A DNA stretch of 64,000 nucleotides from Hydrogenophaga taeniospiralis CCUG 15921 (GTDB lineage Bacteria > Pseudomonadota > Gammaproteobacteria > Burkholderiales > Burkholderiaceae_C). Position numbers and translations under genes: made by a program. Where the stretch lies: assembly GCF_001592305.1 (NCBI RefSeq), contig NZ_BCWR01000006.1, positions 310,001-374,000 of the forward strand. Reading direction: 5' to 3'. The stretch's first letter is position 1. The number at the start of each line of letters is the position of its first letter. Below the pieces are notes generated by a model that was not told the DNA's origin, did no database searches, and saw only the letters and a list, made by a program, of their open reading frames with translations. This document shows, piece after piece, positions 1 through 64,000 of this stretch.

Positions 1-449
1 TTTACCGTGTCTCGCCCGGAGAGATGTGCCTGGTGTCGTCGGCCGGCCTGTTCGCGGACCAGCCGCTCACGGCGCGCGGCGTGGCCACCTGCGAAACCCG
101 CCTGGCCCTGCTCTCGCCGGCGGATTTTCGCGCCGCGCTGACCGATGACCACTTCCGCGCCTACGTGCTGGGCCTCTTTGCCGCGCGCATGGCCGACCTC
201 ACCGGCCTGATCGAAGCCATCGCCTTCCAGCGGCTCGACAGCCGCCTGGCCAGCGCCCTGCTCGGCCACGGTCAGCAGGTGCGCGCCACCCACCAGGCGC
301 TGGCCGACGAGCTGGGCACGGTGCGGGAGATCGTCACCCGCCTGCTGCACCGCTTCGAGCGCGAAGGTCTGGTCGAGCTCTCGCGCGAGTGCATCACCAT
401 CCGCGACAGCGCCGGCCTGCGCGCCGTGGCCGCGTACCAGTCGCGCTGA
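1..449 (+). CDS. Crp/Fnr-family transcriptional regulator, C-terminal part
   Basis: The reading frame is open from the window edge (first full codon at 3), so the N-terminus and most of the cyclic-nucleotide-binding fold are missing. The visible part starts in the beta-roll (YRVSPGEMCLVSS) and passes through the dimerisation helix (residues about 40-75 of the visible chain). It ends in a Crp-type winged helix with THQALADELGTVREIVTRLL as the recognition helix-turn-helix. The family binds 14-16 bp palindromes and senses cAMP, O2, NO or other ligands; the sensing part is outside the window, so the ligand is unknown. A perfect CRP-type box lies 57 bp downstream, in front of the next gene, which makes that gene a plausible target. 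Confidence 0.88.
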   Translation, partial: YRVSPGEMCLVSSAGLFADQPLTARGVATCETRLALLSPADFRAALTDDHFRAYVLGLFAARMADLTGLIEAIAFQRLDSRLASALLGHGQQVRATHQALADELGTVREIVTRLLHRFEREGLVELSRECITIRDSAGLRAVAAYQSR

Positions 450-505
450 TCCCCCGGCCAGTGCCGGCGCCGCCGCCCTCGCGTGCGCGCCGGGCGGACG
501 GGCTT

Positions 506-521
506 TGTGACACAGGTCACA
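506..521 (+). promoter_or_regulatory. Perfect CRP-type operator upstream of the DUF2892 gene
   Basis: TGTGA-N6-TCACA reads exactly as the CRP consensus (TGTGA at 506-510, TCACA at 517-521). A -10-like TCAATA at 544-549 would place the transcript start near 554, so the box centre lies close to -41, the class II activator position. That fits activation of the gene at 632, possibly by the regulator encoded just upstream. The start site is inferred, not seen. Confidence 0.6.
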
Positions 522-631
522 TACCGCCGCCCGCCCAACCGGTTCAATACGCCCAGCCCCACCGTGGCCAGCGCGCTGCACGGCGCCGCCCCGCGGTGGA
601 CCCGGTTCCCTTCTTTCACTGGAGTATTCCC

Positions 632-823
632 ATGAGCAAAAACGAAGGCGGCATCGACCGCATCCTGCGCATCGTCGCAGGCCTGGCCCTGATCGCCGCC
701 GCCGCCACCGGCGCCATCGGCGTCTGGGGCTACATCGGCGTGGTGCCCCTGCTCACCGGCCTGATGGGCTGGTGCCCGGTGTACACGCTGCTGGGCTTGA
801 ACACCTGCGGTGTGAAGAAGTAG
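632..823 (+). CDS. DUF2892 / YgaP-like small inner-membrane protein
   Basis: This 63-residue protein matches the DUF2892 pattern: an N-terminal NEGGIDRILR, two hydrophobic helices (about residues 11-30 and 33-52), and the typical ending GWCPVYTLLGLNTCG with two conserved cysteines. In YgaP the same unit anchors a rhodanese domain; here it stands alone. The start was chosen at 632 because GGAG stands about 7 nt upstream and the protein then begins exactly at the family's conserved N-terminus. A longer upstream frame is arginine/proline-rich and not family-like. The physiological role of stand-alone copies is not established; the cysteines suggest sulfur or metal chemistry. A GC-rich repeat follows the stop codon directly. 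Confidence 0.85.
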   Translation: MSKNEGGIDRILRIVAGLALIAAAATGAIGVWGYIGVVPLLTGLMGWCPVYTLLGLNTCGVKK

Positions 824-896
824 CTCCCCCCGCGCCGCCTGCGGCGTCACCCCCCTGAGGGGGGCATCACGAGTGGCCCGGCCAAGCCGGTTCCGC
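824..896 (+). repeat. Stop-proximal GC-rich palindromic repeat, copy 1
   Basis: It begins at the base after the TAG stop codon of the DUF2892 gene and is oriented with that gene. The order is CCCCCCGCGCCGC, a C6...G6 stem around 849-864, and GGCCCGGCCAAGCCGG. Eight further copies occur in the window, almost all starting next to a stop codon. The stacked stems suggest a 3'-UTR RNA structure. Confidence 0.75.
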
Positions 897-1016
897 CGTG
901 ATCTGGCGTGAAGCCACTGCACGCCGGGCTGTCCGACTTGCGACACCCCGCCAGCCCTCTGCGCATGACCATGTCACCCACAGCCGCGCACCTCGACGCG
1001 GCCCAGGAGACACGGC

Positions 1017-1790
1017 ATGCTCAACATCCCCTCGCTCAAAGACTCCGTCAACCCCGAAGAGTGGGCCTTGCGCTGCGACCTCGCGGCCTGTTACCGGCTG
1101 GTGGCGGCCTATGGCTGGAGCGATCTGGTCTTCACCCACATCAGCGCCAAGCTGCCCGACAGCGTGACCGGTGGTGAGCACCAGTTCCTCATCAACCCCT
1201 ACGGCCTGATGTTCGACGAGATCACCGCCAGCAGCCTGGTCAAGGTCGACATGGCCTGCAACAAGCTGCTGGACAGCCCGTTCCCGGTCAACCCGGCTGG
1301 CTTCGTGATCCACAGCGCGGTGCACGAAGCCCGCCCCGACGTGGGCTGCGTGCTGCACACCCACACGCGTGCCGGCGTGTCGGTGAGCGCGCAAACGGCC
1401 GGCATTCTGCCGATCAGCCAGCAAAGCACGTTCGTGCTGGCCTCGCTGGCGTACCACGACTACGAAGGCGTGGCCTTCCGCCCCGACGAGAAGCCACGCC
1501 TGCAGGCCGACCTGGGCAGCGCGAACCACCTGGTGTTGCGCAACCACGGCCTGCTCACCGTGGGCCGGACCATCGCCGACGCCTTCCTCTCCATGTACAC
1601 ACTGGAAAACACCTGCCGCATCCAGATCGATGCGCAGGCCGGCGGCGGGGAGCTCTGCCAAGTGGACCCGGCCATCCTGGCCGGCATGGCCGACGTGATG
1701 CGCATCGCCACCGCGGGCCAGGGCGCGATGCTCGCGTGGCCGGCGCTGCTGCGCAAGCTGGAGCGGCTCGACCCGGGCTACCGCTGCTGA
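1017..1790 (+). CDS. Class II aldolase/adducin-family protein
   Basis: The protein has 257 residues, normal for this family of zinc-dependent aldolases, epimerases and related lyases (fuculose-phosphate aldolase / AraD fold). Metal ligands are visible in HTHTRAG near residue 115 and in NHGLLTVG near residue 177. The C-terminal region after about residue 210 is diverse in the family. No RBS is strong, but the start at 1017 follows CAGGAGACACGGC, an acceptable GGAG site. The substrate cannot be told from sequence; many Burkholderiales copies are generic class II aldolases outside a sugar operon. It converges with the gene on the other strand and overlaps its 3' end by 13 bp. Confidence 0.88.
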   Translation: MLNIPSLKDSVNPEEWALRCDLAACYRLVAAYGWSDLVFTHISAKLPDSVTGGEHQFLINPYGLMFDEITASSLVKVDMACNKLLDSPFPVNPAGFVIHSAVHEARPDVGCVLHTHTRAGVSVSAQTAGILPISQQSTFVLASLAYHDYEGVAFRPDEKPRLQADLGSANHLVLRNHGLLTVGRTIADAFLSMYTLENTCRIQIDAQAGGGELCQVDPAILAGMADVMRIATAGQGAMLAWPALLRKLERLDPGYRC

Positions 1791-2542
1791 CCGGAGGTGT
1801 CGACGAACGCGACCATGCCTTCCAGCACGGTGCGCAGCCTCACCAGTTCACGCGAATGGTTCAGCCGGGTGGACCAGGCCGCGATGCGTGACACACGCTG
1901 CAACCGTGGCAGCAGGTGGGCCAGGAAGGCTTGCAGGCTGGAGTGGCCGCGCTCGGCCGGATGCGCCGCTTCGTGCGCCTCGCGGTAGGCGTTGAGCACC
2001 GCCAGCACCGCCTGGGGCCCCAGCGGCTCCAGGAAACGGGCCAGCGACATCACCAGCTGCAGCGCGTCGTAGCGCTGCACCATCTCCAGCGACAGGCCGG
2101 GAAACAGGCGTTCCTCGAAGTCGATCCGGGCAAAACGCTGCCCGTCCCAGGTCAGGTTGCGGGCCTGCGCGCCGCCGTGCCACTGGCCGCGCGCGTGAAA
2201 CACCGCCAGATCGGCGCTGGCCGCGCACATCAGGGGCAGGCGCTCGGCCTCGGGCAGGCGGTGCAGCAGGTGTTCCAGCGTCGTGCCCACGTCGCCCGTC
2301 ACCAGCGATTCGCCGTCGAAAGCCACCACCGGAGGCACCTGCTCACCGGCCGCCGCCAGCGCCAGCAGGCGCTCATGCTCGTAGGCCAGCAGCGCCGCGC
2401 CGTCGGTCTGGCGCACCGCGCTCCAGGGCACGGGCACACCCACGAAATGCGCGAACAGGTAGGCCCCGAGCGATTGGCCCAGGCCACGCAAGGGCCGCCG
2501 TGCGGTCTTGGTCCAGGTTTTGAGGGGGGGAGAAGTGTTCAA
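1778..2542 (-). CDS. Kinase-fold protein (WaaP/RIO-like), function unknown
   Basis: This 254-residue protein carries a compact kinase-like core. WHGGAQARNLTW near residue 121 resembles the HxDxxxxN catalytic loop with Gly in place of the Asp. IDFEE near residue 138 resembles the DFG-like metal-binding Asp segment of lipopolysaccharide (Kdo/heptose) kinases. A glycine-rich loop is not obvious. Homologues in Burkholderiales are variously annotated as serine/threonine phosphatase or BUD32-like; I regard a small-molecule or LPS kinase-like role as the better reading. It stands alone between convergent and codirectional neighbours with a 54-bp gap to the next gene. The altered catalytic loop means activity should not be assumed. 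Confidence 0.6.
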   Translation of the reverse strand: MNTSPPLKTWTKTARRPLRGLGQSLGAYLFAHFVGVPVPWSAVRQTDGAALLAYEHERLLALAAAGEQVPPVVAFDGESLVTGDVGTTLEHLLHRLPEAERLPLMCAASADLAVFHARGQWHGGAQARNLTWDGQRFARIDFEERLFPGLSLEMVQRYDALQLVMSLARFLEPLGPQAVLAVLNAYREAHEAAHPAERGHSSLQAFLAHLLPRLQRVSRIAAWSTRLNHSRELVRLRTVLEGMVAFVDTSGQQR

Positions 2543-2596
2543 GACCCGCGATTATCCTGAAATCGCTCCACCGGGCGGCATCTGACCCAGGCAGGG

Positions 2597-3934
2597 TCAA
2601 CCGGCGTTGGCGTAGCGCCGCAGCTCCCAGCCGCTCACCTGCTGCGCAAAAGCGTCCCACTCGGCGCGCTTGAGGCGCAGGAACTGGTCACAGAACGCCA
2701 CGCCCACCGCCTCGCGCAACACCGCATCGGCCTGCAGCGCGGCGAGTGCATCGTGCAGGTCGCGCGGCAGCCTGGGCGGCATCGTCGCGCCGCTGGCCTG
2801 GCGCTGGTACAGGTCGTCGTCGCAGGGCGGCGCGGCGGGCAAGGCGCTGTCGATACCGTCCAGCCCCGCCGCCAGCGTGGCCGCGAGTGCGGCGTACACA
2901 TTGCACGAGGGGTCGGGCAGGCGCCATTCGATGCGCCCGGCCACGGTGCGCACGAGGCAGGTGCGGTTGTTGTCGCCCACGGTCTTCCACACCGGCGACC
3001 AGGTGGTGCCCGATGCGCTCTCGCTGCTGGCCAGGCGCTTGTAGCTGTTCACCGTGGGCGCGCAGAGCGCGGCCAGCGCGTCGGCGTGGTCGATCAGGCC
3101 AGCGGCGAACCGGTGGCCGGCCGTGCTCAGGCCCAGGGTGCCGGCCGGGTCGGCCATCACGGCCTTGCCCTGCGCGTCCGTGAGGCTGACGTGGAAATGC
3201 AGGCCGCTGCCCGGCGCGCCCGCCAGCGGCTTGGGCATGGTGGAAAACGTGCAGCCGTGCCGCGCCGCCACGGCGTGCGCCGTGAGCTTGAAGAGCTGGT
3301 AGCGGTCGGCCGCGGCCAGGGCCTCGTCGTGCCGGTAATTGATCTCGTACTGGCCGACGGCGTCTTCGTGGTCCATCTGCTGCAGTTCAAAACCCAGCGC
3401 CGTGAGGTGGCGGCGCATGTCGTCCAGAAAGCCGAAATTGCGGTGGATCGCCTTCAGGTCGTAGGACGGTTTGTCCTGCCGGTCGTCCGCATCGGCCACG
3501 CCCCAGCGGCCCTGCGGATCCTGTTTCAACAGGAAGAACTCGGGCTCGATGCCGACGTGAAAGGTCCAGCCGCGCTCGCGCAGGCGGTTCAGCTGGTGCT
3601 TGAGCAACTGGCGCGAGCAGGTGTCCAGCGGCTCACCGCCGGCAAAACCGTCGCACACCGCGTGCGCCACGCCGGGCATGAAGGGCAGCAGGCGCAGGCT
3701 TTCGGGCACCACACGCCCGTGGTACTCGCTGCGCGCGCCCCTGCGCGGCAGGCCCGTACCCCAGATGCTGGGTCCCGCGAAGCCCGCGCCGGTGGCCACC
3801 GCGTCGGGCAGCGCCTCCAGCGGCACCAGCTTGCCCTTCGGGCTGCCGTGCAGGTCGGTGAAGGTGGCCATCACCGAGTGGATGCCCTGCTCGCGCAGGC
3901 TGTTGATGCGTTGATCGAGGCTGGGCTGACCCAT
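2597..3934 (-). CDS. Type III glutamine-synthetase-like gamma-glutamyl ligase
   Basis: This 445-residue protein has the full GS signature set: HVGIEPEFFL (metal and glutamate site), HEDAVGQYEINY, GSGLHFHVSL (ATP/metal) and NRTCLVR with VAGRIEWRLPDPSCN (active-site arginines). It matches the type III glutamate-ammonia ligase group (GlnT-like), whose members often ligate glutamate to amines. The gabT-type and puuC-type neighbours on the same strand suggest gamma-glutamylation of a polyamine or related amine, but ammonia cannot be excluded. The start at 3934 begins the conserved MGQPSLDQRI N-terminus; a much longer open frame upstream only overlaps gabT in another frame. The gap to gabT is 53 bp, consistent with one operon. 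Confidence 0.85.
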   Translation of the reverse strand: MGQPSLDQRINSLREQGIHSVMATFTDLHGSPKGKLVPLEALPDAVATGAGFAGPSIWGTGLPRRGARSEYHGRVVPESLRLLPFMPGVAHAVCDGFAGGEPLDTCSRQLLKHQLNRLRERGWTFHVGIEPEFFLLKQDPQGRWGVADADDRQDKPSYDLKAIHRNFGFLDDMRRHLTALGFELQQMDHEDAVGQYEINYRHDEALAAADRYQLFKLTAHAVAARHGCTFSTMPKPLAGAPGSGLHFHVSLTDAQGKAVMADPAGTLGLSTAGHRFAAGLIDHADALAALCAPTVNSYKRLASSESASGTTWSPVWKTVGDNNRTCLVRTVAGRIEWRLPDPSCNVYAALAATLAAGLDGIDSALPAAPPCDDDLYQRQASGATMPPRLPRDLHDALAALQADAVLREAVGVAFCDQFLRLKRAEWDAFAQQVSGWELRRYANAG

Positions 3935-3987
3935 GCGGATTCCAGACACAAAAAAGCCGGGGCTTGCCCGGCGGAAGTGGAGGTGGC

Positions 3988-5283
3988 TCAGGCCAGCGTT
4001 TCGGCCATGGCGGCATCGAGAACGCCCAGGGCTTCGGCGAACACGCTGTCTTCGATGGTGAGCGGGAACAGGTAGCGGATCACGTTGCCGTAGACGCCGC
4101 AGGTCAGCAGCAGCAGGCCACGTTTCAGGGCCGCGGCTTGCACCTGCTTCGTGGTGTCGGCGTCGGGCGCGCCGGCCGCGTCCACGAACTCGCAGGCCAC
4201 CATCGCGCCCAGGCCGCGCACCTCGCCGATGCGTGGGTATTTCGCTTTCGCTGCACGCAGGTGCGCCACCAGCTGGTCGCCCAGCCGCTGCGCGCGCTCG
4301 GGCAGCTTTTCTTCGGCCATCACGTCCAGCACCGCGTGCGACGCCGCAATCGCCAGCGGATTGCCCGCGTAGGTGCCGCCCAGGCCACCGGGCGCCGGGC
4401 CGTCCATGATGGCGGCTTTGCCGCTCACGGCCGACAGCGTGGTGCCGCCTGCCATGCTCTTGGCCATCGTCATGAGGTCGGGCGACACGCCGTAGTGCTC
4501 CATCGCAAACATCCTGCCGGTGCGCGCAAAACCGGTCTGCACCTCGTCGGCGATCAGAAGGATGCCGTGCTGGTCGCACAGCGCGCGCAGCCACAACACG
4601 GCATCCTTCTGGATCGGGTTGAAACCGCCCTCGCCCTGCACCGGTTCAAACACGATGGCCGCCACGCGCGACGGTTCGATGTCGCACTTGAACACGTGGT
4701 CCATGGCGCGCTTCGTCTCGTCCAGCGAGGCGCCTTCCGCAGGGAAAGGCACGTGGTAGATCTCGGGCGGGAAGGGGCCGAAGCCGGCCTTGTAGGGCTG
4801 GACCTTGCCGGTGAGCGAGACGGCGAACAGGCTGCGGCCGTGGAAGGCACCGCCAAAGGCGATCACGCCGCTGCGGCCGGTCGAAGACCGCGCGATCTTG
4901 ATGGCGTTCTCGATCGCCTCGGCACCGGTGGAGAAGAAAGCCGTCTTGGCCTTGCCTTCGATGGGAACGATGGCGTTGATGCGCTCGGCCAGCGACACGT
5001 ACTCGGCGTAGGGAACGACCTGGTAACAGCTGTGCGTGAAGCGCTGCAGCTGCGCCGCGATGGCGGCCTGCACCTTGGGGTGCACATGGCCGGTGTTGAG
5101 CACCGCGATGCCGCCCGCGAAATCGATGAAGCGGCGCCCCTCGATGTCCCAGAGCTCGGCGTTCTTCGCGTGGTCGATGAAGAAGTCGCCCATCACGCCC
5201 ACGCCACGCGGCGTGGCATCGAGCCGGCGCTGGTGCCAGGCGGCGTTGGTGTGGTCAGTTTTCAGGTCATTCATGGCGTTCAT
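3988..5283 (-). CDS. gabT: 4-aminobutyrate-2-oxoglutarate aminotransferase
   Basis: This class III PLP aminotransferase of 431 residues shows FFSTGAEAIENAIK, the GGAFHGRS phosphate-binding region, IADEVQTGFARTGR with the cofactor Asp, and TMAKSMAGG with the Schiff-base lysine. The order and spacing match GabT/PuuE, which converts GABA to succinate semialdehyde. The start at 5283 is set by GAAGGAGA seven bases upstream. It sits between a GS-like ligase and an aldehyde dehydrogenase on the same strand, so it probably performs the last transamination of polyamine breakdown. A 5-aminovalerate aminotransferase is the closest alternative. Confidence 0.92.
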   Translation of the reverse strand: MNAMNDLKTDHTNAAWHQRRLDATPRGVGVMGDFFIDHAKNAELWDIEGRRFIDFAGGIAVLNTGHVHPKVQAAIAAQLQRFTHSCYQVVPYAEYVSLAERINAIVPIEGKAKTAFFSTGAEAIENAIKIARSSTGRSGVIAFGGAFHGRSLFAVSLTGKVQPYKAGFGPFPPEIYHVPFPAEGASLDETKRAMDHVFKCDIEPSRVAAIVFEPVQGEGGFNPIQKDAVLWLRALCDQHGILLIADEVQTGFARTGRMFAMEHYGVSPDLMTMAKSMAGGTTLSAVSGKAAIMDGPAPGGLGGTYAGNPLAIAASHAVLDVMAEEKLPERAQRLGDQLVAHLRAAKAKYPRIGEVRGLGAMVACEFVDAAGAPDADTTKQVQAAALKRGLLLLTCGVYGNVIRYLFPLTIEDSVFAEALGVLDAAMAETLA

Positions 5284-5340
5284 GGGTGTCTCCTTCGAAG
5301 GAAAAAAGTGTCCGGTGCGAAGTGTCTTGTCCAAGGGCAC

Positions 5341-5415
5341 CGCGGAACGGGCTTTGCCCGGCCGCCAGTGCCGCCACCCTCTGGGGGGTGACGCGAAGCG
5401 GCGCGGGGGGGGCCC
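5341..5415 (-). repeat. Stop-proximal GC-rich palindromic repeat, copy 2
   Basis: Oriented with puuC, it begins two bases past that gene's stop codon (5418-5420). It carries the shared GCGCCGCTTCGCGTCACC block, a C-run/G-run stem and a CCGGGCAAAGCCCG stem. It separates puuC from gabT. Confidence 0.75.
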
Positions 5416-5417
5416 AG

Positions 5418-6896
5418 TTACACGGGGCTATCGATCCGTATCCACGTGGTCTTCGTCTCGGTGTATTTATCGAAAGCGTGCAGCGACTTGTCGCGCCCCA
5501 CCCCGCTCTGCTTGAAGCCGCCGAACGGCACGGTGATGTCGTCTTCGTCGTACTGGTTCACGTGCACCGTGCCGGCGCGCAGCGCGCGGGCCACGCCGTG
5601 CGCCTTGTTGATGTCGCGCGTCCACACGCCGGCCTGCAGGCCGTACACGCTGTTGTTCGCGGCGCGCACCACGTCGGCGGCGTCGGTGAAGCTCTGCACG
5701 GCCAGCACCGGGCCGAAGATCTCTTCGCGCGCGATCGTCATCTGCGGCGTCACGCCGTCGAAGATGGTGGGCTGCACATAACAACCGCCCGCCACCGGCG
5801 AAGCCAGCGCGCCCCCCGCGATCAGCTGCGCGCCCTCGCTCTGGCCGAGGCCGATGTAGCGCATCACGTTGTCCAGCTGCATCTGATCGACGATGGCGCC
5901 CATCACCGTGCCCTTGTCCAGCGGGTTGCCCGGCTGGTACTGCGGCACCAGCTTCAAAGCCTTTTCCAGGAACGCGTCCTTGATCGAAGCCTCGACGAAC
6001 AGGCGCGAAGGCGCGTTGCAGCTCTCGCCCTGGTTGAAGAAGATGCTGCCCACGGCGGCTTCCACCGCACGGTCCAGGTCGGGGCAGTCGGCGAACACGA
6101 TGTTGGGCGACTTGCCGCCGAGCTCGGTCCAGGCGCGTTTCAGGTTGCTCTGCCCGGCCATCACGTGGATCTGCTTGCCCACGCGCGTGCTGCCGGTGAA
6201 GGCGATGCAGTCCACGTCCATGTGCAGCGCCAGCGGCGAGCCGGCCTCGGTGCCGAAACCCGGCACCACGTTGAACACGCCCGGCGGGATGCCGGCGGCC
6301 AGCGCCAGCTCGGCCAGGCGTAGCGCGGTCAGCGGGCTTTTCTCCGACGGCTTCAACACCACCGAGTTGCCTGCGGCCAGGGCCGGCGCGATCTTCCAGG
6401 CCGCCATGATCATGGGGTAGTTCCAGGGCACGATGATGCCCACCACGCCCACCGGCTCGCGCGTGATCAGCGCCAGCGCGTTAGCGCCCGTCGGCGCGAT
6501 CTCGTCGTACACCTTGTCCACCGCCTCGCCGTACCAGCGGATGCAGTTGGCCGCGCTGTTCACGTCCACGGCGCGCGCGTATTTCACCGGCTTGCCCATG
6601 TCCAGCGTCTCGGTCAGCGCCAGCTCGTCGGCGTGCGCCAGCAGCTGGTCAGCGAACTTGATCATCACACGCTTGCGCTGCGCGGGGGCCATGCCGCTCC
6701 AGCGACGGTCCTCGAACGCGGCGCGGCCCGCGGCCACCGCGGCGTCGATGTCGGCCTGACCGCCGCGCGCCACCTGCGTGAGCACGCGGCCGTCCACCGG
6801 CGAGATGCAATCAAAAGTCTGGCCGTCGCGCGCGGCCACGCGTTCGCCGTTGATGACGGCGCGGCCGTCGAAGCTGGGCTGGCTGGTATCGGTCAT
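5418..6896 (-). CDS. puuC: Aldehyde dehydrogenase, gamma-glutamyl-aminobutyraldehyde type
   Basis: This NAD(P)-dependent aldehyde dehydrogenase has 492 residues. It shows the catalytic cysteine in NQGESCNAPSR (about residue 298), the general base in ELGGKSP, the Rossmann region GFTGSTRVGK-type (here AFTGSTRVGK) and VPWNYP. PuuC/AldA-like enzymes carry the same NQGE-x-C block. Its likely reaction is oxidation of gamma-glutamyl-gamma-aminobutyraldehyde or aminobutyraldehyde to the acid, between PuuB and PuuD. The start at 6896 gives the family N-terminus; an upstream frame extends 11 codons into the promoter repeats. It is divergent from the retron ncRNA, with a 141-bp shared control region. 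Confidence 0.88.
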   Translation of the reverse strand: MTDTSQPSFDGRAVINGERVAARDGQTFDCISPVDGRVLTQVARGGQADIDAAVAAGRAAFEDRRWSGMAPAQRKRVMIKFADQLLAHADELALTETLDMGKPVKYARAVDVNSAANCIRWYGEAVDKVYDEIAPTGANALALITREPVGVVGIIVPWNYPMIMAAWKIAPALAAGNSVVLKPSEKSPLTALRLAELALAAGIPPGVFNVVPGFGTEAGSPLALHMDVDCIAFTGSTRVGKQIHVMAGQSNLKRAWTELGGKSPNIVFADCPDLDRAVEAAVGSIFFNQGESCNAPSRLFVEASIKDAFLEKALKLVPQYQPGNPLDKGTVMGAIVDQMQLDNVMRYIGLGQSEGAQLIAGGALASPVAGGCYVQPTIFDGVTPQMTIAREEIFGPVLAVQSFTDAADVVRAANNSVYGLQAGVWTRDINKAHGVARALRAGTVHVNQYDEDDITVPFGGFKQSGVGRDKSLHAFDKYTETKTTWIRIDSPV

Positions 6897-6904
6897 GGGA
6901 AAGC

Positions 6905-6990
6905 GTCCACTGCAGAAAAGTGGACCCATGCTACGCCGTTATTGCCACCGTTGCAGCATCCACTTCCGGTCCACATCGACCATCCACTGG
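6905..6990 (-). promoter_or_regulatory. puuC promoter region with clustered TCCAC motifs
   Basis: A 7-bp inverted repeat GTCCACT (6905-6911) / AGTGGAC (6919-6925) lies next to the puuC start. Three more TCCAC copies follow at 6959, 6970 and 6983. Read toward puuC, the element GGGTCCACTTT (6917-6927) recurs almost unchanged upstream of the agmatinase gene (GGTTCCACTTT, 23368-23378) at a similar distance from the start codon. This suggests one regulator for both genes, plausibly the MocR-type protein at 17898. Confidence 0.4.
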
Positions 6991-7037
6991 GCCGCACACG
7001 GCGGCCGCAGGCCCAGGTCATCTGACACAATGCCAGC

Positions 7038-7198
7038 GGCCCCGGTGCTTCAAGATCTCTCGAAGACGCTGGTCGTTTTCGGGCTGTGGGGCATCCCCAC
7101 GGCGACGATGCTTTCCTGGACACACGGCGCGCGATCCCGACCTGCGCCGCTGGCGCAGGACAGATAGCGCCAGACCTGCTGGTTGAAGCACCGGGGCC
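7038..7198 (+). ncRNA. Candidate retron msr-msd RNA
   Basis: The stretch is framed by a perfect 16-bp inverted repeat: GGCCCCGGTGCTTCAA at 7038-7053 and its exact complement TTGAAGCACCGGGGCC at 7183-7198. This is the a1/a2 arrangement of retron ncRNAs and it ends 28 nt before the reverse transcriptase start. Inside are a 9-bp hairpin (7083-7103, GTGGGG-CAT-CCCCAC core) and an 8-bp perfect hairpin (CCTGCGCC 7141-7148 / GGCGCAGG 7152-7159). The latter is enclosed by GGCGC 7126-7130 / GCGCC 7167-7171 and could be the msd stem. G7054, next to a1, is a candidate branching guanosine. A -10-like CACAAT at 7026-7031 would start the RNA near 7038. Structure and start are inferred. Confidence 0.8.
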
Positions 7199-7226
7199 AC
7201 CCTCTACGCCCGCTGTCCCTCCACCG

Positions 7227-8639
7227 ATGCCCCCCGCACACCACCGCCGCTGGCTGGCCACCGGGCTGGCCCATGCCTTTCTGGCCGACCACGAGCAGCC
7301 GGGCGCCCGCACACCCGAGGCCTTGCTGGCGCGCGCCAAGGTGTGCCTGGGCTGCGAGGGCGCGGCCCCCGGGTGGCTGGCATCGCTGGCGCAAGCCGTC
7401 GCCATCCGCTGGGCACGGCAGGGGCTGATCGACACGGTCGACAGCCTCGCGCAGATGCTGCTGCAGCGCCCCGAATGGGCGCTCGACAAACAGGCCTTCG
7501 ACGAAGGCGACGAGGAACCCAGCGACGACAGCGCCAACCGCCCCGAACCCGTGCCGGTGGGGCAATGGGCCGTGCGCCACTGGCTGCTGCGGCCAGCGCG
7601 CATGGCCGCGCCGCCCTGGGGCCTGCAGCACATCGACACACCGGACCTGCCCACCGCGGCCGACTGGGTCCAGTGGCTGGGCATCGAGCCCGACCGGCTG
7701 CTCTGGCTCACGCACCCGTCTCAGCACTGGCGCGAGGGCAGCGAGCGCCCGCACGCGACCGTGGCCCACCACTACCACCACCGCCTGCTGCCCAAACGCA
7801 GCGGCGGGCTGCGACTGATCGAAGCGCCCAAGTCCGAGCTCAAGCAGGTGCAGCGCCTGCTGCTCGACCGCCTGCTGGCCCAGCTGCCCACCCACGAAGC
7901 GGCCCACGGTTTCGTGCGCGGACGGGGCGTGCACACACATGCGCAGGTCCACGCGGCACAGCCCTGCGTGATCTCGTTCGATCTGCGCGACTTCTTCCCC
8001 AGCATCGGCGCGGCACGCATCCGCGCCTTCTGGCGCAGCTGGGGCTACCCCGAGGCCGCGGCCCGGATGCTGACGCAGCTGTGCACCACCCGCACACCCG
8101 TGGCGGTGCGGGAACGCCTGCGCGAAGCCCAGGCGCTGGACTTCAACGCCGCCAAACGGCTCGCCACGCCCCACCTGCCACAGGGCGCGCCCACCTCGCC
8201 GGCGCTGGCCAATCTGTGCGCCTTTGGCCTGGACCTGCGGCTGGAGGGCCTGGCCCACCGCTTTGGCGCGCGCTACTCGCGCTATGCCGACGACCTCGTG
8301 TTCTCCGGCCCGGCGCCGCTGGCCCAGCGCTTTCGCCAGCTCCACGCCTGGGTCGGCGCCATCGCCGCCGACGAGGGCTTTGCCCTGCACCCCGGCAAGC
8401 TGCGCCGCGCCTTGTCTCATCAGCAGCAGCGCATCACCGGGCTGGTGGTCAACGCGCAGCCCAACATCGCGCGCGCCGACTACGACTTGCTGCGCGCCGA
8501 GCTGCACCATGCGGTCCGGTCGGCCTCGGTGGACGCCCAGCAACGGGCCCATCTGCAAGGCCGCGTGGCCTGGGCTTGCCAGGCGCTGGCCCCCTCCCGG
8601 GTCGCCAAGCTGCAGGCGCTGCTGGCCCGGATTGCCTGA
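7227..8639 (+). CDS. Retron reverse transcriptase with long N-terminal extension
   Basis: This is a 470-residue RNA-directed DNA polymerase. Numbered from the ATG at 7227, RT motifs lie in order: APKSELKQVQ (about 200-209), HGFVRGRGVHTHAQVH (227-242, the retron region-X position, with HAxxH for NAxxH), SFDLRDFFPSI (250-260, first catalytic Asp), PQGAPTSP (318-325), YADD (353-356, catalytic Asp pair) and ITGLVVN (403-409, retron region Y). About 165 residues precede the RT domain; retron RTs are usually 300-400 residues, but the myxobacterial Mx162 type also has a long N-terminus. A GTG start at 7086 would put the N-terminus inside the ncRNA, so 7227 is preferred. No separate effector gene adjoins. 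Confidence 0.85.
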   Translation: MPPAHHRRWLATGLAHAFLADHEQPGARTPEALLARAKVCLGCEGAAPGWLASLAQAVAIRWARQGLIDTVDSLAQMLLQRPEWALDKQAFDEGDEEPSDDSANRPEPVPVGQWAVRHWLLRPARMAAPPWGLQHIDTPDLPTAADWVQWLGIEPDRLLWLTHPSQHWREGSERPHATVAHHYHHRLLPKRSGGLRLIEAPKSELKQVQRLLLDRLLAQLPTHEAAHGFVRGRGVHTHAQVHAAQPCVISFDLRDFFPSIGAARIRAFWRSWGYPEAAARMLTQLCTTRTPVAVRERLREAQALDFNAAKRLATPHLPQGAPTSPALANLCAFGLDLRLEGLAHRFGARYSRYADDLVFSGPAPLAQRFRQLHAWVGAIAADEGFALHPGKLRRALSHQQQRITGLVVNAQPNIARADYDLLRAELHHAVRSASVDAQQRAHLQGRVAWACQALAPSRVAKLQALLARIA

Positions 8640-8670
8640 TAGCCCCCGCGCTCCGCCGCTGCGGCCGCCG

Positions 8671-9342
8671 CTACACCGCCGTCTGCCAACGCAGGCCGTG
8701 GGGCAGCGAACGCGGGCCATAGAGAAAGTGCAGCACGCGGCGACGCCCCGTGCCCAGCGACTTCGACGACGCGTGCAGCAACAGCGGACGCATCACCAGG
8801 GCGGTGCCGGCCTCGGCCTCGCAGACGCATTCACCCAGGGCATCGCGGGTTGCGGTCGCGGCGTCCGGCGCCAGCACCCCCAGGGTGTGGGAGCCCGGCA
8901 CCACGCGCAAGGGGCCGTCGCTGGAGGCACAGCAGTCCAGGTGCAGGCGAACGGCCACCAGTTGTTCCAGCACCGCGACGGGGGCCTGCACGAACACCGC
9001 CCCCTCCTTGTCCGCCCATCCCGACCAGCCGGCCCCCTCGACCCGCTCGGCCACCGGAATACTGAGGTCCTGGTGGAGCGGCACCAGCCAGTTGCGCGCG
9101 CTCGACTTCTCGAAATACGTGCACTGGACCGCCACGTGCCCAGGCGGAATCAGGCGCCCCAGATCGCCGTGCTCGCGAAGGCGCCTGGCCAGCGCTGCAC
9201 ACCAGTCGGCCGACAGCAGACAACGGGTACCGCCCGACGCGCCCACCCCCGGGTCGACGCTCTGAACGGCATCGCCTGCGAGGGCGGACAGCACACCGGG
9301 CACGCTGACGAACCCGTTGCGGGCAAACGACTCAACCCACAT
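8671..9342 (-). CDS. Phytanoyl-CoA dioxygenase (PhyH)-family protein
   Basis: The 223-residue protein has the double-stranded beta-helix ligands of Fe(II)/2-oxoglutarate dioxygenases: HQD in LVPLHQDLS near residue 115, a distal His in RPLLLHASS near residue 190, and an arginine in GTGRRRVLHF for 2-oxoglutarate. PGSHTLG between them is the usual PhyH turn. Substrates in this family range from fatty acyl-CoA to small osmolytes and antibiotics, and nothing here fixes the substrate. It converges on the retron reverse transcriptase with 31 bp between the stops. No terminator is evident between them, so read-through antisense is possible. Confidence 0.8.
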   Translation of the reverse strand: MWVESFARNGFVSVPGVLSALAGDAVQSVDPGVGASGGTRCLLSADWCAALARRLREHGDLGRLIPPGHVAVQCTYFEKSSARNWLVPLHQDLSIPVAERVEGAGWSGWADKEGAVFVQAPVAVLEQLVAVRLHLDCCASSDGPLRVVPGSHTLGVLAPDAATATRDALGECVCEAEAGTALVMRPLLLHASSKSLGTGRRRVLHFLYGPRSLPHGLRWQTAV

Positions 9343-9409
9343 GCCGGTCAGGACGCGCGAAAGGTGCTTGGCACGAACCCTTCAGCCCGCGCCGAGGATC
9401 TGCCTGCAC

Positions 9410-10270
9410 TCACTGGGTCGTCAGCGCCGCCAGCTCGGCGCGCGTGGCCGCCGCGATCTCGCGTTCGCGCTTGCGCGTCTGCCGCGCCACCCACACCGAG
9501 TACCCCACGATCACCACGGTGACGGTGGCGATGAGCAGCGTGGCGGCGGCGTAGATGGTGGGGTTGATGCCGCGCCGCGCGTAGCCGAAGATCACCTGCG
9601 GCAGCGTGTTCACCCCCGGGCCGGAGAGGAATTCGGAGATCACCACGTCGTCGAACGACAGCGTGAACGACAGCAGGAAGGCCGCCAGGATGCCCTGGAA
9701 GATGTTGGGCAGGGTGATCAGGAAAAACACCTGGAACGGCCGCGCGCCCAGGTCCATGGCGGCTTCCTCGATGCTGCGGTTCATCTCCATCAACCGGCTC
9801 TGGATCACCACCATGCCGTAGGCCATGCCCAGCAGGGTGTGGCCGAGGATGATGGTCAGCATGCCGCGCTCGGGCCAGCCCAGGGCGTTCTGCGCGCCCA
9901 CCATCAGCAGCAGCAGCGACAGGCCGATCACCACCTCGGGCATCACCAGCGGTGCGTTCACCATGCCCGAGAACACCGTGCGACCGAGGAAGCGGCGGTA
10001 GCGCACCAGCACAAAGGCGGCGAAGGTGCCGAGCACGGCCGAAAGCACACCCGTGACCGCGGCCACCTTCACCGACAGCCAGAAGCCTTCGACGATCTTG
10101 CTGTCGCGCGTGAGCGCCTCGTACCAGCGCAGCGAGAAGCCGGTGAAGTTCGCGTCCTGCCGGGTGCTGTTGAAGCTGAACACGATCATGAAGAACAGCG
10201 GCAGGTACAGGAACAGGTAGACCGCCGCCAGCCAGAGCTTGCCGAAGTGTTTTTCAAGAAGCTGTTTCAT
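9410..10270 (-). CDS. potI: Putrescine/spermidine ABC transporter permease
   Basis: This inner-membrane permease of 286 residues has six predicted helices; the first lies at about residues 12-33. The EAA loop is visible in SIEEAAMDLGARPFQVFFLI. It pairs with the PotH-like permease encoded directly upstream in the operon. The order is binding protein, ATPase, PotH, PotI, as in the E. coli putrescine-specific system. The start at 10270 follows AAAGGATTGGCA, a fair Shine-Dalgarno. Substrate range (putrescine versus spermidine) cannot be decided, but the surrounding putrescine catabolic genes favour putrescine. Confidence 0.9.
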   Translation of the reverse strand: MKQLLEKHFGKLWLAAVYLFLYLPLFFMIVFSFNSTRQDANFTGFSLRWYEALTRDSKIVEGFWLSVKVAAVTGVLSAVLGTFAAFVLVRYRRFLGRTVFSGMVNAPLVMPEVVIGLSLLLLMVGAQNALGWPERGMLTIILGHTLLGMAYGMVVIQSRLMEMNRSIEEAAMDLGARPFQVFFLITLPNIFQGILAAFLLSFTLSFDDVVISEFLSGPGVNTLPQVIFGYARRGINPTIYAAATLLIATVTVVIVGYSVWVARQTRKREREIAAATRAELAALTTQ

Positions 10271-10320
10271 TGCCAATCCTTTGCCAAATGCCTGGGAGGT
10301 CCGACGGATGCTTTGCGGGG

Positions 10321-10392
10321 ATGCGGTGGAACCGGCTTTGCCGGGCCACTCGCATCGCCCCCTGGGGGGGTGACGCGAAGCGGCGCGGGGGG
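10321..10392 (-). repeat. Stop-proximal GC-rich palindromic repeat, copy 3
   Basis: It abuts the TAA stop codon of potH (10393-10395) with no gap and runs to 10321 in the direction of transcription. The order is CCCCCCGCGCCGCTTCGCG, a C-run/G-run stem, and GGCCCGGCAAAGCCGG. It lies inside the transporter operon between potH and potI and could trim expression of the distal permease. Confidence 0.8.
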
Positions 10393-11298
10393 TTACTTTT
10401 CTTCGGCTGTGAAGTGGTAATAAATGGCCAGGGGCACGATGATCAGCAGGATCATCACCACCGCCAGCGCCGAGGCGCGTGGCCAGTTGTTGCTGGTGAA
10501 CATCTCGTCCCAGACCACGCGGCCGATCATGATGTTTTCCGGCCCGCCGAGCAGCGAGGGGATCACGAACTCGCCCACGGCGGGAATGAACACCAGCATG
10601 AAGCCGGCGACGATGCCGGCCTTGGACAGCGGCACCGTCACCAGCCAGAAGGTCTTGAACGGCGAGGCGCCCAGGTCGTAGGCGGCTTCGAGCAGGCGAA
10701 CGTCCATCTTCACCAGGTTGGCGTAGAGCGGCAGCACCATGAAGGGCAGGTACACATAGGTCATGCCCACCAGCATGGACACGTTGGTGTAGAGCATCTG
10801 GATCGGTTCGCTGGTGATGCCGATGCCCATCAGGATCTGGTTGAGCACGCCCTGGTCGGCCAGGATGCCCTTCCAGGCGTAGACGCGCAGCAGGAACGAG
10901 GTCCAGAACGGCAGCATCACCATCATCAGCAGCGCGGGCCGCACGCTCGGCGCCGAGCGCGCGATGAAATAGGCAAACGGGTAGCCGATCAGCAGGCACA
11001 GTACGGCGGTGCACAGCGCGTACCAGATCGATCGCAGGTAGGCCTCGATGTAGATCGTCTGGAACAGCTCGCCGCCCTCCACGTCGCGGAAGATGGTCCA
11101 GTAGTTCTCGTACTTCAGGCTCAGGATGCCCGTCACCGGGTCCCAGATCGGCTTGAACGGGTTGATGCTCTCGCCCATGTCCACGAAGCTGATGTACAGC
11201 AGGATCAGGAACGGCAAGAGGAAAAAGACGAACAGCCAGACGTAGGGCACGCCGATGACGAAGCGCTTGCCGGGCATGGGGAGTGACGAAGTGGCCAT
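10393..11298 (-). CDS. potH: Putrescine/spermidine ABC transporter permease
   Basis: This 301-residue permease starts its first helix near residue 14 (VPYVWLFVFFLLPFLILL). It carries the family EAA-loop sequence LLEAAYDLGASPFKTFW, followed by GEFVIPSLLGG typical of PotB/PotH. The ATG at 11298 is preferred over the TTG one codon earlier, and GGAG stands about 9 nt upstream. It is flanked on both sides by the GC-rich repeat, so transcripts between potA, potH and potI each pass a strong stem. It forms the PotH half of a heterodimeric channel with PotI. Confidence 0.92.
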   Translation of the reverse strand: MATSSLPMPGKRFVIGVPYVWLFVFFLLPFLILLYISFVDMGESINPFKPIWDPVTGILSLKYENYWTIFRDVEGGELFQTIYIEAYLRSIWYALCTAVLCLLIGYPFAYFIARSAPSVRPALLMMVMLPFWTSFLLRVYAWKGILADQGVLNQILMGIGITSEPIQMLYTNVSMLVGMTYVYLPFMVLPLYANLVKMDVRLLEAAYDLGASPFKTFWLVTVPLSKAGIVAGFMLVFIPAVGEFVIPSLLGGPENIMIGRVVWDEMFTSNNWPRASALAVVMILLIIVPLAIYYHFTAEEK

Positions 11299-11349
11299 CA
11301 AGAGTCTCCAGAAACTTTCAACCTGTGAGCGCTACAACCTGAACCAAGG

Positions 11350-11424
11350 ATGCGGTGGAACCGGCTCTGCCGGGCCACTCGCATCGCCCCCCTCCGGGGG
11401 GTGACGCGAAGCGGCGCGGGGGGC
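11350..11424 (-). repeat. Stop-proximal GC-rich palindromic repeat, copy 4
   Basis: It lies 11 bp after the potA stop (11436) and is nearly identical to the copy after potH, including the outer ATGCGGTGGAACCGGCT boundary at the far end. The central stem is CCCCCC/GGGGGG. Two near-identical copies about 1 kb apart in the same operon are potential recombination points. Confidence 0.8.
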
Positions 11425-11435
11425 CGGGATTGAAG

Positions 11436-12551
11436 TCAATCCCGGAGCACAACTGCTGCCCCATCGTCCCACCAGAAATACACGTCGTCTTCCCAGGTGA
11501 TGTCCGACAGGTCCTGGCGCGTGGTGTTGGCCTCGGTGATCTTCACGCGCGAGCCGTCGCTGGCCAGCACGATGTAGGTGTTGTACGAGCCGAAGTAGGC
11601 GATTTCCTTGACCCGGCCGGCGAACAGGTTGGGACCCACGTTGTCGGGCCGCTGCTTGCTGATCTCGATCTTTTCCGGGCGCACGGCGATCGACACCGGC
11701 ATGTTCAGCGTGCCGCTCACGCCATGGCCCACGTGGATCTCGCCGATGCCGGTGTGCGCCGCGCAGTGGTCGGCCTCGTCCACGCTGAGCTTGCCGGCGA
11801 ACAGATTCACGTTGCCGATGAAATCGGCCACGAACTTGTTGCGCGGGTGCTCGTAGATTTCTTCGGGCGTGCCCACCTGCAGCACGCGGCCCTTGCTCAT
11901 GATGGCGATGCGGCTGGCCATGGTCATGGCCTCTTCCTGGTCGTGCGTCACCATCACCACGGTCACACCCACGCTCTCGATGATGTTGACCAGCTCGAAC
12001 TGCGTCTGCTCGCGCAGCTTCTTGTCCAGCGCGCCCAGCGGTTCGTCGAGCAGCAGCAGCTTGGGTTTCTTGGCCAGGCTGCGCGCCAGCGCCACACGCT
12101 GCTGCTGCCCGCCCGAGAGCTGGTGCGGCTTGCGCTTGGCGTAGGGCGTGAGCTGCACCAGGGCCAGCATCGCGTCGGTGCGCTGCGCGATCTCGGCCTT
12201 GGGCAGGCCTTCGCGCTTGAGGCCAAAGGCCACGTTCTCCCAGATGTTGAGGTGCGGGAACAGCGCATAGCTCTGGAACATCATGTTCACCGGCCGGTCG
12301 TAGGGCGGCATGTTCGCCACGTCCTGCCCGCCGAGCAGGATGCGCCCGGAGGTCGGCTTTTCGAAGCCGGCCAGCATGCGCAGCAGGGTGGACTTGCCAC
12401 AGCCCGAACTGCCCAGCAGGGCAAAGATCTCGCCCTTGCCGATGGAGAGCGACACCTCGTCCACGGCCACCGCTTCGTCGAAGCGCTTGACCAGTTTTTC
12501 CGTGACGAGGTAACCCTCTTCGTATGTGATGTTGCAGTGGGGTGCGGACAT
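11436..12551 (-). CDS. potA: Polyamine ABC transporter ATP-binding protein
   Basis: The 371-residue ATPase has Walker A GSSGCGKST (residues 47-55), Q-loop MFQSYALFPH, signature LSGGQQQR (145-152), Walker B LLLLDEP (165-171) and H-loop VTHDQEEAM. A TOBE-type C-terminal domain (about 250-371) contains IAVRPEKIEIS. This is the PotA/PotG architecture that powers polyamine import. The N-terminus to about residue 15 is poorly conserved and the start may lie a little downstream. It follows the potF-like binding protein gene by 96 bp; that gap and the strong conservation support one operon. potG would be the name in a putrescine-specific system. Confidence 0.92.
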   Translation of the reverse strand: MSAPHCNITYEEGYLVTEKLVKRFDEAVAVDEVSLSIGKGEIFALLGSSGCGKSTLLRMLAGFEKPTSGRILLGGQDVANMPPYDRPVNMMFQSYALFPHLNIWENVAFGLKREGLPKAEIAQRTDAMLALVQLTPYAKRKPHQLSGGQQQRVALARSLAKKPKLLLLDEPLGALDKKLREQTQFELVNIIESVGVTVVMVTHDQEEAMTMASRIAIMSKGRVLQVGTPEEIYEHPRNKFVADFIGNVNLFAGKLSVDEADHCAAHTGIGEIHVGHGVSGTLNMPVSIAVRPEKIEISKQRPDNVGPNLFAGRVKEIAYFGSYNTYIVLASDGSRVKITEANTTRQDLSDITWEDDVYFWWDDGAAVVLRD

Positions 12552-12647
12552 GCCGTCTCCTGGGGGTGGGTGGGCGCCAAGAAAAAGGGCTGTTCCTACA
12601 CGTGGTACGAACAGCCCCAGGCTCGGGTCAGGTGGTGACCAGAACGT

Positions 12648-13826
12648 TCACTTGCCTTTTTTGAAGCTGTTGTAGGCGTTGGCCATGGCTTCGCGGGCTT
12701 CGTTGCTGAAGCTGCTCGGCGGGATCATCTTGGCGAAGTAGTCGGACTCGACAAAGATGGTCTTGTTGCCCGCGATCTCGGGGTTGATCTTGTCGATGGC
12801 GGCCTTGTTGCCGGTGGGGTAGCTCATCTCGTTGGCCATGGCCGCGGCATTTTCCGGGCGCAGGTAGAAGTCGATGAAGGCCGCGGCGTTGTTCGGGTGC
12901 TTGGCGTCCTTGGTCACGGCCATGGTGTCAAAGAAGATCAGCGCGCCGGTGCTGGGCAGCAGGGCTTCGATCACATCCTTGGAACCGTTTTCCTTGGCGC
13001 GCGTGGCCGCGATGTTGATGTCACCCGACCAGCCGATGGCCACGCAGGCCTTGCCGCCAGCGACGTCGTCGATCATGGTCGAGCTGAACAGACGCACGTC
13101 CTTGCGCACCTTGGCCAGCATGGCGCCGGCTTCCTTGTAGTCGGCCGGATCGTTGGAGTAGGCGTCCTTGCCGATGTAGTGCAGCGCCACCGGGATGATT
13201 TCCGTGGGCGAGTCCAGGTAGGCAATGCCACAGGACTTCAACTTGCTCGTGTACTCGGGCTTGAACACCAGGTCCCAGGCGTTTTCCGGCATGGCCATGC
13301 CGCCCAGGGCCTTCTCGACCTTGGTCTTGTTGATGCCCACGGTGGTGAAGCCCCAGGCCCATGGCACCAGGTGCTTGTTCTCGGGGTCCGCCTTGGTCAG
13401 GGTGGCCATGATGGCCGGGTCCAGGTTGGCCAGGTTGGGGATCTGGTCCTTCTTCAGCGGCTGCAGCAGACCGCCTTCGATCTGGCCCTTGGCGAACACG
13501 GTGCCGGGCACGACGATGTCGTAGCCGGTGTTGCCCGCCACCAGCTTGGCGTGCAGCGCTTCGTTGGTTTCGAAGGTGTCGTAGTTGACCTTGACGCCGG
13601 ACTCTTTCTCAAAGGCGGCGACCATGCCTTCGGGGATGTAGTCGGGCCAGTTGTAGATATTCAGGACTTTTTCGTCGTCGTACACCGGGCCGGCGGGCGC
13701 GGCCGGGGCAGCGGGTGCGGCCGCCACCGGAGCGGGTTCCGCGGGCGCGGCCACCGGCTCTTCTTTTTTGCCGCAAGCGGCCAGCAGCATGGCCGAGATG
13801 GCCAGAACCAGAACGTGCTTTTTCAT
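12648..13826 (-). CDS. potF: Polyamine-binding lipoprotein of the ABC transporter
   Basis: The 392-residue protein begins with a lipoprotein signal peptide ending in LLAACGKK, so the mature chain is anchored at Cys19-20. An Ala/Pro-rich linker (about residues 25-50) precedes the periplasmic binding fold starting at VLNIYNWPDYIPEGM, the standard PotD/PotF opening. WAWGFTTVGINKTKVE and the IGWSGDINIA segment lie in the polyamine pocket region. E. coli PotF is not a lipoprotein, so membrane anchoring with a linker is a difference. The start at 13826 fits GGAG 12 nt upstream. As first gene of the transporter operon it is preceded by a 144-bp spacer holding a 6-bp hairpin (13895-13909). Confidence 0.93.
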   Translation of the reverse strand: MKKHVLVLAISAMLLAACGKKEEPVAAPAEPAPVAAAPAAPAAPAGPVYDDEKVLNIYNWPDYIPEGMVAAFEKESGVKVNYDTFETNEALHAKLVAGNTGYDIVVPGTVFAKGQIEGGLLQPLKKDQIPNLANLDPAIMATLTKADPENKHLVPWAWGFTTVGINKTKVEKALGGMAMPENAWDLVFKPEYTSKLKSCGIAYLDSPTEIIPVALHYIGKDAYSNDPADYKEAGAMLAKVRKDVRLFSSTMIDDVAGGKACVAIGWSGDINIAATRAKENGSKDVIEALLPSTGALIFFDTMAVTKDAKHPNNAAAFIDFYLRPENAAAMANEMSYPTGNKAAIDKINPEIAGNKTIFVESDYFAKMIPPSSFSNEAREAMANAYNSFKKGK

Positions 13827-13970
13827 GGTGAGAGACACTCCAGAAAGATGAATTGAGATCCGACGGTTGACACACGGCAGCGGTCGGTATCGGAATGCCC
13901 TGCGGGCATGCAATTTACAGACCAGCTTTGTCCCCAGTCTGGGGCACGGAGCACTGTAACAAAGAATCCC

Positions 13971-15410
13971 TCAGGCGAGCTCGCCAGCGGAGCGCAAATC
14001 GTCGAGCGTGGCGTCCAGGCAGCGCACGATCAGCGCCATCATTTCGTCGATCTGCGCGTGCGTCATCACCAGCGGCGGCGCGATGATCATGCGGTCGCCC
14101 ACGGCGCGCATGATCAGCCCGTTCTTGAAGCAGTGGCCCCGGCAGATCATGCCCACGCCCAGGTCGGCATCGAACATCGCGTTCGTGGCCTTGTTCTTCA
14201 CCAGCACCAGGCCGGCAACGAAGCCGCAGGTCTCGGCGCCGCCCACCAGCGGGTGGTCCTTGAGTTCGGCGAAGCGCCGGGCCAGGTAAGGGCCGGTGTC
14301 GTCCTTCACCCGGCCCACCAGGTTCTCGCGCTCCATCAGCTCCAGGTTGGCCAGTGCCACCGCGCAGGCCACCGGGTGGCCGCTGTAGGTGTAGCCGTGG
14401 TTGAACTCGCCGCCCTTTTCGATCAGCACCCGGGCCACGCGGTCGCCCACCATCACGCCGCCGAGCGGGATGTAGCCACTGGTCACGCCTTTGGCGAAGG
14501 TCACCAGGTCGGGCCGGTAGCCGAACTTCTCGTAGGCGAACCAGTGGCCCAGGCGGCCGAAGGCGCAGATCACCTCGTCGGAAATCAGCAGGATGCCGTA
14601 CTGGTCGACGATGCGCTGGATCTCGGGCCAGTAGGTTTCGGGCGGGATGATCACGCCGCCCGCGCCCTGCACCGGCTCGGCGATGAAGGCCGCCACCTTG
14701 TCGGCGCCCACTTCCAGAATCTTCGCTTCCAGCCAGCCCGCGGCGCGGCGGCCGAAGTCGGCCTCGCTCTCGCCGGGCCGCGCGTTCTCGAAGAAGTACG
14801 GCTGCTCGATGTGCGTGATGTTGGGAATGGGCAGGTCGCCCTGCGCGTGCATGCCGCCCATGCCACCCAGCGAGGCACCCGCCATGGTGCTGCCGTGGTA
14901 GGCGTTGTTGCGGCTGATGATCACCTTGCGCTGCGGCTGGCCCAGCAGGTCCCAGTAGCGGCGCACCATGCGCACGTTGGTGTCGTTGCTTTCGCTGCCG
15001 CTGCTGCTGAAAAAGACATGTTCAAAGCTGCGCCCGCCGACCTTGGGCGCCAGCGAGGCGAGCTTGGTCGCCAGTTGCACCGCCGGCACATTGGTGGTGT
15101 TGAAGAAGCTGTTGTAGAACGGCAGCGTCATCATCTGCTGGTAGGCGGCGTCGGCCAGCTCCTTGCGGCCGTAGCCCGCGTTCACGCACCACAGCCCACT
15201 CATCGCGTCCAGGATCTTCGCGCCCTCGGAGTCCCACACGTAGATGTTGTCGGCCCGCGTGATCACGCGCGCGCCACGCGAGGCCAGACCCGCGTGGTCG
15301 GTGAACGGGTGCAGGTAGTGCGCGCTGTCCAGCGCCTGGATGGCTTTCGTGTCCTGCTGCTCGGCGCGGCGAACCAGGGCAGGCGGGGCGATGAGGGTTG
15401 AGGGGTTCAT
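13971..15410 (-). CDS. spuC: Putrescine-pyruvate-type aminotransferase
   Basis: This class III PLP aminotransferase has 479 residues. Visible motifs are FFSSSGSESNDTNVRM (cofactor phosphate site), YHGSTMAG, LLISDEVICAFGRLG (Asp and Arg around the ring) and TFAKGVTSGYIPLGG (Schiff-base Lys). The overall sequence resembles SpuC and omega-transaminases that move the amino group of putrescine or cadaverine to pyruvate. It lies between the polyamine transporter and a PuuA/SpuB-like ligase, matching the Pseudomonas spu gene content. The reaction would give 4-aminobutyraldehyde for the PuuC-like dehydrogenase. A beta-alanine-pyruvate aminotransferase role is the main alternative. Confidence 0.85.
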   Translation of the reverse strand: MNPSTLIAPPALVRRAEQQDTKAIQALDSAHYLHPFTDHAGLASRGARVITRADNIYVWDSEGAKILDAMSGLWCVNAGYGRKELADAAYQQMMTLPFYNSFFNTTNVPAVQLATKLASLAPKVGGRSFEHVFFSSSGSESNDTNVRMVRRYWDLLGQPQRKVIISRNNAYHGSTMAGASLGGMGGMHAQGDLPIPNITHIEQPYFFENARPGESEADFGRRAAGWLEAKILEVGADKVAAFIAEPVQGAGGVIIPPETYWPEIQRIVDQYGILLISDEVICAFGRLGHWFAYEKFGYRPDLVTFAKGVTSGYIPLGGVMVGDRVARVLIEKGGEFNHGYTYSGHPVACAVALANLELMERENLVGRVKDDTGPYLARRFAELKDHPLVGGAETCGFVAGLVLVKNKATNAMFDADLGVGMICRGHCFKNGLIMRAVGDRMIIAPPLVMTHAQIDEMMALIVRCLDATLDDLRSAGELA

Positions 15411-15432
15411 GGTCGGTCCTTGGATGGCGTGT

Positions 15433-16803
15433 TCAAACGTGCAGCAACAAATGTTCGCGTTCCCACGGCGAAATCACCTTCATGAACTCGTCGAACTCCA
15501 GTTCCTTGATCTCGGTGTAGATGGTGATGAACTCCTTGCCCAGCACCTCGTGCAGGTCGGGTTCGCGGCGCAGCCAGTCCAGCGCTTCGCCCAGCGAGCG
15601 CGGCAGCGAGTACGGCGCCAGGTAGGCGTCGCCCTTCATCTCGGGCTTGGGCTTGATCTTGTTCTTCATGCCCAGGTAGCCGCAGGCCAGCGTCATGGCC
15701 ATGGCCACGTAGGGGTTGGCGTCGGCACCGATCACGCGGTTCTCCACCCGACGCGCGGCCGGGCTGGAGATCGGCGAGCGGATGCCCACCGTGCGGTTGT
15801 CGTGGCCCCACTCGATGTTGATCGGCGCGGCCGTGTGGCGCGAGAGGCGGCGGTAGCTGTTCACGTAGGGCGCCACCAGCACCATGGCCGCCGGGATGTA
15901 GCGCTGCAGGCCGCCGATGTAGTGGTAGAAGGACTCGGAGGCCGTGCCGTCCTCGTTGCTGAAGATGTTCTTGCCGGTGGCCTTGTCCAGGATGCTCTGG
16001 TGCACGTGCATGGCGCTGCCGGGCTCGCCCGCGATGGGCTTGGCCATGAAGGTGGCGTACATGTCGTGGCGCAGCGCGGCTTCGCGCACGGTGCGCTTGA
16101 AGAAGAACACCTCGTCGGCCAGGCCCAGCGGGTGGGCATGGAAGAAGTTGATCTCCATCTGCCCCGCGCCCACCTCGTGGATCAGCGTGTCCACGTTGAG
16201 CTCCATCTTGTCGCAGTAGTCGTAGATCTCCTCGAACAGCGGGTCGAATTCGTTCACCGCGTCGATGCTGTAGGCCTGACGCGAGGTTTCGGCGCGGCCG
16301 CTGCGGCCGATCGGCGGCTTGAGCAGTGTGTTCGGGTCGGTGTTGCGCGCGGTCAGGTAGAACTCCAGCTCGGGCGCCACCACCGGCTCCCAGCCCTCGG
16401 CCGCGTACAGGTCGCAGATGCGGCGCAGCACGCTGCGCGGCGCGAAGGGCACCAGCTTGCCGTGGTGGTCAAAGCAGTCGTGGATCACCTGCGCGGTGGG
16501 GTCGGTGGCCCAGGGCACGATGCGCACCGTGGTCGGGTCCGGGCGCAGCTGCATGTCCTTGTCGGTCGGGTCCACCACGTCGTAGTACGGCCCGCTCTCA
16601 GGGAACTCGCCCGTCACCCCCATGCCCACGATGGCCTGGGGCAGGCGCATGCCGCGGTCTTCGGTGAACTTCTCGCGCGGCAGGATCTTGCCGCGCGCCA
16701 CCCCGGTCAGGTCGGGCACCAGGCATTCGACCTCGGTCACGCGGTGCTCGTTGAGCCAGTTCTCCAGATCGTTGAAGCTGTTGACTTTTTGGGAGGCTGT
16801 CAT
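15433..16803 (-). CDS. puuA: Gamma-glutamylpolyamine synthetase (PuuA/SpuB-like)
   Basis: The 456-residue glutamine-synthetase homologue keeps the core motifs: ELEFYLTARN, AGQMEINFFHAH, PGSAMHVHQSI, and NRTVGIRSPISS with RRVENRV. It starts with ENWLNEHRVTEVECLVPDLTG, typical of PuuA/SpuB rather than GlnA. These enzymes couple glutamate to putrescine or spermidine using ATP. The gene lies 22 bp upstream of spuC and 58 bp downstream of the puuD-like hydrolase, all on one strand, so one transcript is likely. It is clearly different from the GS-like protein at 2597, so the island has two such ligases, perhaps with different amine preferences. Confidence 0.87.
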   Translation of the reverse strand: MTASQKVNSFNDLENWLNEHRVTEVECLVPDLTGVARGKILPREKFTEDRGMRLPQAIVGMGVTGEFPESGPYYDVVDPTDKDMQLRPDPTTVRIVPWATDPTAQVIHDCFDHHGKLVPFAPRSVLRRICDLYAAEGWEPVVAPELEFYLTARNTDPNTLLKPPIGRSGRAETSRQAYSIDAVNEFDPLFEEIYDYCDKMELNVDTLIHEVGAGQMEINFFHAHPLGLADEVFFFKRTVREAALRHDMYATFMAKPIAGEPGSAMHVHQSILDKATGKNIFSNEDGTASESFYHYIGGLQRYIPAAMVLVAPYVNSYRRLSRHTAAPINIEWGHDNRTVGIRSPISSPAARRVENRVIGADANPYVAMAMTLACGYLGMKNKIKPKPEMKGDAYLAPYSLPRSLGEALDWLRREPDLHEVLGKEFITIYTEIKELEFDEFMKVISPWEREHLLLHV

Positions 16804-16861
16804 GTGCCGGTTCCTTGTCGGTTCGAGGGGTTGTGCCGGATATGGGAATGCAGGGCAGGTT

Positions 16862-17671
16862 TCAGGCGCCGATGGTGGCGCGGCTGCGGGCCAGGTCGGC
16901 GGCCTGCAGGCGCAGGCTCTGGCGGGACCGGCAGGCGCGACCGAATTCCTCGAAGATCGCGGCGTAGAACGGGGTCTCCCAGCAGCGCCATTCGGGGTGG
17001 AACTGCACCGCGTAGGCGAAGGTGCGCGCGCCCTTCACGGCAAACGCCTCCACCACCCCGTCGGGCGCGTGGGCCATGGCCTGCAAACCGCTGGCCAGCC
17101 GGTTGATGCCCTGGCCGTGCAGCGAGTTCACCATCGTCTCGGGGCCGCCGGCCCAGGTCTCGAAGATGCTGCCGGGCTCGAAACGGATCGGGTGGCTCGG
17201 CGCGTACTGTTCTTCAAAGGGCGCGGTCTTGGGCTCGCGGTGGTCCATCAGGCCGGGCACCTCGTGCACACGCTGGTGCAGGGTGCCACCCAGCGCCACG
17301 TTGATCTCCTGAAAGCCCCGGCACACGCCCAGCAGCGGCACGCCCTCGTGCACACAGGCTTTCACCAGCGCCAGCGTGAGCGTGTCGCGCTCCAGGTCCA
17401 GCGGCAGGCTGGGGTCGGCCACGTCTTCGTCGAAATGCGAGGGGTGCACGTTGGAGGGCGAGCCGGTCAGCATCACGCCGTCCACCAGGGACAGCAGTTC
17501 GGGAATCTGTTCGGCGTCGGCCAGCGGGAACATGACCGGCTGGGCCTGCGCGCCGACCTTGACGGCGCGGGCGTATTTGTCGCCCAGCAGCAGGAAAGGC
17601 ATCTGGTGCCCGTGGTCGCCCATGAGGCGGTGGTCGGCAGGCAGCCAGACCATGCAAGGCGGTTGGTTCAT
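16862..17671 (-). CDS. puuD: Gamma-glutamyl-GABA hydrolase (class I amidotransferase fold)
   Basis: The 269-residue protein has the glutaminase triad: nucleophile in LLGVCRGFQEINVALGG and His-Glu in QFHPEW. MLTGSPSNVHPSHFDE near residue 70 matches PuuD/SpuA. Its expected reaction is release of GABA from gamma-glutamyl-GABA, the last step of the gamma-glutamyl route. The start at 17671 is chosen because GGAGACACC precedes it; an ATG five codons upstream would bury that site. As the first gene before puuA and spuC it probably carries the promoter, which faces the MocR-type regulator across a 226-bp gap. Confidence 0.9.
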   Translation of the reverse strand: MNQPPCMVWLPADHRLMGDHGHQMPFLLLGDKYARAVKVGAQAQPVMFPLADAEQIPELLSLVDGVMLTGSPSNVHPSHFDEDVADPSLPLDLERDTLTLALVKACVHEGVPLLGVCRGFQEINVALGGTLHQRVHEVPGLMDHREPKTAPFEEQYAPSHPIRFEPGSIFETWAGGPETMVNSLHGQGINRLASGLQAMAHAPDGVVEAFAVKGARTFAYAVQFHPEWRCWETPFYAAIFEEFGRACRSRQSLRLQAADLARSRATIGA

Positions 17672-17812
17672 GGTGTCTCCAAACACGAAGTTTGATTCTG
17701 ACCCGTAAATTGGATCACAATCAGGGCCAGTTCACACCACCTTATGGTGCCATTTCTTTACCCGAACCCGCCAACCCGCACCACCAGCTTTGAGGGGCAT
17801 CCAGGATCCGGC
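17672..17812. promoter_or_regulatory. Divergent control region between puuD and the MocR-type regulator
   Basis: The part next to puuD is AT-richer than its surroundings. It contains AATTGGATC (17708-17716), which recurs in inverted orientation at 23408-23416 upstream of agmatinase, and a small palindrome ATGGTGCCAT (17744-17753). GabR/MocR proteins bind such divergent regions and regulate both themselves and the metabolic operon. No clear -35/-10 pair could be fixed. Confidence 0.35.
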
Positions 17813-17887
17813 TCCGCCGGTCCGAGATGCCGCCCCCCTCCCGCCGAAGGCGAGAGAGGGGGGTGACGCGAAGCGGCGCGGGGGGTG
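17813..17887 (-). repeat. GC-rich palindromic repeat, copy 5
   Basis: It has the same outer blocks as the other copies (GGATCCGGCTCCGCCGG at one end, GTGACGCGAAGCGGCGCGG at the other) but a longer central stem with a CCGCCGAAGGCG interior. It ends 10 bp before the regulator's ATG, in the 5' leader, rather than beside a stop codon. It could shield the ribosome site. Confidence 0.7.
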
Positions 17888-17897
17888 CTTGCTGCCC

Positions 17898-19409
17898 ATG
17901 CTGTCTGAATTCCTGCTGACCGAGATGAACCGCCTGGGCGCGCAAGACGCCCTGCCCCTGCACCGCCAGCTCTACGAGGCACTGCGCCGCGCCATGCTCG
18001 ACGGCAAGCTGGGTGCGGGCGAGCGCCTGCCCTCCAGCCGCGACCTGGCGCAGGACCTCGGGCTCTCGCGCAACACGGTAGTGGCGGCGATCAACCAGCT
18101 CAGCGTCGAGGGTTACCTGGCCAGCCGGGTCGGCAGCGGCACCTATGTGAACGAGAGCGTGCCCCGCGCCCTGCCCGGGCGCGCCACCCGCCGGCCGGGC
18201 GCCCCGGGCGGCAACGGCAGCGTGCCCACTGGCCGCCTCTCGACGCGCGGGCTGGCGCTGTCCACCACCTTCTGCGCCACCGAGCTCGAAGTCCAGCCCT
18301 TCACCCCCGGCATCGCCGACTTCAGCGCCTTCCCGCTCACGCTCTGGCAGCGCCTGCAGAACAAGCACTGGCGCATGACCTACCCGGACATGCTGGACTA
18401 CAACGACTCCGGCGGCTACGCGCCGCTGCGCCGGGCCATTGCCGACTACCTGCGCGTGTTCCGCAGCGTGCAGCTCGACGCCGACCAAGTCATCGTCACC
18501 ACCGGCACCCAGCAGTCGCTCGAACTCTGCGCCCGCCTGCTGGCCGACCACGGCGACACCGTGTGGGTGGAAGACCCGGCCTACTGGGGCGCGGTCAAGG
18601 CCTTCATGGCCACCGGCCTGGCCATCCACCCCGTGCCGGTGGACGACGAAGGCATCCATCCCGGCACAGCCGACGACGCGCACCCGCCCAAACTGATCTA
18701 CCTCACGCCTTCGCACCAGTACCCCACCGGCGCGGTGATGAGCCTGCCGCGGCGCCACCAGTTGCTGTCCACCGCGCGCGCCCACGGCGCCTGGGTGCTG
18801 GAGGACGACTACGACAGCGAATACCGCTTTTCCGGCCCGCCCATCTCCAGCCTCGAAGGCCTGGACAACGACGGCCGCGTGTTCTACATGGGCACCTTCT
18901 CCAAGGTGCTCTACCCCGGCATCAAGCTCGGCTACCTCATCGCGCCCCGGCCGCTGGCGGCGGCCTTCAAGCAGGCGCACTACGACCTCAACCGCCCGGG
19001 CCAGATGCCGCTGCAGGCCGCGCTGGCCGAGTTCATCGAGATGGGCCACTTCAGCAGCGCGCTGCGCCGCGCGCGGCAGAACTACGGCGAGCGCCGCGCC
19101 GCGCTGCTCGACGCGCTCAAACCCGTGCTCGCTCCCGGCACCGAAGGCCCGTTCATCAGCGGCGCCGAACAGGGCCTGCACCTGTGCCTGCGCCTGCCCG
19201 CCACGGTGGACGACGCCGCGCTCGCCCAGCGCATCGCCCAGCAGGGCCTGACCGTGCGCCCGCTCTCGGCCTACTGCCTGGCGCGCCACGACCTCAAGGG
19301 CCTGGTGATCGGCTACGGCTACGCGCCGCTGCGCGAGATCCAGCGCTGCGGGCCGGTGCTGGCTGCGGCGGTGCGGCAGGCCCTGGGCACCCTCCCCGCC
19401 GAGCACTGA
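17898..19409 (+). CDS. MocR/GabR-type regulator (GntR HTH fused to aminotransferase fold)
   Basis: The 503-residue protein has an N-terminal GntR winged helix (about residues 16-85, with LPSSRDLAQDLGLSRNTVV as HTH). A linker leads to a fold-type I aminotransferase domain. TPSHQYPTGAVMS and GTFSKVLYPGIKLGYL carry the PLP-binding Asp region and lysine. MocR-family members sense PLP adducts of amines or pyridoxal; GabR activates GABA catabolism. Its place, divergent from puuD-puuA-spuC, points to control of polyamine/GABA genes; PdxR-like control of vitamin B6 is the alternative. The ATG at 17898 excludes the upstream repeat, which is open in frame but not protein-like. Confidence 0.87.
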   Translation: MLSEFLLTEMNRLGAQDALPLHRQLYEALRRAMLDGKLGAGERLPSSRDLAQDLGLSRNTVVAAINQLSVEGYLASRVGSGTYVNESVPRALPGRATRRPGAPGGNGSVPTGRLSTRGLALSTTFCATELEVQPFTPGIADFSAFPLTLWQRLQNKHWRMTYPDMLDYNDSGGYAPLRRAIADYLRVFRSVQLDADQVIVTTGTQQSLELCARLLADHGDTVWVEDPAYWGAVKAFMATGLAIHPVPVDDEGIHPGTADDAHPPKLIYLTPSHQYPTGAVMSLPRRHQLLSTARAHGAWVLEDDYDSEYRFSGPPISSLEGLDNDGRVFYMGTFSKVLYPGIKLGYLIAPRPLAAAFKQAHYDLNRPGQMPLQAALAEFIEMGHFSSALRRARQNYGERRAALLDALKPVLAPGTEGPFISGAEQGLHLCLRLPATVDDAALAQRIAQQGLTVRPLSAYCLARHDLKGLVIGYGYAPLREIQRCGPVLAAAVRQALGTLPAEH

Positions 19410-19503
19410 CGCTCCCCGCAAAACCGGGGGCGTACGCCAGCGCACAGACCCCGGCGCCGGGGCGGCGCAGGCTCTGGGGTGACAACCCTTCTGGAGACAC
19501 CTC

Positions 19504-20940
19504 ATGACTTCCTTTCCAAGCACCCTGCTGGCCGTGGCCGGTATGGCCTTCAGCGCCCAGGCGGCCGCCCAGGCCACCTTCTACGAACACCCGGATTTCG
19601 GCGGCCGGTCCGTGCGAGCGAACCAGGAAATCAGCCGGTTCGACCGCTACAGCTTCAACGACCGCACCTCGTCCGTGGTGATCGTCGGCAACCGCTGGGA
19701 GGTCTGTGAGCACGTCGGTTTCCAGGGCCGCTGCGTGGTGCTGCGCCCGGGCGAATACCCCTCGCTCGCCGACATGGGCCTGAACGACCGCGTCTCCTCG
19801 GCGCGCGTCATCGCCCGCAACGCCCGCGTGGACGACGACCGCTACGCGCCGTTGCCTGGGCCATTGCCGGCCGCCACGCAGGTCACGTTCTATGAGCGCG
19901 AAGGTTTCGACGGCCGCTCCTTCACCACCACCGGCGCCATCCCCAACTTCCGCCGCTACGGTTTCAACGACCGCGCCTCGTCGGCCGTGGTGGTCGGCGA
20001 ACGCTGGGAGGTCTGCGACGACAACCGCTACCGCGGTCGCTGCGTCGTGCTGCGCCCCGGGCGCTACCCGTCGCTCGAAGCGATGGGCCTGGACGACGAA
20101 GTCAGCTCGGTGCGCACCGTGCCGCGCAACGTGCGCATCCGCGACGACCGCTACGCCCCACCGCTCGAGGCCGCACCGGACGACGACGGCCAGATCACAT
20201 TCTTCGGACGTGAGGGCTTCCAGGGCCGCTCCTTCACCACGGAAGAAGCCGTCGCCAACCTGGAGCGGGCCGGCTTCAACGACCGAGCCACCTCGGCGAT
20301 CGTGATCGGTGAACGCTGGGAGGTCTGCAACGACACCCGGTTCAGCGGGCGCTGCGTCGTGCTGCGTCCCGGGGGCTACCCGTCGCTCGAAGCCATGGGC
20401 ATGAACGACCGCATCTCATCCGTGCGCACCGTCGAAGGCCGCGGCCGCATCGACAACGACCGCTACGCGCCACCGCCACCGGCGGCGGTCTACGACGGCC
20501 GGCGTCGCCAGGGCGAGCGGCTCTTCGAAGCCCCGGTCACGTCCGTGCGGGCCGTGCTCGCCACCTCCGGTCAGCGCTGCTGGGTCGAGCGTGAGCAGGT
20601 CCAGAGCCAGGGCGGCAACAACGCCAACGTGCCTGCGGCCCTGGCAGGCGCCCTCATCGGCGGCATCCTGGGCCACCAGGTGGGCGGCGGCACCGGCAAG
20701 GACATCGCCACCGTGGGTGGGGTGATCGCGGGTGCCGCGCTCGGTGCACAGGTCGGTCGCGACGGACAGCCCGCCACGCAGGACGTGCGGCGCTGCGAAG
20801 ACACCCCCGGCGGCGCGCAGCCCGCGTTCTGGGACGTGTCCTACAACTTCCGCGGCCAGGACCACCGCGTCCAGATGGCCATGGACCCGGGCAACACCGT
20901 CACGGTGAACGAACGGGGCGAGCCGCGCCAGCAGCAGTGA
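19504..20940 (+). CDS. Secreted triple beta/gamma-crystallin protein with glycine-zipper tail
   Basis: This 478-residue protein has a signal peptide (about 1-23, cleaved near AQAAAQA). Three beta/gamma-crystallin domains follow at about 24-105, 126-205 and 230-310. Each has two Greek-key motifs ending in Ca2+-site sequences of the NDRxSS type (FNDRTSS, LNDRVSS, FNDRASS, LDDEVSS, FNDRATS, MNDRISS). After a Pro-rich linker, residues 378-418 form a glycine-zipper 2TM segment (ALAGALIGGILGHQVGG then GGVIAGAALGAQVG), as in SlyB/RcnB-like outer-membrane proteins. Calcium binding and envelope location are inferred. GGAG stands 8-9 nt before the ATG. The combination looks like an internally duplicated stress protein. 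Confidence 0.85.
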   Translation: MTSFPSTLLAVAGMAFSAQAAAQATFYEHPDFGGRSVRANQEISRFDRYSFNDRTSSVVIVGNRWEVCEHVGFQGRCVVLRPGEYPSLADMGLNDRVSSARVIARNARVDDDRYAPLPGPLPAATQVTFYEREGFDGRSFTTTGAIPNFRRYGFNDRASSAVVVGERWEVCDDNRYRGRCVVLRPGRYPSLEAMGLDDEVSSVRTVPRNVRIRDDRYAPPLEAAPDDDGQITFFGREGFQGRSFTTEEAVANLERAGFNDRATSAIVIGERWEVCNDTRFSGRCVVLRPGGYPSLEAMGMNDRISSVRTVEGRGRIDNDRYAPPPPAAVYDGRRRQGERLFEAPVTSVRAVLATSGQRCWVEREQVQSQGGNNANVPAALAGALIGGILGHQVGGGTGKDIATVGGVIAGAALGAQVGRDGQPATQDVRRCEDTPGGAQPAFWDVSYNFRGQDHRVQMAMDPGNTVTVNERGEPRQQQ

Positions 20941-20969
20941 CACTTTGAGGGCCGATGGCCCTCAAAGTG
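20941..20969. terminator. Bidirectional stem-loop between convergent genes
   Basis: CACTTTGAGGGCC (20941-20953) and GGCCCTCAAAGTG (20957-20969) form a perfect 13-bp stem with a 3-nt loop. It begins one base after the crystallin stop and overlaps the last codons and stop of the puuB-like gene on the other strand. There is no long T-run, so termination strength is uncertain. Confidence 0.7.
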
Positions 20970-22272
20970 CGTCGCGCAAGCGGTACCACAGCATGCCCAG
21001 CGCCAGGCTCGGCGTGCGCAGCAGCGGCCCGCCGGGAAAGGCGTGGTGCTTCAGGCGGGCGAACACGTCAAAGCGCCCGGCCTGCCCCGCCACGGCCTCG
21101 GCCACCAGCCGACCGGCCAGCCCGGTGAGCGCCACGCCGTGGCCGCTGAAGCCCTGCAGGTAATAGAGGTTGTCGCCTAGCCGGCCGAAGTCGGGCGCGC
21201 GGTTCATGCTGATGTCCACGAAACCACCCCAGACGAACTCGACCGGCACGCCCTGGAGCGCCGGGAACACCGCACCCATGCGCCGCGCCATCACACCTTG
21301 GAGGTCGGGCGGCGTCATGGTGGTGTAGCTCACGCGCCCGCCGAAGAGCATGCGGTGGTCGGCGCTGAAGCGGAAGTAGTCGAGCACGAAGTTGTTGTCG
21401 CAGACCGCCGCGTTGTGCGCGATCAGGCGCTCGCACAGGGCCGGGTCCAGCGGCGCGGTGCCGATGATGTAGGTGCCCACCGGCATGATGCGCGGCGCGA
21501 TCTCGGGGGCCACCTGCGGGCCGTGTTCGGGCAGCATGCAGTTGCCCGCCAGCACACCGAAACGCGCCCTCACCTGCCCGCCGGCGGTGCTCGCCACCAG
21601 CGTGGCGCCACGCTGCAGGCCGGTCACCGGCGAGCCCTCAAACATGCGCACCCCCGCGGCCTGGGCGGCGCGCGCCAGACCCAGCGCGTACTTCAGCGGG
21701 TGCAGGTGGCCCGAGCGCTGCTCGTGGAACGCGGCCACGTAGCGCGGGCTGTCGACGAAGCGCGCCACCTCGTCACCCTCGGCCCAGGCGCAGGGCACAC
21801 CGCGCCGGTGGTGGTCGTCGCATTCCTCGCGCAGCGCGCGCGCCTTCTTCGCCGTCTCGGCCACGTAGGTGTAGCCGCGCTGCCAGTCGCAGCCGATCCC
21901 GTGCTCGGCGATACGCTGCTCGATCAGCTCCACCGCCTCGACCGACATGTCCCAGGCGCGCTGCGCATCGGCCGCGCCCAGCTGCTGCTCGAACGGCGCC
22001 TGCCCGCTCGCGTAGCCCACGATGGCCTGCCCGCCGTTGCGCCCGCTCGCGCCCGAGCCGATGCGGTCGGCCTCCAGCAGCACCACCGACAGGCCCCGCT
22101 GCGCCAGCTCCAGCGCCGCGCTCAGGCCCGCGAAGCCGCCACCGACCACCACCACGTCGGCCACCACCGTGCCCTGCAGCGGCGGGCAGGGCGCGGGCCG
22201 GTCGACGCTGGCCTCGTAATAGCTGGTCTGGTTGAGCTGGGTGTCGGAGCCGAGCAGGGAACGGGCGAACAT
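20962..22272 (-). CDS. puuB: Gamma-glutamylputrescine oxidase-like FAD enzyme
   Basis: The 436-residue oxidoreductase of the DAO/GlpD fold has the dinucleotide motif VVVVGGGFAGLSAALEL near residues 38-54, the ARNG-type flavin segment SGRNGGQ, and the C-terminal GFSGHGVALTGLAG that closes the FAD site. PuuB oxidises gamma-glutamylputrescine to the aldehyde with H2O2 formation. It is transcribed toward the crystallin gene and lies downstream of agmatinase on the same strand, a repeat between them. The start at 22272 matches the family opening (SYYEAS-DRP region about 20 residues in). Related oxidases of other amines cannot be excluded. Confidence 0.85.
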   Translation of the reverse strand: MFARSLLGSDTQLNQTSYYEASVDRPAPCPPLQGTVVADVVVVGGGFAGLSAALELAQRGLSVVLLEADRIGSGASGRNGGQAIVGYASGQAPFEQQLGAADAQRAWDMSVEAVELIEQRIAEHGIGCDWQRGYTYVAETAKKARALREECDDHHRRGVPCAWAEGDEVARFVDSPRYVAAFHEQRSGHLHPLKYALGLARAAQAAGVRMFEGSPVTGLQRGATLVASTAGGQVRARFGVLAGNCMLPEHGPQVAPEIAPRIMPVGTYIIGTAPLDPALCERLIAHNAAVCDNNFVLDYFRFSADHRMLFGGRVSYTTMTPPDLQGVMARRMGAVFPALQGVPVEFVWGGFVDISMNRAPDFGRLGDNLYYLQGFSGHGVALTGLAGRLVAEAVAGQAGRFDVFARLKHHAFPGGPLLRTPSLALGMLWYRLRDAL

Positions 22273-22337
22273 GTCAAAAGACCCTCGTGTGAATGAAGGA
22301 CCCACATGCCGAAAGCATGCCTGCCACCAGGGCACCC

Positions 22338-22420
22338 GTGGAACCGGCTTCGCCGGGCCACAGGGTGCGTTCCCCCTCCCGCAGGAGAGGGGGGAAGACG
22401 CGCAGCGGCGCAGGGGGGTG
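22338..22420 (-). repeat. Stop-proximal GC-rich palindromic repeat, copy 6
   Basis: It starts two bases after the agmatinase stop (22423) and runs toward puuB. It has the shared GTGGAACCGGCTTCGCCGG end and a central stem enlarged by CTCCCGCAGGAGAG. The block normally reading GACGCGAAGCGGCGC is GACGCGCAGCGGCGC here. Confidence 0.75.
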
Positions 22421-22422
22421 CT

Positions 22423-23340
22423 TCATCTCTTCGCGATTTGACCGCAGAGGTAGGCCCACACGAAGGTGGCGGCCGCGTTGGTCGTCAGCTCGGCGTGATC
22501 GTAGGCCGGCGCCACCTCGACGCAGTCCATGCCAATCCAGTTCAGATCGGCCAGCTCTTCGATGAAGCTCAGCACCTGCGAACTGCTGAGGCCGCCGGGC
22601 TCGGGCGTGCCGGTGCCGGGTGCAAAGGCCGGGTCCAGCACGTCAATGTCCAACGTCAGGTAACAGGGCCGCTGGCCGATGCGCGCGCGGATCGCGTCGA
22701 TCGTGGGCCTCAGCCCGGCGCCGTCGAGCCCGCGCAGCGCGCGCGCCGTGAAGATCTGCCCGCCCTGGTCGGCCACGTACTCGCGCGCGGCGCGCACGCC
22801 GGGGGAGCGGATACCGATCTGCACCGTGTGTTCGGCGCTGATCAGGCCCTCCTGGATCGCTTCATAAGTCCAGGTGCCGTGGCCCGAGGGTTCGCCGAAA
22901 TGGTCGGTCCAGGTGTCGCAGTGCGCGTCGAAATGCACGCAGGCCAGGGGCTCGCCATGTTTCGCACGGGCGGCGCGCAGCAGCGACAGCGTGACCGAGT
23001 GGTCGCCGCCGAGGAAGACGCAGTGGTGCTTCGCCATCAGCTCGGCCGCCTGCCGCTCGATGTGCGCACGCACCTCGGGCAGCGGCGAGGCGTTGGGCAG
23101 GCGCATGTCCAGCGCATCGCCCAGGTGGCCCAGCGGCGACACGTCGAACACCGGGTGGATGCCGTCGCACAGCATCAGGCTGGCCGCGCGGATCGCCTGC
23201 GGGCCGAAACGCGCCCCCGGTCGGTGCGTCACCACGCCGTCGAACGGCACACCGGCCACGGCAAAGGGCTGCGCGCCCAGCTCGGGCGCCCCCAGAAAAC
23301 GGTTGGTGTTGTTGGCGTAGGCAAACTGTCCCGTGGCCAT
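22423..23340 (-). CDS. speB: Agmatinase (ureohydrolase)
   Basis: The 305-residue ureohydrolase has all Mn2+ ligands: GGDHSVT, HFDAHCDTW and DIDVLDPAFAPGTGTPEPGG. The last segment matches agmatinase rather than arginase. The expected reaction is agmatine to putrescine plus urea. The start at 23340 follows AAGGACCCAC, a good ribosome site; 13 more codons are open upstream but overlap the promoter. With the puu/spu genes on the same strand it supplies putrescine from arginine-derived agmatine. No arginine decarboxylase gene lies in the window. The promoter contains a perfect 21-bp palindrome. Confidence 0.93.
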   Translation of the reverse strand: MATGQFAYANNTNRFLGAPELGAQPFAVAGVPFDGVVTHRPGARFGPQAIRAASLMLCDGIHPVFDVSPLGHLGDALDMRLPNASPLPEVRAHIERQAAELMAKHHCVFLGGDHSVTLSLLRAARAKHGEPLACVHFDAHCDTWTDHFGEPSGHGTWTYEAIQEGLISAEHTVQIGIRSPGVRAAREYVADQGGQIFTARALRGLDGAGLRPTIDAIRARIGQRPCYLTLDIDVLDPAFAPGTGTPEPGGLSSSQVLSFIEELADLNWIGMDCVEVAPAYDHAELTTNAAATFVWAYLCGQIAKR

Positions 23341-23367
23341 GTGGGTCCTTGCTGTGGCGATGCTGGA

Positions 23368-23411
23368 AAGTGGAACCATAAGATATCAACGATCCATCGC
23401 ATCGATGGATC
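23368..23411 (-). promoter_or_regulatory. speB control region with a perfect operator-like palindrome
   Basis: GATCCATCG (23391-23399), CAT, CGATGGATC (23403-23411) form a perfect 9+3+9 inverted repeat 51 bp upstream of the speB ATG. Between it and the gene lies GGTTCCACTTT (minus strand, 23368-23378), nearly the same as the element next to puuC. The palindrome is a good candidate operator for a dimeric regulator. Confidence 0.5.
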
Positions 23412-23516
23412 CAATTGAATGCCCCGGCCACCGTCCACCATCCCCCCGGGCGAGGCCCACAAACAGGGGGCCTCCGCGCGGCACGACGCCGCCGATCACC
23501 CTAGAATCGTGACGAC

Positions 23517-24158
23517 ATGCCCGACACGCCGTCCTCGCCGCTGCTCTCGCCCGACGCGGATTCGTGTGGGATCGGTGTGCTGGTGGTCGACGATCACGAC
23601 CTGATCCGCCTCGGGCTGCGGGCGCTGCTGGGGCAACGCACCGACGTGCGCCTGCACGAGGCCCGCACGCTGCAGGAAGCGTTGGTGCTCTACCGCCGTG
23701 GCGACATCGACCTCGTGCTGCTGGACCTGCACCTGCCCGACGCGCACGGCCTGACCGGCCTGACCACCTGGCTGCAGCAGCATCCCCACGCACGGGTGGT
23801 GGTCCTTTCCGGGGACAGCGACCCTCAGATGGCGCAACGTGCGCTGGCGCAAGGGGCCGTGGCCTACCTGCCGAAGTCGGGCGACCTGCGGTGTGTGGTG
23901 GACCACCTGGCGCCGGGCGGATCGCGCGGCCTTCCGCGCGATGTCGCCGACACGCTGCCACCGCGCGCCGACGATCCCCGCTCACAGCTGAGCCCGCGGC
24001 AGACCCAGGTGCTCGACTGGCTGCTGGCCGGACAGGCCAACCGCGACATCGCCGCGCGCCTGCAGATCAGCGAAGGCACGGTCAAGAACCATGTCTCGGC
24101 ACTGCTGCTGATCTTCGGCGTGCGCTCCCGGGCCGAACTCATCAGCACCCAACGCTGA
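23517..24158 (+). CDS. NarL/LuxR-type response regulator
   Basis: The protein has 213 residues. The receiver domain (about 20-140) shows the acidic pair in VVDDHDLI, the phospho-acceptor Asp in LVLLDLHLPDAHG, and the conserved Lys in AYLPKSGD. The LuxR-type HTH (about 150-213) reads LSPRQTQVLDWLLAGQ followed by SEGTVKNHVSALL. It ends 13 bp before the hybrid kinase gene, so the two probably form a two-component pair. The stimulus is unknown. It is transcribed divergently from agmatinase, whose palindrome lies in the shared gap, and could conceivably act there. Confidence 0.9.
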   Translation: MPDTPSSPLLSPDADSCGIGVLVVDDHDLIRLGLRALLGQRTDVRLHEARTLQEALVLYRRGDIDLVLLDLHLPDAHGLTGLTTWLQQHPHARVVVLSGDSDPQMAQRALAQGAVAYLPKSGDLRCVVDHLAPGGSRGLPRDVADTLPPRADDPRSQLSPRQTQVLDWLLAGQANRDIAARLQISEGTVKNHVSALLLIFGVRSRAELISTQR

Positions 24159-24171
24159 GCGGCCGGGCACG

Positions 24172-26001
24172 ATGGCCACGACCCCGCCGTCGATCCAGCA
24201 GCGGGTGATGCATGAGCAGGTGGCTGCGCTGTATGCGACCACCGCCAGCGCCACCATCGCCGACGTGATCGTGTCCTGGGCCGTGGCGCTGCTGTTCTGG
24301 TGGAAAAACGGCGACAGCATGGCCTTGGTCTGGATCACGCTGCACTCCTCGCAGCTGCTGCGCTATCCGTTCCAGGCCGCCTACTTCAAGGACCCGGCGG
24401 TGGCCGAGCGCACGGCGTTCTGGGCCCGGCGCCACCGCAACGAAATGCTGTGGTATAGCGGCACCTGGGCACTGGCGCCATGGCTGATGCTGCCCCGGGC
24501 CGACACCTCGATGACCGCAGTGCTGGTGCTGGTGGTGCTGGGCGTGACCAGCACCGGCATTCCCGCCGTGGCGCCGCGCTGGGCCTCGGTGCTGGGTTTT
24601 GCCCCCCCGATGGTGCTGGGGCTGATCGGCGCCCTGCTGTGGCAGGGTGGCGCGGTCGACCTGGTGCTGGCCCTGTGCTGCCTGGTTTACCTCGGCGTGT
24701 CGCTGTACATCGCACACAGCCAGCACCACCTGCTGGCCCAGACCCTGCAATCCCGGTTCGAGAAGGAAGCGCTGGCCCAGCAACTGGAGCAGCAGATGAC
24801 GCTGACCCGGCAGGCGAGCGAGGAGAAGACCCGCTTTCTCGCAGCCGCCAGCCACGACCTGCGCCAGCCGCTGCACGCGATCGGCCTGTTCGGAGCCGCG
24901 CTGGAGCAGGCGCTGCGAGGGCAGCCGGCCCACCAGCACGCGCTGCGGCTGGAGGATGCGGTGCGCTCGCTGCACCACTCGCTTGGCGCGATGCTGGACA
25001 TCTCGCGCCTGGACGCCGGCGTGATGGCCCCCGAGCGCCAGCCGGTGGCCTTGCGCGAGACCTTGTTGTCCATGCACCGCCTCTTTGCCGGTCGGGCGCA
25101 GGACAAAGACATCGCGCTGCGCATCCGCACCAGCGCGCTGCACGTGACCTCGGACCCCCAGATGCTGGAGCGCCTGCTGGGCAATCTGGTGGAAAACGCG
25201 ATCAAGTACACCCACCAGGGTGGTGTCCTGGTGACGGCCCGCCAGCGCGGGCAGCGGGTGTGGATCGAGGTGGTCGACACCGGCCTGGGCATCGAGCCGG
25301 CGCAGCATGAGCTGGTGTTCCGGGAGTTCTACCAGGTCGACAACCCCTCGCGCGACCGCAGCCTGGGGATGGGCATCGGCCTGTCGATCGTGCGCCGCCT
25401 GTCCACGCTGCTGGAGCATCCGGTCAGCCTGAGTTCCCGGCCCGGCCGTGGCACCCGGTTCCGCCTGTCGCTGCCCCTGGCCCCCGCCGGCCTGCCCGCC
25501 GCCACACCGCCTGCCGCCGCCCCGACGGAGGGTGAACTGCCGCGCAGGGTGCTGCTCATCGACGATGAAGCCATCGTCACCCAGGGGCTGATGGCGCTCA
25601 TGCACACGTGGGGGGTTGAGCTGCTGGCCGCTGCCGACGAAGGCGCCGCCCAGGAGGCCATGCGCCAGGCCGCCGAAGAACACCGGCCGGTCGACGTCAT
25701 CCTGTCGGACATGCGTCTGCGCCACGGCGTCAGCGGCCTGGACGTGGCCCGCCGACTGCAGGCGGCAACGGCGCCGCCGCCGGTGCTGGTCATGATCACG
25801 GGCGAGACCTCACCCGAACACCTGCGCACCCTGGAACACACGGGACTGACGGTCCTCTTCAAACCGGTGGACCCGCAGCTGTTGCGGCATACCCTCATTG
25901 AGGGACGCCGGGTGGCCCACCATGACTTTCGACACTTCGCAGCGGGCGCCAGGTCCCATACCGTCGACCCCGGCACGCTGCAGCGGGATGAGGGTCAGTG
26001 A
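24172..26001 (+). CDS. Hybrid sensor histidine kinase with C-terminal receiver
   Basis: The 609-residue protein has an N-terminal membrane part with about five or six hydrophobic segments (residues 25-180) and a short coiled linker. A HisKA domain follows, with phospho-His in AAASHDLRQPLH (about His228), then a HATPase_c domain (N-box NLVENAIKYT, G1 DTGLGIEP, G2 LGMGIGLSIV). A receiver domain from about residue 455 (VLLIDDEAIV, phospho-Asp in VILSDMRLR) ends the protein. No periplasmic sensor domain is recognisable, so the membrane helices probably sense the signal. The receiver may sink or relay phosphate to the upstream LuxR regulator, but no HPt domain is present here. Confidence 0.9.
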   Translation: MATTPPSIQQRVMHEQVAALYATTASATIADVIVSWAVALLFWWKNGDSMALVWITLHSSQLLRYPFQAAYFKDPAVAERTAFWARRHRNEMLWYSGTWALAPWLMLPRADTSMTAVLVLVVLGVTSTGIPAVAPRWASVLGFAPPMVLGLIGALLWQGGAVDLVLALCCLVYLGVSLYIAHSQHHLLAQTLQSRFEKEALAQQLEQQMTLTRQASEEKTRFLAAASHDLRQPLHAIGLFGAALEQALRGQPAHQHALRLEDAVRSLHHSLGAMLDISRLDAGVMAPERQPVALRETLLSMHRLFAGRAQDKDIALRIRTSALHVTSDPQMLERLLGNLVENAIKYTHQGGVLVTARQRGQRVWIEVVDTGLGIEPAQHELVFREFYQVDNPSRDRSLGMGIGLSIVRRLSTLLEHPVSLSSRPGRGTRFRLSLPLAPAGLPAATPPAAAPTEGELPRRVLLIDDEAIVTQGLMALMHTWGVELLAAADEGAAQEAMRQAAEEHRPVDVILSDMRLRHGVSGLDVARRLQAATAPPPVLVMITGETSPEHLRTLEHTGLTVLFKPVDPQLLRHTLIEGRRVAHHDFRHFAAGARSHTVDPGTLQRDEGQ

Positions 26002-26045
26002 CTGTTGCAGCTTCTCTGGCACTGACCCGTCACAGGAGTATCAAC

Positions 26046-26309
26046 ATGGCACGTTTCAATCGCTTTTCCAAACTCGGTCTGGTTGTGGGCCTGGTGCTGG
26101 CACAGGTAGCCGCGTACGCGGCGTTTGACACCCAAGGCAACACCGTCCCGGCCCAGTCTTCCGGCCTGCGGCTGCTGGTGCAGCCCGACAAAAAGGCCGG
26201 CGGATCGACCCTGGCCATGTTGCCGGCGTCGCCCATGTGCACCTATCTCGGCAAGCGCTGCGAGGGCGGCGACGGTTCGGCCTGCAAGGCCTACTTCGCC
26301 AACTGCTGA
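26046..26309 (+). CDS. Small secreted cysteine-containing protein, unknown
   Basis: This 87-residue protein has a classical signal peptide (about residues 1-26, VVGLVLAQVAAYA) and a mature chain of about 60 residues. The chain ends in four cysteines, CTYLGKRCEGGDGSACKAYFANC spaced C-x6-C-x7-C-x6-C (the motif spans residues 65-87). AGGAG lies seven bases before the ATG. I recognise no family. The cysteine spacing suggests two disulfides or a metal site in the periplasm. It follows the sensor kinase gene by 44 bp, so it could be its product's partner or a regulated target. Confidence 0.7.
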   Translation: MARFNRFSKLGLVVGLVLAQVAAYAAFDTQGNTVPAQSSGLRLLVQPDKKAGGSTLAMLPASPMCTYLGKRCEGGDGSACKAYFANC

Positions 26310-26409
26310 GCACACACCGGCAAAACCTGCACGCCTGCACGTTTTGCGAAGGCCCACTAGCATGAGCGTCCGCCGCCACCAGGTGGCGGCGTCACCTTCC
26401 GGAGACCCC

Positions 26410-27018
26410 ATGCTCAAGCTCTATTACTCCCCCGGCGCCTGCTCGCTCTCACCCCACATCGCCCTGCACGAGGCCGGCCTGCCGTTCGAGGCTATTCCCG
26501 CGCCCACCAAGACCCACAAGCTGCCCGACGGCAGCGATTACTACCTCGTCAACCCGCTGGGCTATGTGCCCTTCCTCGCGCTCGACAGCGGCGAGACCCT
26601 GCGCGAAGGCCCGGCCATCGTGCAGTACATCGCCGACCAGGTGCCCGACAAACAGCTCGCACCGCCGGCGGGCACCATGGCCCGCTACCAGCTGCAGTCC
26701 TGGCTGAACTTCGTCAGCACCGAACTGCACAAGGGCTTCAGCCCGTTGTTCAACCCCGCTGTCCCGGCCGACGCCAAGCCGGTCTTCAAGGACCGACTGC
26801 TGCAACGCCTGACCTGGGTGGACGGCGAACTCGCCGGCCGGCAGTACCTGATGGGCGAGCGGTTCACCGTGGCCGATGGCTACCTCTTCACCGTGACCAA
26901 CTGGGCCAAGCCGGTGGGCCTGGACATCGAGGGCCTGGCCCACCTCGCGGCCTACCGCAGCCGCGTGGCCGCGCGCCCGGCCGTGCAGGCGGCGATGAGC
27001 GCCGAAGGCTTGATCTGA
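26410..27018 (+). CDS. Glutathione S-transferase family protein
   Basis: The 202-residue protein has an N-terminal thioredoxin-like domain starting LKLYYSPGACSLSPHIAL, typical of beta-class GSTs (Cys10 and the SLSPHI helix), and EGPAIVQYIAD for the glutathione gamma-Glu site. The C-terminal helical domain runs from about residue 88, with GERFTVADGYLF. E. coli GstA-like enzymes conjugate glutathione to electrophiles or reduce disulfides. GGAGACCCC precedes the ATG. The next gene starts at the base after its stop codon, so translational coupling is likely. Confidence 0.92.
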   Translation: MLKLYYSPGACSLSPHIALHEAGLPFEAIPAPTKTHKLPDGSDYYLVNPLGYVPFLALDSGETLREGPAIVQYIADQVPDKQLAPPAGTMARYQLQSWLNFVSTELHKGFSPLFNPAVPADAKPVFKDRLLQRLTWVDGELAGRQYLMGERFTVADGYLFTVTNWAKPVGLDIEGLAHLAAYRSRVAARPAVQAAMSAEGLI

Positions 27019-27573
27019 ATGCAATACGCCGCGTTCTTCCGCAACCTGAACCTGGGGCGGCCGAACTGCCCGACCAAGGCCCAGTTCGAAGACGCGTTCA
27101 GGGTGGCCGGTGCGGCGTCGGCCGCGTCGTTCCTTACCAACGGCACCCTGGTCTTCACGGTCCCCTCGGCCGGACGGGCGCGCAAGGTCTTCGCGGGCGC
27201 CTGCGAAGCGCTGCGCGACAGCTGCGGCCTGCGTGAGCCGGGCTACATCCGCAGCGTCGAGCACCTGGCCCGGCTGGTCGCCCTCGATCCCTTCTCGGCG
27301 GTGGACCGGCGCAGCGTCTACGCCTGCTGCGTGACCTTTCTGCACCCCGACAGCGCACCAGCGCCCGCCCTGCCGCTGGTGTCGGCGCGCGGCGACGTGC
27401 AGGTGCTGCAATGGACGGGACCGGAGGCGCTGAGCCTCAGTTTCAAGCCGGGCAAGTCGCCGGGCAGCCCCAACGCGTTTCTCGAAAAACTGCTCGGCCT
27501 GCCGGCCACCACGCGCAACTGGACCACGGTGGAACGCCTGGTGCACAAACACGCCGGACCGCCCGCCCGCTGA
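27019..27573 (+). CDS. DUF1697 family protein
   Basis: The 184-residue protein fits DUF1697 in the opening YAAFFRNLNLGRPNCP, the FLTNGTLVF strand near residue 38, and the C-terminal TTRNWTTVERL. Function is unknown for the family; structures show two ferredoxin-like halves. The usual LRGINVGG near the N-terminus is modified to FRNLNLGRPN. It directly follows the GST gene and converges with the hemerythrin-like gene, 48 bp between stops. Confidence 0.8.
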   Translation: MQYAAFFRNLNLGRPNCPTKAQFEDAFRVAGAASAASFLTNGTLVFTVPSAGRARKVFAGACEALRDSCGLREPGYIRSVEHLARLVALDPFSAVDRRSVYACCVTFLHPDSAPAPALPLVSARGDVQVLQWTGPEALSLSFKPGKSPGSPNAFLEKLLGLPATTRNWTTVERLVHKHAGPPAR

Positions 27574-27621
27574 ACGTGGGCCGGCCTGGCGGCCAAGGGC
27601 ATGATCGAAAGATTCGGCCGC

Positions 27622-27999
27622 TCAGGCGGCGCAGGCGTCCTGCCAGAGGCTGTGCCGCTGGCAGGCCAGCACGTGCCCGATATCGGCCTCCAGGCGCCGT
27701 TGCCGCTCCAGGGTCAGGTAACCATCGGCCAGCATCAGTTGCACCAGCTCGAACAGCACGGTGTCGTCGGTCCAGGTCTGGCGTTCCAGCCAGCGCATGC
27801 CTTCCAGGACGTCCCTCAGGCCCGTGGCGTCCCCATCGTCGATGTTGAACAACGCGGCGCGCACCGCGTCGAAAAGCCGTGCGTGCGAACCGCCACCGTC
27901 CGCAGCGGGCGTGCCTTTGAGCGCCTGCATGAGGGACTGCAATACGCGGAGCAACCGGGCGTGCTGGTCCCAGATGTCGCGCATGGTTTGGAGCTGCAT
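27622..27999 (-). CDS. Hemerythrin-like paralogue lacking the metal-binding segment
   Basis: The 125-residue protein aligns with the N-terminal half of the hemerythrin encoded just upstream (RDIWDQHARLLRVLQSLMQ versus RVIRDEHATLAAMLQSLTQ, and LFDAVRAALFNIDD versus FFDVLRAMLFYIDE). The histidine-rich EKHHHPKE block and the later HxxxE ligands are replaced or missing. It may be an apo-partner, a regulator, or a decaying copy, though the frame is intact with a GGAAA site before the ATG. It lies 156 bp downstream of the complete hemerythrin on the same strand. Confidence 0.7.
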   Translation of the reverse strand: MQLQTMRDIWDQHARLLRVLQSLMQALKGTPAADGGGSHARLFDAVRAALFNIDDGDATGLRDVLEGMRWLERQTWTDDTVLFELVQLMLADGYLTLERQRRLEADIGHVLACQRHSLWQDACAA

Positions 28000-28048
28000 G
28001 GTGTTTCCTGTGGTCGGGTCTTGAAAAAGACAACCAAAGGATCACACA

Positions 28049-28113
28049 AAACGGCCGATTTGGCATTTACGCCTGTCAGTTGGGCACTTTGGTCCTAACT
28101 TTATCGGCCGTTT
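28049..28113. repeat. Inverted repeat in the spacer between the hemerythrin genes
   Basis: AAACGGCCGAT (28049-28059) and its exact complement ATCGGCCGTTT (28103-28113) enclose 43 bp. In the hemerythrin transcript this would make an 11-bp stem between the two genes, and might separate their expression or protect the first message. Confidence 0.5.
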
Positions 28114-28155
28114 CGCCCAGAAAATCACGCCCGCCGTTGCGCGGGCGAGACGGGC

Positions 28156-28755
28156 TCAGCTTTCGCCCAACCCCACCGGCGCGGGCGCCAGCATTACGAT
28201 GCGGGTGAACAGGCGGTCGAACTGCGGGTCGCGCGGGATGCGGCCGTTCAACGGGTCCTGGTTGGTCGCGAAGGCGGCGTTGAGCGCGTGCCAGTCGGCG
28301 TCGCTCAAGCTGTTTTCGGCCTCGGGCAGCACCACGGTTTCCTCCAGCCGCATGTGCTCCAGGTAGAACGCCACGTAGCGCGCCACCTCGTCTTCGAACG
28401 CCTGGCGCCGTGTGTCGCCCAGGTACTCCCAGGCCATCAGCAAGTGCATGAGCGCGCGCACGTTCTGCTCGCCCTGCATGTGGTCGCGCTCCAGCTGATC
28501 GATGGCAGCCATCACGTGCGGCGCCACGCGGGCCACGCGGGGAAACAGCAGGTCCGACTCCTTGGGGTGGTGGTGCTTTTCCGGAAACTCGTCGATGTAG
28601 AACAGCATGGCGCGCAGCACGTCGAAAAAGCGCTCGTGCTGCCCCCCCTTGCCTTCGGGGTCCGGACCGCGCTTGACCATCTGCGTGAGCGATTGCAGCA
28701 TGGCCGCCAGCGTGGCGTGTTCGTCGCGGATGACGCGCAGGGCTTCGTGGTTCAA
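28156..28755 (-). CDS. Hemerythrin-domain protein
   Basis: The 199-residue helical protein has iron-ligand candidates in order: His in IRDEHATL (near 13), the cluster in EFPEKHHHPKESDLLFP (55-71), His in LERDHMQGE (near 89) and HMRLEE (near 133). Hemerythrin domains bind a di-iron site and O2 or NO. The protein resembles YgiL-/HHE-type cytoplasmic members, sometimes linked to NO or oxidative stress. Its promoter has an Fnr/Dnr-type box at the activating distance. The start at 28755 is preceded by GGAGACATG-type spacing (GGAGA then CATG), giving a clear ribosome site. Confidence 0.87.
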   Translation of the reverse strand: MNHEALRVIRDEHATLAAMLQSLTQMVKRGPDPEGKGGQHERFFDVLRAMLFYIDEFPEKHHHPKESDLLFPRVARVAPHVMAAIDQLERDHMQGEQNVRALMHLLMAWEYLGDTRRQAFEDEVARYVAFYLEHMRLEETVVLPEAENSLSDADWHALNAAFATNQDPLNGRIPRDPQFDRLFTRIVMLAPAPVGLGES

Positions 28756-28773
28756 GACATGTCTCCTGATTCG

Positions 28774-28847
28774 CCGACCGATAGGTCGGTCATTGCGAGA
28801 GGCTGACTATCGCCGACGCACGCCCGGTGGTCCTTGATGCACGTCAA
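28774..28847 (-). promoter_or_regulatory. Fnr/Dnr-type promoter of the hemerythrin gene
   Basis: TTGAT-GCAC-GTCAA (28834-28847) matches the Fnr/Dnr dyad. A -10-like GATAGT (minus strand of 28806-28811) predicts a transcript start near 28800, putting the box centre at about -41. The leader then contains CCGACC-GATA-GGTCGG (28774-28789), a perfect 6-bp hairpin or second operator. The arrangement predicts induction under low oxygen or nitrogen oxides. Confidence 0.6.
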
Positions 28848-28883
28848 GAGCGAATGCCAACCCGCCAATCAACCCCTGCATTG

Positions 28884-28950
28884 AAGCACGTGATTACAAA
28901 AAGAAACGTTTTCGGGGCGTTAAAAATGCCCGATTTCCGCGTGCTTTTTT
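28884..28950 (+). terminator. Nested stem-loop followed by a T-run, plus strand
   Basis: AAGCACG (28884-28890) pairs with CGTGCTT (28940-28946), an inner CGGG/CCCG stem (28913-28932) lies between, and six T residues follow (28945-28950). It reads as an intrinsic terminator on the plus strand, yet no plus-strand gene precedes it. It could end a small RNA; on the other strand it could weakly end copA transcripts. The rest of the 274-bp gap 28756-29029 shows no gene. Confidence 0.4.
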
Positions 28951-29029
28951 CCGCCCCGGCTGGGCCACGGTCAACCGGCGAAGCCCCCTTTGAACGCCAA
29001 CGGTCCATCGTTTCGCTTCCGTTTCGTCC

Positions 29030-31435
29030 CTACACCGGCGGCTTCCAGCGCTTGAGCAGCAGGGCGTTGCTCACCACGCTGACCGAACTCAGCGCCATCG
29101 CCGCGCCGGCCAGCACCGGGCTCAGGTAGCCCAGCGCGGCCAGCGGGATCCCGGCGGCGTTGTAGGCGAAGGCCCAGAATAGGTTCTGCCGGATCTTGCT
29201 CACGGTGCGGCGCGAAATGTCGAGCGCGGCGGCCACCAGCATCGGGTCGCCGCGCATGAGCGTGATGCCGGCCGCGTGCATCGCCACGTCCGAACTGCCG
29301 CCCTGGCTGTGGCTCATGGCCAGGCCCACGTCGGCGGCGGCCAGCGCGGGCGCGTCGTTCACGCCATCGCCCACCATGGCCACGGTATGGCCTCCACCTT
29401 GCGTCGCCGGCGCGGGCCGCACTTCTGCGACGGGCTCGGGCTCGCCAGGCGCGTGGCCGCCTTCCACCGCGGCCAGCGCCGCCAGGCCCGGCGGGGCTTC
29501 ACGCTCGCCCAGCTTGAGCCGCTGCACCACCGCCGCCTTGTCGCCCGGCAGCACCTCGGCGATCACCTCGCCGGCCTCGGCCCGCAGCCCCAGGGTCCTG
29601 GCCATGGCCAGGGCCGCGCCCCGGTTGTCACCGGACACCATGAACAGGCGCAGGCCCTGCGCCCGCAGCCCGGCCAGCGCCGCGGCCGCGCCGGGTTTGG
29701 GTTCGTCGGCGAACGCCAGCAGGGCCAGCGGCGCCCACAGCTTCGCGCCGTCCGGGCCGCCGTCGCCCTGCGCCGCGAGCACCGACACCGTGGCGCCTTC
29801 GTCCTGCAGCGCCTGCGCGCGCTCGGCCAGCGGGCCCAGGCTGGCGCCGAGTTCGCCCATCCAGCGCAGGCTGCCCAGCGCCAGCGGCGCGCCCTTCACG
29901 GTACCCAGGGTACCGCGGCCCGAGACCGCCTGCACATCCTGCGCCGCGTCGGCGGCCACCGTCAGACCCCGCGTGGCCGCCGCCTCCAGCACGGCGCGCG
30001 CCAGCGGGTGCGCGCTCTGCGCCTGCAGCGCGCTCGCGGCCTGCAGCACCGCGAGTTCGTCCACCCCCGCAGCCGCCTCGATCACCCGAAGGCGCGGGTG
30101 GCCCACGGTCAGCGTGCCGGTCTTGTCGAAGGCCACGGTGTCCACACGGTGCGCGATCTCCAGCGCCTGCGCGTCCTTGATCAGAATGCCGTGCTGCGCC
30201 GCCACGCCGGTGCCGGCCATGATCGCCGCTGGCGTGGCCAGGCCCAGCGCGCAGGGGCAGGCGATCACCAGCACCGCGACGGCGTGCAGCAGCGCCTCTT
30301 CCACCGGCGCGCCGGTGTAGAGCCAGCCCGCGAGTGTGACCAGCGCGATCACCAGCACCACCGGCACGAACACCGCCGCCACCTGGTCCACCAGGCGCTG
30401 CACCGGCGCCTTGGCGGCCTGCGCGTCCTGCACCAGCGCGATGATCTGCGCCAGCACGCTCTGCGCCCCCACGGCGCGCACCCGCAGCTCCAGCGAGCCT
30501 TCACCGTTGAGCGAACCACCGGTGACGAAATCGCCCACATCCTTGGTCACCGGCATGGCCTCGCCGGTCAACATGGATTCGTCGGCCTGCGAATGGCCCA
30601 GCAGCACCTCGCCGTCGGCGGCGAACCGTTCGCCGGGCAGCACACGGATCAGGTCGCCGGGCAGCAGCTCTTCCACCGGCACGTCGGTCAGCTCGGTGCG
30701 TTGGATCCCATCGGGTAAGAGGTGCGCTCGCTCGGGGCGCAGCGCGTGCAGCGCGCGGATGGCGCTGGTGGTCTGGCGCTTGGCTCGCGCTTCCAGCCAT
30801 TTGCCCAGCAGCACCAGGGTGATCACCACCGCCGAGCCTTCGTAATACAGATGCACCATCTCGTCCGGCTCGGCGCGCCACCACAGCCAGGTGGACAGCG
30901 CCCAGCCCGCCGTGGTGCCAATGGCCACCAGCAGCTCCATGTTGCCGGTGAGTGCCTTGAGCGCGTGCCAGCCGGCCTTGTAGAAACGCGCGCCCAGCCA
31001 GAACTGCACCGGCGTGGCCAGCGCGAACTGCATCCACGAGGGCAGCATCCAGTGCTTTCCAAACAGGTCCCCCACCATGGGCAGGGCCAGCGGCGCCGAG
31101 AGCAACATACCGGCGAGCACCGGCAGCAGGTCCAGCGGAATGCCCATCCAGTGCTCGCCGACGTCGTCGTCCATGGCCTCCAGGGCGCGCGGCTCGTAGC
31201 CCGCGTCGCGCACCGCGCGGCGGATGCGCGCCACGGTCTCGGCGTCCTGCGCACCGCTCAGGGTGACGCGCGCCGACTCGGTGGCCAGGTTCACGCTGGC
31301 GGCGCTCACGCCCGGCTGCTTCTTCAGCACCTTTTCGACCCGGGACACGCAGGAGGCGCAGGTCATGCCGCCCACGCCCAGATCGAGCTGGTGCGAAGAG
31401 GAAGGGGTCGGGGCTTCTAGGGTTGCTGTGTTCAT
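29030..31435 (-). CDS. copA: Copper-exporting P1B-type ATPase
   Basis: The 801-residue pump has one HMA domain (GGMTCASC, residues 22-29), the A-domain TGEAMP (about 290-295), the Cu(I) channel motif CPC (393-395), phosphorylation motif DKTGTLT (437-443), HP in SAHPLARAV, and GDGVNDAP (689-696). It exports Cu+ from cytoplasm to periplasm. Between AVVQRLK and HTVAMVGDG an extra, Pro/Gly/Glu-rich stretch of about 40 residues (641-684) is inserted where most CopA proteins have a short turn. It is transcribed divergently from copZ-cueR, with a CueR-type promoter about 100 bp upstream. Confidence 0.95.
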   Translation of the reverse strand: MNTATLEAPTPSSSHQLDLGVGGMTCASCVSRVEKVLKKQPGVSAASVNLATESARVTLSGAQDAETVARIRRAVRDAGYEPRALEAMDDDVGEHWMGIPLDLLPVLAGMLLSAPLALPMVGDLFGKHWMLPSWMQFALATPVQFWLGARFYKAGWHALKALTGNMELLVAIGTTAGWALSTWLWWRAEPDEMVHLYYEGSAVVITLVLLGKWLEARAKRQTTSAIRALHALRPERAHLLPDGIQRTELTDVPVEELLPGDLIRVLPGERFAADGEVLLGHSQADESMLTGEAMPVTKDVGDFVTGGSLNGEGSLELRVRAVGAQSVLAQIIALVQDAQAAKAPVQRLVDQVAAVFVPVVLVIALVTLAGWLYTGAPVEEALLHAVAVLVIACPCALGLATPAAIMAGTGVAAQHGILIKDAQALEIAHRVDTVAFDKTGTLTVGHPRLRVIEAAAGVDELAVLQAASALQAQSAHPLARAVLEAAATRGLTVAADAAQDVQAVSGRGTLGTVKGAPLALGSLRWMGELGASLGPLAERAQALQDEGATVSVLAAQGDGGPDGAKLWAPLALLAFADEPKPGAAAALAGLRAQGLRLFMVSGDNRGAALAMARTLGLRAEAGEVIAEVLPGDKAAVVQRLKLGEREAPPGLAALAAVEGGHAPGEPEPVAEVRPAPATQGGGHTVAMVGDGVNDAPALAAADVGLAMSHSQGGSSDVAMHAAGITLMRGDPMLVAAALDISRRTVSKIRQNLFWAFAYNAAGIPLAALGYLSPVLAGAAMALSSVSVVSNALLLKRWKPPV

Positions 31436-31457
31436 GGGATCTTTTCAAGCACACGCC

Positions 31458-31524
31458 GGGAACCGGCTCTGCCAGGCCGCTGGCGTGCTCCCCGTGGGAA
31501 TACGCGCCGCGCGGTGCAGGGGGA
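31458..31524 (-). repeat. GC-rich palindromic repeat, diverged copy 7
   Basis: It contains GGAACCGGCTCTGCCAGGCCGCTGG-type outer sequence (31458 onward) and ends CGCGCCGCGCGGTGCAGGGGG. It differs from other copies in the central stem and lies in the 5' leader of copA instead of after a stop codon. Confidence 0.55.
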
Positions 31525-31536
31525 CTTCAAGGTCGC

Positions 31537-31567
31537 AGCATAAGCTTTCCCCCCATGGGAAGGTCAA
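31537..31567 (-). promoter_or_regulatory. MerR-type (CueR) promoter of copA
   Basis: On the minus strand, -35 TTGACC (31562-31567) and -10 TATGCT (31537-31542) are separated by 19 bp, the overlong spacing that MerR-family activators correct. The spacer carries the CCTTCCCATGGG...GGAAAG dyad typical of CueR sites. It predicts copper-induced copA expression. Confidence 0.75.
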
Positions 31568-31603
31568 GCGGCAAGGTGTATCGCGAGGTGTATCGTTCGG
31601 TGC

Positions 31604-31634
31604 TTGACCTTGACACGGTGTCAAGCCTGAAGAT
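31604..31634 (+). promoter_or_regulatory. MerR-type promoter of copZ-cueR
   Basis: TTGACC (31604-31609) as -35, then a 17-bp palindrome CTTGACACGGTGTCAAG (31609-31625), then GAAGAT (31629-31634) as a poor -10, spaced 19 bp. This is a second CueR-type site, so the regulator is probably autoregulated together with copZ. Confidence 0.7.
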
Positions 31635-31660
31635 ACCGTTCCCCCAACCAGGAGTTCCCC

Positions 31661-31858
31661 ATGAACCAGATTTTTTCCGTGCAAGGCATGACCTGCGGCC
31701 ACTGCGAGAAAGCCGTGACCACCGCCATCCGCACCCTCGACCCCCAGGCCGAGGTGCGCATCGACCGGGCCCAGAACCGGGTGGAGGTGCAGACCGAACA
31801 GCCGCGCGAGGCGGTGGCCGAAGCGATCCGCGAAGAGGGCTACACGGTGGCCGCATGA
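31661..31858 (+). CDS. copZ: Copper chaperone, heavy-metal-associated domain
   Basis: This single-domain 65-residue HMA protein has the metal-binding loop GMTCGHCEKAV (residues 9-19) and the C-terminal EAIREEGYTVAA. It ferries Cu(I) to CopA or CueR in the cytoplasm. Fourteen bases upstream begins AACCAGGAG, a strong ribosome site. Its stop overlaps the cueR start codon (ATGA at 31855-31858), so translation is coupled. Confidence 0.93.
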   Translation: MNQIFSVQGMTCGHCEKAVTTAIRTLDPQAEVRIDRAQNRVEVQTEQPREAVAEAIREEGYTVAA

Positions 31859-32319
31859 AAACGGACAGCGGTGTACTCGAACCCGTCGACGCGGACGACG
31901 CCACGCTGTCGGCCGTGAGCGGCTGGCCGGTCAACATCGGCACCGCCGCGCTGCTCAGCGGCATCTCGCCCAAGATGCTGCGCCACTACGAGTCGCTCGG
32001 CCTGCTGGCCGCGGTGACCCGCACCGACAGCAACTACCGCCAGTACAGCCTGGCCGACGTGCACACGCTGCGCTTCATCCGGCGCGCACGCGACATGGGC
32101 TTCAGCCTGGACGCCATCGCCGAGCTCGTGGGCCTGTGGCACAACCGCCGACGCAGCAGCGCCAGCGTCAAGCGCATCGCGCAGAAGCACCACGACGAAC
32201 TGGCCCAGCGCATCGAGGCGCTGCAGGCCATGCAGCGCGCGCTGGGCGATCTGCTGTGCCACTGCCCCGGCAACGAGCGGCCCGACTGCCCCATCCTGGA
32301 CGATCTGGCCCAGCTCTGA
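31855..32319 (+). CDS. cueR: Copper-responsive MerR-family regulator
   Basis: The 154-residue protein has a MerR HTH (about 28-97: VNIGTAALLSGISPKMLRHY, then YRQYSLADVHTLRFI) and a dimerisation helix. The metal loop CHCPGNERPDC near the C-terminus has cysteines spaced as in CueR (C-x7-C). Copper activates transcription by distorting 19-bp-spaced promoters, two of which lie in the divergent region. An N-terminal extension of about 26 residues precedes the HTH and is unusual; a downstream start is possible but the ATGA coupling supports this one. Confidence 0.92.
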   Translation: MKTDSGVLEPVDADDATLSAVSGWPVNIGTAALLSGISPKMLRHYESLGLLAAVTRTDSNYRQYSLADVHTLRFIRRARDMGFSLDAIAELVGLWHNRRRSSASVKRIAQKHHDELAQRIEALQAMQRALGDLLCHCPGNERPDCPILDDLAQL

Positions 32320-32347
32320 GGGTGTGTGCGACCCGGCCCCGGCGGGC

Positions 32348-33148
32348 TCACATCGCCGGTGGCCAGTGGTGGGTTTCGCCCTGCCCTTGTTCGCACCAGG
32401 TGTGCAGCGCGTCGTACATCACCATCCCATGGCCGAGCATCTCCTGGTCGTCGGCGAAGCGCTTCGACAGCCCGAGTGAAAACGCATACAGCCCCGCCGA
32501 CTGCGGCGTGAGGTCCAGCTGCCCGGTGTCGGCGCCGCGCACGATCCCGGCGAGCTGCCGCAGGGCCGGCGTCTGCAAGGCGTAGCGCTCCAGGAAGGCA
32601 TCAAAACTGCACAGCGGCCCCACATGGCTCAGCGCCACCCCGGGGATGTCGAACGGCGTGGCCCCGGTCTGCTCGGCCACCCGCAGCACCTCGGCCGCGG
32701 GCACGAACAGAAACCGCGCCTGCGGATCGATGAAACGCGCCACCAGCCAGGGACAGGCGATGCGGTCGATCTTGGGGCGCTCGCGGGTCACCCACAGTGA
32801 GCCCGCAGGCGCGGCCTGGGTCAGCGCCTGCACCGGGCACCCCGCCGCTTGCCAGTCGGCGAAACCGCCCTGCAGAAAGAACGCCGGCACACCCATGGCG
32901 CGCAGGGCCGCGGTCAGGCCCTGGCTGATCTCCATGCCGTGCGCGCAGTACAACACCACCGGGCCGGTGCTGGGTGACTGCACCACGCTGTCCTTCCAGT
33001 CCAGCCAGTGCGCCGGGTCGTGCCAGGCCGCACCCGCGATCTGGGCACCCGCCTCCACACGGGCCGCTTCCCGCCGCACGTCCAGCAGCACGGGCGCGGG
33101 GTTGCCGCGCAACAGCCGGGACAGTTCTTCCACCGATACAGCATCCAT
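32348..33148 (-). CDS. Rhodanese domain fused to a ChrB-type chromate-resistance domain
   Basis: The 266-residue protein starts with a rhodanese domain (about 1-112; active-site loop VLYCAHGMEISQG with Cys near 67). It continues with the ChrB C-terminal domain (about 118-266; RPKIDRIACPWLVARFID and GVALSHVGPLCSFDAFL). ChrB-type domains occur in chromate operons and have been linked to chromate sensing or reduction. It is the third gene of the chrB-chrA operon, 29 bp after chrA. The fusion suggests thiol or sulfur handling during chromate stress; this is inference. Confidence 0.87.
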   Translation of the reverse strand: MDAVSVEELSRLLRGNPAPVLLDVRREAARVEAGAQIAGAAWHDPAHWLDWKDSVVQSPSTGPVVLYCAHGMEISQGLTAALRAMGVPAFFLQGGFADWQAAGCPVQALTQAAPAGSLWVTRERPKIDRIACPWLVARFIDPQARFLFVPAAEVLRVAEQTGATPFDIPGVALSHVGPLCSFDAFLERYALQTPALRQLAGIVRGADTGQLDLTPQSAGLYAFSLGLSKRFADDQEMLGHGMVMYDALHTWCEQGQGETHHWPPAM

Positions 33149-33177
33149 GGTTCACTCCTTGAAAAGGACCGATGCGC

Positions 33178-34539
33178 TCAACCCCACCAGCGCCACAACA
33201 GACCCAGCACCGCGCACGCCGCGATGACCTCCATCACTCCGCGCTTGAACCGCAGCAGCGCCACCGCCGCGCCCAGCGCGATCAGGGCCGAGACCGCGTC
33301 GAACGGCCCGGCGAAACCCTGGGGCCACAGCACGTGGTAACCGAAGAACAGCGTCAGGTTCGCGATCACGCCCACCACCGCGGCGGTGATGGCCGTCAGC
33401 GGCGCGGTGAACTTGAGGTCGCCGTGGGTGGACTCCACCAGCGGCCCGCCCGCGAAGATGAACAGGAACGACGGCAGGAAGGTGAACCAGGTCACCAGCG
33501 TCGCCGCCAGCGCGCCGGCCAGGAACAGCGCCTCGGGGCCGAAGACCGCCTTCACGTAGGCGCCGACAAAGCCCACGAAAGCCACCACCATGATCAGCGG
33601 GCCCGGCGTGGTCTCGCCCAGGGCCAGGCCATCGATCATCTGCACCGGCGTGAGCCAGCCGTAGTGCCCCACCGCGCCCTGGTAGACGTAGGGCAGCACG
33701 GCGTAGGCCCCACCGAAGGTGAGCAGCGCCGCCTTGGTGAAGAACCAGCCCATCTGCGTGAACGTGTGCTGCCAGCCCAGCATTACCGTCAGCAAGCCCA
33801 TGGGCACAGCCCAGAGCAGCGCGCCCACCACCAGCACCGCCGCCAGCCGGCTCCAGCGGAACCGGGCGTGCGCCGGAGGCGGGGTGTGGTCGTCGATCAG
33901 CGCCGGGCCGTACGAGGCGCTGCCCTGCCCATGGCCGCCACCGGTGGCGAAGTGTTGTGGAGCCATCCGGCCCCCGACGTAGCCCACCAGGGCCGCGGCG
34001 GCGACGATGGCCGGGAACGGCACGTTGAGCGCGAAGATCGCCACCAGCGAGGCCGCCGCGATGCCCCAGAGCCAGCGGTTTTTCAACGCCCGCGAGCCGA
34101 TGCGGTACGCCGCCTGCAACACGATCGCCGTCACCGCGGGCTTGATGCCGTAGAACAGCCCGGCCACCCAGGGCACATCGCCGTACGCGATGTAGACCCA
34201 CGACAGACCGATCAGGATGAACAGCGAGGGCAGCACGAACAACACCCCCGCCACGATGCCGCCCCAGGTGCGGTGCAGCATCCAGCCGATGTAGGTCGCG
34301 AGCTGCTGCGCCTCCGGGCCGGGCAGCAGCATGCAGTAGTTCAAGGCGTGCAGAAAACGCCGCTCCGAGATCCAGCGCCGACGCTCCACCAGTTCCTGGT
34401 GCATCACGGCGATCTGCCCGGCCGGCCCCCCGAAGCTGATGAAACCGAGCTTGAGCCAGAAGGCAAAGGCCTGCCAGAAGCTGGCCGCCTCGGGGGACGC
34501 CAGGCCGGGTTCGGCGGTGGGGGTGGGCGAGGGGTTCAT
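33178..34539 (-). CDS. chrA: Chromate efflux transporter ChrA
   Basis: The 453-residue CHR-family membrane protein has the duplicated CHR architecture. The first half carries WLKLGFISFGGPAGQIAVMH and NYCMLLPGPEAQQLATYIGW; the second half has FFTKAALLTFGGAYAVLPYV and LALGETTPGPLIMVVAFVGFVG. These are the conserved FGGP and PGP motifs of ChrA. It exports chromate from the cytoplasm. Between the halves is a His/Gly-rich loop (ATGGGHGQGSAS region). It overlaps the chrB stop by 4 bp. Confidence 0.95.
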   Translation of the reverse strand: MNPSPTPTAEPGLASPEAASFWQAFAFWLKLGFISFGGPAGQIAVMHQELVERRRWISERRFLHALNYCMLLPGPEAQQLATYIGWMLHRTWGGIVAGVLFVLPSLFILIGLSWVYIAYGDVPWVAGLFYGIKPAVTAIVLQAAYRIGSRALKNRWLWGIAAASLVAIFALNVPFPAIVAAAALVGYVGGRMAPQHFATGGGHGQGSASYGPALIDDHTPPPAHARFRWSRLAAVLVVGALLWAVPMGLLTVMLGWQHTFTQMGWFFTKAALLTFGGAYAVLPYVYQGAVGHYGWLTPVQMIDGLALGETTPGPLIMVVAFVGFVGAYVKAVFGPEALFLAGALAATLVTWFTFLPSFLFIFAGGPLVESTHGDLKFTAPLTAITAAVVGVIANLTLFFGYHVLWPQGFAGPFDAVSALIALGAAVALLRFKRGVMEVIAACAVLGLLWRWWG

Positions 34540-35474
34540 GGTGGGGGGGCGCCTGGGGTGAAACTGGCCAGCAGACCGTCGAACACGGCATGGGCCGTGG
34601 CCAGCAATTGATCGTCGTCGGTGATGGCGTCGCGCAGCCCGGCCAGCACGCTTTCCACGCCCGCCGCCTCGGGCGGCTGCACGCCACCGACGTCGAGGAA
34701 ATGCACCAGCTGGCCCAGGCGCACCAGCGCCGGCTGCTCCAGCCCGAAGCTGGCCAGCAGCACCTCGAACGTGACGCGGGCCCCGACGTGGCTGAACCGG
34801 GCGCCATCGAAGTCAAAACCCAGCGCGTCGGCGGGGCAGTCCCGCGGGTCGGCCAGCCAGTGCAGGCGGGCCTGCCGGTCGATGAAGCGCTGGATCAGCC
34901 AGGCGCTGGCCAGCCGGTCCACCCAGGGCCGCTGCCGGGTGGCCCAGGTGCGGCCCTGGTGGTCGGCCAGCGCCAGCCGGGCAATGGGGCCTTCAATGGC
35001 TTGCGGCTCGTCGGGGGCCGCGGCGCGGGCGCAGGCCAGCTCCAGTTCCAGCACGGCGGCCTCGGCCTGGCGGCGGGCTTCGCCCGGGAAAAAGTCGATC
35101 TCGCCCAGGCTCCCCAGGGCCTTGCGCAGCTTGCGCGTCTGCTTGAGCGCATCGGGCGGGTCGCCTGCGCCCAGCGTCTGGCGCACCCGGGCCACCTCGG
35201 CGAGCAGGGCCGCGTAATCCGCGCTGCGGTCGAACAGGCCCCGGAAATCGGCCTGCGGCGGCTCCTCCATGCGCAGCACCAGGGCGGTCCCGCCGGCGTC
35301 GCGCACATCGGCCGCCAGGCCGTCGAGCGTGGCGCGGCAGGTGCCGGTCTCGGGCAGCACGTACACACCGTCGCGCAGCACCGCCGCGCCCGAGGCCTTG
35401 AGCGCCCGCCAGGCCCGCATGCGCACGGTGGTGTTTTCGGTCGGCAAGCTGGTGATGAGGGATATCCAAAACAT
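34536..35474 (-). CDS. chrB: Chromate resistance regulator ChrB
   Basis: The 312-residue protein begins MFWISLITSLPTENTTVRMR, the standard ChrB N-terminus (winged-helix-like domain to about 130). The ChrB C-terminal domain follows with RPWVDRLASAWLIQRFIDRQ and ARFSHVGARVTFEVLLASF. ChrB represses or senses for the chr operon. The start codon at 35474 has no Shine-Dalgarno and lies just 2 bp from an AT-rich inverted repeat, so the message may be nearly leaderless and autoregulated. It couples to chrA by an ATGA overlap. Confidence 0.93.
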   Translation of the reverse strand: MFWISLITSLPTENTTVRMRAWRALKASGAAVLRDGVYVLPETGTCRATLDGLAADVRDAGGTALVLRMEEPPQADFRGLFDRSADYAALLAEVARVRQTLGAGDPPDALKQTRKLRKALGSLGEIDFFPGEARRQAEAAVLELELACARAAAPDEPQAIEGPIARLALADHQGRTWATRQRPWVDRLASAWLIQRFIDRQARLHWLADPRDCPADALGFDFDGARFSHVGARVTFEVLLASFGLEQPALVRLGQLVHFLDVGGVQPPEAAGVESVLAGLRDAITDDDQLLATAHAVFDGLLASFTPGAPPP

Positions 35475-35475
35475 T

Positions 35476-35513
35476 GTGTTTACTATTATTCATATTTGTA
35501 GAAAAGTAAACAC
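35476..35513 (-). promoter_or_regulatory. AT-rich operator-like inverted repeat at the chrB start
   Basis: GTGTTTACT (35476-35484) and AGTAAACAC (35505-35513) are perfect complements around a 20-bp AT-rich spacer, immediately upstream of the chrB ATG. The AT content contrasts sharply with its surroundings. It is a likely ChrB operator or the promoter core. Confidence 0.6.
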
Positions 35514-35660
35514 ATATTTTTCCCACGGGAAACGGAACAAATCTTTACAGAGCGGCAGCACAGCCGCACAAGGCAGAAACACGCGGCGACCACACTGGCG
35601 TCACTCCACAGCAAACACCGCATGTGGAAGCCCAGGTCCATCAACATCTCAGGAGTGATC

Positions 35661-36287
35661 ATGAAAATGTTCCCGAAACGCGCCCTCATCGCCGCCGCCC
35701 TCGCCACCGCCTTTGTCGGCCTCTCGGCCACCGCCATCGCCCAGGGCGCAGCGGGTGACATGCCCAGCGACATGCGCGCCCAGCACATGGCGCAACGCGC
35801 AGAAGCCACCACGCCCAGCGCACAACAGCCCGAGCAACGCCATGCCCAGCGCCTGGAGCGCATGCAGAAACGCATCGCCGAGCACCAGGCCAAGCTCAAG
35901 GCCGAACTCAAGCTCAGCGCAGACCAGGAAGCCGCCTGGAACGCCTTCGTGGCGCGCACCGCCCCCGAGCCCCGTGGCCCCATGGCCGGCGCCCGCGAAG
36001 ACTGGTCCAAGCTGACCACGCCGCAGCGCCTGGACAAGATGCAGGCGCTCAGGGCCGAGCGCGACGCGCAGATGGCCAAGCGCATCGACGCCACCAAGAG
36101 CTTCTACGCGGCCCTCACGCCCGAGCAGCAAAAGGTGTTCGACGCCCAGAGCCACGGTGGTTTCCGCCACGCCGGCCTGAAGGGTGAACGCGGCGTGGGT
36201 CACCACGGTGGCGGCATGGGCGGCCACCACGGCAAAGGGGGCATGAGTGGTATGAGCTGCGACAGCCCGGCCCAGCCGCGCAGCTGA
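35661..36287 (+). CDS. Spy/CpxP-like periplasmic protein with His/Gly-rich tail
   Basis: The 208-residue protein has a signal peptide (about 1-27, ending in TAIAQG) and a helical region with LKLSADQEAAWNAFV (near 85) and FYAALTPEQQKVFD (near 155), the two LTxxQ-type motifs of Spy/CpxP chaperones. The tail (about 175-208) is rich in His, Gly and Met (HHGGGMGGHHGKGGMSG), suggesting metal binding. AGGAGTGATC precedes the ATG. It is divergent from the chromate operon and next to the copper genes, so a metal-stress chaperone is a fair inference. Confidence 0.85.
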   Translation: MKMFPKRALIAAALATAFVGLSATAIAQGAAGDMPSDMRAQHMAQRAEATTPSAQQPEQRHAQRLERMQKRIAEHQAKLKAELKLSADQEAAWNAFVARTAPEPRGPMAGAREDWSKLTTPQRLDKMQALRAERDAQMAKRIDATKSFYAALTPEQQKVFDAQSHGGFRHAGLKGERGVGHHGGGMGGHHGKGGMSGMSCDSPAQPRS

Positions 36288-36313
36288 TCGCCCGCCCACC
36301 TCCTCTCGGCTCC

Positions 36314-36340
36314 ACAGCCCCGGCATGCCGGGGCTGTTTC
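36314..36340 (+). terminator. Intrinsic terminator of the Spy-like gene
   Basis: A perfect 24-bp palindrome (36314-36337, ACAGCCCCGGCA and its complement) is followed by a short T-run. It lies 27 bp after the stop codon at 36287. Confidence 0.8.
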
Positions 36341-36342
36341 AC

Positions 36343-36382
36343 TTGACCTGAGTCAATCCGCACCGCGTGGCCAGCCGATAAG
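36343..36382 (+). promoter_or_regulatory. Fnr/Dnr-type promoter of the UbiM-like gene
   Basis: TTGAC-CTGA-GTCAA (36343-36356) is a perfect dyad of the Fnr/Dnr type. GATAAG at 36377-36382 is a -10 candidate, predicting a start near 36389 and the box at about -40. The coding sequence begins at 36393, so the message would have almost no leader. Confidence 0.55.
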
Positions 36383-36392
36383 CTGCCCCGCC

Positions 36393-37607
36393 ATGGACTT
36401 CGACCTCATCATCATCGGCGCGGGCCCCGCCGGCCTGTGCCTAGCGCGTGCGCTGCGCGGCAGTGGCCTGCGCACCTGCCTCATCGAACAGCAGCCCCGC
36501 GAATCGCTGCAAGACCCCGCTTTCGACGGCCGGGAAATCGCCCTGACCCAGCACAGCGCCGAACTGCTGCGCCAGCTCGGCATCTGGCCGCTGCTGGGCG
36601 AGGCCCACATCGCGCCGCTCAAGGACGCGCTGGTGCTCAACGGCGGCTGCGGCCCGAACCAGGCGCGCATGCTGATCAGTCACCGCCTGAGCCCGCGCTC
36701 CGAACTCGGCCACCTGGTGGCCAACCACCACATCCGCCGCGCCGCCTTCGCCGCCGCGCTGGCCGACACCGCCGGCGACGGCCCGCCCCCCGAGCTGCGC
36801 TGCGGCGAACAGGTCGTGCGCATCCACACCGACGCGCACGCCGCCCAGATCACTCTCGGCAGCGGCCAGACGCTCAGCGCCCGGCTCGCCGTGGCCGCCG
36901 ACAGCCGCCACTCCAGCACGCGCCGCGCCATGGGCATCCCGGCCGACATGCACGACTACGGCCGCACCATGCTGGTCTGCAACATGACGCACGAGCAGCC
37001 CCACCACGCCACCGCCTGGGAGTGGTTCGACCACGGCCAGACGCTGGCGCTGCTGCCCATGAACCCCTGCCCCCAGACCGGCCAGCACCGCTCCTCGGTG
37101 GTGCTGACCCTGGCCAGCCACGAACTGCAGCCCCTGCTGGACCTGGACGAAACGGCCTTCGGCCAGGCCATGACGCGGCGCTTTGGCCAGCAACTCGGCG
37201 CCATGCGCCTGTCCAGCACGCGCCACGCCTACCCGCTGGTGGGCGTGTGGGCACGCCGCCTGGTGGCGCAGCGCTTCGCCGCCGTGGGCGACGCCGCCGT
37301 GGGCATGCACCCGGTCACGGCGCACGGCTTCAACCTCGGCCTGCGCAGCATCGACACCCTGGCCACCGCCCTGATCGCGGCGCACCAGCAGGGCCAGGAC
37401 ATCGCCTCGCCCGCCCTGCTCGACCGCTACCAGCAGACCCACCAGCGCGCCAGCCGCGGCCTGTACCTGGCCACGCACGCGGTGGCCACGCTCTACACCC
37501 GCGAACAGACGCCCGCGCGCTGGCTGCGCCACGCCATGGTGGGGCTGGGCGAGCGCTTCACCCCGTTCAAACGCGCCATGGCCGCCAGCCTGACCGGCCT
37601 GGCCTGA
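36393..37607 (+). CDS. ubiM: UbiM/UbiH-family flavin hydroxylase of ubiquinone synthesis
   Basis: The 404-residue class A flavoprotein monooxygenase has the FAD motif DLIIIGAGPAGLCLARAL (residues 4-21), GREIALTQHS typical of Ubi hydroxylases, and the second FAD motif VGDAAVGMHPVTAHGFNLGL (about 298-317). The MTHEQPHHATAWEWF segment fits the UbiH/F/M group, and UbiM (C6/C5 hydroxylase of demethoxyubiquinone) is the usual extra paralogue in Comamonadaceae. Exact regiospecificity cannot be read here. An Fnr-type box suggests oxygen-linked control, logical for an O2-using enzyme. Confidence 0.75.
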   Translation: MDFDLIIIGAGPAGLCLARALRGSGLRTCLIEQQPRESLQDPAFDGREIALTQHSAELLRQLGIWPLLGEAHIAPLKDALVLNGGCGPNQARMLISHRLSPRSELGHLVANHHIRRAAFAAALADTAGDGPPPELRCGEQVVRIHTDAHAAQITLGSGQTLSARLAVAADSRHSSTRRAMGIPADMHDYGRTMLVCNMTHEQPHHATAWEWFDHGQTLALLPMNPCPQTGQHRSSVVLTLASHELQPLLDLDETAFGQAMTRRFGQQLGAMRLSSTRHAYPLVGVWARRLVAQRFAAVGDAAVGMHPVTAHGFNLGLRSIDTLATALIAAHQQGQDIASPALLDRYQQTHQRASRGLYLATHAVATLYTREQTPARWLRHAMVGLGERFTPFKRAMAASLTGLA

Positions 37608-37751
37608 ACACGCCTTTTCGCCCACGCCCGCTGTACGAAAACTTCACGCGGGGCGCATGATCTCCAGCCAGAACGATCCCCCACTGCCCCAGCCCGGCCC
37701 CCGGGTCGCCTGACGACCCCCGGGCGCGTGCACCACCGGCGCGAGAGCCCC

Positions 37752-40430
37752 ATGGACAAACACTACCTCACCCCCCTCTTCCAGCCCGACACCATCGCGG
37801 TGTTCGCGGGCAAGTCCGACGAGCCCGACACCCAGACCCCCCAGGCCCGGGGGCTGCTGGCCGCGTTGCGCGCGCAGCGCTTCAAGGGCACGCTGGTGTT
37901 CCTGGACATCCACACCACTGGCACCCTGGCCGATCTGGCGCAGACCCGCGCCGACCTGGCCATCATCGCCCTGCCCCCGCTGGAGGCCATCGCCGCGCTG
38001 GAGGTGGCTGGCCGCATCAAATGCCGCGCCGCGCTGGTCATCGGCAGCGGCACGCCGGCCCTGGAAGCCGCTGAAATGCACCGCGTGGCGCGCCGCCACG
38101 GCATGCACCTGCTCGGGCCCAACAGCCTGGGCCTGCAGCGCACGCGCTGCCTGCTCAACGCCAGCGTGGCCGGGCCGCTGGCCGCGCCCGGACCGCTGGC
38201 CCTGGTGTCGCAGTCGGGCGCGCTCACCGCCTCCATCCTCGACTGGGCCACCGAAAACGCCGTGGGCTTCTCCACCGTGGTCTCGCTCGGCCCCAACACC
38301 TCGGTGGACATCGCCCAGGTGCTCGACTTCCTCGCCTCCGACGCCCAAACGCACAGCATCGTCGTCTATCTGGAAGGCATTTCCAGCGCCCGGCGCTTCA
38401 TGAGCGCGCTGCGCGCCGCCGCCAACGCCAAGCCGGTGATCGTGCTCAAGGCCGGCCGAAAGCCCGCCGGCAACCTGGCCGCGCAGACCCACAGCGGTGC
38501 CATCGTCGGCGCCGACGACGTGTTCGACGCCGCCCTGCGCCGCGCCGGTGCGGTGCGCGTGCGCTCCTTCGTCGAGCTGTTTTCGGCCTCCAAGTGCCTG
38601 GCCTCGCGCTACCGCCCGGTGGGCAAGCGCCTGGCCATCGTCACCAACGGCGGCGGCCCCGGCGTGCTCGCCGCCGACTGGGCCAACGAAATCCAGCTGG
38701 AGCTGGGCAAGCTCTCGCCCGAAACCGCCCAGGCCCTCAAGCCCCAGCTGCCCGCGCTGGCCTCGCTCACCGACCTGATCGACCTGTCGGAAGAAGCCAA
38801 CGCCGAGCACTACCGCGCCGCGATCGACGCCGCCGGCCACGAAAAAGCGGTGGACGGCATCCTGGTCGTGCATTCGCCCAAGGCCGGCATCGACCCCACG
38901 GCGGTGGCCCAGGCCATGGCCGAGCTGAAGAAACGCCTGGGCAAACCGCTGCTGTGCTGCTGGATGGGCAGCGCCTCGGTGGCCGCCGCGCGCGAGGTGC
39001 TGGCCAGCGCCGCCATTCCGAGCTTTCGCACGCCCGAGGCCGCCGTGGGCGCCTTCGGCAACATCGCCAGCTTCTACCAGAACCAGCAGCTGCTGCAGCA
39101 GACCCCGCCGCCCCTGTCCACCCTGGCCAAACCCGACATCGAGGGCGCGCGCCTGCTGATCGAAAACGTGCTCACCGAGCGGCGCAAGGTGCTCACCGAG
39201 ATGGAGTCCAAGTCCCTGCTCTCGGCCTTCCACATCCCGGTCACCCAGACCATCCTGGCGCGCAGCGCCAACGAAGCCATGATGATCGCCACCCAGCTGG
39301 GTTACCCGGTGGCGCTGAAGATCGACTCGCCCGACATCAGCCACAAGAGCGACGTCAACGGCGTGGCGCTCAACGTGCTCAACGCGGTCGGTGTGCGCGA
39401 CATCTACAACACCATGATCCAGGCCGTCACCAAGGCCCAGCCCGGCGCACGCATCAACGGCGTGACGATCCAGAAGATGGCGCGCAACAAGCGCGGACGC
39501 GAACTCAACGTGGGCCTGGTCACCGACGACCCCTTCGGCCCGGTGATCGCGTTCGGTGCCGGCGGCACCATGATCGAGCTCATCAACGACCGCGCCATGG
39601 AGCTGCCCCCGCTCAACCAGTTCCTGGCGCGCCGCCTGATCGACCGCTCGCGCGTGGCCGAAACCCTGGGCGAGTGGCGCGGCGCCAGCGCGATCAACCG
39701 GGACGCGCTGGAACACGTGCTGCTGCGCGTCTCGGAAATGGTCTGCGAGCTGCCCCAGCTGCGCGAGATGGACATCAACCCCATCATCGTGGACGAATCG
39801 GGCGCCGTGGCGGTGGACGCGCGCATCGTGATCGACAGCGCGCCGGCCACGGCGCGCAACTACGCCCACCTGGCCATCCTGCCCTACCCGGCGCGCTACG
39901 AGCAGATCTGGCCGCTGCGCGGCGGTGGCGAATACACCATCCGCCCGATCCACCCGGACGACGCTCAGATGCTGCAGGACCTGGTGCAGAACCTGTCGCC
40001 CGAGAGCCGCTATTTCCGTTTCGTGTCCTCGCTCAAGGAACTGCCCGCGTCCATGCTCTCGCGCCTGACCCTGATCGACTACGACCGCGAAATGGCCCTG
40101 GTAGCCATCCACCGCAGCCGCCAGGCCGATGCCGACGGCGGGATCGTGGAGACCGAACGCGTCGTCGGCGTGTCGCGCTACATCACCAACCCCGACAAAT
40201 CGAGCTGCGAGTTCTCGCTGGTGGTGGCCGACGACTTCAACGGCAAAGGCCTGGGCTCGCGCCTGATGCTCAGCATCATGGAAGAAGCCCGCGACAAGGG
40301 CCTGACCGAGATCGAGGGCCTGGTGCTGGCCAACAACCCCGGCATGCTCAAACTCATGAAGGGCCTGGGCTTCACGGTCAAGACCTTTCCCGAAGACGCC
40401 GACTTCAAACTGGTCACCCACAGCCTGTGA
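37752..40430 (+). CDS. pat: Pat-type protein lysine acetyltransferase (acyl-CoA synthetase-like plus GNAT)
   Basis: The 892-residue protein has a CoA-binding domain (about 10-130), a succinyl-CoA-ligase-like domain with SQSGALTASILDW and LKAGRKPAGNLAAQTHSGAI (about 150-460), and an ATP-grasp domain with GYPVALKIDSPDISHKSD (about 480-700). A C-terminal GNAT domain (about 730-892) shows YEFSLVVAD-like ESCEFSLVVADDF and GKGLGSRLM for acetyl-CoA. This is the domain order of E. coli YfiQ/Pat, which acetylates acetyl-CoA synthetase and others. The catalytic His of acyl-CoA synthetases is not evident, consistent with a regulatory NDP-binding half. A strong terminator follows. Confidence 0.92.
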   Translation: MDKHYLTPLFQPDTIAVFAGKSDEPDTQTPQARGLLAALRAQRFKGTLVFLDIHTTGTLADLAQTRADLAIIALPPLEAIAALEVAGRIKCRAALVIGSGTPALEAAEMHRVARRHGMHLLGPNSLGLQRTRCLLNASVAGPLAAPGPLALVSQSGALTASILDWATENAVGFSTVVSLGPNTSVDIAQVLDFLASDAQTHSIVVYLEGISSARRFMSALRAAANAKPVIVLKAGRKPAGNLAAQTHSGAIVGADDVFDAALRRAGAVRVRSFVELFSASKCLASRYRPVGKRLAIVTNGGGPGVLAADWANEIQLELGKLSPETAQALKPQLPALASLTDLIDLSEEANAEHYRAAIDAAGHEKAVDGILVVHSPKAGIDPTAVAQAMAELKKRLGKPLLCCWMGSASVAAAREVLASAAIPSFRTPEAAVGAFGNIASFYQNQQLLQQTPPPLSTLAKPDIEGARLLIENVLTERRKVLTEMESKSLLSAFHIPVTQTILARSANEAMMIATQLGYPVALKIDSPDISHKSDVNGVALNVLNAVGVRDIYNTMIQAVTKAQPGARINGVTIQKMARNKRGRELNVGLVTDDPFGPVIAFGAGGTMIELINDRAMELPPLNQFLARRLIDRSRVAETLGEWRGASAINRDALEHVLLRVSEMVCELPQLREMDINPIIVDESGAVAVDARIVIDSAPATARNYAHLAILPYPARYEQIWPLRGGGEYTIRPIHPDDAQMLQDLVQNLSPESRYFRFVSSLKELPASMLSRLTLIDYDREMALVAIHRSRQADADGGIVETERVVGVSRYITNPDKSSCEFSLVVADDFNGKGLGSRLMLSIMEEARDKGLTEIEGLVLANNPGMLKLMKGLGFTVKTFPEDADFKLVTHSL

Positions 40431-40473
40431 AACCGGGCCGGCCGGGTGACCGCGCCGGAGCACCGTGCCTTGC

Positions 40474-40495
40474 AACCGCCCACCGGGCGGTTTTT
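40474..40495 (+). terminator. Intrinsic terminator of the pat gene
   Basis: AACCGCCC (40474-40481), loop ACC, GGGCGGTT (40485-40492) with TTTTT. A textbook rho-independent terminator 44 bp after the stop codon. Confidence 0.92.
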
Positions 40496-40508
40496 CTTTG
40501 TCCCTTGC

Positions 40509-40732
40509 TATCTCTCTATCTTCTTTAATTCAAATTAGTAGCAGTAGTAGAAGGGCCCGTTTTCTGTGGACAAGGCGCTTTTCCCGTAGCGCGACAAGCA
40601 CTTGGCGACCGTACAAGCGTGTGCAAACCGCCCCGCTGCCCAAATCCCGAAACGGGGACAACCCGGCCTTGGGTGCCTCATCTGTGGATAACGAAAGGCT
40701 TGTTAAAAAGTTAATCACAGGGTTGTGATCAA
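40509..40732 (+). other. Replication-origin-like module, copy 1 (DnaA-trio plus DnaA boxes)
   Basis: In order: AT-rich stretch 40509-40535; DnaA-trio array TAGTAGCAGTAGTAG (40536-40550); a GC-rich spacer; DnaA box TGTGGACAA (40565-40573); an intermediate block whose bases 40607-40661 are identical to copy 2; consensus DnaA box TGTGGATAA (40683-40691); then weaker boxes TTAATCACA (40711) and TGTGATCAA (40724). This is the order of a bacterial basal unwinding system. No protein gene lies in 40496-41446. The sequence 40733-41095 between the copies holds only a 10-bp direct repeat (GTTTGGACCA twice, 40915-40934). Confidence 0.7.
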
Positions 40733-41095
40733 GCTCCGGGCGAAGGCCTGGCCAAGCGGGCCCGACACCAGCTCCCAAGCACCCAGCCGCTGCTTTCTGC
40801 CGCCAGCACACGGCCGAACCTCTTGGGCCACGGTCAGGACGGCTGGCAGGTCCAAAGAAGGCCCCCACCCCCACGGAGCACCCGGAAAGACCACCTGGGG
40901 GCTTCCAGCCGCTGGTTTGGACCAGTTTGGACCATGGAAACAGGTCCCGAAACCCGTTCCCAACCCTTGACCAGGCCCGAAACATCTACAACCCCTGGAA
41001 AACCGCCTCACCCGTTGACCGCCAGGCCATGAGTCGGTCGGGCCGGCATCCCGGGTGCCCCAACGAGGGAGAGTCCGGTTTCCGCGGCTGTTCTC

Positions 41096-41319
41096 TTATC
41101 TCTTATTTCCAATTATTCAAATTAGTAGCAGTAGTAGAAGGCCCTGTTTTCTGTGGACAAGGCAGGTTTTTCCTAGCGCGACAAAGACTTGATGACCGTA
41201 CAAGCGTGTGCAAACCGCCCCGCTGCCCAAATCCCGAAACGGGGACAAGTGTCGGTTTTCCACTGTTTCTGTGGATAACACATGGTTTGTTAGAAAAATA
41301 TCCACAGGGTTGTTGTTAA
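41096..41319 (+). other. Replication-origin-like module, copy 2
   Basis: It repeats copy 1 collinearly with an offset of exactly 587 bp at every landmark: trio array 41123-41137, TGTGGACAA 41152-41160, identical block 41194-41248, TGTGGATAA 41270-41278. A better inverted box ATATCCACA (41298-41306) replaces the weak one of copy 1, and its AT-rich tract (from about 41090) is longer. The flanks diverge, so it is an old or selected duplication rather than a recent one. Confidence 0.7.
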
Positions 41320-41376
41320 CCTTGAGCTGGGCAAGACTTCAAACGCCCGCTACGCATCAAGCGGTGCGACTCAGGG

Positions 41377-41446
41377 CACCGCCGGGCCGACTCTGCCGGA
41401 CGGCCAGTGCCGCCCCCTTTGGGGGTCGCGCGCAGCGCGGCGGGGG
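41377..41446 (-). repeat. Stop-proximal GC-rich palindromic repeat, diverged copy 8
   Basis: It begins at the base after the TAG stop of the UbiA-like gene (41447-41449) and contains CCCCCGCCGCGCTGCGCGCGACCC, a CCCCC/GGGGG stem and a CCGGCAGAGTCGGCCCGG-like end. The order is the same as elsewhere, with more substitutions. Confidence 0.6.
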
Positions 41447-42391
41447 CTATCTCAAACTCAGCTGGGCGAAACCCCAGGTCATGCCCAGGCCGTGCAGCAG
41501 CGTGGCCGCCACGGTGAGGGCGAGTGCCGGTTTCAGCCGCTGGGGTTGCCGGGCATGCCACAGCAACCAGACCAGCGCCGCCAGCGACAAGGGCAGCGAC
41601 ACCAGGCCCCAGAGCGCCTGGGTGGGCGGGATCAACAGCCAGACACTGGCCACCAGCCACAGGTGGGCGCCCACCACCAGACCCCCGTAGAGGGCGCTGG
41701 CGCCCACCGGCCCGAGCCGCACCACCAGGGTGCGTTTGCCCACCCGGGCATCGGCCGCCGCGTCGGGTATGCCGTTGATCACCAGCAGCGCGGCCACCAT
41801 CAGCGCGAACCCCGCAGCCACGCTGGCCGGGATCACGAAGAACTGGCGCCGCTGCACATAGTCGGCGCCGATCACCACCAGGAACCAGGTCAGCGCCACC
41901 GTGAGCTCACCCAGCCCACGCGACATGAGCTTGAGCGGTGGTGCGGAGTAGGCCCAGGCCAGCAACAGACCGGCCATGCCCAGCAGCAGCACACCGCCTC
42001 CGGTCTTCACCGCCAGCAGCAGGCCGGCCGGCACCAGAAACAGCAGCAGGGACTTGGCCAGATCGGCCGTTTCACGTTCGCTCACCACGCCGCTCTGGAT
42101 CAGCCGCGAGCCGCCGGTGAAGGGAAAGATGCCCTGGGTGTTGGCCGCGTCCGCGCCGTTGCGCGCGTCGTGCAGGTCGTTGAGCACGTTGCCAGCGGCG
42201 TGGGCCAGCACCGCCAGCGCGGTGGCCCCCAGCGCCAGCGGCACGTCAAACCCGCAACCGCAGGCCGCTGCCGTGGCCGTGCCCAGGGCACAGGCCACCA
42301 CCGTGAGCAGCAGAAAGGCCGGGCGCGTCATGCGCACCAGCAGGCCCAGGCGCGCCAGCCGGGTCGGGGGTGGGTTGGGGGCATTTCTCAT
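41447..42391 (-). CDS. UbiA-superfamily prenyltransferase
   Basis: The 314-residue integral membrane protein has the first Asp-rich motif NVLNDLHDARNGAD (about 65-78) and the second GIPDAAADARVGKRTL (about 195-210), with roughly eight hydrophobic helices between and after. These bind Mg-prenyl-diphosphate. The shape GGSRLIQSG after the first motif is MenA-like (1,4-dihydroxynaphthoate prenyltransferase). No other men gene is visible, so another aromatic acceptor is possible. The start at 42391 sits before RLARLGLLVRMTRPAF, the usual start of helix 1. Confidence 0.8.
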   Translation of the reverse strand: MRNAPNPPPTRLARLGLLVRMTRPAFLLLTVVACALGTATAAACGCGFDVPLALGATALAVLAHAAGNVLNDLHDARNGADAANTQGIFPFTGGSRLIQSGVVSERETADLAKSLLLFLVPAGLLLAVKTGGGVLLLGMAGLLLAWAYSAPPLKLMSRGLGELTVALTWFLVVIGADYVQRRQFFVIPASVAAGFALMVAALLVINGIPDAAADARVGKRTLVVRLGPVGASALYGGLVVGAHLWLVASVWLLIPPTQALWGLVSLPLSLAALVWLLWHARQPQRLKPALALTVAATLLHGLGMTWGFAQLSLR

Positions 42392-42595
42392 ACAGGGGCC
42401 AGTATGCACCGGCGTCCCCGGTTCGGGGCCGGTCCGATGGCCCGGGCGGCTGGGCCGTGTGGCGTGAAAACACGTGTGCTGACAGCTCTCACAGGAGGTC
42501 ACGCGCCCCTCTTGGGGGCCTGGGGGGTGGCTGGTAAACTGCCCGCTTTATAGGGCCTGGCAGCGGCTGGCCCCGATCGGCCCCCGTACTGCCCC

Positions 42596-43360
42596 ATGTC
42601 CACCACCCTCAGCGCCAGCGCGCCCTCCACCTTCGAGATCAAGAGCGCCAACCTGCCACTGGTGGCCCTGCTGCTCAAATCCGCCGATCTCACCCGCCTG
42701 AGTGCGGAGTTCGCCCAGCGTTTTGGCGACGTGCCCGATTTCTTCGACCACGATCCTCTGGTGGTCGATCTGTTTCCCCTGCAGGTGTTCGAGCCCGGCG
42801 CCGCGCTGGATGTGGGGGCCCTGTGCGCGCTGTTGCGCCAGTACCGCCTGAACCCGCTGGCCGTGCGCGGCGGCAACGACGAACAAATGGCCCTGGCCCT
42901 GGCCGCCGGCCTCACGCCCGCGCCCGAGGCCACCGTGCAGCGCCCGGCGCCGGCCGCACCCATCACCGCGGCGGCACCCCTGCCCGAACCGGTTGCCCAG
43001 CCACAGCCAGCGCCCGGTGCCCTGGTCATCGACAAACCCCTGCGCTCGGGCCAGCAGGTCTACGCGCGTGGCCGCGACCTGGTGGTCATGGCCATGGTCA
43101 ACCCCGGTGCCGAGGTGATCGCCGACGGTCACATCCACGTGTACGCGCCGCTGCGCGGCAAGGCCATCGCCGGCGCGCGCGGCAACGTCGACGCCCGCAT
43201 CTTTGCCCTGTCCATGGCGCCCGAGCTGATCTCCATCGCCGGCATCTACCGCACCAGCGAAGTGGCCCTGCCCGAGGCCATCCAGGGCAAGCCGGCCCAG
43301 GTGCGCCTGGTGCCCGGCCCCGATGGTGACAAGCTCGTGATCGACCCACTGTCCGTCTGA
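42596..43360 (+). CDS. minC: Septum-site inhibitor MinC
   Basis: The 254-residue protein has an N-terminal MinC_N domain (about 8-105, FEIKSANLPLVALLLKSADL) that inhibits FtsZ. An Ala/Pro linker leads to the beta-helical C-terminal domain (about 145-254; LRSGQQVYARGRDLVVMAMVNPGAEVIADGHIHVYAPLRG) that binds MinD. This domain pair blocks division at cell poles. It is the first gene of minCDE, spaced 124 bp from minD. Confidence 0.95.
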   Translation: MSTTLSASAPSTFEIKSANLPLVALLLKSADLTRLSAEFAQRFGDVPDFFDHDPLVVDLFPLQVFEPGAALDVGALCALLRQYRLNPLAVRGGNDEQMALALAAGLTPAPEATVQRPAPAAPITAAAPLPEPVAQPQPAPGALVIDKPLRSGQQVYARGRDLVVMAMVNPGAEVIADGHIHVYAPLRGKAIAGARGNVDARIFALSMAPELISIAGIYRTSEVALPEAIQGKPAQVRLVPGPDGDKLVIDPLSV

Positions 43361-43484
43361 GCGTCGGAAAGGTCTTTCGTCCATGCCCGCCCCGCACGCC
43401 CGAAACACACCGCCGTTCTGATACCGGCACCCACCCGCTCCTGTTGCCTTCCGTCTCCACCCCGATCCTGAAAGACCCCTCACC

Positions 43485-44300
43485 ATGACCAAAATCGTTG
43501 TCGTCACCTCCGGCAAAGGCGGGGTTGGCAAGACCACCACCAGCGCCAGCTTTTCCACCGGCCTGGCCCTGCGCGGCCACAAGACCGCCGTGATCGATTT
43601 CGACGTCGGCCTGCGCAACCTGGACCTGATCATGGGCTGCGAGCGCCGCGTGGTGTACGACCTGATCAACGTGATCCAGGGCGAGGCCAACCTGAACCAG
43701 GCGCTGATCAAGGACAAGCAGTGCGACAACCTGTACGTGCTGGCCGCCAGCCAGACCCGCGACAAGGACGCGCTGAGCCAGGAAGGCGTGCACAAGGTGC
43801 TGACCGATCTGGCCGCCATGGGCTTTGAATACATCGTCTGCGACTCGCCCGCCGGCATCGAGACCGGGGCCCTGATGGCCATGCACTACGCCGACGAAGC
43901 GCTCATCGTGACCAACCCCGAGGTCTCCAGCGTGCGCGATTCCGACCGCATCCTGGGCATGCTGGGCAGCAAGACGCAGCGCGCCATTGAAGGCAAGGAT
44001 CCCGTCAAGGAACACCTGCTGATCACGCGCTACAACCCCGGGCGCGTGGCCGACGGCCAGATGCTCAGCCTGGAAGACATCCAGGACATCCTGCGCATCC
44101 AGCTCATCGGCGTCATTCCCGAGAGCGAAAACGTGCTCACCGCGTCCAACCAGGGCACGCCCGCGATCCACCTCAAGGGCACCGACGTGGCCGAGGCCTA
44201 TAGCGACGTGATCGACCGCTTCCTGGGCGCCGAAAAACCCCTGCGCTTCATCGAGGCCGAGAAGGCTGGCTTCTTCAAGCGCGTGTTCGGAAGGAAGTGA
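43485..44300 (+). CDS. minD: Septum-site ATPase MinD
   Basis: The 271-residue ParA-type ATPase carries the deviant Walker [11 protein letters not shown] (residues 9-18), Walker A' [11 protein letters not shown], and DSPAGIE as Walker B region. The C-terminal amphipathic membrane-targeting helix [13 protein letters not shown] ends the chain. MinD recruits MinC and oscillates under MinE control. It overlaps no neighbour but minE starts 3 bp after its stop. Confidence 0.97.
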
Positions 44301-44302
44301 GC

Positions 44303-44563
44303 ATGTCCTTCCTGTCCTTCTTTCTGGGCGAGAAAAAGAAGACCGCCAGCGTCGCCAAGGAGCGGCTGCAGATCATCCTGGCGCACGAGCGCAGCGGGCG
44401 CAATGCCTCCGAGCCCGACTACCTGCCCGCCTTGCAGCGCGAGTTGGTGGCCGTGATCGGCAAATACATCAAGATCAATCCGGACGACATCAAGGTCATG
44501 CTGGAGCGCCAGGACAACCTGGACGTGCTCGAAGTCAAGATCGAACTGCCCGACCGCAAGTAA
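44303..44563 (+). CDS. minE: MinD/MinC topological regulator MinE
   Basis: The 86-residue protein has an N-terminal membrane helix [21 protein letters not shown], the anti-MinCD region [11 protein letters not shown] (about 22-32), and the topological domain [17 protein letters not shown]. The ATG at 44303 is used rather than a GTG two codons earlier because AAGGA lies nine bases upstream of it. It ends the min operon and converges with the ribokinase-like gene. Confidence 0.95.
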
Positions 44564-44585
44564 AGCCGTCGCCGGACAGCGGTGT

Positions 44586-45503
44586 TCAAGAAGGTGCTTC
44601 CTGGAGCACCGCCGCGGTGTCGGCCAGCGAGGGCATGCCCGCGATGGCGCCGCTGGCGCGCACCGACAGCGCCGCGGCCGCGTTGGCCCAGCGCAGGGCC
44701 AGCTCCAGCGGTTCACCGCGCGCGAGCGCGGCCGCAAGCGCCCCGTTGAAGGTGTCTCCGGCGCCGATCGTGTCCTTCACCGTCATCGAATGGCCGGGCA
44801 CGGTGTGCACCGGCTGGCCCTTTCGGTAGAGCGCCGCGCCCTGCGCACCCAGAGTCACCAGCACCGCGGCCACGCCCTGGGCCAGCAGGGCCTGGGCCGC
44901 GCGCCCACGGTCCCCCTCGATGCCGCTGAGGGTGGCGAGTTCGGTTTCATTGGGTGTGAGCAGGTCCACCAGCGCCGCCAGCTCGGCCGGCAGAGCACGC
45001 GCCGGCGCGGGGTTGAGCACCGTGGTGACCCCAGCGGCCCGCGCCAGGCGGAAGGCTTCCAGCGTGGCCGCCAGCGGCACCTCGAACGAGGCCACCAGCA
45101 CCCGGCTGGCCGCGATGGTGGCCGCCGCGCCCTGGATCTGCCGGGCATCCAGGCCCGCGTTGGCCCCGGGGCTGACCACGATGCTGTTGTCGCCATTGGG
45201 GTAGACCAGGATCTGCGCCACGCCGCTGCTCTCGCCGGCCACCTGCCGCACGTGGGTGGTGTGAATGCCCTCGTGCCGCCACAGCTGCATGGCCATGTCG
45301 CCGAAGGCGTCCTGCCCGATGCGGGCCACGATGTGCACCTGCGCCCCCTGGCGGGCCGCGGCCACCGCGGCGTTGCTGCCTTTGCCGCCGGGGCCGATGG
45401 AAAAGCCGTGGCCCATCAGGGTTTCGCCGCGCGCGGGCGGGCGCCCGGCGTGGGAGGTCAGGTCGGCGTTCCAGCTGGCGATGAGCACGACCCGGCCGCT
45501 CAT
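44586..45503 (-). CDS. Ribokinase-type PfkB sugar kinase
   Basis: The 305-residue PfkB-family kinase has the N-terminal GPGGKGSNAAVAAARQG (about 38-54) and the C-terminal DTIGAGDTFNGALAAALA (about 245-262) with the catalytic Asp in GAGD. The sequence fits ribokinase, but in a TRAP/DapA-like operon a related sugar or sugar-acid substrate is as likely. It is the last gene of the cluster, overlapping the TRAP large permease by 4 bp. Confidence 0.85.
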   Translation of the reverse strand: MSGRVVLIASWNADLTSHAGRPPARGETLMGHGFSIGPGGKGSNAAVAAARQGAQVHIVARIGQDAFGDMAMQLWRHEGIHTTHVRQVAGESSGVAQILVYPNGDNSIVVSPGANAGLDARQIQGAAATIAASRVLVASFEVPLAATLEAFRLARAAGVTTVLNPAPARALPAELAALVDLLTPNETELATLSGIEGDRGRAAQALLAQGVAAVLVTLGAQGAALYRKGQPVHTVPGHSMTVKDTIGAGDTFNGALAAALARGEPLELALRWANAAAALSVRASGAIAGMPSLADTAAVLQEAPS

Positions 45504-46798
45504 GGCAGTCCATACCCCATGGATTGCGGCAACCACAGCACGATCTGCGGAAACAGCGTCAGCAGCAGCACCAGGCCCAGCAGCATGATCAGGAAGGGCC
45601 AGCCTTCGCGCAGCATGTCCTTGATGGGAATCTGCGTCAGCGCGTTGGTGACGAACAGCAGCATGCCAAAGGGCGGCGTGATCAGGCCGACCATCATGTT
45701 GACCACGATCAGCACCCCGAAGTGCACCAGGTCCACGCCCACGGCCTTGACCGCCGGCAGCAGCATGGGCACGAACACCAGCAGCATGACGGCGGTGTCG
45801 AGGAAACAACCCAGGACCAGGAACACCAGGTTCACCACCAGCAGGAAGGCCACCTGGCTGAGCGACTGCTCGGCCACCCACTGCGCCAGCGCCTGCGGCA
45901 CGCCTTCGGCGGTGAAGGCGTAGTTCAGCATGAAGGCGCCCGCGATGATCAGCGTGATCACGGCGCTGGAGCGGGTGGACTCCAGCATCACCCCCCACAG
46001 GCTGCGCCAGCTCAGGGCGCGGTACACCAGTCCGGCGAGCACCAGCGCGTGCAGCGCGGCCACCGCCGCGGCTTCGGTGGGGGTGAAGGCGCCGCTGTAG
46101 ATGCCGCCCAGCAGCACCACCGGCAGCGACAGCGGTAGCGCACCGCGCCACAGCACCGAAGGCCAGTCCTTCAGCGGCACGGGTTCGTCGCGCGGCATGT
46201 GGCGGCGGGTGGCGATGATGTGCACCGTGATCATCAGCACCACGGCCATCAGCAGGCCCGGGAGCAGACCCCCCAGGAACAACGCTCCGACCGAGGTGCC
46301 CGAAACCAGGGCGTAGATCACCAGCGGGATGGAGGGCGGAATGATGGGGCCGATGGTGGCGCTGGCCACCACCACGGCGCCGGCGAAACCGGGCGCGTAC
46401 TCGGGCTTCTTGAGCATCTGCCGGATGGTCACCAGGCCGGGGCCGGCCGCGTCGGCGATGGCGCTGCCGCTCATGCCCGAGAACACCACGCTGACCAGGA
46501 TGTCCACCTGGGCCAGGCCGCCGCGCATGCGCCCGACCAGGATGCGGCAGAAATCGAAGATGCGCTCGCTCACCGTGCCCGCGTTCATGAGGTTGGCCGC
46601 CAGGATGAACAGCGGCACCGCCAGCAGCACGTAGCTGTTGTACATGCCGTTGAGCACCTGTTCGGCCGCCAGGCCCATGTCCTGCTTCGTGGCGGCCAGG
46701 TAGGCCACGCCACTGAGCAGCATGGTGAAGCCGATCGGGGCGCGCAGCACCAGGCCCAGGGCCAGCACCAGCAGCAGGGTCCAGAGTCCGAGGGTCAT
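45500..46798 (-). CDS. dctM: TRAP transporter large permease (DctM/SiaM type)
   Basis: The 432-residue protein has about 12 hydrophobic segments. Family sequences include FSGMSGSAIADAAGPG (near 95), ATIGPIIPPSIPLVIYA (near 150) and GLITPPFGMLLFVTNA near the C-terminus. It forms the Na+-driven transport channel with the DctQ-like subunit encoded just upstream, 4-bp overlap. The substrate is set by the binding protein. Confidence 0.93.
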   Translation of the reverse strand: MTLGLWTLLLVLALGLVLRAPIGFTMLLSGVAYLAATKQDMGLAAEQVLNGMYNSYVLLAVPLFILAANLMNAGTVSERIFDFCRILVGRMRGGLAQVDILVSVVFSGMSGSAIADAAGPGLVTIRQMLKKPEYAPGFAGAVVVASATIGPIIPPSIPLVIYALVSGTSVGALFLGGLLPGLLMAVVLMITVHIIATRRHMPRDEPVPLKDWPSVLWRGALPLSLPVVLLGGIYSGAFTPTEAAAVAALHALVLAGLVYRALSWRSLWGVMLESTRSSAVITLIIAGAFMLNYAFTAEGVPQALAQWVAEQSLSQVAFLLVVNLVFLVLGCFLDTAVMLLVFVPMLLPAVKAVGVDLVHFGVLIVVNMMVGLITPPFGMLLFVTNALTQIPIKDMLREGWPFLIMLLGLVLLLTLFPQIVLWLPQSMGYGLP

Positions 46799-47262
46799 GC
46801 GTCGTCTCCATCGCCGCGCAGGGCCCGCCAGGCGATCCAGCCGTAGCGCACCACCACCGCCGCCAGCATCAGCACGAAGGGCAGGAACACCCACATGAAG
46901 GACAGGCCCAGCACGGGCGTGCCTTCGCGGTCCATGAACCGGATGTAGTCCCAGCTGCCGGGAATGGCCACGGCGGCCAGCACCGCCAGCATCGTGCTGC
47001 CCAGCACCCGCATGGCACGGCGCTGGCGCGGCCCCACGCTGTTGTAGGCCAGGTCGAACATCACGTGTTCGCGGGCCTTGACCATGAAGGCGCTGGCCCA
47101 CAGGATCACCCACACGTAGAGGATCACCGCCAGCTCGTCCGTCCAGGGCAGGGGGCGGTTGAAGCCGAAGCGCGCCGTGATCTGCACCAGGAACACACCG
47201 AACAGCGCGGCAAAGAGGGTGGCCCCGACGACATCGGCGGCGCGTTGCAGCCAGCGTCGCAT
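46795..47262 (-). CDS. dctQ: TRAP transporter small permease (DctQ type)
   Basis: The 155-residue protein with four hydrophobic helices shows the DctQ signature WTDELAVILYVWVILWASAFMVKAREH near residues 39-65. It stabilises the large permease. It overlaps the DctM gene by 4 bp and follows the binding protein by 6 bp. Confidence 0.9.
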   Translation of the reverse strand: MRRWLQRAADVVGATLFAALFGVFLVQITARFGFNRPLPWTDELAVILYVWVILWASAFMVKAREHVMFDLAYNSVGPRQRRAMRVLGSTMLAVLAAVAIPGSWDYIRFMDREGTPVLGLSFMWVFLPFVLMLAAVVVRYGWIAWRALRGDGDDA

Positions 47263-47268
47263 GCGCGC

Positions 47269-48276
47269 TTACTGGGTGGCGTTGATGCGGTCGAGCAGAC
47301 CGGCCGGCCAGGTCTTGGCCAGGTCGGACTTCAGGTAGGTCTGCTGCACGTGGCTGCGGAAGGCGGCCAGGTCGGGGGTGACGACCTGCAGGCCCTGCTG
47401 CTTGAAGAAGTCGACGATCTGCGCCTCTTCCTTCAGGCGGTTCTCATTGTTGAAGGCCGCCGCCGCGGCCGCCGCGTCGCGCACCTTCTGCTTCTGCGCG
47501 GCGCTCAGCGCGTTCCAGGTCTTGTTGGACAGCGACAGGAAGATGCCGTCCACCAGGTGGCTGGTGAGCACCAGCTGTTTGGTCACCTCGTAGAACTTGG
47601 CCGCGCGCACCGTGGGCAGCGGGTTGTCCTGGCCATCGATGGTGCCGGTCTTCAGGCCCAGGTAGACCTCGCCGAAGGCCAGCGGCGTGGCGGTGGCGCC
47701 CAGCGCCTCGCCCAGGAACAGCCACTCCTTGCTGCCGGGCATGCGCAGTTTCACGCCCTTGAGGTCGGCCGGCGTCTTCACCGCGCGCGGCTCGCGCAGG
47801 TTGAGCTGGCGCGTGCCCAGGTAGATGGTGGAGAGCACGGTCACGTCCATCTTGTCGGACACCAGCTTGAACAGCTCGTTGCCGATGGGGCCGTTGAACA
47901 CCTTCTGCTGGTGCGCCGGATCGCGGATGACATAGCCCGCGGTGAAGACGGAGAACTCGGGCACCAGCTTGGCGATGTCGAAGGCCGAGATGGTGGCCAG
48001 TTCCAGGTTGCCGCGCGCCATGGCGGCCGGCTCCGCGCCCTGTTTGAACAGCGAGGCGTTGAGGTTGATCTGCACGTCGAATTCACCGGGCGCGCTCTTG
48101 TCCAGCGATTCCTTGAACACGGTCCACATCCTGGCGTGCCAGTCGTCGGCCACGGCGGGGGTGGAAATGCGCATCGGGACCCGGGTCTGGGCCTGTGCGC
48201 TCAGCACGGTGCCGCCCAGCAGCACGGCGCTGGCGGTGGCGGCCAGCAGGCCGCGGCGCAAGATGGATGGGGTCAT
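47269..48276 (-). CDS. dctP: TRAP transporter solute-binding protein (DctP type)
   Basis: The 335-residue periplasmic protein has a signal peptide (about 1-29, ending AQAQT) and the DctP fold: KESLDKSAPGEFDVQINLN, LKGVKLRMPGSKEW with the conserved Arg that pairs with a carboxylate ligand, and LTSHLVDGIFLSL. The Arg predicts an organic-acid ligand, in line with the sugar-acid-type genes around it. Exact ligand is unknown. Confidence 0.92.
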   Translation of the reverse strand: MTPSILRRGLLAATASAVLLGGTVLSAQAQTRVPMRISTPAVADDWHARMWTVFKESLDKSAPGEFDVQINLNASLFKQGAEPAAMARGNLELATISAFDIAKLVPEFSVFTAGYVIRDPAHQQKVFNGPIGNELFKLVSDKMDVTVLSTIYLGTRQLNLREPRAVKTPADLKGVKLRMPGSKEWLFLGEALGATATPLAFGEVYLGLKTGTIDGQDNPLPTVRAAKFYEVTKQLVLTSHLVDGIFLSLSNKTWNALSAAQKQKVRDAAAAAAAFNNENRLKEEAQIVDFFKQQGLQVVTPDLAAFRSHVQQTYLKSDLAKTWPAGLLDRINATQ

Positions 48277-48315
48277 GGGTGTCTCCTCGGGGTGCGGGTG
48301 GAAGGAAAAGGGGGC

Positions 48316-49239
48316 TCAGTCGCGGCTCGCATCCAGGCCGAAGGCCTGCAGGCGCTGGCGCAGTTCGGCCTGTTCGGTGGCCGACAGGGCCACCAGCGGC
48401 GGGCGCACCCGCAGCCAGCCGGCGTGGCCCTCGCGTTCGGCCATCACGCCCTTGAGCGCGGGCATGAGCGAAAAACCATCGAAAACGGTGAGCAAGGCCT
48501 TGACCCGCGCGAGGTCGCGCCCGGCGTCGGGCCCGTCGGGCTGTGTCACCAGCCGGTGCACCAGGCGCGGTGCAAAGTTGGCCAGCCCGCTGATCGCGCC
48601 GGTGCTGCCCAGGCGGCCCAGCGCCGGCAGGTCCGGCTCGAACCCGACGTAGACCGTGATCGGGGGCATGAAGGCCTGGGCCAGGCCCACCGAATGCACC
48701 TGGTCGCAGCCGCTGTCCTTGATGCCGGCGATGGTGTCCGGGTACTGCGCCAGCAGGCTGCGGATGACGCCGTGCGAGAGGCCCACGCCGGCCACCTGGG
48801 GGATGTGGTACAGGTACAGCCGCAGGCGCGGGTCGGCCACGCGGTCGATCAGCCAGCGGTAGGCGTCGACGATGCCCTGGTCGCTCACGCCCTTGAAGAA
48901 AAAGGGCGGCAGCACCAGGCAGCCGTGCACCCCCAGCCCCACCGCGTGTTTCGTCAGCGCCACCGTGTCGGTGACGGCCGCACAGCTGGTGGAGACCATC
49001 AACCGCTGCGCCGGCACGCCGCGCGCCACCAGCGCTTCGACGGCGGCCATGCGTTCGGCCACCGAAAACGACGGGCCCTCGCCGGTGGTGCCGAAGGCGG
49101 TCACACCTCCGCAGCCCGCGTCCAGCAGCGCCAGGGCGTGGCGGGCAAAGGCGTCGTGGTCGATGTCCAGCGACGCGGTCAGTGGGGTCAGCATCGCGGG
49201 CCAGATGCCGCGAAAGGCGAGGGTGTGGGCAGGTGTCAT
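48316..49239 (-). CDS. DapA/NanA-family lyase
   Basis: The 307-residue TIM-barrel enzyme has GTTGEGPSFSVAERM (about 50-64), catalytic Tyr in LYLYHIPQ and Schiff-base Lys in AGIKDSG. The family includes dihydrodipicolinate synthase, N-acetylneuraminate lyase and 2-keto-3-deoxy acid aldolases. In a TRAP/kinase/GntR cluster a sugar-acid aldolase is more likely than lysine synthesis. It overlaps the regulator by 4 bp. Confidence 0.87.
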   Translation of the reverse strand: MTPAHTLAFRGIWPAMLTPLTASLDIDHDAFARHALALLDAGCGGVTAFGTTGEGPSFSVAERMAAVEALVARGVPAQRLMVSTSCAAVTDTVALTKHAVGLGVHGCLVLPPFFFKGVSDQGIVDAYRWLIDRVADPRLRLYLYHIPQVAGVGLSHGVIRSLLAQYPDTIAGIKDSGCDQVHSVGLAQAFMPPITVYVGFEPDLPALGRLGSTGAISGLANFAPRLVHRLVTQPDGPDAGRDLARVKALLTVFDGFSLMPALKGVMAEREGHAGWLRVRPPLVALSATEQAELRQRLQAFGLDASRD

Positions 49240-49979
49240 GGGGCGTCCAGTTGGGAGGATGACCAGGGCAGCGCCGGGCGCGGCAGCCCCAGCACGCGCC
49301 GGCGCGCGCTTTCGATGTGGTGGCCCAGGCGCTCGGCCACAGCGGCGGCGTCGCGCCGGCGCAGGGCTTCGATGAACCACAGGTGTTCCTCCATCGCGGC
49401 CAGCAGGATGTCGGCCGCCAGGCTGGAGTGCTCGAACTTGATCAGGCGCACGCGCAGGCTGTTGATGCGGTAGGCCTCGGAGATGAGCTCGTTGCCCAGG
49501 GCGTCGATCATGTGTTCGTGCAGGCCCCAGTCGACCTGGGTGGCCTCGGCCAGCAAGGCCTCGTCGATGGGGCCGGCGCGCGCGCGGCGCACGATGGACA
49601 GGTGTTCGGCCTCGATGCGTTCCAACTCGGCGTCGCTCGCGCTGGTGGCAAATCGCACCGCGGCCTCGCGCTCCAGCAGCAGGCGCAGCTCGAAGGCGTT
49701 CTTGATCAGTTTCAGGTCCACGTTGGCGATCTGCAGCCCGCGCTGGGGCACGGTGTGCAGCAGGCCCTCGGCCTCCAGGCGCGGGATCAGTTCGCGCACC
49801 GCGCCCAGGGGCATGGCCAGCAGCTGCATCAGCTCGCGCTGCGAGATGAACTGGCCGGGCCGGATCTGCGCCCGCATGATCTGCTGGCGGAAGTTTTCAT
49901 AGGCCTGCGCCCGCAGGTTGGGCGCACGCACGGCGGCCGTGGGCGGTGGTGGCTGGTGCGAAAGCATGCGGATGTTCAC
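49236..49979 (-). CDS. GntR/FadR-type regulator of the sugar-acid operon
   Basis: The 247-residue protein has a GntR winged helix (about 24-90; QFISQRELMQLLAMPLGAVRELIPRLEAEGLL) and an FCD ligand domain (about 100-235). Histidine positions in LHEHMIDA and HHIESARRR fit the FCD metal site. It is first in the operon and binds, presumably, the perfect palindrome 10 bp upstream. The effector would be a pathway sugar acid. Confidence 0.87.
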   Translation of the reverse strand: MNIRMLSHQPPPPTAAVRAPNLRAQAYENFRQQIMRAQIRPGQFISQRELMQLLAMPLGAVRELIPRLEAEGLLHTVPQRGLQIANVDLKLIKNAFELRLLLEREAAVRFATSASDAELERIEAEHLSIVRRARAGPIDEALLAEATQVDWGLHEHMIDALGNELISEAYRINSLRVRLIKFEHSSLAADILLAAMEEHLWFIEALRRRDAAAVAERLGHHIESARRRVLGLPRPALPWSSSQLDAP

Positions 49980-49988
49980 TGGTTGCTC

Positions 49989-50002
49989 ACTAACATGTTA
50001 GT
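49989..50002 (-). promoter_or_regulatory. Palindromic operator upstream of the GntR gene
   Basis: ACTAACATGTTAGT is a perfect 14-bp palindrome 10 bp before the GntR start codon. Autoregulation by the FadR-type protein is likely; it also faces the ubiB-like gene 97 bp away. Confidence 0.6.
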
Positions 50003-50098
50003 TCGACAACAGGTAGCCGTTCACTGGTGGAAACCCTGAAGCCCGCCGGGCGCAGTGCTGGCCCGCCCGGCAGGCCCCGGCCTGTCTATGATGGCCCC

Positions 50099-51799
50099 AT
50101 GCTGATCGAAACCCTGGGCGCTGCCCGAGACATGGGCCGCCTCAACACCATCCTGGGCGTGCTCATCCGCCACGGCTTCGGCGACAGCGTGCGCCGTCTC
50201 GGCCTGGCCGACCGGCTCGAGCGCGCTGGTCACGCCCTGAAGTGGAACCACGCCGCCGACCTCGCGCGCCTGGAACCGCCGGTGCAGGTGCGCCTGGCGC
50301 TGGAAGAACTCGGCCCCACCTTCGTCAAGCTCGGCCAGATCCTGGCCGGGCGCGCCGACCTGTTTGGCCCCGACTGGATCGCCGAATTCGAAAAACTGCA
50401 CAGCCAGGTGCCGGCCGTGCCGCTGGACGAGCTGCGGCCCCAGCTGCGTGAAGACCTGGGCGACGAGCCCGAGGTCGTTTTTGCCCGCTTCGACGTGGAG
50501 CCGCTGGCCGCCGCGTCGATCGCGCAGGTGCACCGCGCCCAGCTGCACGACGGCACCGAAGTCATCGTCAAGATCCGCCGCCCCGGCATCACCGACACCA
50601 TCGAAGCCGACCTGCGCCTGCTCGCGCGCCTGGCCGTGCTGGCCGAGGCCGAACTGCCCGCGCTCAAACCCTACCGCCCGCAGCAGCTGGTGCGTGAGCT
50701 CGCCCGTTCGCTCCGGCGCGAGCTGGACCTGGCCAGCGAGTGCCGCAGCGCCGAGCGCATCGCCAACAACCTGACCAGCCTGCCCTGGATCGTGGTGCCC
50801 CGGGTGCACTGGGCCCACACCAAAGAGCGCGTCAACGTGCAGGACTACGTGGGCGGCGTGCCCGGCAACCAGATCGCCCTGCTGGAAACCAACGGCTACG
50901 ACCGCAACCTGCTGGCCCGGCGCGGCGCGCAGGCCGTGCTCAAGATGATCGTGCAGGACGGCTTCTTCCACGCCGACCCACACCCCGGCAACGTGTTCTA
51001 TCTGGAAGGCAACCGCATCGCCTTCATCGACTTCGGCATGGTCGGGCGCCTCTCGCAGCGCCGCCGCGAGGAGCTGCTGAACCTGCTGCTCGGCCTGGTC
51101 GAACGCAACCCCCAGACCGTGGCCGACGTGCTGCTCGACTGGACCGGCGACGAACACGGCGTCAACCTCTCGCTGCTCGAAACCGAGATCGAGACCTTCG
51201 TCGACCAGTACCACGGCACCCCGCTGGCCCAGCTCAACCTGGGCCAGATGCTGGCCGACGTCACCACCATCCTGCGCGAACACCACCTGGGCCTGCCCAC
51301 CGACATGGCCCTGCTCATCAAGGCTTTCATCACGCTCGAAGGCATGGGCCGCAGCCTCGACCCGGCCTTTCACATGACCACCGAAGCCCTGCCCATGCTG
51401 CGCCAGGTGCTGCGCGCGCGTTACCGGCCCAAGGTGGTGGCCAACCGCGCCTGGCAGACCCTGCGCCGCACGCTCGCCGTGGCCGAACAGCTGCCGCACG
51501 ACGTCTCGCGCCTGCTGCGCAACGCGCGCCGCGGCCGGGTGCACGTGGGCATCGAACTCGCGCACCTCAAGCGCGTGGGCGACCAGATCGACCGCGCCGC
51601 CAACCGCCTCACCATGGCGCTGGTGATCGCCGCGCTCATCATCGGCTCGTCCATCGTCATGACCGTCAAAGGCGGCCCCACCCTGTTCGGCCTGCCCGCC
51701 TTCGGCTTCATCGGCTTCGCCAGCGCCTTCGTGGGCGGCCTGTGGCTGGTGCGCGCGATCTGGCGCAGCAGCAAGGGGCGGGATGTGGGGGAGGACTGA
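50099..51799 (+). CDS. ubiB: UbiB/AarF (ADCK)-type atypical kinase of ubiquinone synthesis
   Basis: The 566-residue protein has the KxGQ motif GPTFVKLGQILAGRADL (about 79-95), the Ala-rich loop in LAAASIAQVHRA, HADPHPGNVFYLEGN (catalytic loop) and FIDFGMVGRLS (metal Asp). Two C-terminal membrane helices follow (about 503-550). These define UbiB/COQ8, an ATPase supporting ubiquinone assembly. Start at 50099 (MLIETLGAARDMGRL). The bases before it carry no strong RBS. Confidence 0.9.
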   Translation: MLIETLGAARDMGRLNTILGVLIRHGFGDSVRRLGLADRLERAGHALKWNHAADLARLEPPVQVRLALEELGPTFVKLGQILAGRADLFGPDWIAEFEKLHSQVPAVPLDELRPQLREDLGDEPEVVFARFDVEPLAAASIAQVHRAQLHDGTEVIVKIRRPGITDTIEADLRLLARLAVLAEAELPALKPYRPQQLVRELARSLRRELDLASECRSAERIANNLTSLPWIVVPRVHWAHTKERVNVQDYVGGVPGNQIALLETNGYDRNLLARRGAQAVLKMIVQDGFFHADPHPGNVFYLEGNRIAFIDFGMVGRLSQRRREELLNLLLGLVERNPQTVADVLLDWTGDEHGVNLSLLETEIETFVDQYHGTPLAQLNLGQMLADVTTILREHHLGLPTDMALLIKAFITLEGMGRSLDPAFHMTTEALPMLRQVLRARYRPKVVANRAWQTLRRTLAVAEQLPHDVSRLLRNARRGRVHVGIELAHLKRVGDQIDRAANRLTMALVIAALIIGSSIVMTVKGGPTLFGLPAFGFIGFASAFVGGLWLVRAIWRSSKGRDVGED

Positions 51800-52185
51800 G
51801 CGAGCACGGCAGGGGGCAATGGCGATGCTTCACACGTGCACGTTTTTCCACATCGTGGTACATTAACTGGTTCGCCTTGGGCGACCAGCCGCGTCTGGGT
51901 TTCACGACCTTGACGCACCGCCCCCGGCAGAGGGGCCGCTGGTCCAGCCCCTCCATCGCGAGCCGCGCCAGCCCCGAACCCTTTCCAGGTCGGCGCCGTC
52001 GCAATCTTCTCCCTGCTGTTGCCGATGCCCCTGCCGTGGCTCGTGCTCCGGTTCTGGCTGGTGTTCCCGACACCGGGCCGGCGCCGGGTGATTCAGTCGG
52101 GCACCCCGGCGCTTGGGGCTGCCAATGTGTTTTTCGGGCGTTTTCCTGCTGTGCGGTCCACGAGACCGCGGCGTTCCGCCCTTTG
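51800..52185 (+). promoter_or_regulatory. 386-bp non-coding leader before the infA-linked gene
   Basis: No convincing gene. Near its start is a promoter-like TACATT (about 51860) and a bulged stem TGGTTCGCC/GGCGACCA (about 51870-51890). The remaining sequence is GC-rich and palindromic (GGCCGGCGCCGGG near 52079). A structured 5' leader of this length ahead of infA resembles cold-shock-type leaders; this is inference. Confidence 0.4.
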
Positions 52186-52506
52186 ATGTTTTTGATGATT
52201 CATACGATTTCCACGACCACAACAACGAAGAGACTGTCTCCTCTCACCCTGGGCAAGTACCGCATCGCGGCTTGCCCCCGGCCGCTGCCGTGCGGCCGTT
52301 TTGCCGCCCAGGTGTCCATCGCCAGCGGCTCGGGCAGCGCCAGCACCGACCGTGTCATGCGCTTCCACGATGATTTCCCCACACACGACGCAGCGGCGCA
52401 TTACGCCGTGGCGCAAGGCATCGACTGGGTGAACGACGCGTTGCGCGCTTGCGTGCGCCCGTCCGCCTCGGTGACGATGCTGCCGTCTCCCCAGATCTGT
52501 ATTTGA
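52186..52506 (+). CDS. Small protein upstream of infA, unknown
   Basis: The frame predicts 106 residues (or 103 from a second ATG at 52195) with a Thr-rich start ([14 protein letters not shown]) and a C-terminal block [28 protein letters not shown]. The block looks like a conserved ~50-residue domain of small Burkholderiales proteins. It ends 16 bp before infA, so the two may share a message. I know no function. No strong ribosome site precedes either start. Confidence 0.5.
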
Positions 52507-52522
52507 AGCAAAGGAGCCTCAC

Positions 52523-52777
52523 ATGGCCAAGGAAGAACTGATCGACATGATGGGCATCGTCAACGAGGTGCTGCCCGACACGCGCTTTCGCGTGACGCTG
52601 GACAACGGTCACCAGCTGATTGCCTACTCCGCCGGCAAGATGAAGAAGAACCACATCCGCATCCTTGCGGGTGATCGGGTGTCTCTCGAACTCTCGCCCT
52701 ACGACCTGACCAAGGGCCGGATCAATTTCCGCCACATCGAGGGCCGCGGCCCGATGGTGCCGCGCAAGCCGCGCTGA
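52523..52777 (+). CDS. infA: Translation initiation factor IF-1
   Basis: The 84-residue S1/OB-fold protein opens with [22 protein letters not shown] and contains [21 protein letters not shown] and [15 protein letters not shown]. It is slightly longer than E. coli IF-1 by a GPMVPRKPR tail, the usual betaproteobacterial form. It occupies the A-site of the 30S subunit. AAAGGAGCC precedes the start. As it is not next to ribosomal-protein genes, it may be an extra infA copy. Confidence 0.95.
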
Positions 52778-52817
52778 GCACCGGGGCCACCGGCCGGGCC
52801 CCGTGCCCGGCCTGGCC

Positions 52818-53621
52818 TCACATGCCCATGCCGCCGTCTACCGGCAGGCCCGCGCCCGTGATGAAGCGCGAGGCGTCGGAGCACAGGAAGACCACCGCGT
52901 CGGCCATGTCGCTCACCGTGCCCAGGCGGCCCAGCGGGGTTTGCTCCACGATGGCCAGCACGGCCGCATCGGGCGATTCGAACAGCCCCGCGCTCACCAC
53001 GTCACTGGCGAGCTTCATGCCCATGTCGGTGGGCACGAGGCCGGGGTAGATGCAGTTCACGCGCACCCCGTAGCCCAGTTTGCCGGCCTCCATGGCACCC
53101 ACGCGAGTGAGCCGGTCCACGGCGGACTTGGTGGCCGAGTAGCCGGCAATGGCGGGAAACGCGATGGTGGACGCCACCGACGACACATTGACCACCACAC
53201 CACCCTGCCCGGCCAGGCCGCCGGGGCGCATGGCGCGAAATGCGTGCTTCATGCCGAGCGCGGTGCCGACGATGTTCACGTCGAGCATGCGGCGCAGCGC
53301 ATCGGGGTCGATCTCGGTCACCAGGGCGGTGACCTCGATACCGGCGTTGTTGATCAGGATGTCAAAGCCCCCGAACGCCGCGTGCGTGGCGCTCACGGCG
53401 GCCAGCCAATGGGCTTCGTCGCTCACGTCCAGATGAACGAACGCGGCCTGGCCGCCGGTGGCCTTGATGGCACGGGCGGTTTCCCGGCCCTGCTCTTCCA
53501 GCAGGTCGCCGATCATCACCGCGGCGCCCGCTTCGGCCAGGGCCTGCGCCATGCCGGCGCCCAGGCCCCGGGCACCGCCGGTGACCAGGGCCTTGCGGCC
53601 CTTCAAATCGAACTGGGACAT
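52818..53621 (-). CDS. Short-chain dehydrogenase/reductase
   Basis: The 267-residue classical SDR has the cofactor motif TGGARGLGAGMA (about 14-25), NNAG (about 90), catalytic Ser in NVSSVAS, and YSATK (about Tyr163, Lys167). The Asp after beta-2 (IGDLL) favours NAD. Substrate unknown; the best match class includes 3-hydroxyacid and steroid/alcohol dehydrogenases. It stands alone; upstream at 53656-53671 is a perfect 16-bp palindrome GGCCTGGCGCCAGGCC of unknown use. Confidence 0.9.
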   Translation of the reverse strand: MSQFDLKGRKALVTGGARGLGAGMAQALAEAGAAVMIGDLLEEQGRETARAIKATGGQAAFVHLDVSDEAHWLAAVSATHAAFGGFDILINNAGIEVTALVTEIDPDALRRMLDVNIVGTALGMKHAFRAMRPGGLAGQGGVVVNVSSVASTIAFPAIAGYSATKSAVDRLTRVGAMEAGKLGYGVRVNCIYPGLVPTDMGMKLASDVVSAGLFESPDAAVLAIVEQTPLGRLGTVSDMADAVVFLCSDASRFITGAGLPVDGGMGM

Positions 53622-53779
53622 TCAACGCTCCTGTGAGGTGGGTGGACAAGGGCCCGGCCTGGCGCCAGGCCGCCGCCACTCTATCCACCTCCCGCGCGAG
53701 CGCTGCGCCCTCCCCTGTCGAGCCTGACACCGGGCGGCGCCGGCCCGCCCTGGCCGTTCAGCCCCTTATTGGCCCCTCA

Positions 53780-54889
53780 TCAGCCCTGGCGCTTGGCCCG
53801 CCGCGCCCGTACCGCCGCGGCCAGGCCTTGCAGCACCGGCACGGTCTGCTCGAAGCTGATGCAGGCGTCCGTCACGCTCACGCCGTGCTGCAGCGGCTGG
53901 CCGGGCACGATGTCCTGTCGGCCTTCTTGCAGATGGCTCTCGATCATCACGCCGGTGATGCGCGCGTCGCCCGCCGCGATCTGCTGCGCCACGTCGGCCG
54001 CCACCTCGATCTGCTTGCGGTGCTGCTTGCTGCTGTTGGCGTGCGACACGTCGGTCATCACCTGCTCGCGCAGGCCGGCCGCCTTGAGCAGCGCGCAGGC
54101 AGCGTCCACGTCGGCCTTGGAATAGTTGGGCGCCTTGCCGCCGCGCAGGATCACGTGGCAGTCGGCGTTGCCGCGCGTCTCGAAGATCGCGGCCTGGCCC
54201 ATCTTGGTCATGCCCATGAAGGCGTGCGGTGCCTGCGCAGCCTGGATGGCATCGCTCGCCACCTTGATGCCGCCGTCGGTGCCGTTCTTAAAACCCACCG
54301 GGCACGACAGGCCGCTGGCGAGCTGGCGGTGGCTCTGGCTCTCGGTGGTGCGCGCTCCGATGGCGCCCCAGCTCACGAGGTCCGAAATGAACTGCGGCGA
54401 GAGCAGGTCCAGGAACTCGGTGCCCACCGGCAGGCCGATGGCCAGCACGTCCAGCAGCAGCTGGCGCGCCAGCTCCAGGCCTTCGTTGATGGCGAAGCTG
54501 CCGTCCAGGTGCGGGTCGTTGATGTAGCCTTTCCAGCCCACGGTGGTGCGCGGTTTTTCGAAGTACACGCGCATGACGATCAGCAGGTCGTCGGCCAGGG
54601 CATCGGCCTGCGCCTTGAGCAGGCGCGCATAGGCCAGCGCCTGGTCGTGGTCGTGGATGGAGCACGGCCCCACCACCACGATCAGCCGGTCGTCCTGCCC
54701 GTGCAGCACGCGCGAGAGCGCGGCGCGACTGCTCTCCACCAGCGCCAGCGCCTCGGGCGGCGTGGGCAGCCATTCCTGCAGCAGCGCGGGCGTGATGAGC
54801 GGGCGCACCGCGCCGATGCGCAGGTCGTCGATGCGGGTGGTGTCGTGGGTGGACAGCGGGGTGGCGGAGCGGAGGGCGTGCGTGGTCAT
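53780..54889 (-). CDS. aroG: 3-deoxy-7-phosphoheptulonate (DAHP) synthase, class I
   Basis: The 369-residue enzyme has VVGPCSIHD (metal Cys), KPRTTVGWKGYINDP, SWGAIGARTTESQ, GFKNGTDG and DVSHANSSK. These are the PEP/E4P and metal-site motifs of AroF/G/H. It makes the first shikimate intermediate. Which aromatic amino acid inhibits it cannot be read reliably. Start at 54889 begins the N-terminal regulatory arm (THDTTRIDDLRI). Confidence 0.95.
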   Translation of the reverse strand: MTTHALRSATPLSTHDTTRIDDLRIGAVRPLITPALLQEWLPTPPEALALVESSRAALSRVLHGQDDRLIVVVGPCSIHDHDQALAYARLLKAQADALADDLLIVMRVYFEKPRTTVGWKGYINDPHLDGSFAINEGLELARQLLLDVLAIGLPVGTEFLDLLSPQFISDLVSWGAIGARTTESQSHRQLASGLSCPVGFKNGTDGGIKVASDAIQAAQAPHAFMGMTKMGQAAIFETRGNADCHVILRGGKAPNYSKADVDAACALLKAAGLREQVMTDVSHANSSKQHRKQIEVAADVAQQIAAGDARITGVMIESHLQEGRQDIVPGQPLQHGVSVTDACISFEQTVPVLQGLAAAVRARRAKRQG

Positions 54890-54926
54890 AGCCCGGTATT
54901 GTCGCGTGGCCGCTGGGGGGGTTATC

Positions 54927-55397
54927 TCAAGGGCGGCGGAAAGCGGTGCGCTGACGTACCCAGTAACTGCCATTCAAACGGTCCAGCCGCACCGTGCCGC
55001 CAGTGGACGGCGCGTGCACGAAGCGGTCTTCGCCCACGTAGATGCCGGCGTGGAACGGCCGGCCGCTGCCAAAGATCACCAGGTCGCCGGTGCGCAGATC
55101 GCGGTTGCTCACCGGCTGGCCGAAGTCCGACAGCTGGGCCACCGTGCGCGGCGGCGCGACGCCGGCGCGGCTCTTGTACACGTAGCCGATCAGGCCGCTG
55201 CAGTCGAAGCCACCTTCCGGTGTGTTGCCGCCGTAGCGGTAGGGCGTGCCCACCAGGCCCAGCGCATGGATGGCGATGTCGCTCGACTGCTCGGCCGACA
55301 GCGCGCGGTAGACCGGCCCGCGGGTTGGCGGCGCGCTGCCGCAGCCGGCGAGCAACAGGGTGGTGGTCAGGGCGAGGCAGGGCAGGACACGGCGCAT
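54927..55397 (-). CDS. NlpC/P60-family lipoprotein peptidase
   Basis: The 156-residue protein begins with a lipoprotein signal ending LLLAGCGSA. The NlpC/P60 domain (about 40-150) has catalytic Cys in GGFDCSGLIGYVY, His in PFHAGIYVG, and polar third residue in FVHAPSTGG. Such enzymes cleave gamma-D-Glu-meso-Dap bonds in peptidoglycan. The ATG at 55397 is preferred to a TTG three codons before. Confidence 0.93.
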   Translation of the reverse strand: MRRVLPCLALTTTLLLAGCGSAPPTRGPVYRALSAEQSSDIAIHALGLVGTPYRYGGNTPEGGFDCSGLIGYVYKSRAGVAPPRTVAQLSDFGQPVSNRDLRTGDLVIFGSGRPFHAGIYVGEDRFVHAPSTGGTVRLDRLNGSYWVRQRTAFRRP

Positions 55398-55420
55398 GGG
55401 GGTCAAGCGTAGCGGATCGC

Positions 55421-55448
55421 CACGCGAAGCGCGGCGGGGGTGCTTATC
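55421..55448 (-). repeat. Fragment of the stop-proximal repeat, copy 9
   Basis: Only the stop-side part remains (CACGCGAAGCGCGGCGGGGG then TGCTTATC), right after the exonuclease stop codon (55449). Confidence 0.5.
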
Positions 55449-56066
55449 TCAAGTCGTGGCCACCGCGCGGGCCCGGAAAAACTTCGGTAACGCCGCGCGC
55501 GTGCAGGCCTGCAGCGCCATCAGGAAAGCGTGGTCGGGCTCGGCCACGCCGTGGCGCGCGCGCAGATCGTGCTGGATGCGACCCAGCAGCTCGTGGGCCA
55601 TTTCGGCGTCGGCCAGGGCTCGGTGCGCCTGGCCCGTGCGGGGCAGCTGGAAGTGGTCCACCAGCGTGCCCAGCTTGTGGCTCGGCGCTTCGGGGTAGAG
55701 TCGGCGCGAGAGCAGCACCGTGCAGGCAAACGGCTGGCACGCGGGCAGCCCGGCGCGCGCGAGCTCGGCCACCCAGTAGCGGCGGTCGAACGAGGCGTTG
55801 TGCGCCACCATGGGCACCTCGCCGACGAAGCGCGCCGCCTCGGCCATCACGCGCTCCGCCGGCGGCGCGCTGGCCACCATGGCGTTGGTGATGCCGGTGA
55901 GCTGGGTGATGAAAGGCGGAATGCGCACGCCGGCGTTCATCAGGCTCTGGAACCGGTCGACCACCCGGCCACGCTCGGTGAGCACAATGGCCACCTCGGT
56001 GGCGCGGTCGCCCATGCCGGGCGAGATGCCGGTGGTCTCGAAGTCGATGACGGCGATGCGGGACAT
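55449..56066 (-). CDS. DEDDh 3'-5' exonuclease (DnaQ-like)
   Basis: The 205-residue protein has Exo I VIDFETTGISP, Exo II VAHNASFDRRYW and Exo III HRALADAEMAHEL, giving D-E-D-H-D. It resembles the epsilon-subunit exonuclease family but lacks the pol III-binding C-terminal tail, so it is probably a stand-alone repair or RNA-processing nuclease. Start (MSRIAVIDFE) is standard. It lies 13 bp after yjdM on the same strand. Confidence 0.9.
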   Translation of the reverse strand: MSRIAVIDFETTGISPGMGDRATEVAIVLTERGRVVDRFQSLMNAGVRIPPFITQLTGITNAMVASAPPAERVMAEAARFVGEVPMVAHNASFDRRYWVAELARAGLPACQPFACTVLLSRRLYPEAPSHKLGTLVDHFQLPRTGQAHRALADAEMAHELLGRIQHDLRARHGVAEPDHAFLMALQACTRAALPKFFRARAVATT

Positions 56067-56079
56067 GGGCGAAAGCCGC

Positions 56080-56433
56080 TCAGGCCTTCTTCAGGAACTC
56101 CGACTTCAGCAGCATGCTGCCCAGCTCGGTCTTGCAGTCCACGTTGTGGCCGTCGGCGCCATCCACCAGGCGGATGCCCTTGATCTTGCTGCCCTTCTTG
56201 AGCACGCTCGACGAGCCCTTGACCTTCAGGTCCTTGATCAGGATCACCGAGTCGCCATCGGCCAGCGGGTTGCCGTTGGCGTCTTTCACCACGCCGTCGC
56301 CGGCCTCGTCGTCGCTGGCGGCGGCCTCGGCCAGCGGCCACTCAAAGGCGCAGTCGGGGCAGACGAAGTTCTCGCCGTCGGTGTAGGTGTTTTCAAGGCC
56401 GCATTGCGGGCAGGCGGGGGCGGTGTGGGGCAT
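56080..56433 (-). CDS. yjdM: YjdM/PhnA-family zinc-ribbon protein
   Basis: The 117-residue protein has an N-terminal zinc ribbon ([21 protein letters not shown], residues 8-28) and a C-terminal SH3-like domain beginning [26 protein letters not shown]. It was once called PhnA (phosphonoacetate hydrolase), a role later not supported for the E. coli form. Its function is not established. Confidence 0.93.
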
Positions 56434-56614
56434 GATGTTGTCGAGCCAGAAGCCGGGCTCTGGCGCTTGGGGGCAAAACCGGTATCTTAGAACGCCACTT
56501 CACCCCCCCATATGGAGGCGTTTGGGCGCCCAGCCGTTCAGGCCAACACAGTGGCGCCCTTGAGCAGCGTGGCGACCCCCGCCAGCGCGGCACGCCTCGT
56601 GCTTGTTCTCCGGC

Positions 56615-57238
56615 ATGGACCCCGCCACGCCCGTCACCCCCATCCCCACCGCCCACTCCTGGTTCGACGACATCCACGCGCTCATCGCCGGCTCGCTCTT
56701 CGTCGCGCTGGGCATGACCATGTTCGGCCACGCCGGCCTGCTCACCGGCGGCGTCGCGGGCGTGGCCTTCCTCGCCAGCTACGCCAGCGGCCTGGCCTTC
56801 GGCCTGTTCTTCTTCCTGTTCAGCCTGCCGTTCTTCGTGCTCTCCTGGGTCCGCCTCGGCCCGGTGTTCACCTTCAAGAGCTTCGGCGCCGTCGCCCTCG
56901 TGTCCGCCTGCACCACGCTGGCGCCCAAGGTGGTGCGCTTCGAGCTGCTCAACCCCTGGGTCGCCTCGGTTTTAGGTGGCTTCCTGATCGGCTTTGGACT
57001 GCTCGCCCTGCTGCGCCACCAGGCCAGTGTGGGCGGCGTCAACATCCTCGCGCAATGGCTGCAGCAGGCCAAAGGCATGAGCGCCGGCAAGGTGCAGATG
57101 TCGGTCGATCTGGTCGTCGTGCTCGCGGCGTTCTGGGTGTTGCCACCCATCCAGGTGGCGCAATCGGTGGTGGGCGCGGTGGCCATCGGCGCCATCCTCG
57201 CGCTCAATCACCGGCCGGGGCGGTATCTGGGGGTCTGA
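56615..57238 (+). CDS. YitT-family membrane protein
   Basis: The 207-residue protein has about five or six helices: ALIAGSLFVALGMTMFGHAGLLTGGVAGVAFL, FFFLFSLPFFVLSW, and VGGVNILAQWLQQA which is a YitT motif. Function unknown (some members are called transporters). The TTG four codons earlier is an alternative start. Confidence 0.8.
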   Translation: MDPATPVTPIPTAHSWFDDIHALIAGSLFVALGMTMFGHAGLLTGGVAGVAFLASYASGLAFGLFFFLFSLPFFVLSWVRLGPVFTFKSFGAVALVSACTTLAPKVVRFELLNPWVASVLGGFLIGFGLLALLRHQASVGGVNILAQWLQQAKGMSAGKVQMSVDLVVVLAAFWVLPPIQVAQSVVGAVAIGAILALNHRPGRYLGV

Positions 57239-57474
57239 GCGGGTTGTTGGCTGGTCCGGAGGCCCGTTGGATTGAAAGTGGGATCGCTAATCGCGACTTC
57301 ATTCCATGAGGTTGTTTTTCATGAGCAAAGCGCAATAGCTTTCCCCCTGAGGTTCTCGAACACGCTGTTCGTGTGGTGTGTAAGCACCGAGGCAAATGCC
57401 AGCCCCTCATTGAATGTGTGATGCGCAACCAGAAAGAAGCTTTAAAGAATGTTGGCTGATCAGCATCGACAGAC
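57239..57474. other. AT-richer spacer between YitT-like and acyltransferase genes
   Basis: 236 bp without a gene; marks the start of the lower-GC patch. It holds a short imperfect dyad around GATCGCTAATCGCGA (57284-57298). No promoter could be assigned. Confidence 0.4.
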
Positions 57475-58644
57475 TCACGTGGCAACGGGCACCGCAGATG
57501 GCCTTCCAAATCTGGCCAAAACGGTCGCTGAGAACTTGCGCCCCCATGCAACTGACGGCCGCTCGATCCACCGCTCGCTGATCCAGGCGAGGGGCCAGGT
57601 CAGGAGTAGCGAGATCAGTCCCACGAGCAAACCCGCTTCCAGTGCGTATGTTTTGGTCCATGTCATCGCGTCGGTAAACGCCCACAGTAAATAGAGGACC
57701 GGGACGTTTAGTAAGTAGAGGCTGAAACTGATGCGACCGAGTGCCTGTGCACATCGCCCCTCCAGCAGCGCCGCAAGAGAGCCTCGTTGGCCATAAAGAA
57801 GGCCCGCGACAAGAAAGGCTGCTGAAAGTCCCATGGATACCAACGCGATCAGCGAAGAATGCGGATGAAACGTCCGGCAAAAAATAAGAACCACAAGGGC
57901 CAGCCACCATGATGACGCCGGCGCTTGTTGAATTAGAGGGCGCAATAGAGGTTCTGAAGCTAGCATGCCTGCCATGAAGGCAAACAGGTAGGCGTGCATA
58001 TTCGGCAGGTTGAACGCCAAGCGAGAGAACTCCAACGCCAGCATTGCATAAATGAATGCCATGACCAGTCCGGGCAAGCCAAGGTATCGGCGCAATAGCC
58101 AAGCGGCCAAAACGAACGGAATCACCAACACTTCAGCCTGAATGGTCGCGCTCGGTCCGTGCATGGAGATTTTCAGAAGTAAACCGTTCTCGATGACTTG
58201 CCAAAATTGAAATTGAGGATAGCCGGGGATGCCGATCATGCCCATGGCGTAATACAGCACCAGACAAGCGATCAGTGGGGGGTATAAGCGCAGAATTCTG
58301 GCACCAGAAAATGCCATGCATGTAACCAGCCACCGCTCTTCGTTGCGCCGTTCGAGTGACCGGCATAGAACGGCACCACTCAATACGAAAAAAACATACA
58401 CCGCCGTCTCGCCGTTCAATAGAACGAGTGCCAGTTTGGTCAAGGCATCGCGGAAGTTTGACGCAACTTGAAGAGGTGGATATAGAACTCGATTGATTAA
58501 AGAAAGATCATTGTGGAGGATTGCATGGTAAAAAACCACGGCTGCTGCCGCAAAGCCTCTTAGACCATCCAGCGCATGTGATCGCCCAACCGGACTTTTA
58601 TCTTCAAGAATCATTGCTTGCATAGTCCCATTGCATGAAATCAT
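57475..58644 (-). CDS. Acyltransferase_3-family membrane O-acyltransferase
   Basis: The 389-residue protein has about ten hydrophobic helices, starting with SHALDGLRGFAAAAVVFYHA (the R/H active-site element of OafA/NodX-like acyltransferases). GISFSLYLLNVPVLYLLW and ETAVYVFFVLSGAVLCRSL also fit. It O-acylates a surface glycan, most likely. The gene is clearly AT-richer than its neighbours and lies alone next to debris, so it was probably acquired. Confidence 0.85.
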   Translation of the reverse strand: MISCNGTMQAMILEDKSPVGRSHALDGLRGFAAAAVVFYHAILHNDLSLINRVLYPPLQVASNFRDALTKLALVLLNGETAVYVFFVLSGAVLCRSLERRNEERWLVTCMAFSGARILRLYPPLIACLVLYYAMGMIGIPGYPQFQFWQVIENGLLLKISMHGPSATIQAEVLVIPFVLAAWLLRRYLGLPGLVMAFIYAMLALEFSRLAFNLPNMHAYLFAFMAGMLASEPLLRPLIQQAPASSWWLALVVLIFCRTFHPHSSLIALVSMGLSAAFLVAGLLYGQRGSLAALLEGRCAQALGRISFSLYLLNVPVLYLLWAFTDAMTWTKTYALEAGLLVGLISLLLTWPLAWISERWIERPSVAWGRKFSATVLARFGRPSAVPVAT

Positions 58645-59114
58645 GACTTGAAGCGTGGAGGTGGAAAGAGTGCGTCGTGGCAGGTGAGCAGCCGGCTGGT
58701 TTGTTCCAACAGCGTGCCCATCGCGCTGGCGTTGACCCTCTCTTGATGAGATCGCCCAGAAAGTAGCGTATCAGACCGAACAGATTGCCATCACGGTGGA
58801 CGGTTTTGCCGATGGCGCCTGGGTGGGGTGCTTTGCATCTGCGGACCTTACGCGGTGACAGGTGTTGCACTTCAGACTTGAACCCGTCCTTTCCATTTTC
58901 GGCTGGCTGCAGAGCGCGCTTCCGTATGAGCCAACCAAGCTGAACCTCAAGACCCATTTGCAAACTATGGCCGTTGGCGAGCGGCCCACCACTACCCTGG
59001 AAGCCACAGACCAGACCACCCGCTGTCTCTCGAGCAACGCCATGGCATCACAATGGCGTGTGTCCAGCAAATGGCCGAAGCTGCCTTGCACGTTGGGCAT
59101 CTCGAAGACGACCT
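58645..59114. other. Lower-GC debris region without an intact gene
   Basis: 470 bp with several short frames on both strands, none with recognisable domains or ribosome sites. Together with the fragment at 59115 it looks like the decayed remainder of an acquired segment. No inverted-repeat ends or transposase motifs were found. Confidence 0.4.
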
Positions 59115-59222
59115 ATGACGAATCTCACGACCCTGTATCGACCCACCGGACCGGAAGAACTCGAGGCGCTCAACGAGAGCATCGTCGGCTCGATTGAGGT
59201 CATCGCCGAGTTCACGGCATGA
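59115..59222 (+). pseudogene. Probable N-terminal gene fragment (LYRPTGPEELE)
   Basis: The 35-codon frame starts MTNLTTLYRPTGPEELEAL. This resembles the opening of proteins annotated ADP-ribosylation/crystallin J1 (LYRPVGxxELE), then continues differently (NESIVGSIEVIAEFTA) and stops. It overlaps the next gene by an ATGA. It may be a real short peptide, but truncation fits the debris around it. Confidence 0.4.
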
Positions 59223-59491
59223 CCGAGCCGCCTTTTCCCATGCGGCCCTCGCATTCAACAGGCTCCCGCCGTTTGGGTGTGGCGCTTCTGTTGTGTGCTT
59301 TCGCGGCACTCGTTGGCGGGGCGTTCATTTTGTGGCCGGTGTGTGTTCCGCTGTCCGCGGAACAGGTCGCAGCATCTCAACCGCCCATCTCGGAGCGCAA
59401 TGACACCTACCTGTTCGGGCGCATGTTTCAGCAGGACGCCGGGCAGTGGTACCAATGCAAAACCCGCATCGCCAGAGCGTTGTTCTTCTAG
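59219..59491 (+). CDS. Small membrane-anchored protein, unknown
   Basis: The 90-residue protein has one hydrophobic helix (LGVALLLCAFAALVGGAFILWPV, about 19-41) and a polar C-terminus with a lone Cys. No family recognised. Its ATGA overlap with the fragment upstream suggests these were once an operon pair. Confidence 0.5.
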   Translation: MTEPPFPMRPSHSTGSRRLGVALLLCAFAALVGGAFILWPVCVPLSAEQVAASQPPISERNDTYLFGRMFQQDAGQWYQCKTRIARALFF

Positions 59492-59510
59492 CCACGACGT
59501 CCGCGTCACA

Positions 59511-60176
59511 TCACTTCACTTCGGTCGCGAACTGCTCCAGTGGCCGGCGCACTTTCTTCAGGTTCACCAGCCAGTCGCCTTCGTCGGCGCGGTAGCCCAG
59601 CGGCAGGATCGCGACGCTGCGCAGGCCGCGCTCGCGCAGCTTCAGGATCTCGTCGAGCTTGGCCGGTTCGAAGCCTTCCATGGGCGTGCTGTCCACTTCT
59701 TCGAAAGCGGCGGCGATCAGGGCGGCGCCCAGGCCGATGTAGGCCTGGCGCGCGGCGTGCTGGAAGTTCACTTCGGCGTCGCGCGGCGGGTAGGTCTTGA
59801 GCAGCAGCTGGCGGTAGTTTTCCCAGCCTTCGTTGGTGCCGCCGCGCTGCTCGTTGGTCAGGTCGAACATGTGGTTGATGCGCTCGGGCGTGTAGTTGTC
59901 CCAGGCGGCGAACACGAGCAGGTGCGAGCCGTCGGTGATCTGCGCCTGGTTCCAGGCGATGGGCTGGATCTGCTCGCGCACGGCCTTGCTGGTGACGACG
60001 ATGATCTCGTACGGCTGCAGGCCGCTGGAGGTGGGCGCCAGGCGTGCGGCTTCGATGATGCGGTCCACCTTGTCTTGCGGCACGGCCCGGGTGGCGTCCA
60101 TCTTTTTGGCGGCGTAGCGCCATTGCAGCTTGTCGAGCAGGACGGGGGCGTGGGTGGGTAACGACAGGTCGCTCAT
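59511..60176 (-). CDS. NAD(P)H-dependent nitroreductase
   Basis: The 221-residue NfsB-type flavoprotein has FMN motifs RYAAKKMDATRAV near 19, RLAPTSSGLQPYEIIVV (about 45-61), and the C-terminal VAILPLGYRADEGDW. It reduces quinones or nitroaromatics by two electrons. AAAACGGAGAACCCC before the ATG gives the ribosome site. Physiological substrate unknown. Confidence 0.9.
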   Translation of the reverse strand: MSDLSLPTHAPVLLDKLQWRYAAKKMDATRAVPQDKVDRIIEAARLAPTSSGLQPYEIIVVTSKAVREQIQPIAWNQAQITDGSHLLVFAAWDNYTPERINHMFDLTNEQRGGTNEGWENYRQLLLKTYPPRDAEVNFQHAARQAYIGLGAALIAAAFEEVDSTPMEGFEPAKLDEILKLRERGLRSVAILPLGYRADEGDWLVNLKKVRRPLEQFATEVK

Positions 60177-60302
60177 GGGGTTCTCCGTTTTTGAGGGGGG
60201 CGCCGACACAGCGTGGGCGGACGCGTCATCTTGCTGCATCGCAGCAAATGTTGCCGACTGTCGCGCAGAAGACAGCGTGGTGCCGCCCCGAATGGCGGGC
60301 GC

Positions 60303-60536
60303 TCAGCGCGAACCGGCGGGATCGGGTATACGCCGCATCGCGATCGCGTCAAACGGGCACTTCAGCGCGCACTTCGCGCAGCCGGTGCAGCCCGGCGCAT
60401 CGTGCAGGTGAGCGGACTTCTTCCAGTTCTCCACGGCCAGCGACAGCACATGCGGCGGGCACGCCGCCACGCACCAGCCGCAGCCCGTGCAGCGAGCGAG
60501 ATCGATGGCCGGCAGGGCCTTGGGGGCGGTAGCCAT
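60303..60536 (-). CDS. 2[4Fe-4S] ferredoxin-like protein
   Basis: This 77-residue protein has two cluster motifs CTGCGWCVAACP (16-27) and CTGCAKCALKCP (50-61), each CxxCxxCxxxCP. The C-terminal half is typical of small bacterial ferredoxins. An ATG three codons upstream (60545) is equally possible. Partner unknown; it lies beside the nitroreductase and may serve it. Confidence 0.85.
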   Translation of the reverse strand: MATAPKALPAIDLARCTGCGWCVAACPPHVLSLAVENWKKSAHLHDAPGCTGCAKCALKCPFDAIAMRRIPDPAGSR

Positions 60537-60618
60537 GCGGCGCATTGTGGGCCACAGCGCGGGAGTGCGTCGCCGGTTTATCGCCGCAAATCGAACGTCT
60601 GGTGTGTGATCTTCGGCA

Positions 60619-60747
60619 GTGATTGAGCGCCACATCGAATGCACCCTGCGCCAGCGCCTTGGCGCCGTCGTGCCGGCCGTGGTGCTGTTCGGTCCGCGCC
60701 AGGTGGGCAAGACCACGCTGGCGGCCCTGCTCACTCCCCCGACTTGA
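60619..60747 (+). pseudogene. Truncated AAA-type ATPase (N-terminal 42 codons)
   Basis: The frame from a GTG at 60619 reads IERHIECTLRQRLGAVVPAVVL then Walker A GPRQVGKTT, then stops at 60745-60747. This is the start of DUF4143-associated AAA_14 ATPases, which continue for about 350 residues. The fragment overlaps the 3' end of nrtR, so insertion or deletion removed the rest. Confidence 0.7.
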
Positions 60748-61450
60748 AGCTGCGCGGGAACACCGTGGGGTGGTCCCGCCCGCGCAGGCGGTAGCCCATG
60801 GCCGCACGGCCGTGGTCGCCGGTGACCATGCCGGCCTCTTCCAGGTAGTCCGCATCCAGCATGCGCTTGCGAAACGCGCTCTTGTCCAGCGGCCGGCCCA
60901 GCACCACCTCGTACACCCGCTGCAGCTGCGGCAGTGTGAAGGGCTCGGGCAACAGGAAGGCGGGCAGCGAGGTGTATTCCACCTTGCTGCGCAGGCGCTC
61001 GATGGCGGCACCCAGGATGGTGTTGTGGTCAAAGGCCAGGCGACGGCGCGCGGCCTGGTCGCAGGGCAGCCACTCGGTGATGGTGGTGGCGTTGTCGTCG
61101 ACCGCCTCGGGTTTCGGGATCAGCGAAAAGTAGGCATGGGTGGTGGACCAGCCGCGTGGGTCGCGCCGCGCGTCGCCCCAGCTGCCCAGTTGCTCCAGGT
61201 AGGGCGCTGCCACGCCGGTCTTGTCGCGCAGCTTGCGCTCGGCGCAGGCCAGCAGCGAGGCGTCGCGGTCCACGTCCACGAAGCCGCCGGGCAAGGCCCA
61301 GCGCGCCGGGAAGGGCTCGCCGTCGCCCTCGGGTCGGCGCACCAGCAGCACGCGGAGTTGATCGGCCATCACCGTGAAGATGACCACGTCGACCGTGACC
61401 AGAGGCCGCTCGAAATCCGTTGCCTTGAAAACCACACGCGGGTTGGACAT
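60731..61450 (-). CDS. nrtR: NrtR, Nudix-related regulator of NAD metabolism
   Basis: The 239-residue protein has an N-terminal Nudix domain (about 15-150) with a degenerate box (GGFVDVDRDASLLACAERKL, where catalytic REUxEE is RKLRDK), then a winged helix (about 160-225: LPQLQRVYEVVLGRPLDKSAF). NrtR proteins sense ADP-ribose and repress NAD salvage genes. It is divergent from pncA-pncB-nadE with two palindromes between. Degeneration of the Nudix box means it binds, not cleaves. Confidence 0.92.
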   Translation of the reverse strand: MSNPRVVFKATDFERPLVTVDVVIFTVMADQLRVLLVRRPEGDGEPFPARWALPGGFVDVDRDASLLACAERKLRDKTGVAAPYLEQLGSWGDARRDPRGWSTTHAYFSLIPKPEAVDDNATTITEWLPCDQAARRRLAFDHNTILGAAIERLRSKVEYTSLPAFLLPEPFTLPQLQRVYEVVLGRPLDKSAFRKRMLDADYLEEAGMVTGDHGRAAMGYRLRGRDHPTVFPRSFKSGE

Positions 61451-61471
61451 GTCTTGACACCCCTTGATTGA

Positions 61472-61509
61472 GTTGTACTATACAACCCATGAAAGTTGCA
61501 CAGTGCAAC
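61472..61509. promoter_or_regulatory. Tandem NrtR-type operators
   Basis: GTTGTA-CTA-TACAAC (61472-61486) and GTTGCAC-A-GTGCAAC (61495-61509) are perfect palindromes with centres 23 bp apart, about two helical turns. TTGACA at 61454-61459 with TACTAT/TATACA as -10 overlaps the first, so repression of the pnc operon is direct. Confidence 0.75.
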
Positions 61510-61570
61510 TCATAAACCACAACACGCATTCACCCAACCCTTTCCCCTACCATCAACCCAGGAGGACCCC

Positions 61571-62434
61571 ATGAACCGCCAGATCACCCTGTTGATCATC
61601 GACCCGCAGAACGACTTCTGCGACCTCCCCGAGGCCTGGCGCGCGCCCGACCCGGTGCGCAATGCCCTGGCGGCTCCCGCGCTGCCCGTGAGCGGCGCGC
61701 ACGCCGACATGCAACGCCTGGCGACACTCATTGACGCGGGTGGTGCAGGGATCTCCAGCATCATCGTCACGCTCGATTCGCACCAGCGCTACGACATCGC
61801 CCATCCCACCTTCTGGCGGACCGGTGCGGGCGAAGCGGTGAGCCCCTTCACCGCCATCACCGCCGCACAGGTGCGCGCCGGCAGCTACGCGCCGCGCGAC
61901 CCCGCCGCGCTCCCGCGCACCCTGGCCTACCTCGACGCGCTGGAGCGGGCCGGCCGCTACACGCTCATGGTGTGGCCGGTGCACTGCGAGATCGGTAGCT
62001 GGGGCCACAACGTGCACCCCGCCGTGAGGGCCGCCTACAACCGCTGGGAAGACCAGTGCCTGGGCGTGGTGCAGAAGGTCATCAAGGGAACCAACCCCAG
62101 GACCGAACACTACAGCGCCCTGCAGGCCGAGGTGCCCGACGTCGCCGACCCCGACACCCAGCTCAACCGCGATCTCATCACGCAACTGGACGGGGCCGAT
62201 CTCATCGTCATCGCGGGCGAAGCCAGCAGCCACTGTGTCAAGGCCACCACCGAGCACATCGCGCAATACCTGCCTTCCCGCGAACTGGGCAAGCTGCTGC
62301 TGGTCAGCGACGCCATGAGCCCGGTGGCCGGCTTCGAAGCGCAGGCCCAGGCCTTCCTCGACGACATGCGGCGCCAGGGCGCCCGCAGCGCCACCTGCGC
62401 CGACGTCCTTCCCCTGCTTCTGGCCAACGCCTGA
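61571..62434 (+). CDS. pncA: Nicotinamidase-type isochorismatase hydrolase
   Basis: The 287-residue enzyme has the Asp in [10 protein letters not shown] (about residues 9-18), metal-site His in WPVHCEIG-type segment, and the nucleophile Cys in [13 protein letters not shown] (about 222). Nicotinamidase is usually about 200 residues; this one is longer and includes extra loops. It deamidates nicotinamide to nicotinate. AGGAGGACCCC sits before the ATG, a very strong ribosome site. Confidence 0.88.
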
Positions 62435-62457
62435 ACGCACCGAACACCGGAGCCCCC

Positions 62458-63660
62458 ATGGAACCCGTCATCACCAGCCTGCTGGACACCGACCTCTACA
62501 AGTTCACGATGTGGCAGACCATGCTGCACCGCCACCCGCAGACGCAGGCCGAATACAGCTTCGTCTGCCGCAACCAGCCCGCCTACCCGCTGGCCGAGCT
62601 GCTGCCGCAGGTGAACGCCGAACTCGACGCGCTGTGCGCGCTCAGCTTTCGCGAGGACGAGCTGGCCTACATCGGCGGACTGCGCTACATCAAGAGCGAC
62701 TTCGTCGACTTCCTGCGCATCTTCCGTTTCCAGCGCAACTTCATCGAAGCGCGCGCCGAGGGCGAGCAACTGCGCATCGTCGCGCGCGGCCCGCAGGTGC
62801 ACGTGATGGCGTTCGAGATCTTCGTGCTCGCCATCGTCAACGAGCTCTACTTCCGCCGTTTCGATCGGGCCGCCGCCGAGGCCGAAGGGCGTCGTCGCCT
62901 GCAGGTCAAGCTCGACCAACTGCGCGCCCTGGGCAACGAGGCGCCGTTGCGCCACCCCTTCGAGCTGTTCGACTTTGGCGTGCGCCGGCGCTTCTCGCGC
63001 CGCTGGCAGCGCGAGGTGGTGGCCGCGTTCCAGACCCAGGCGCCACAGTTCTTCAAGGGCACGTCCAACGTCTTGCTGGCGCGGGATCTGGGTCTGGTGC
63101 CCATCGGCACCATGGCGCACGAATACCTGCAGACCTACCAGGCCCTGGGCGTGCGTCTGCGCGACTTCCAGAAGGCCGCACTCGAAGACTGGGTGCAGGA
63201 ATACCGGGGCGACCTCGGCATCGCGCTCACCGACGTGGTTGGCATGGACGCCTTCCTCGCCGACTTCGACCTCTACTTCGCCAAGCTCTTCGACGGCCTG
63301 CGCCACGACTCGGGCGACCCGCTGGTGTGGGCGAACAAGGCCTTGGCCCACTACGAGAAGCTGCGCATCGACCCACACACCAAGCGCCTCGTGTTCTCCG
63401 ACGGCCTCACCATCGACAGCGCGCTCGCGCTCTACCACGCGCTGGGCAACCGCACGCAGCTGGGCTTCGGCATCGGCACCCACCTGAGCAACGACGTGGG
63501 CCTCACGCCGCTCAACATCGTCATGAAGCTCACCAGCGCCAACGGCCAGCCGGTGGCCAAGCTCTCCGATTCGCCAGGCAAGACCCTGTGCGACGACCAG
63601 ACCTTTCTCGCCTACCTGCGCCAGGTGTTCAAGGTGCCCGCCCTTCAGGAGGCCGCATGA
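62458..63660 (+). CDS. pncB: Nicotinate phosphoribosyltransferase
   Basis: The 400-residue enzyme has [12 protein letters not shown] near the N-terminus, [22 protein letters not shown] (active-site and His), [12 protein letters not shown] and FSDGLTID, all PncB motifs. It makes nicotinate mononucleotide with ATP-dependent energy. It follows pncA by 23 bp and overlaps nadE by 4 bp. Confidence 0.96.
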
Positions 63661-64000
63661 TCAAAGTCACCCTCGCCCAGCTCAACGTCACCATCGGCGA
63701 CATGGACGGCAACGTGCGCAAGATGATCGCCGCCGCCCAGCGCGCGCGCGACGAAGCGGCCGATCTCGTCGTGTTCTCCGAGCTTTCGCTCACCGGCTAC
63801 TACCCCGGCGACCTGCTCGATGAACCGCACTTCATGGCGCGGGTGGCCGCGGGCTTCGCCGCACTGCTCCAAGCCTCGCGCCAGATGCCCGCGCTGCACT
63901 GGGTGGTGGGCCTGCCCGCGGTGCACAATGGTCCGGGCAAGCCGCTGCGCAACGTGCTGCGCGTGCTGCGCGGCGGCGAGGTGCTGCTCGAATACGCCAA
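63657..64000 (+). CDS. nadE: NAD+ synthase, N-terminal glutaminase part (cut by window edge)
   Basis: The first 114 residues are visible: nitrilase-like domain beginning [19 protein letters not shown], catalytic Glu in [17 protein letters not shown] (about 43-60). It matches glutamine-dependent NadE, whose amidase domain feeds ammonia to the synthetase half. The ATGA overlap with pncB shows coupling. Confidence 0.9.

Follow-up and report, generated by a model that had tools for sequence, protein, structure and literature searches.

A predicted exported protein carrying three β/γ-crystallin domains on a YcfJ-type module in Hydrogenophaga taeniospiralis, and the element upstream of its gene

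The window analysed here, a 64,000-nucleotide stretch of contig NZ_BCWR01000006.1 of Hydrogenophaga taeniospiralis CCUG 15921, carries on its plus strand, at positions 19504–20940, a gene for a protein of 478 residues that we delineated from its open reading frame and Pfam matches; all features below lie on the same strand unless stated. By eye, residues 1–22 (19504–19569) form a probable Sec signal peptide, cleaved after AAA and before QATFYEH, and a by-eye comparison places it at the same position in relatives. The n-region, MTSFPSTLL (19504–19530), is without a basic residue; most relatives have a lysine or arginine there, again by eye. Three β/γ-crystallin domains follow, each supported by PF00030 and by an AlphaFold2 model: the first at 19570–19812 (motifs NDRTSS and NDRVSS, 77.3 bits), the second at 19879–20121 (NDRASS and DDEVSS, 78.5 bits) and the third at 20191–20433 (NDRATS and NDRISS, 75.3 bits). 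Comparison of the DNA with itself resolves the same region into three 300-nt repeat units (19570–20490), each a crystallin domain plus its linker, spaced 309 and 312 nt apart and with 69% and 74% identity to the middle unit. The remainder, 20488–20937, is a YcfJ-type module with conserved RCW and RC cysteines (hhalign, AlphaFold2), within which residues 379–418 (20638–20757) constitute a 2TM glycine zipper that matches PF05433 (26.3 bits; cut-off 24.2) and also SlyB (7ojf). Directly downstream, at 20941–20969 and between convergent genes, we found by eye a perfect inverted repeat (no strand assigned) with 13-nt arms and no T-run; the terminator scan returned no intrinsic terminator, and no sigma-70-like promoter was listed. 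The first-pass annotation, made from the letters alone, had described a triple crystallin fused to a 2TM glycine zipper behind a signal peptide, an arrangement that Pfam confirms and, for the signal peptide, inspection by eye.

Around the gene, positions 13971–23379 hold genes for a class III aminotransferase, a glutamine-synthetase-like protein, a C26 amidotransferase, a GntR/aminotransferase regulator, an FAD oxidoreductase and an arginase-family protein, which together look like a polyamine catabolism cluster with the crystallin gene inside. The order mocR, crystallin-YcfJ gene, FAD oxidoreductase recurs in Hydrogenophaga. We rejected these neighbours as a functional clue in this genus, as mocR and the oxidoreductase look like metabolic genes with no relation to the fusion. 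Beside the fused gene in other genera lie sensor kinases and a REC-only regulator, to which we gave no weight because the first cluster of 19 loci consisted largely of antisense ORFs overlapping the gene.

The crystallin assignment is strong. PF00030 scores 219 bits over the whole protein, in three stretches (curated cut-off 25), and its only three matches in the genome at E ≤ 0.001 all lie inside this gene, at 19573–19812, 19879–20121 and 20191–20433. The AlphaFold2 model of the full protein places the crystallin domains mostly at pLDDT 80–95, the linkers at 61–67 and the poorly modelled zipper below 50; its pTM is 0.45, and the relative placement of the domains is therefore left unfixed. In a fold search with this model, all 50 listed matches of 163 were lens crystallins or their derivatives. 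The domains also match PF03995 (61.6 bits, cut-off 21.1), and so does every one of 59 relatives at E no higher than 0.01, which raises the alternative that the modules act like I36 metalloproteinase inhibitors. However, these matches fall on the same residues as those of PF00030, whose score of 219 bits is far higher, and we consider such a role highly improbable.

Crystallin Ca2+ motifs follow the rule N/D-N/D-x-x-S/T-S, with two motifs per domain. Read from the sequence, all six motifs of the protein fit, in line with the NDxxSS-type motifs described at the outset. Among 171 domains of fused proteins, the first motif is kept in 142, the second in 122 and both in 112, with neither in 19; at least one domain with both motifs occurs in 79 of 102 fused proteins, and four of the 102 have none. 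In 40 crystallin domains that lack a YcfJ part, the first motif is kept in 27 and the second in 24. What such motifs suggest is Ca2+ binding only; the calcium response that the first-pass annotation proposed would be a further step. Two cysteines nine residues apart are present in every crystallin domain, fused or not (211 of 211), which points to a disulfide within a hairpin and to residence in an oxidising compartment.

We built a profile of the C-terminal part, A3, from 58 sequences. Against E. coli YcfJ it aligned by hhalign over 127 columns (probability 99.3, E 1.4e-20), with both cysteine positions inside the alignment, and over 148 columns (E 1.9e-64) against a lipoprotein encoded in the same genome that has no crystallin domain. 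Against SlyB it aligned over 50 columns of the zipper only (probability 98.1, E 1.1e-13), and the SlyB structure 7ojf likewise aligns at the zipper (E 5.2e-9). Because the likeness to YcfJ and the lipoprotein reaches beyond the zipper while that to SlyB stops there, the protein is, as judged by sequence, a YcfJ-type protein with a crystallin head; membership in the SlyB family was rejected on the same grounds. The glycine zipper named in the first-pass annotation thus stands, but as one element of a wider C-terminal part. All of 59 relatives match PF05433 at E up to 0.01, and the NCBI equivalog model PRK11280 (NF008437) scores 67.6 bits, under its curated cut-off of 99. Modelled alone by AlphaFold2 (mean pLDDT 67.9), the module consists of two strands, the glycine zipper and four strands; the fold search with this part gave no match at E ≤ 0.001, the best being E 1.9.

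The zipper alignment bears on a second alternative, in which a zipper ring, as in SlyB, would enclose outer-membrane proteins while the crystallin modules sense the loss of divalent cations. According to PMC13067283, a shortage of divalent cations induces SlyB through PhoPQ, and SlyB forms rings; the match to SlyB and 7ojf would suit a similar guard. That match is confined to the 50 zipper columns, though, with the rest YcfJ-type, and by eye there is no cysteine at the end of the signal peptide, hence no lipobox; nor did we see a typical lipobox by eye in 80 named crystallin forms. We judge this alternative decidedly improbable.

Of the 397 genomes in the GTDB family of the window, 79 have PF00030, spread over 40 of 126 genera. 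We inspected 74 of these 79 genomes, not always at every match, and found the fusion in one open frame in 64; the other ten had only crystallin ORFs without the YcfJ part, among them L083, which a contig end truncates. Across the order, 26 of 399 genomes in eight families match over its full length the query A1, which comprises one crystallin domain and the YcfJ part. In a class-wide sample the full-length fusion was found in 3 of 370 genomes, two of them of the same genus as the window; some A1 match occurred in 209 of the 370, and among the matches listed the others were a YcfJ-type part or a zipper. All 80 named loci that we kept are fused, a sample biased toward the fusion because it comprises the best 80 of 426; these 80 divide into Burkholderiales (57), Rhodocyclales (4), Nitrosomonadales (3), Neisseriales (1), Accumulibacter (1) and unplaced sequences (14). 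The five best-scoring of the named loci comprise four from Hydrogenophaga and one from a MAG labelled Gammaproteobacteria. The genome counts contradict the earlier description of an uncommon domain set: we rejected it within the family and the order, and the architecture is rare outside them. Widespread though the architecture is in both, no assigned function emerged from the open-licence literature searched, and no paper on a crystallin-YcfJ fusion was found among the matches listed there. Sequence comparison indicates a real, conserved family, frequent in the order, that is a new combination of two known kinds of protein.

Two observations stand apart from this pattern. Outside the order of the window, locus L210 (G773:C50:11240-11980) holds a one-module fusion very close to the Burkholderiales forms, which may reflect transfer or contamination of a draft genome. 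Five loci (L029, L032, L121, L123 and L126) encode arrays of three or four crystallin domains that are more divergent and lack the YcfJ part, and the fusion is also present in three of their genomes.

The number of crystallin modules varies among relatives. With six duplicates excluded, the loci analysed yield 102 fused ORFs, of which 55 have one module, 27 two, 18 three and 2 four, and 15 crystallin ORFs that lack the YcfJ part; contig ends truncate ORFs at L010, L083, L100 and L120, and some loci were picked by similarity to the crystallin-YcfJ protein. Among the named loci, where the best 80 of 426 were kept, 30 have one module, 32 two, 17 three and 1 four. Mapped on a quick tree of the YcfJ part, in which 44 of 99 inner branches are open, module number changes at least 19 times over 102 rows, against a shuffled mean of 42.3. 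In Hydrogenophaga the gene is mostly at one locus, yet has two or three modules. Compared with L005, L015 has modules 1 and 2 at 98% and 93% and no counterpart of module 3; L016 and L006 show the same relation at 85% and 76%. In another genus, L111 matches modules 1 and 3 of L112 at 98% and 94%, but nothing in it corresponds to the middle module. One unit gives way to the next in the linker in L015 and L016, and at the first codons of a module in L111. These comparisons show that module number changes by whole in-frame units; this fits recombination between repeats, although the linker before the YcfJ part would resemble that of the last unit anyway.

Change counts alone cannot separate gain of modules from loss. 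In a domain tree (81 columns, 59 rows, 23 of 55 inner branches open), crystallin domains mostly cluster by their position in the array, also across species. This grouping lends moderate support to loss in Hydrogenophaga and makes the triplication look old, and we rejected a recent triplication for the same reason. The internal duplication proposed at the outset is borne out, as an event that looks old and whose copy number varies among relatives.

Variable module number would also suit an adhesin or matrix protein, in which an outward-facing crystallin array binds a glycan or surface in a Ca2+-dependent manner and the YcfJ module is only an anchor. YcfJ-type proteins are not known to be surface-exposed, which counts against this reading, and our searches with the crystallin-YcfJ protein found no glycan-binding or surface-sorting feature. 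In comparisons with five relatives, dN/dS was 0.19–0.38 for the crystallin part and 0.14–0.31 for the C-terminal part, higher for the former in four of the five, as an adhesin might lead one to expect. PMC9501238 reports that E. coli ycfJ is needed for biofilm, the mutant being deficient in its formation, which again would suit an adhesin. On balance we regard an adhesin as unlikely.

Upstream of the gene, 54 nt before the start codon, lies the element GTACGCCAGCGCACAGAC (19432–19449, plus strand), a CRP/FNR-like palindrome followed by GAC. Its general form, GTRYGNCANCGYACAGAC, which we term type A, has what we take to be the shape of a CRP/FNR-family operator. The k-mer CGCACAGA, which belongs to this form, occurs in 32 of 143 non-redundant upstream regions of fused genes, against 0.4 expected. 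In the window this site is the sole exact match; four others have three mismatches, giving five sites at that stringency against 5.53 expected by chance. The whole genome has five exact sites and eight more with one mismatch, 13 in all; the reversed pattern gives none. Exact sites number 79 in 32 of 60 genomes of the genus (reversed control, 1) and 34 in 21 of 120 genomes of the family (reversed control, 0). By coordinate comparison, 17 of the 18 clade genomes that hold the fused gene have an exact site ahead of it, the exception being G004. A relaxed form, shaped on the same sequences in which it was counted, precedes 52 of 143 fused genes, against none reversed. An RpoE-like promoter was rejected, with 1 of 143 upstream regions against 1.24 expected. 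At family level exact sites occur, counted by hand, in 11 of 27 genomes that bear PF00030 and in 10 of 93 others, so that the tie between element and fusion is loose there.

A second element accompanies other members of the family. The k-mer GTAGGACA was found in 28 of 143 upstream regions against 0.3 expected, and forms part of the pattern GTAGGACA-N3..5-CTACG, often with GTCCG[AC]TG about 15 nt later. The pattern (GTAGGAC...CTACG) lies upstream of 34 of 143 fused genes, among them those at L201, L111, L009 and L183, with 3 in the reversed control and 1.0 in shuffled sequence. In the genome of the window it is not enriched, with 29 sites at up to two mismatches against 120 for the reversed pattern. 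The two Hydrogenophaga genes at another locus carry the second element; over the 143 upstream regions, two have both elements and 59 have neither.

Many of the genes that follow type-A sites in the same genome are envelope or osmotic stress genes. The full set includes the crystallin-YcfJ gene, a YcfJ-type lipoprotein, a BON lipoprotein, an MlaE permease, a transglycosylase-domain protein, a PAS histidine kinase, a Crp-family regulator and an 85-residue ORF without a family; such sites also stand before metabolic genes, which encode a phosphoglucomutase, an FMN reductase and a short-chain dehydrogenase. Divergent from the YcfJ-type lipoprotein, and likewise after a site, is a 2861-residue frame with GH94 domains, of the cyclic-glucan synthase type, which has a Crp-family gene beside it. 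One site, at C5:425120, has no convincing same-strand gene after it, and an exported-looking ORF lies on the opposite strand. A 15-kb stretch of one contig holds five of the 13 sites; OmpA-type and hemerythrin genes there have weaker ones, at two mismatches and counted without a control. The island there (L287, G000:C11:53000-72900), marked by the palindromic element, holds two Crp-family regulators, OmpA, hemerythrin, the GH94 protein, the YcfJ-type lipoprotein, the PAS kinase and the BON lipoprotein.

Across the genus we examined the 30 of 79 sites for which loci were given. Seventeen precede relatives of the partners above: BON proteins (9), the crystallin-YcfJ gene (4), the lipoprotein (2), the FMN reductase (1) and MlaE (1). 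The other 13 have no recognised downstream partner, two of them with a Crp or dehydrogenase gene on the other side. In the 60 genus genomes, sites and YcfJ-type genes (E < 1e-40) occur together in 29, sites only in 3, the gene only in 4 and neither in 24; for Crp-like genes (E < 1e-60) the corresponding counts are 29, 3, 8 and 20. Both cut-offs were picked after the data were seen, and the tables ignore relatedness, so that co-occurrence within the genus is confounded by kinship. Since, in addition, many genomes have several Crp-family paralogues, a Crp-family protein is only a candidate regulator of the type-A sites.

Taken together, these data lead us to favour, with little more than even confidence, an exported Ca2+-binding crystallin array on a YcfJ-type tether that forms part of an envelope-stress regulon. 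A cleaved Sec signal would send the protein to the periplasm, where the three modules, each with two Ca2+ motifs and a cysteine pair, would fold and bind Ca2+. The YcfJ-type module with its 2TM glycine zipper would tether the protein in a membrane, most likely the outer one, and the zipper would probably oligomerise it there. Through the observed CRP/FNR-like palindrome, a putative regulator would co-control the gene with others, among them many envelope or osmotic stress genes. On this reading a stress-induced YcfJ-type anchor would carry the array as its head, which would be stabilised by Ca2+, vary in length and give the envelope more bulk or binding surface under stress. Three features support the envelope location proposed by the first-pass annotation: the probable signal for export, the YcfJ-type module and the genes that share the promoter element. 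We speculate further that a betaproteobacterial Crp/Fnr-type regulator reads TGTRYG-N4-CGCACAGAC-like sites and that its envelope-stress regulon, as yet undescribed, includes a family of Ca2+-binding crystallin rods on YcfJ-type anchors, their length set by the gain and loss of whole modules, a proposal that we hold to be doubtful; if true, the envelope would gain a Ca2+-gated, length-adjustable scaffold, periplasmic or at the surface. Confidence in both the favoured reading and this proposal is lowered because the family-level tie is loose and some partners are metabolic.

Within Betaproteobacteria the fusion is frequent, and in this clade it is linked to a promoter element that can be defined. 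Of the new leads, this type-A element, which predicts the genes that are made together, is the most useful. Forms with one, two, three and four modules occur naturally, and a single locus can even carry either two or three; the fusion gives YcfJ/UmoD proteins and bacterial crystallins a shared place for testing. We know of no physiological role for most bacterial crystallins, nor of an agreed mechanism for YcfJ/UmoD proteins, which are stress-related.

Among known systems, the crystallin domains resemble in fold the microbial Ca2+-binding β/γ-crystallins, with a match to 3hz2, which we take to be M-crystallin, at E 6.7e-9. Of the exported Yersinia crystallin ypo2884, an excerpt of PMC5650977 relates that both crystallin domains bind Ca2+; unlike in our protein, a membrane module goes unmentioned in that excerpt. 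SlyB shares the glycine zipper hairpin; however, it is a lipoprotein, and outside the zipper hhalign found no similarity. A Burkholderia low-oxygen locus with BON, α-crystallin and CRP-family proteins, as given in part of PMC6127331, is a loose parallel only to the partners of the type-A element. Within the same genome, lipoprotein L024 (G000:C11:66740) shares the C-terminal module and has a type-A element with one mismatch 66 nt upstream of its start, but it lacks the crystallin domain and has, by eye, a lipobox, LAGC, where the crystallin form has a plain signal peptide. In Proteus mirabilis, umoD is under Rcs regulation (PMC8470065), and in E. coli, according to an excerpt of PMC9501238, ycfJ is upregulated under five stressors. 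With this E. coli YcfJ/Proteus UmoD family (PF05433) the protein shares the zipper, its flanks and both cysteine positions; YcfJ itself, at 179 residues, has no crystallin domains, in contrast to the crystallin-YcfJ protein described here.

Follow-up and report, generated by a model that had tools for sequence, protein, structure and literature searches.

Two tandem DnaA-trio unwinding modules in a probable chromosomal replication origin of Hydrogenophaga, displaced from dnaA

An intergenic stretch of about 1 kb in Hydrogenophaga taeniospiralis CCUG 15921 carries two tandem copies of a replication-origin module, and we conclude, with a probability of roughly 0.88, that this region is the chromosomal oriC of Hydrogenophaga, displaced from dnaA and equipped with two complete tandem unwinding modules. 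The argument is drawn from sequence: the modules themselves, their conservation throughout the family, their displacement from dnaA, a skew step at the module in relatives and the conservation of both copies. The stretch of DNA analysed (the window) comprises 64,000 nucleotides, positions 310001-374000 of contig C6, and all positions below are those of the window unless a contig is named. An original prediction for this DNA had offered three explanations, namely oriC itself, a doubled unwinding element or a DnaA-titration site.

The two copies lie in tandem, and all of their landmarks are separated by a constant 587 bp. This offset, claimed at the outset, is borne out by two sets of direct repeats with that spacing, 40517-40661/41104-41248 (145 nt, 88% identity) and 40681-40735/41268-41322 (55 nt, 76% identity). 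Each copy presents, in order, AT-rich DNA, TAGTAGCAGTAGTAGAAG trios, an 11-bp spacer, TGTGGACAA (at 40565 and 41152), the weak GGGGACAA, TGTGGATAA (at 40683 and 41270) and an inverted box; the AT-rich DNA, trios, spacer and DnaA boxes that had been predicted for each copy are all in place. The region and its neighbours are as follows.

37728..40430, plus strand: left neighbour, an acyl-CoA synthetase/acetyltransferase-like gene with a Pat-like C-terminal domain
40508..40535, plus strand: module 1, AT-rich DNA unwinding element (7th least stable 30-mer of the 412-kb contig)
40536..40553, plus strand: module 1, six DnaA-trios (TAG TAG CAG TAG TAG AAG) read from the sequence, the TAG repeats conserved genus-wide
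40554..40564, plus strand: module 1, GC-containing spacer of 11 bp, read from the sequence, under the 16-bp limit of PMC8287927
40565..40573, minus strand: module 1, trio-proximal DnaA box TTGTCCACA (box scan, alignment)
40654..40661, plus strand: module 1, internal weak DnaA-box-like site GGGGACAA, genus-conserved (alignment columns nearly invariant)
40683..40691, minus strand: module 1, consensus DnaA box TTATCCACA, 118 bp from the first box (box scan, alignment)
40711..40719, plus strand: module 1, inverted degenerate box TTAATCACA (sequence)
40720..41094, no strand: inter-module spacer, less conserved (82% versus 94%, G000 versus G066)
41095..41122, plus strand: module 2, AT-rich DNA unwinding element (5th least stable 30-mer of the 412-kb contig)
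41123..41140, plus strand: module 2, six DnaA-trios (sequence, genome string search)
41141..41151, plus strand: module 2, GC-containing spacer of 11 bp (sequence)
41152..41160, minus strand: module 2, trio-proximal DnaA box TTGTCCACA (box scan)
41241..41248, plus strand: module 2, internal weak DnaA-box-like site GGGGACAA (alignment)
41270..41278, minus strand: module 2, consensus DnaA box TTATCCACA (box scan)
41298..41306, plus strand: module 2, inverted DnaA box ATATCCACA (box scan)
41447..42400, minus strand: right neighbour, a UbiA/MenA-type prenyltransferase gene
42596..44563, plus strand: minC-minD-minE, beyond the prenyltransferase gene

The original prediction was right both in placing minCDE beside the modules and in finding no dnaA in the window; dnaA lies at C6:394033-394515. 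Elsewhere in the window, the GC content dips to 0.56-0.58 at 57001-60000 against surroundings of about 0.68, possibly a mobile or recently acquired segment.

A chance repeat is ruled out by the 587-bp repeat spacing, the profile scores and the uniqueness of the elements in the genome. The trio string TAGTAGCAGTAGTAG has its only occurrences in the 5.27-Mb genome at 40536 and 41123, and the window holds seven DnaA-box matches (at most one mismatch) where 2.2 are expected, a number reached in 0 of 100 shuffles; since the trio string is found just twice and the box count exceeds that of every shuffle, we exclude chance as the source of the arrangement. Five of the seven box matches fall inside the two copies, and both AT-rich arms belong to the seven 30-mers with the lowest stability in the 412-kb contig. 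The module profile recognizes both copies with E values of about 1e-40, detects no third match in the window and, when run against the whole genome, returns exactly these two. A reading of the region as structured RNA was dropped after a search of Rfam gave no match.

The order of elements had been equated with the basal origin unwinding system (BUS), and at the level of sequence both copies conform to it. In the established system, DnaA bound at the trio-proximal box seeds a filament along the trios of a single strand, opening the AT-rich DNA, and a candidate is recognized by at least three trios, a spacer of at most 16 bp and a near-consensus box (PMC8287927). Each copy has six NAN trios beside AT-rich DNA and, across the 11-bp spacer, a correctly oriented box with one mismatch to TTATCCACA.

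The module is not peculiar to this strain. Relatives turned up in 29 of the 60 genomes covered by a DNA search, every one belonging to the window's own genus, and an alignment of 33 copies revealed a fixed architecture in which the positions of trios and boxes are invariant. When the sequence profile was applied to the genus, the family and the order, at least one module was found in 63 of 67 Hydrogenophaga genomes and in 288 of 301 genomes of the family (111 of 115 genera), so that we regard it as the oriC module of the family; the comparison across the family that the original prediction had called for thus comes out in its favour, and with it the module is conserved at the origins of related chromosomes. 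Beyond the family, an order-wide sample gave weaker matches in 15 of 120 genomes. A strict trio-spacer-box pattern, searched for in named records, was found mostly in Hydrogenophaga and also in Malikia, Simplicispira and Giesbergeria. In one genome from another family of the order, three tandem module matches lie about 0.6-0.8 kb apart (G414:C1 1853645-1855241).

The classic place of oriC is between dnaA and dnaN, and in three other genera the module is found in exactly this intergenic region, as one copy in G171, two convergent copies in G222 and two copies in G232. In those Hydrogenophaga genomes in which the module and dnaA could both be placed, the module is situated between dnaA and mnmG, 43 kb from dnaA in this genome and 49-121 kb in relatives. 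The distance from dnaA had been called unusual; instead, it is general in the genus and common in the family, the module being tens of kb or more from dnaA in 11 of 16 genomes with both located. Upstream of its own dnaA the strain has two facing DnaA boxes 50 bp apart (L003 2404-2465), a pair also present in G001, G007 and G025 that probably serves dnaA autoregulation. Inspection of the sequence and the profile search found no trio, AT-rich element or module match at this dnaA locus, and we rejected an origin beside dnaA in this genome, where the two facing boxes stand without a module. The direction of dnaA transcription, towards the module, counts against the module as origin.

Strand composition was examined as a further mark of an origin. 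These genomes are GC-rich, and their raw GC skew is weak. Relative to the module, the best step lies at +0.4 kb in G005, +0.05 kb in G007, -7 kb in G001 and, weakly, -4 kb in G024; for G025 and G000 the distance is 28-30 kb, and G022 gave no informative step. Orientation-corrected skew at fourfold sites is 0.007 to the left of dnaA, 0.004 from dnaA to the module and 0.071 beyond the module, and in all seven genomes examined, our own included, it is higher beyond the module than in the dnaA-module interval, which places the upward step at the module and not at dnaA. These seven genomes are not fully independent because they belong to one genus and share synteny. In the complete genome G005, the samples show positive skew between the module and about 2.5 Mb, 950 kb excepted, and negative skew from 2.75 Mb onwards, so that the opposite switch lies about half a chromosome away. 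The skew check proposed originally is therefore answered in two ways: the corrected step falls at the module in 7/7 genomes, but the raw minimum of the strain's own contig lies 12 kb away from dnaA and 31 kb from the module and does not discriminate between them. KOPS-like GGGHAGGG motifs also disagree with the corrected skew and the relatives' step positions. In the dnaA-module interval (G000, G001, G005, G007, G022, G024 and G025) they are distributed 62:18, oriented towards the module as they are beyond it. The interval thus combines a strong KOPS-like polarity with a corrected skew of about zero, two polarity signals in conflict, and the former would fit an origin nearer to dnaA.

These observations bear on two alternatives. 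The modules could be a datA-like locus that titrates DnaA, with the true origin at dnaA, a proposal that draws on the pair of boxes upstream of a dnaA 43 kb away, the KOPS-like polarity of the interval and the own-genome skew minimum closer to dnaA. We consider this very improbable, given that the dnaA locus lacks any trio, AT-rich element or module match, that the relatives' skew step is at the module and that other genera have the module at dnaA-dnaN; titration as the sole function, one of the options first offered, is disfavoured because each copy contains a complete unwinding element. The second alternative, which is compatible with an oriC at the modules and which we judge evenly balanced, is that the ancestral origin of the family was at dnaA and later moved, the interval retaining its old polarity. 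A skew near zero alongside a forward KOPS-like polarity would agree with this, as would the dnaA-dnaN module of several genera and the finding that complete genomes of another family (G393, G433) have the module close to their start. Displacement is seen in many genera, however, so the move would not be recent for the genus. On such a history the interval between dnaA and the module may once have been replicated from the dnaA side and have adjusted only partly since.

Possession of two modules, also thought unusual at first, is in fact frequent: 102 of 301 sampled family genomes (34%) have at least two. Most members of the genus have one. Among the matches listed, 27 multi-module genomes have two places on the same contig, 0.3-10.2 kb apart (11 of them under 1 kb), with 24 pairs in direct and 3 in inverted orientation. 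In three Hydrogenophaga genomes, G088 (C64 39193/79149), G071 (C115 107622/120043) and G023 (C90 23018/37008), the two modules are not in tandem but 12-40 kb apart, and they may represent distinct start sites or a pair that was rearranged. Tandem spacings within the genus are clade-specific, at 587 bp in G000 and G066, 382-383 in G060, G069 and G031, 319 in G025, G067 and G080, 518 in G015 and about 571 in G002. In a tree of the copies from the genus, copies cluster within clades, with four groups supported at 0.94-1.0, a pattern that suggests at least four independent tandem duplications unless early gene conversion mimicked it.

Copies in the same position in close species (G000/G066, G060/G069, the G025 group) are mostly 92-95% identical, with one pair at 90%, whereas spacer identity between close species is 76-87%. 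Within one genome the copies are only 68-82% identical, and where two pairs were inspected, the differences fall outside the trios and main boxes. Given this better conservation of each copy over the spacer, and a divergence of 18-32% between the copies of one genome, both appear to be old, constrained and under selection, and this conservation makes it likely that both modules are in use. Alternatively, only one module could be working as the origin, its partner being a duplicate that is decaying or has a regulatory role, as a DnaA sink or timing element beside oriC. We regard this as possible but doubtful. A single module suffices for most of the genus, tandem duplications recur, and the inverted box of module 1 is degenerate (TTAATCACA), better versions being found in other members such as G005 and G007. 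A decaying copy, on the other hand, would be expected to lose its unwinding element, and the two copies are about equally conserved (94.0 and 93.6% identical between G000 and G066; 90-94% in the G025 group) and keep their trios and main boxes. Taken with the conserved module, its dnaA-dnaN location elsewhere and the skew step, the conservation of both copies lends good support to the first two of the original options, oriC and a doubled unwinding element.

If the region is oriC, DnaA would bind and melt the modules and replication would start here in this strain. We propose that DnaA occupies the box next to the trios together with the second one, at a distance of 118 bp, and that the intervening DNA is probably bent, in many members by an IHF-like protein. 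A ATCAAnnnnTTG-like motif between the boxes is conserved and resembles an IHF site in many members, where it may act as one; in this genome it is degenerate. An ATP-DnaA filament would nucleate on the first box, extend over the TAG trios of one strand and melt the adjoining AT-rich DNA for helicase loading, as in the BUS; loading and regulation of DnaA would fall to the boxes farther away. A tandem pair would use the same strand twice, at sites separated by 587 bp, and a convergent pair such as that of G222 would use opposite strands. The two modules may then be used as alternative or cooperating unwinding sites inside one origin.

With the BUS of Bacillus subtilis oriC (boxes 6/7, GC spacer, trios and AT-rich DNA) the modules share the order, the strand and the types of element; unlike it, the Hydrogenophaga unit is complete twice over, has a single proximal box and a second strong box at a fixed 118 bp, and does not adjoin dnaA. 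Escherichia coli oriC likewise has an AT-rich unwinding element, a flanking strong box, an IHF site and further boxes, but it is present in single copy, and we know of no TAG-trio array in it as long as that of Hydrogenophaga. Two DnaA-box clusters in one origin region are also found in the oriC1-dnaA-oriC2 arrangement of Helicobacter pylori and other Epsilonproteobacteria; in H. pylori, unwinding is found only in oriC2 (PMC5043019), whereas the Hydrogenophaga parts are copies of one another, each with an unwinding element and with no dnaA between them. Complete elements in both parts set the region apart from a bipartite origin in the H. pylori sense, with its one unwinding part. Nor does it fit a datA-like titration site of boxes without an unwinding element, as AT-rich DNA and trios are present in both copies. 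Closer to hand, chromosome 1 of Cupriavidus metallidurans CH34 has its skew switch, at the predicted origin, about 90 kb from dnaA, adjoining a 213-nt cluster of DnaA boxes (PMC2864759), and so shares displacement from dnaA at a skew switch; module duplication is not among the features described in the available part of that account. Burkholderia cenocepacia oric1 shares DnaA boxes, an AT-rich block and an IHF site, and its description, as far as available to us, does not list repeated complete modules. Our search of the open-licence literature returned nothing relevant on duplicated oriC modules or on a Hydrogenophaga oriC. While a BUS-type oriC is already known, the repetition of complete unwinding modules in one origin appears to be new, in that known bipartite origins have one unwinding site and we found no published description in that literature.

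More tentatively, and with somewhat less than even confidence, we suggest that the family has a widespread class of origin with at least two complete, separately competent modules, arranged in tandem, convergently or up to about 10 kb apart, that were repeatedly gained and are kept by selection. If this is true, a single origin with two DnaA-trio melting sites could set initiation frequency or permit two helicase-loading events, which touches on two open questions, the loading of the second helicase in bidirectional replication and the wide variation in origin layout. Natural origins with one and with two modules inside one genus are ready-made comparisons, and the family-wide profile locates oriC directly where dnaA is no guide.
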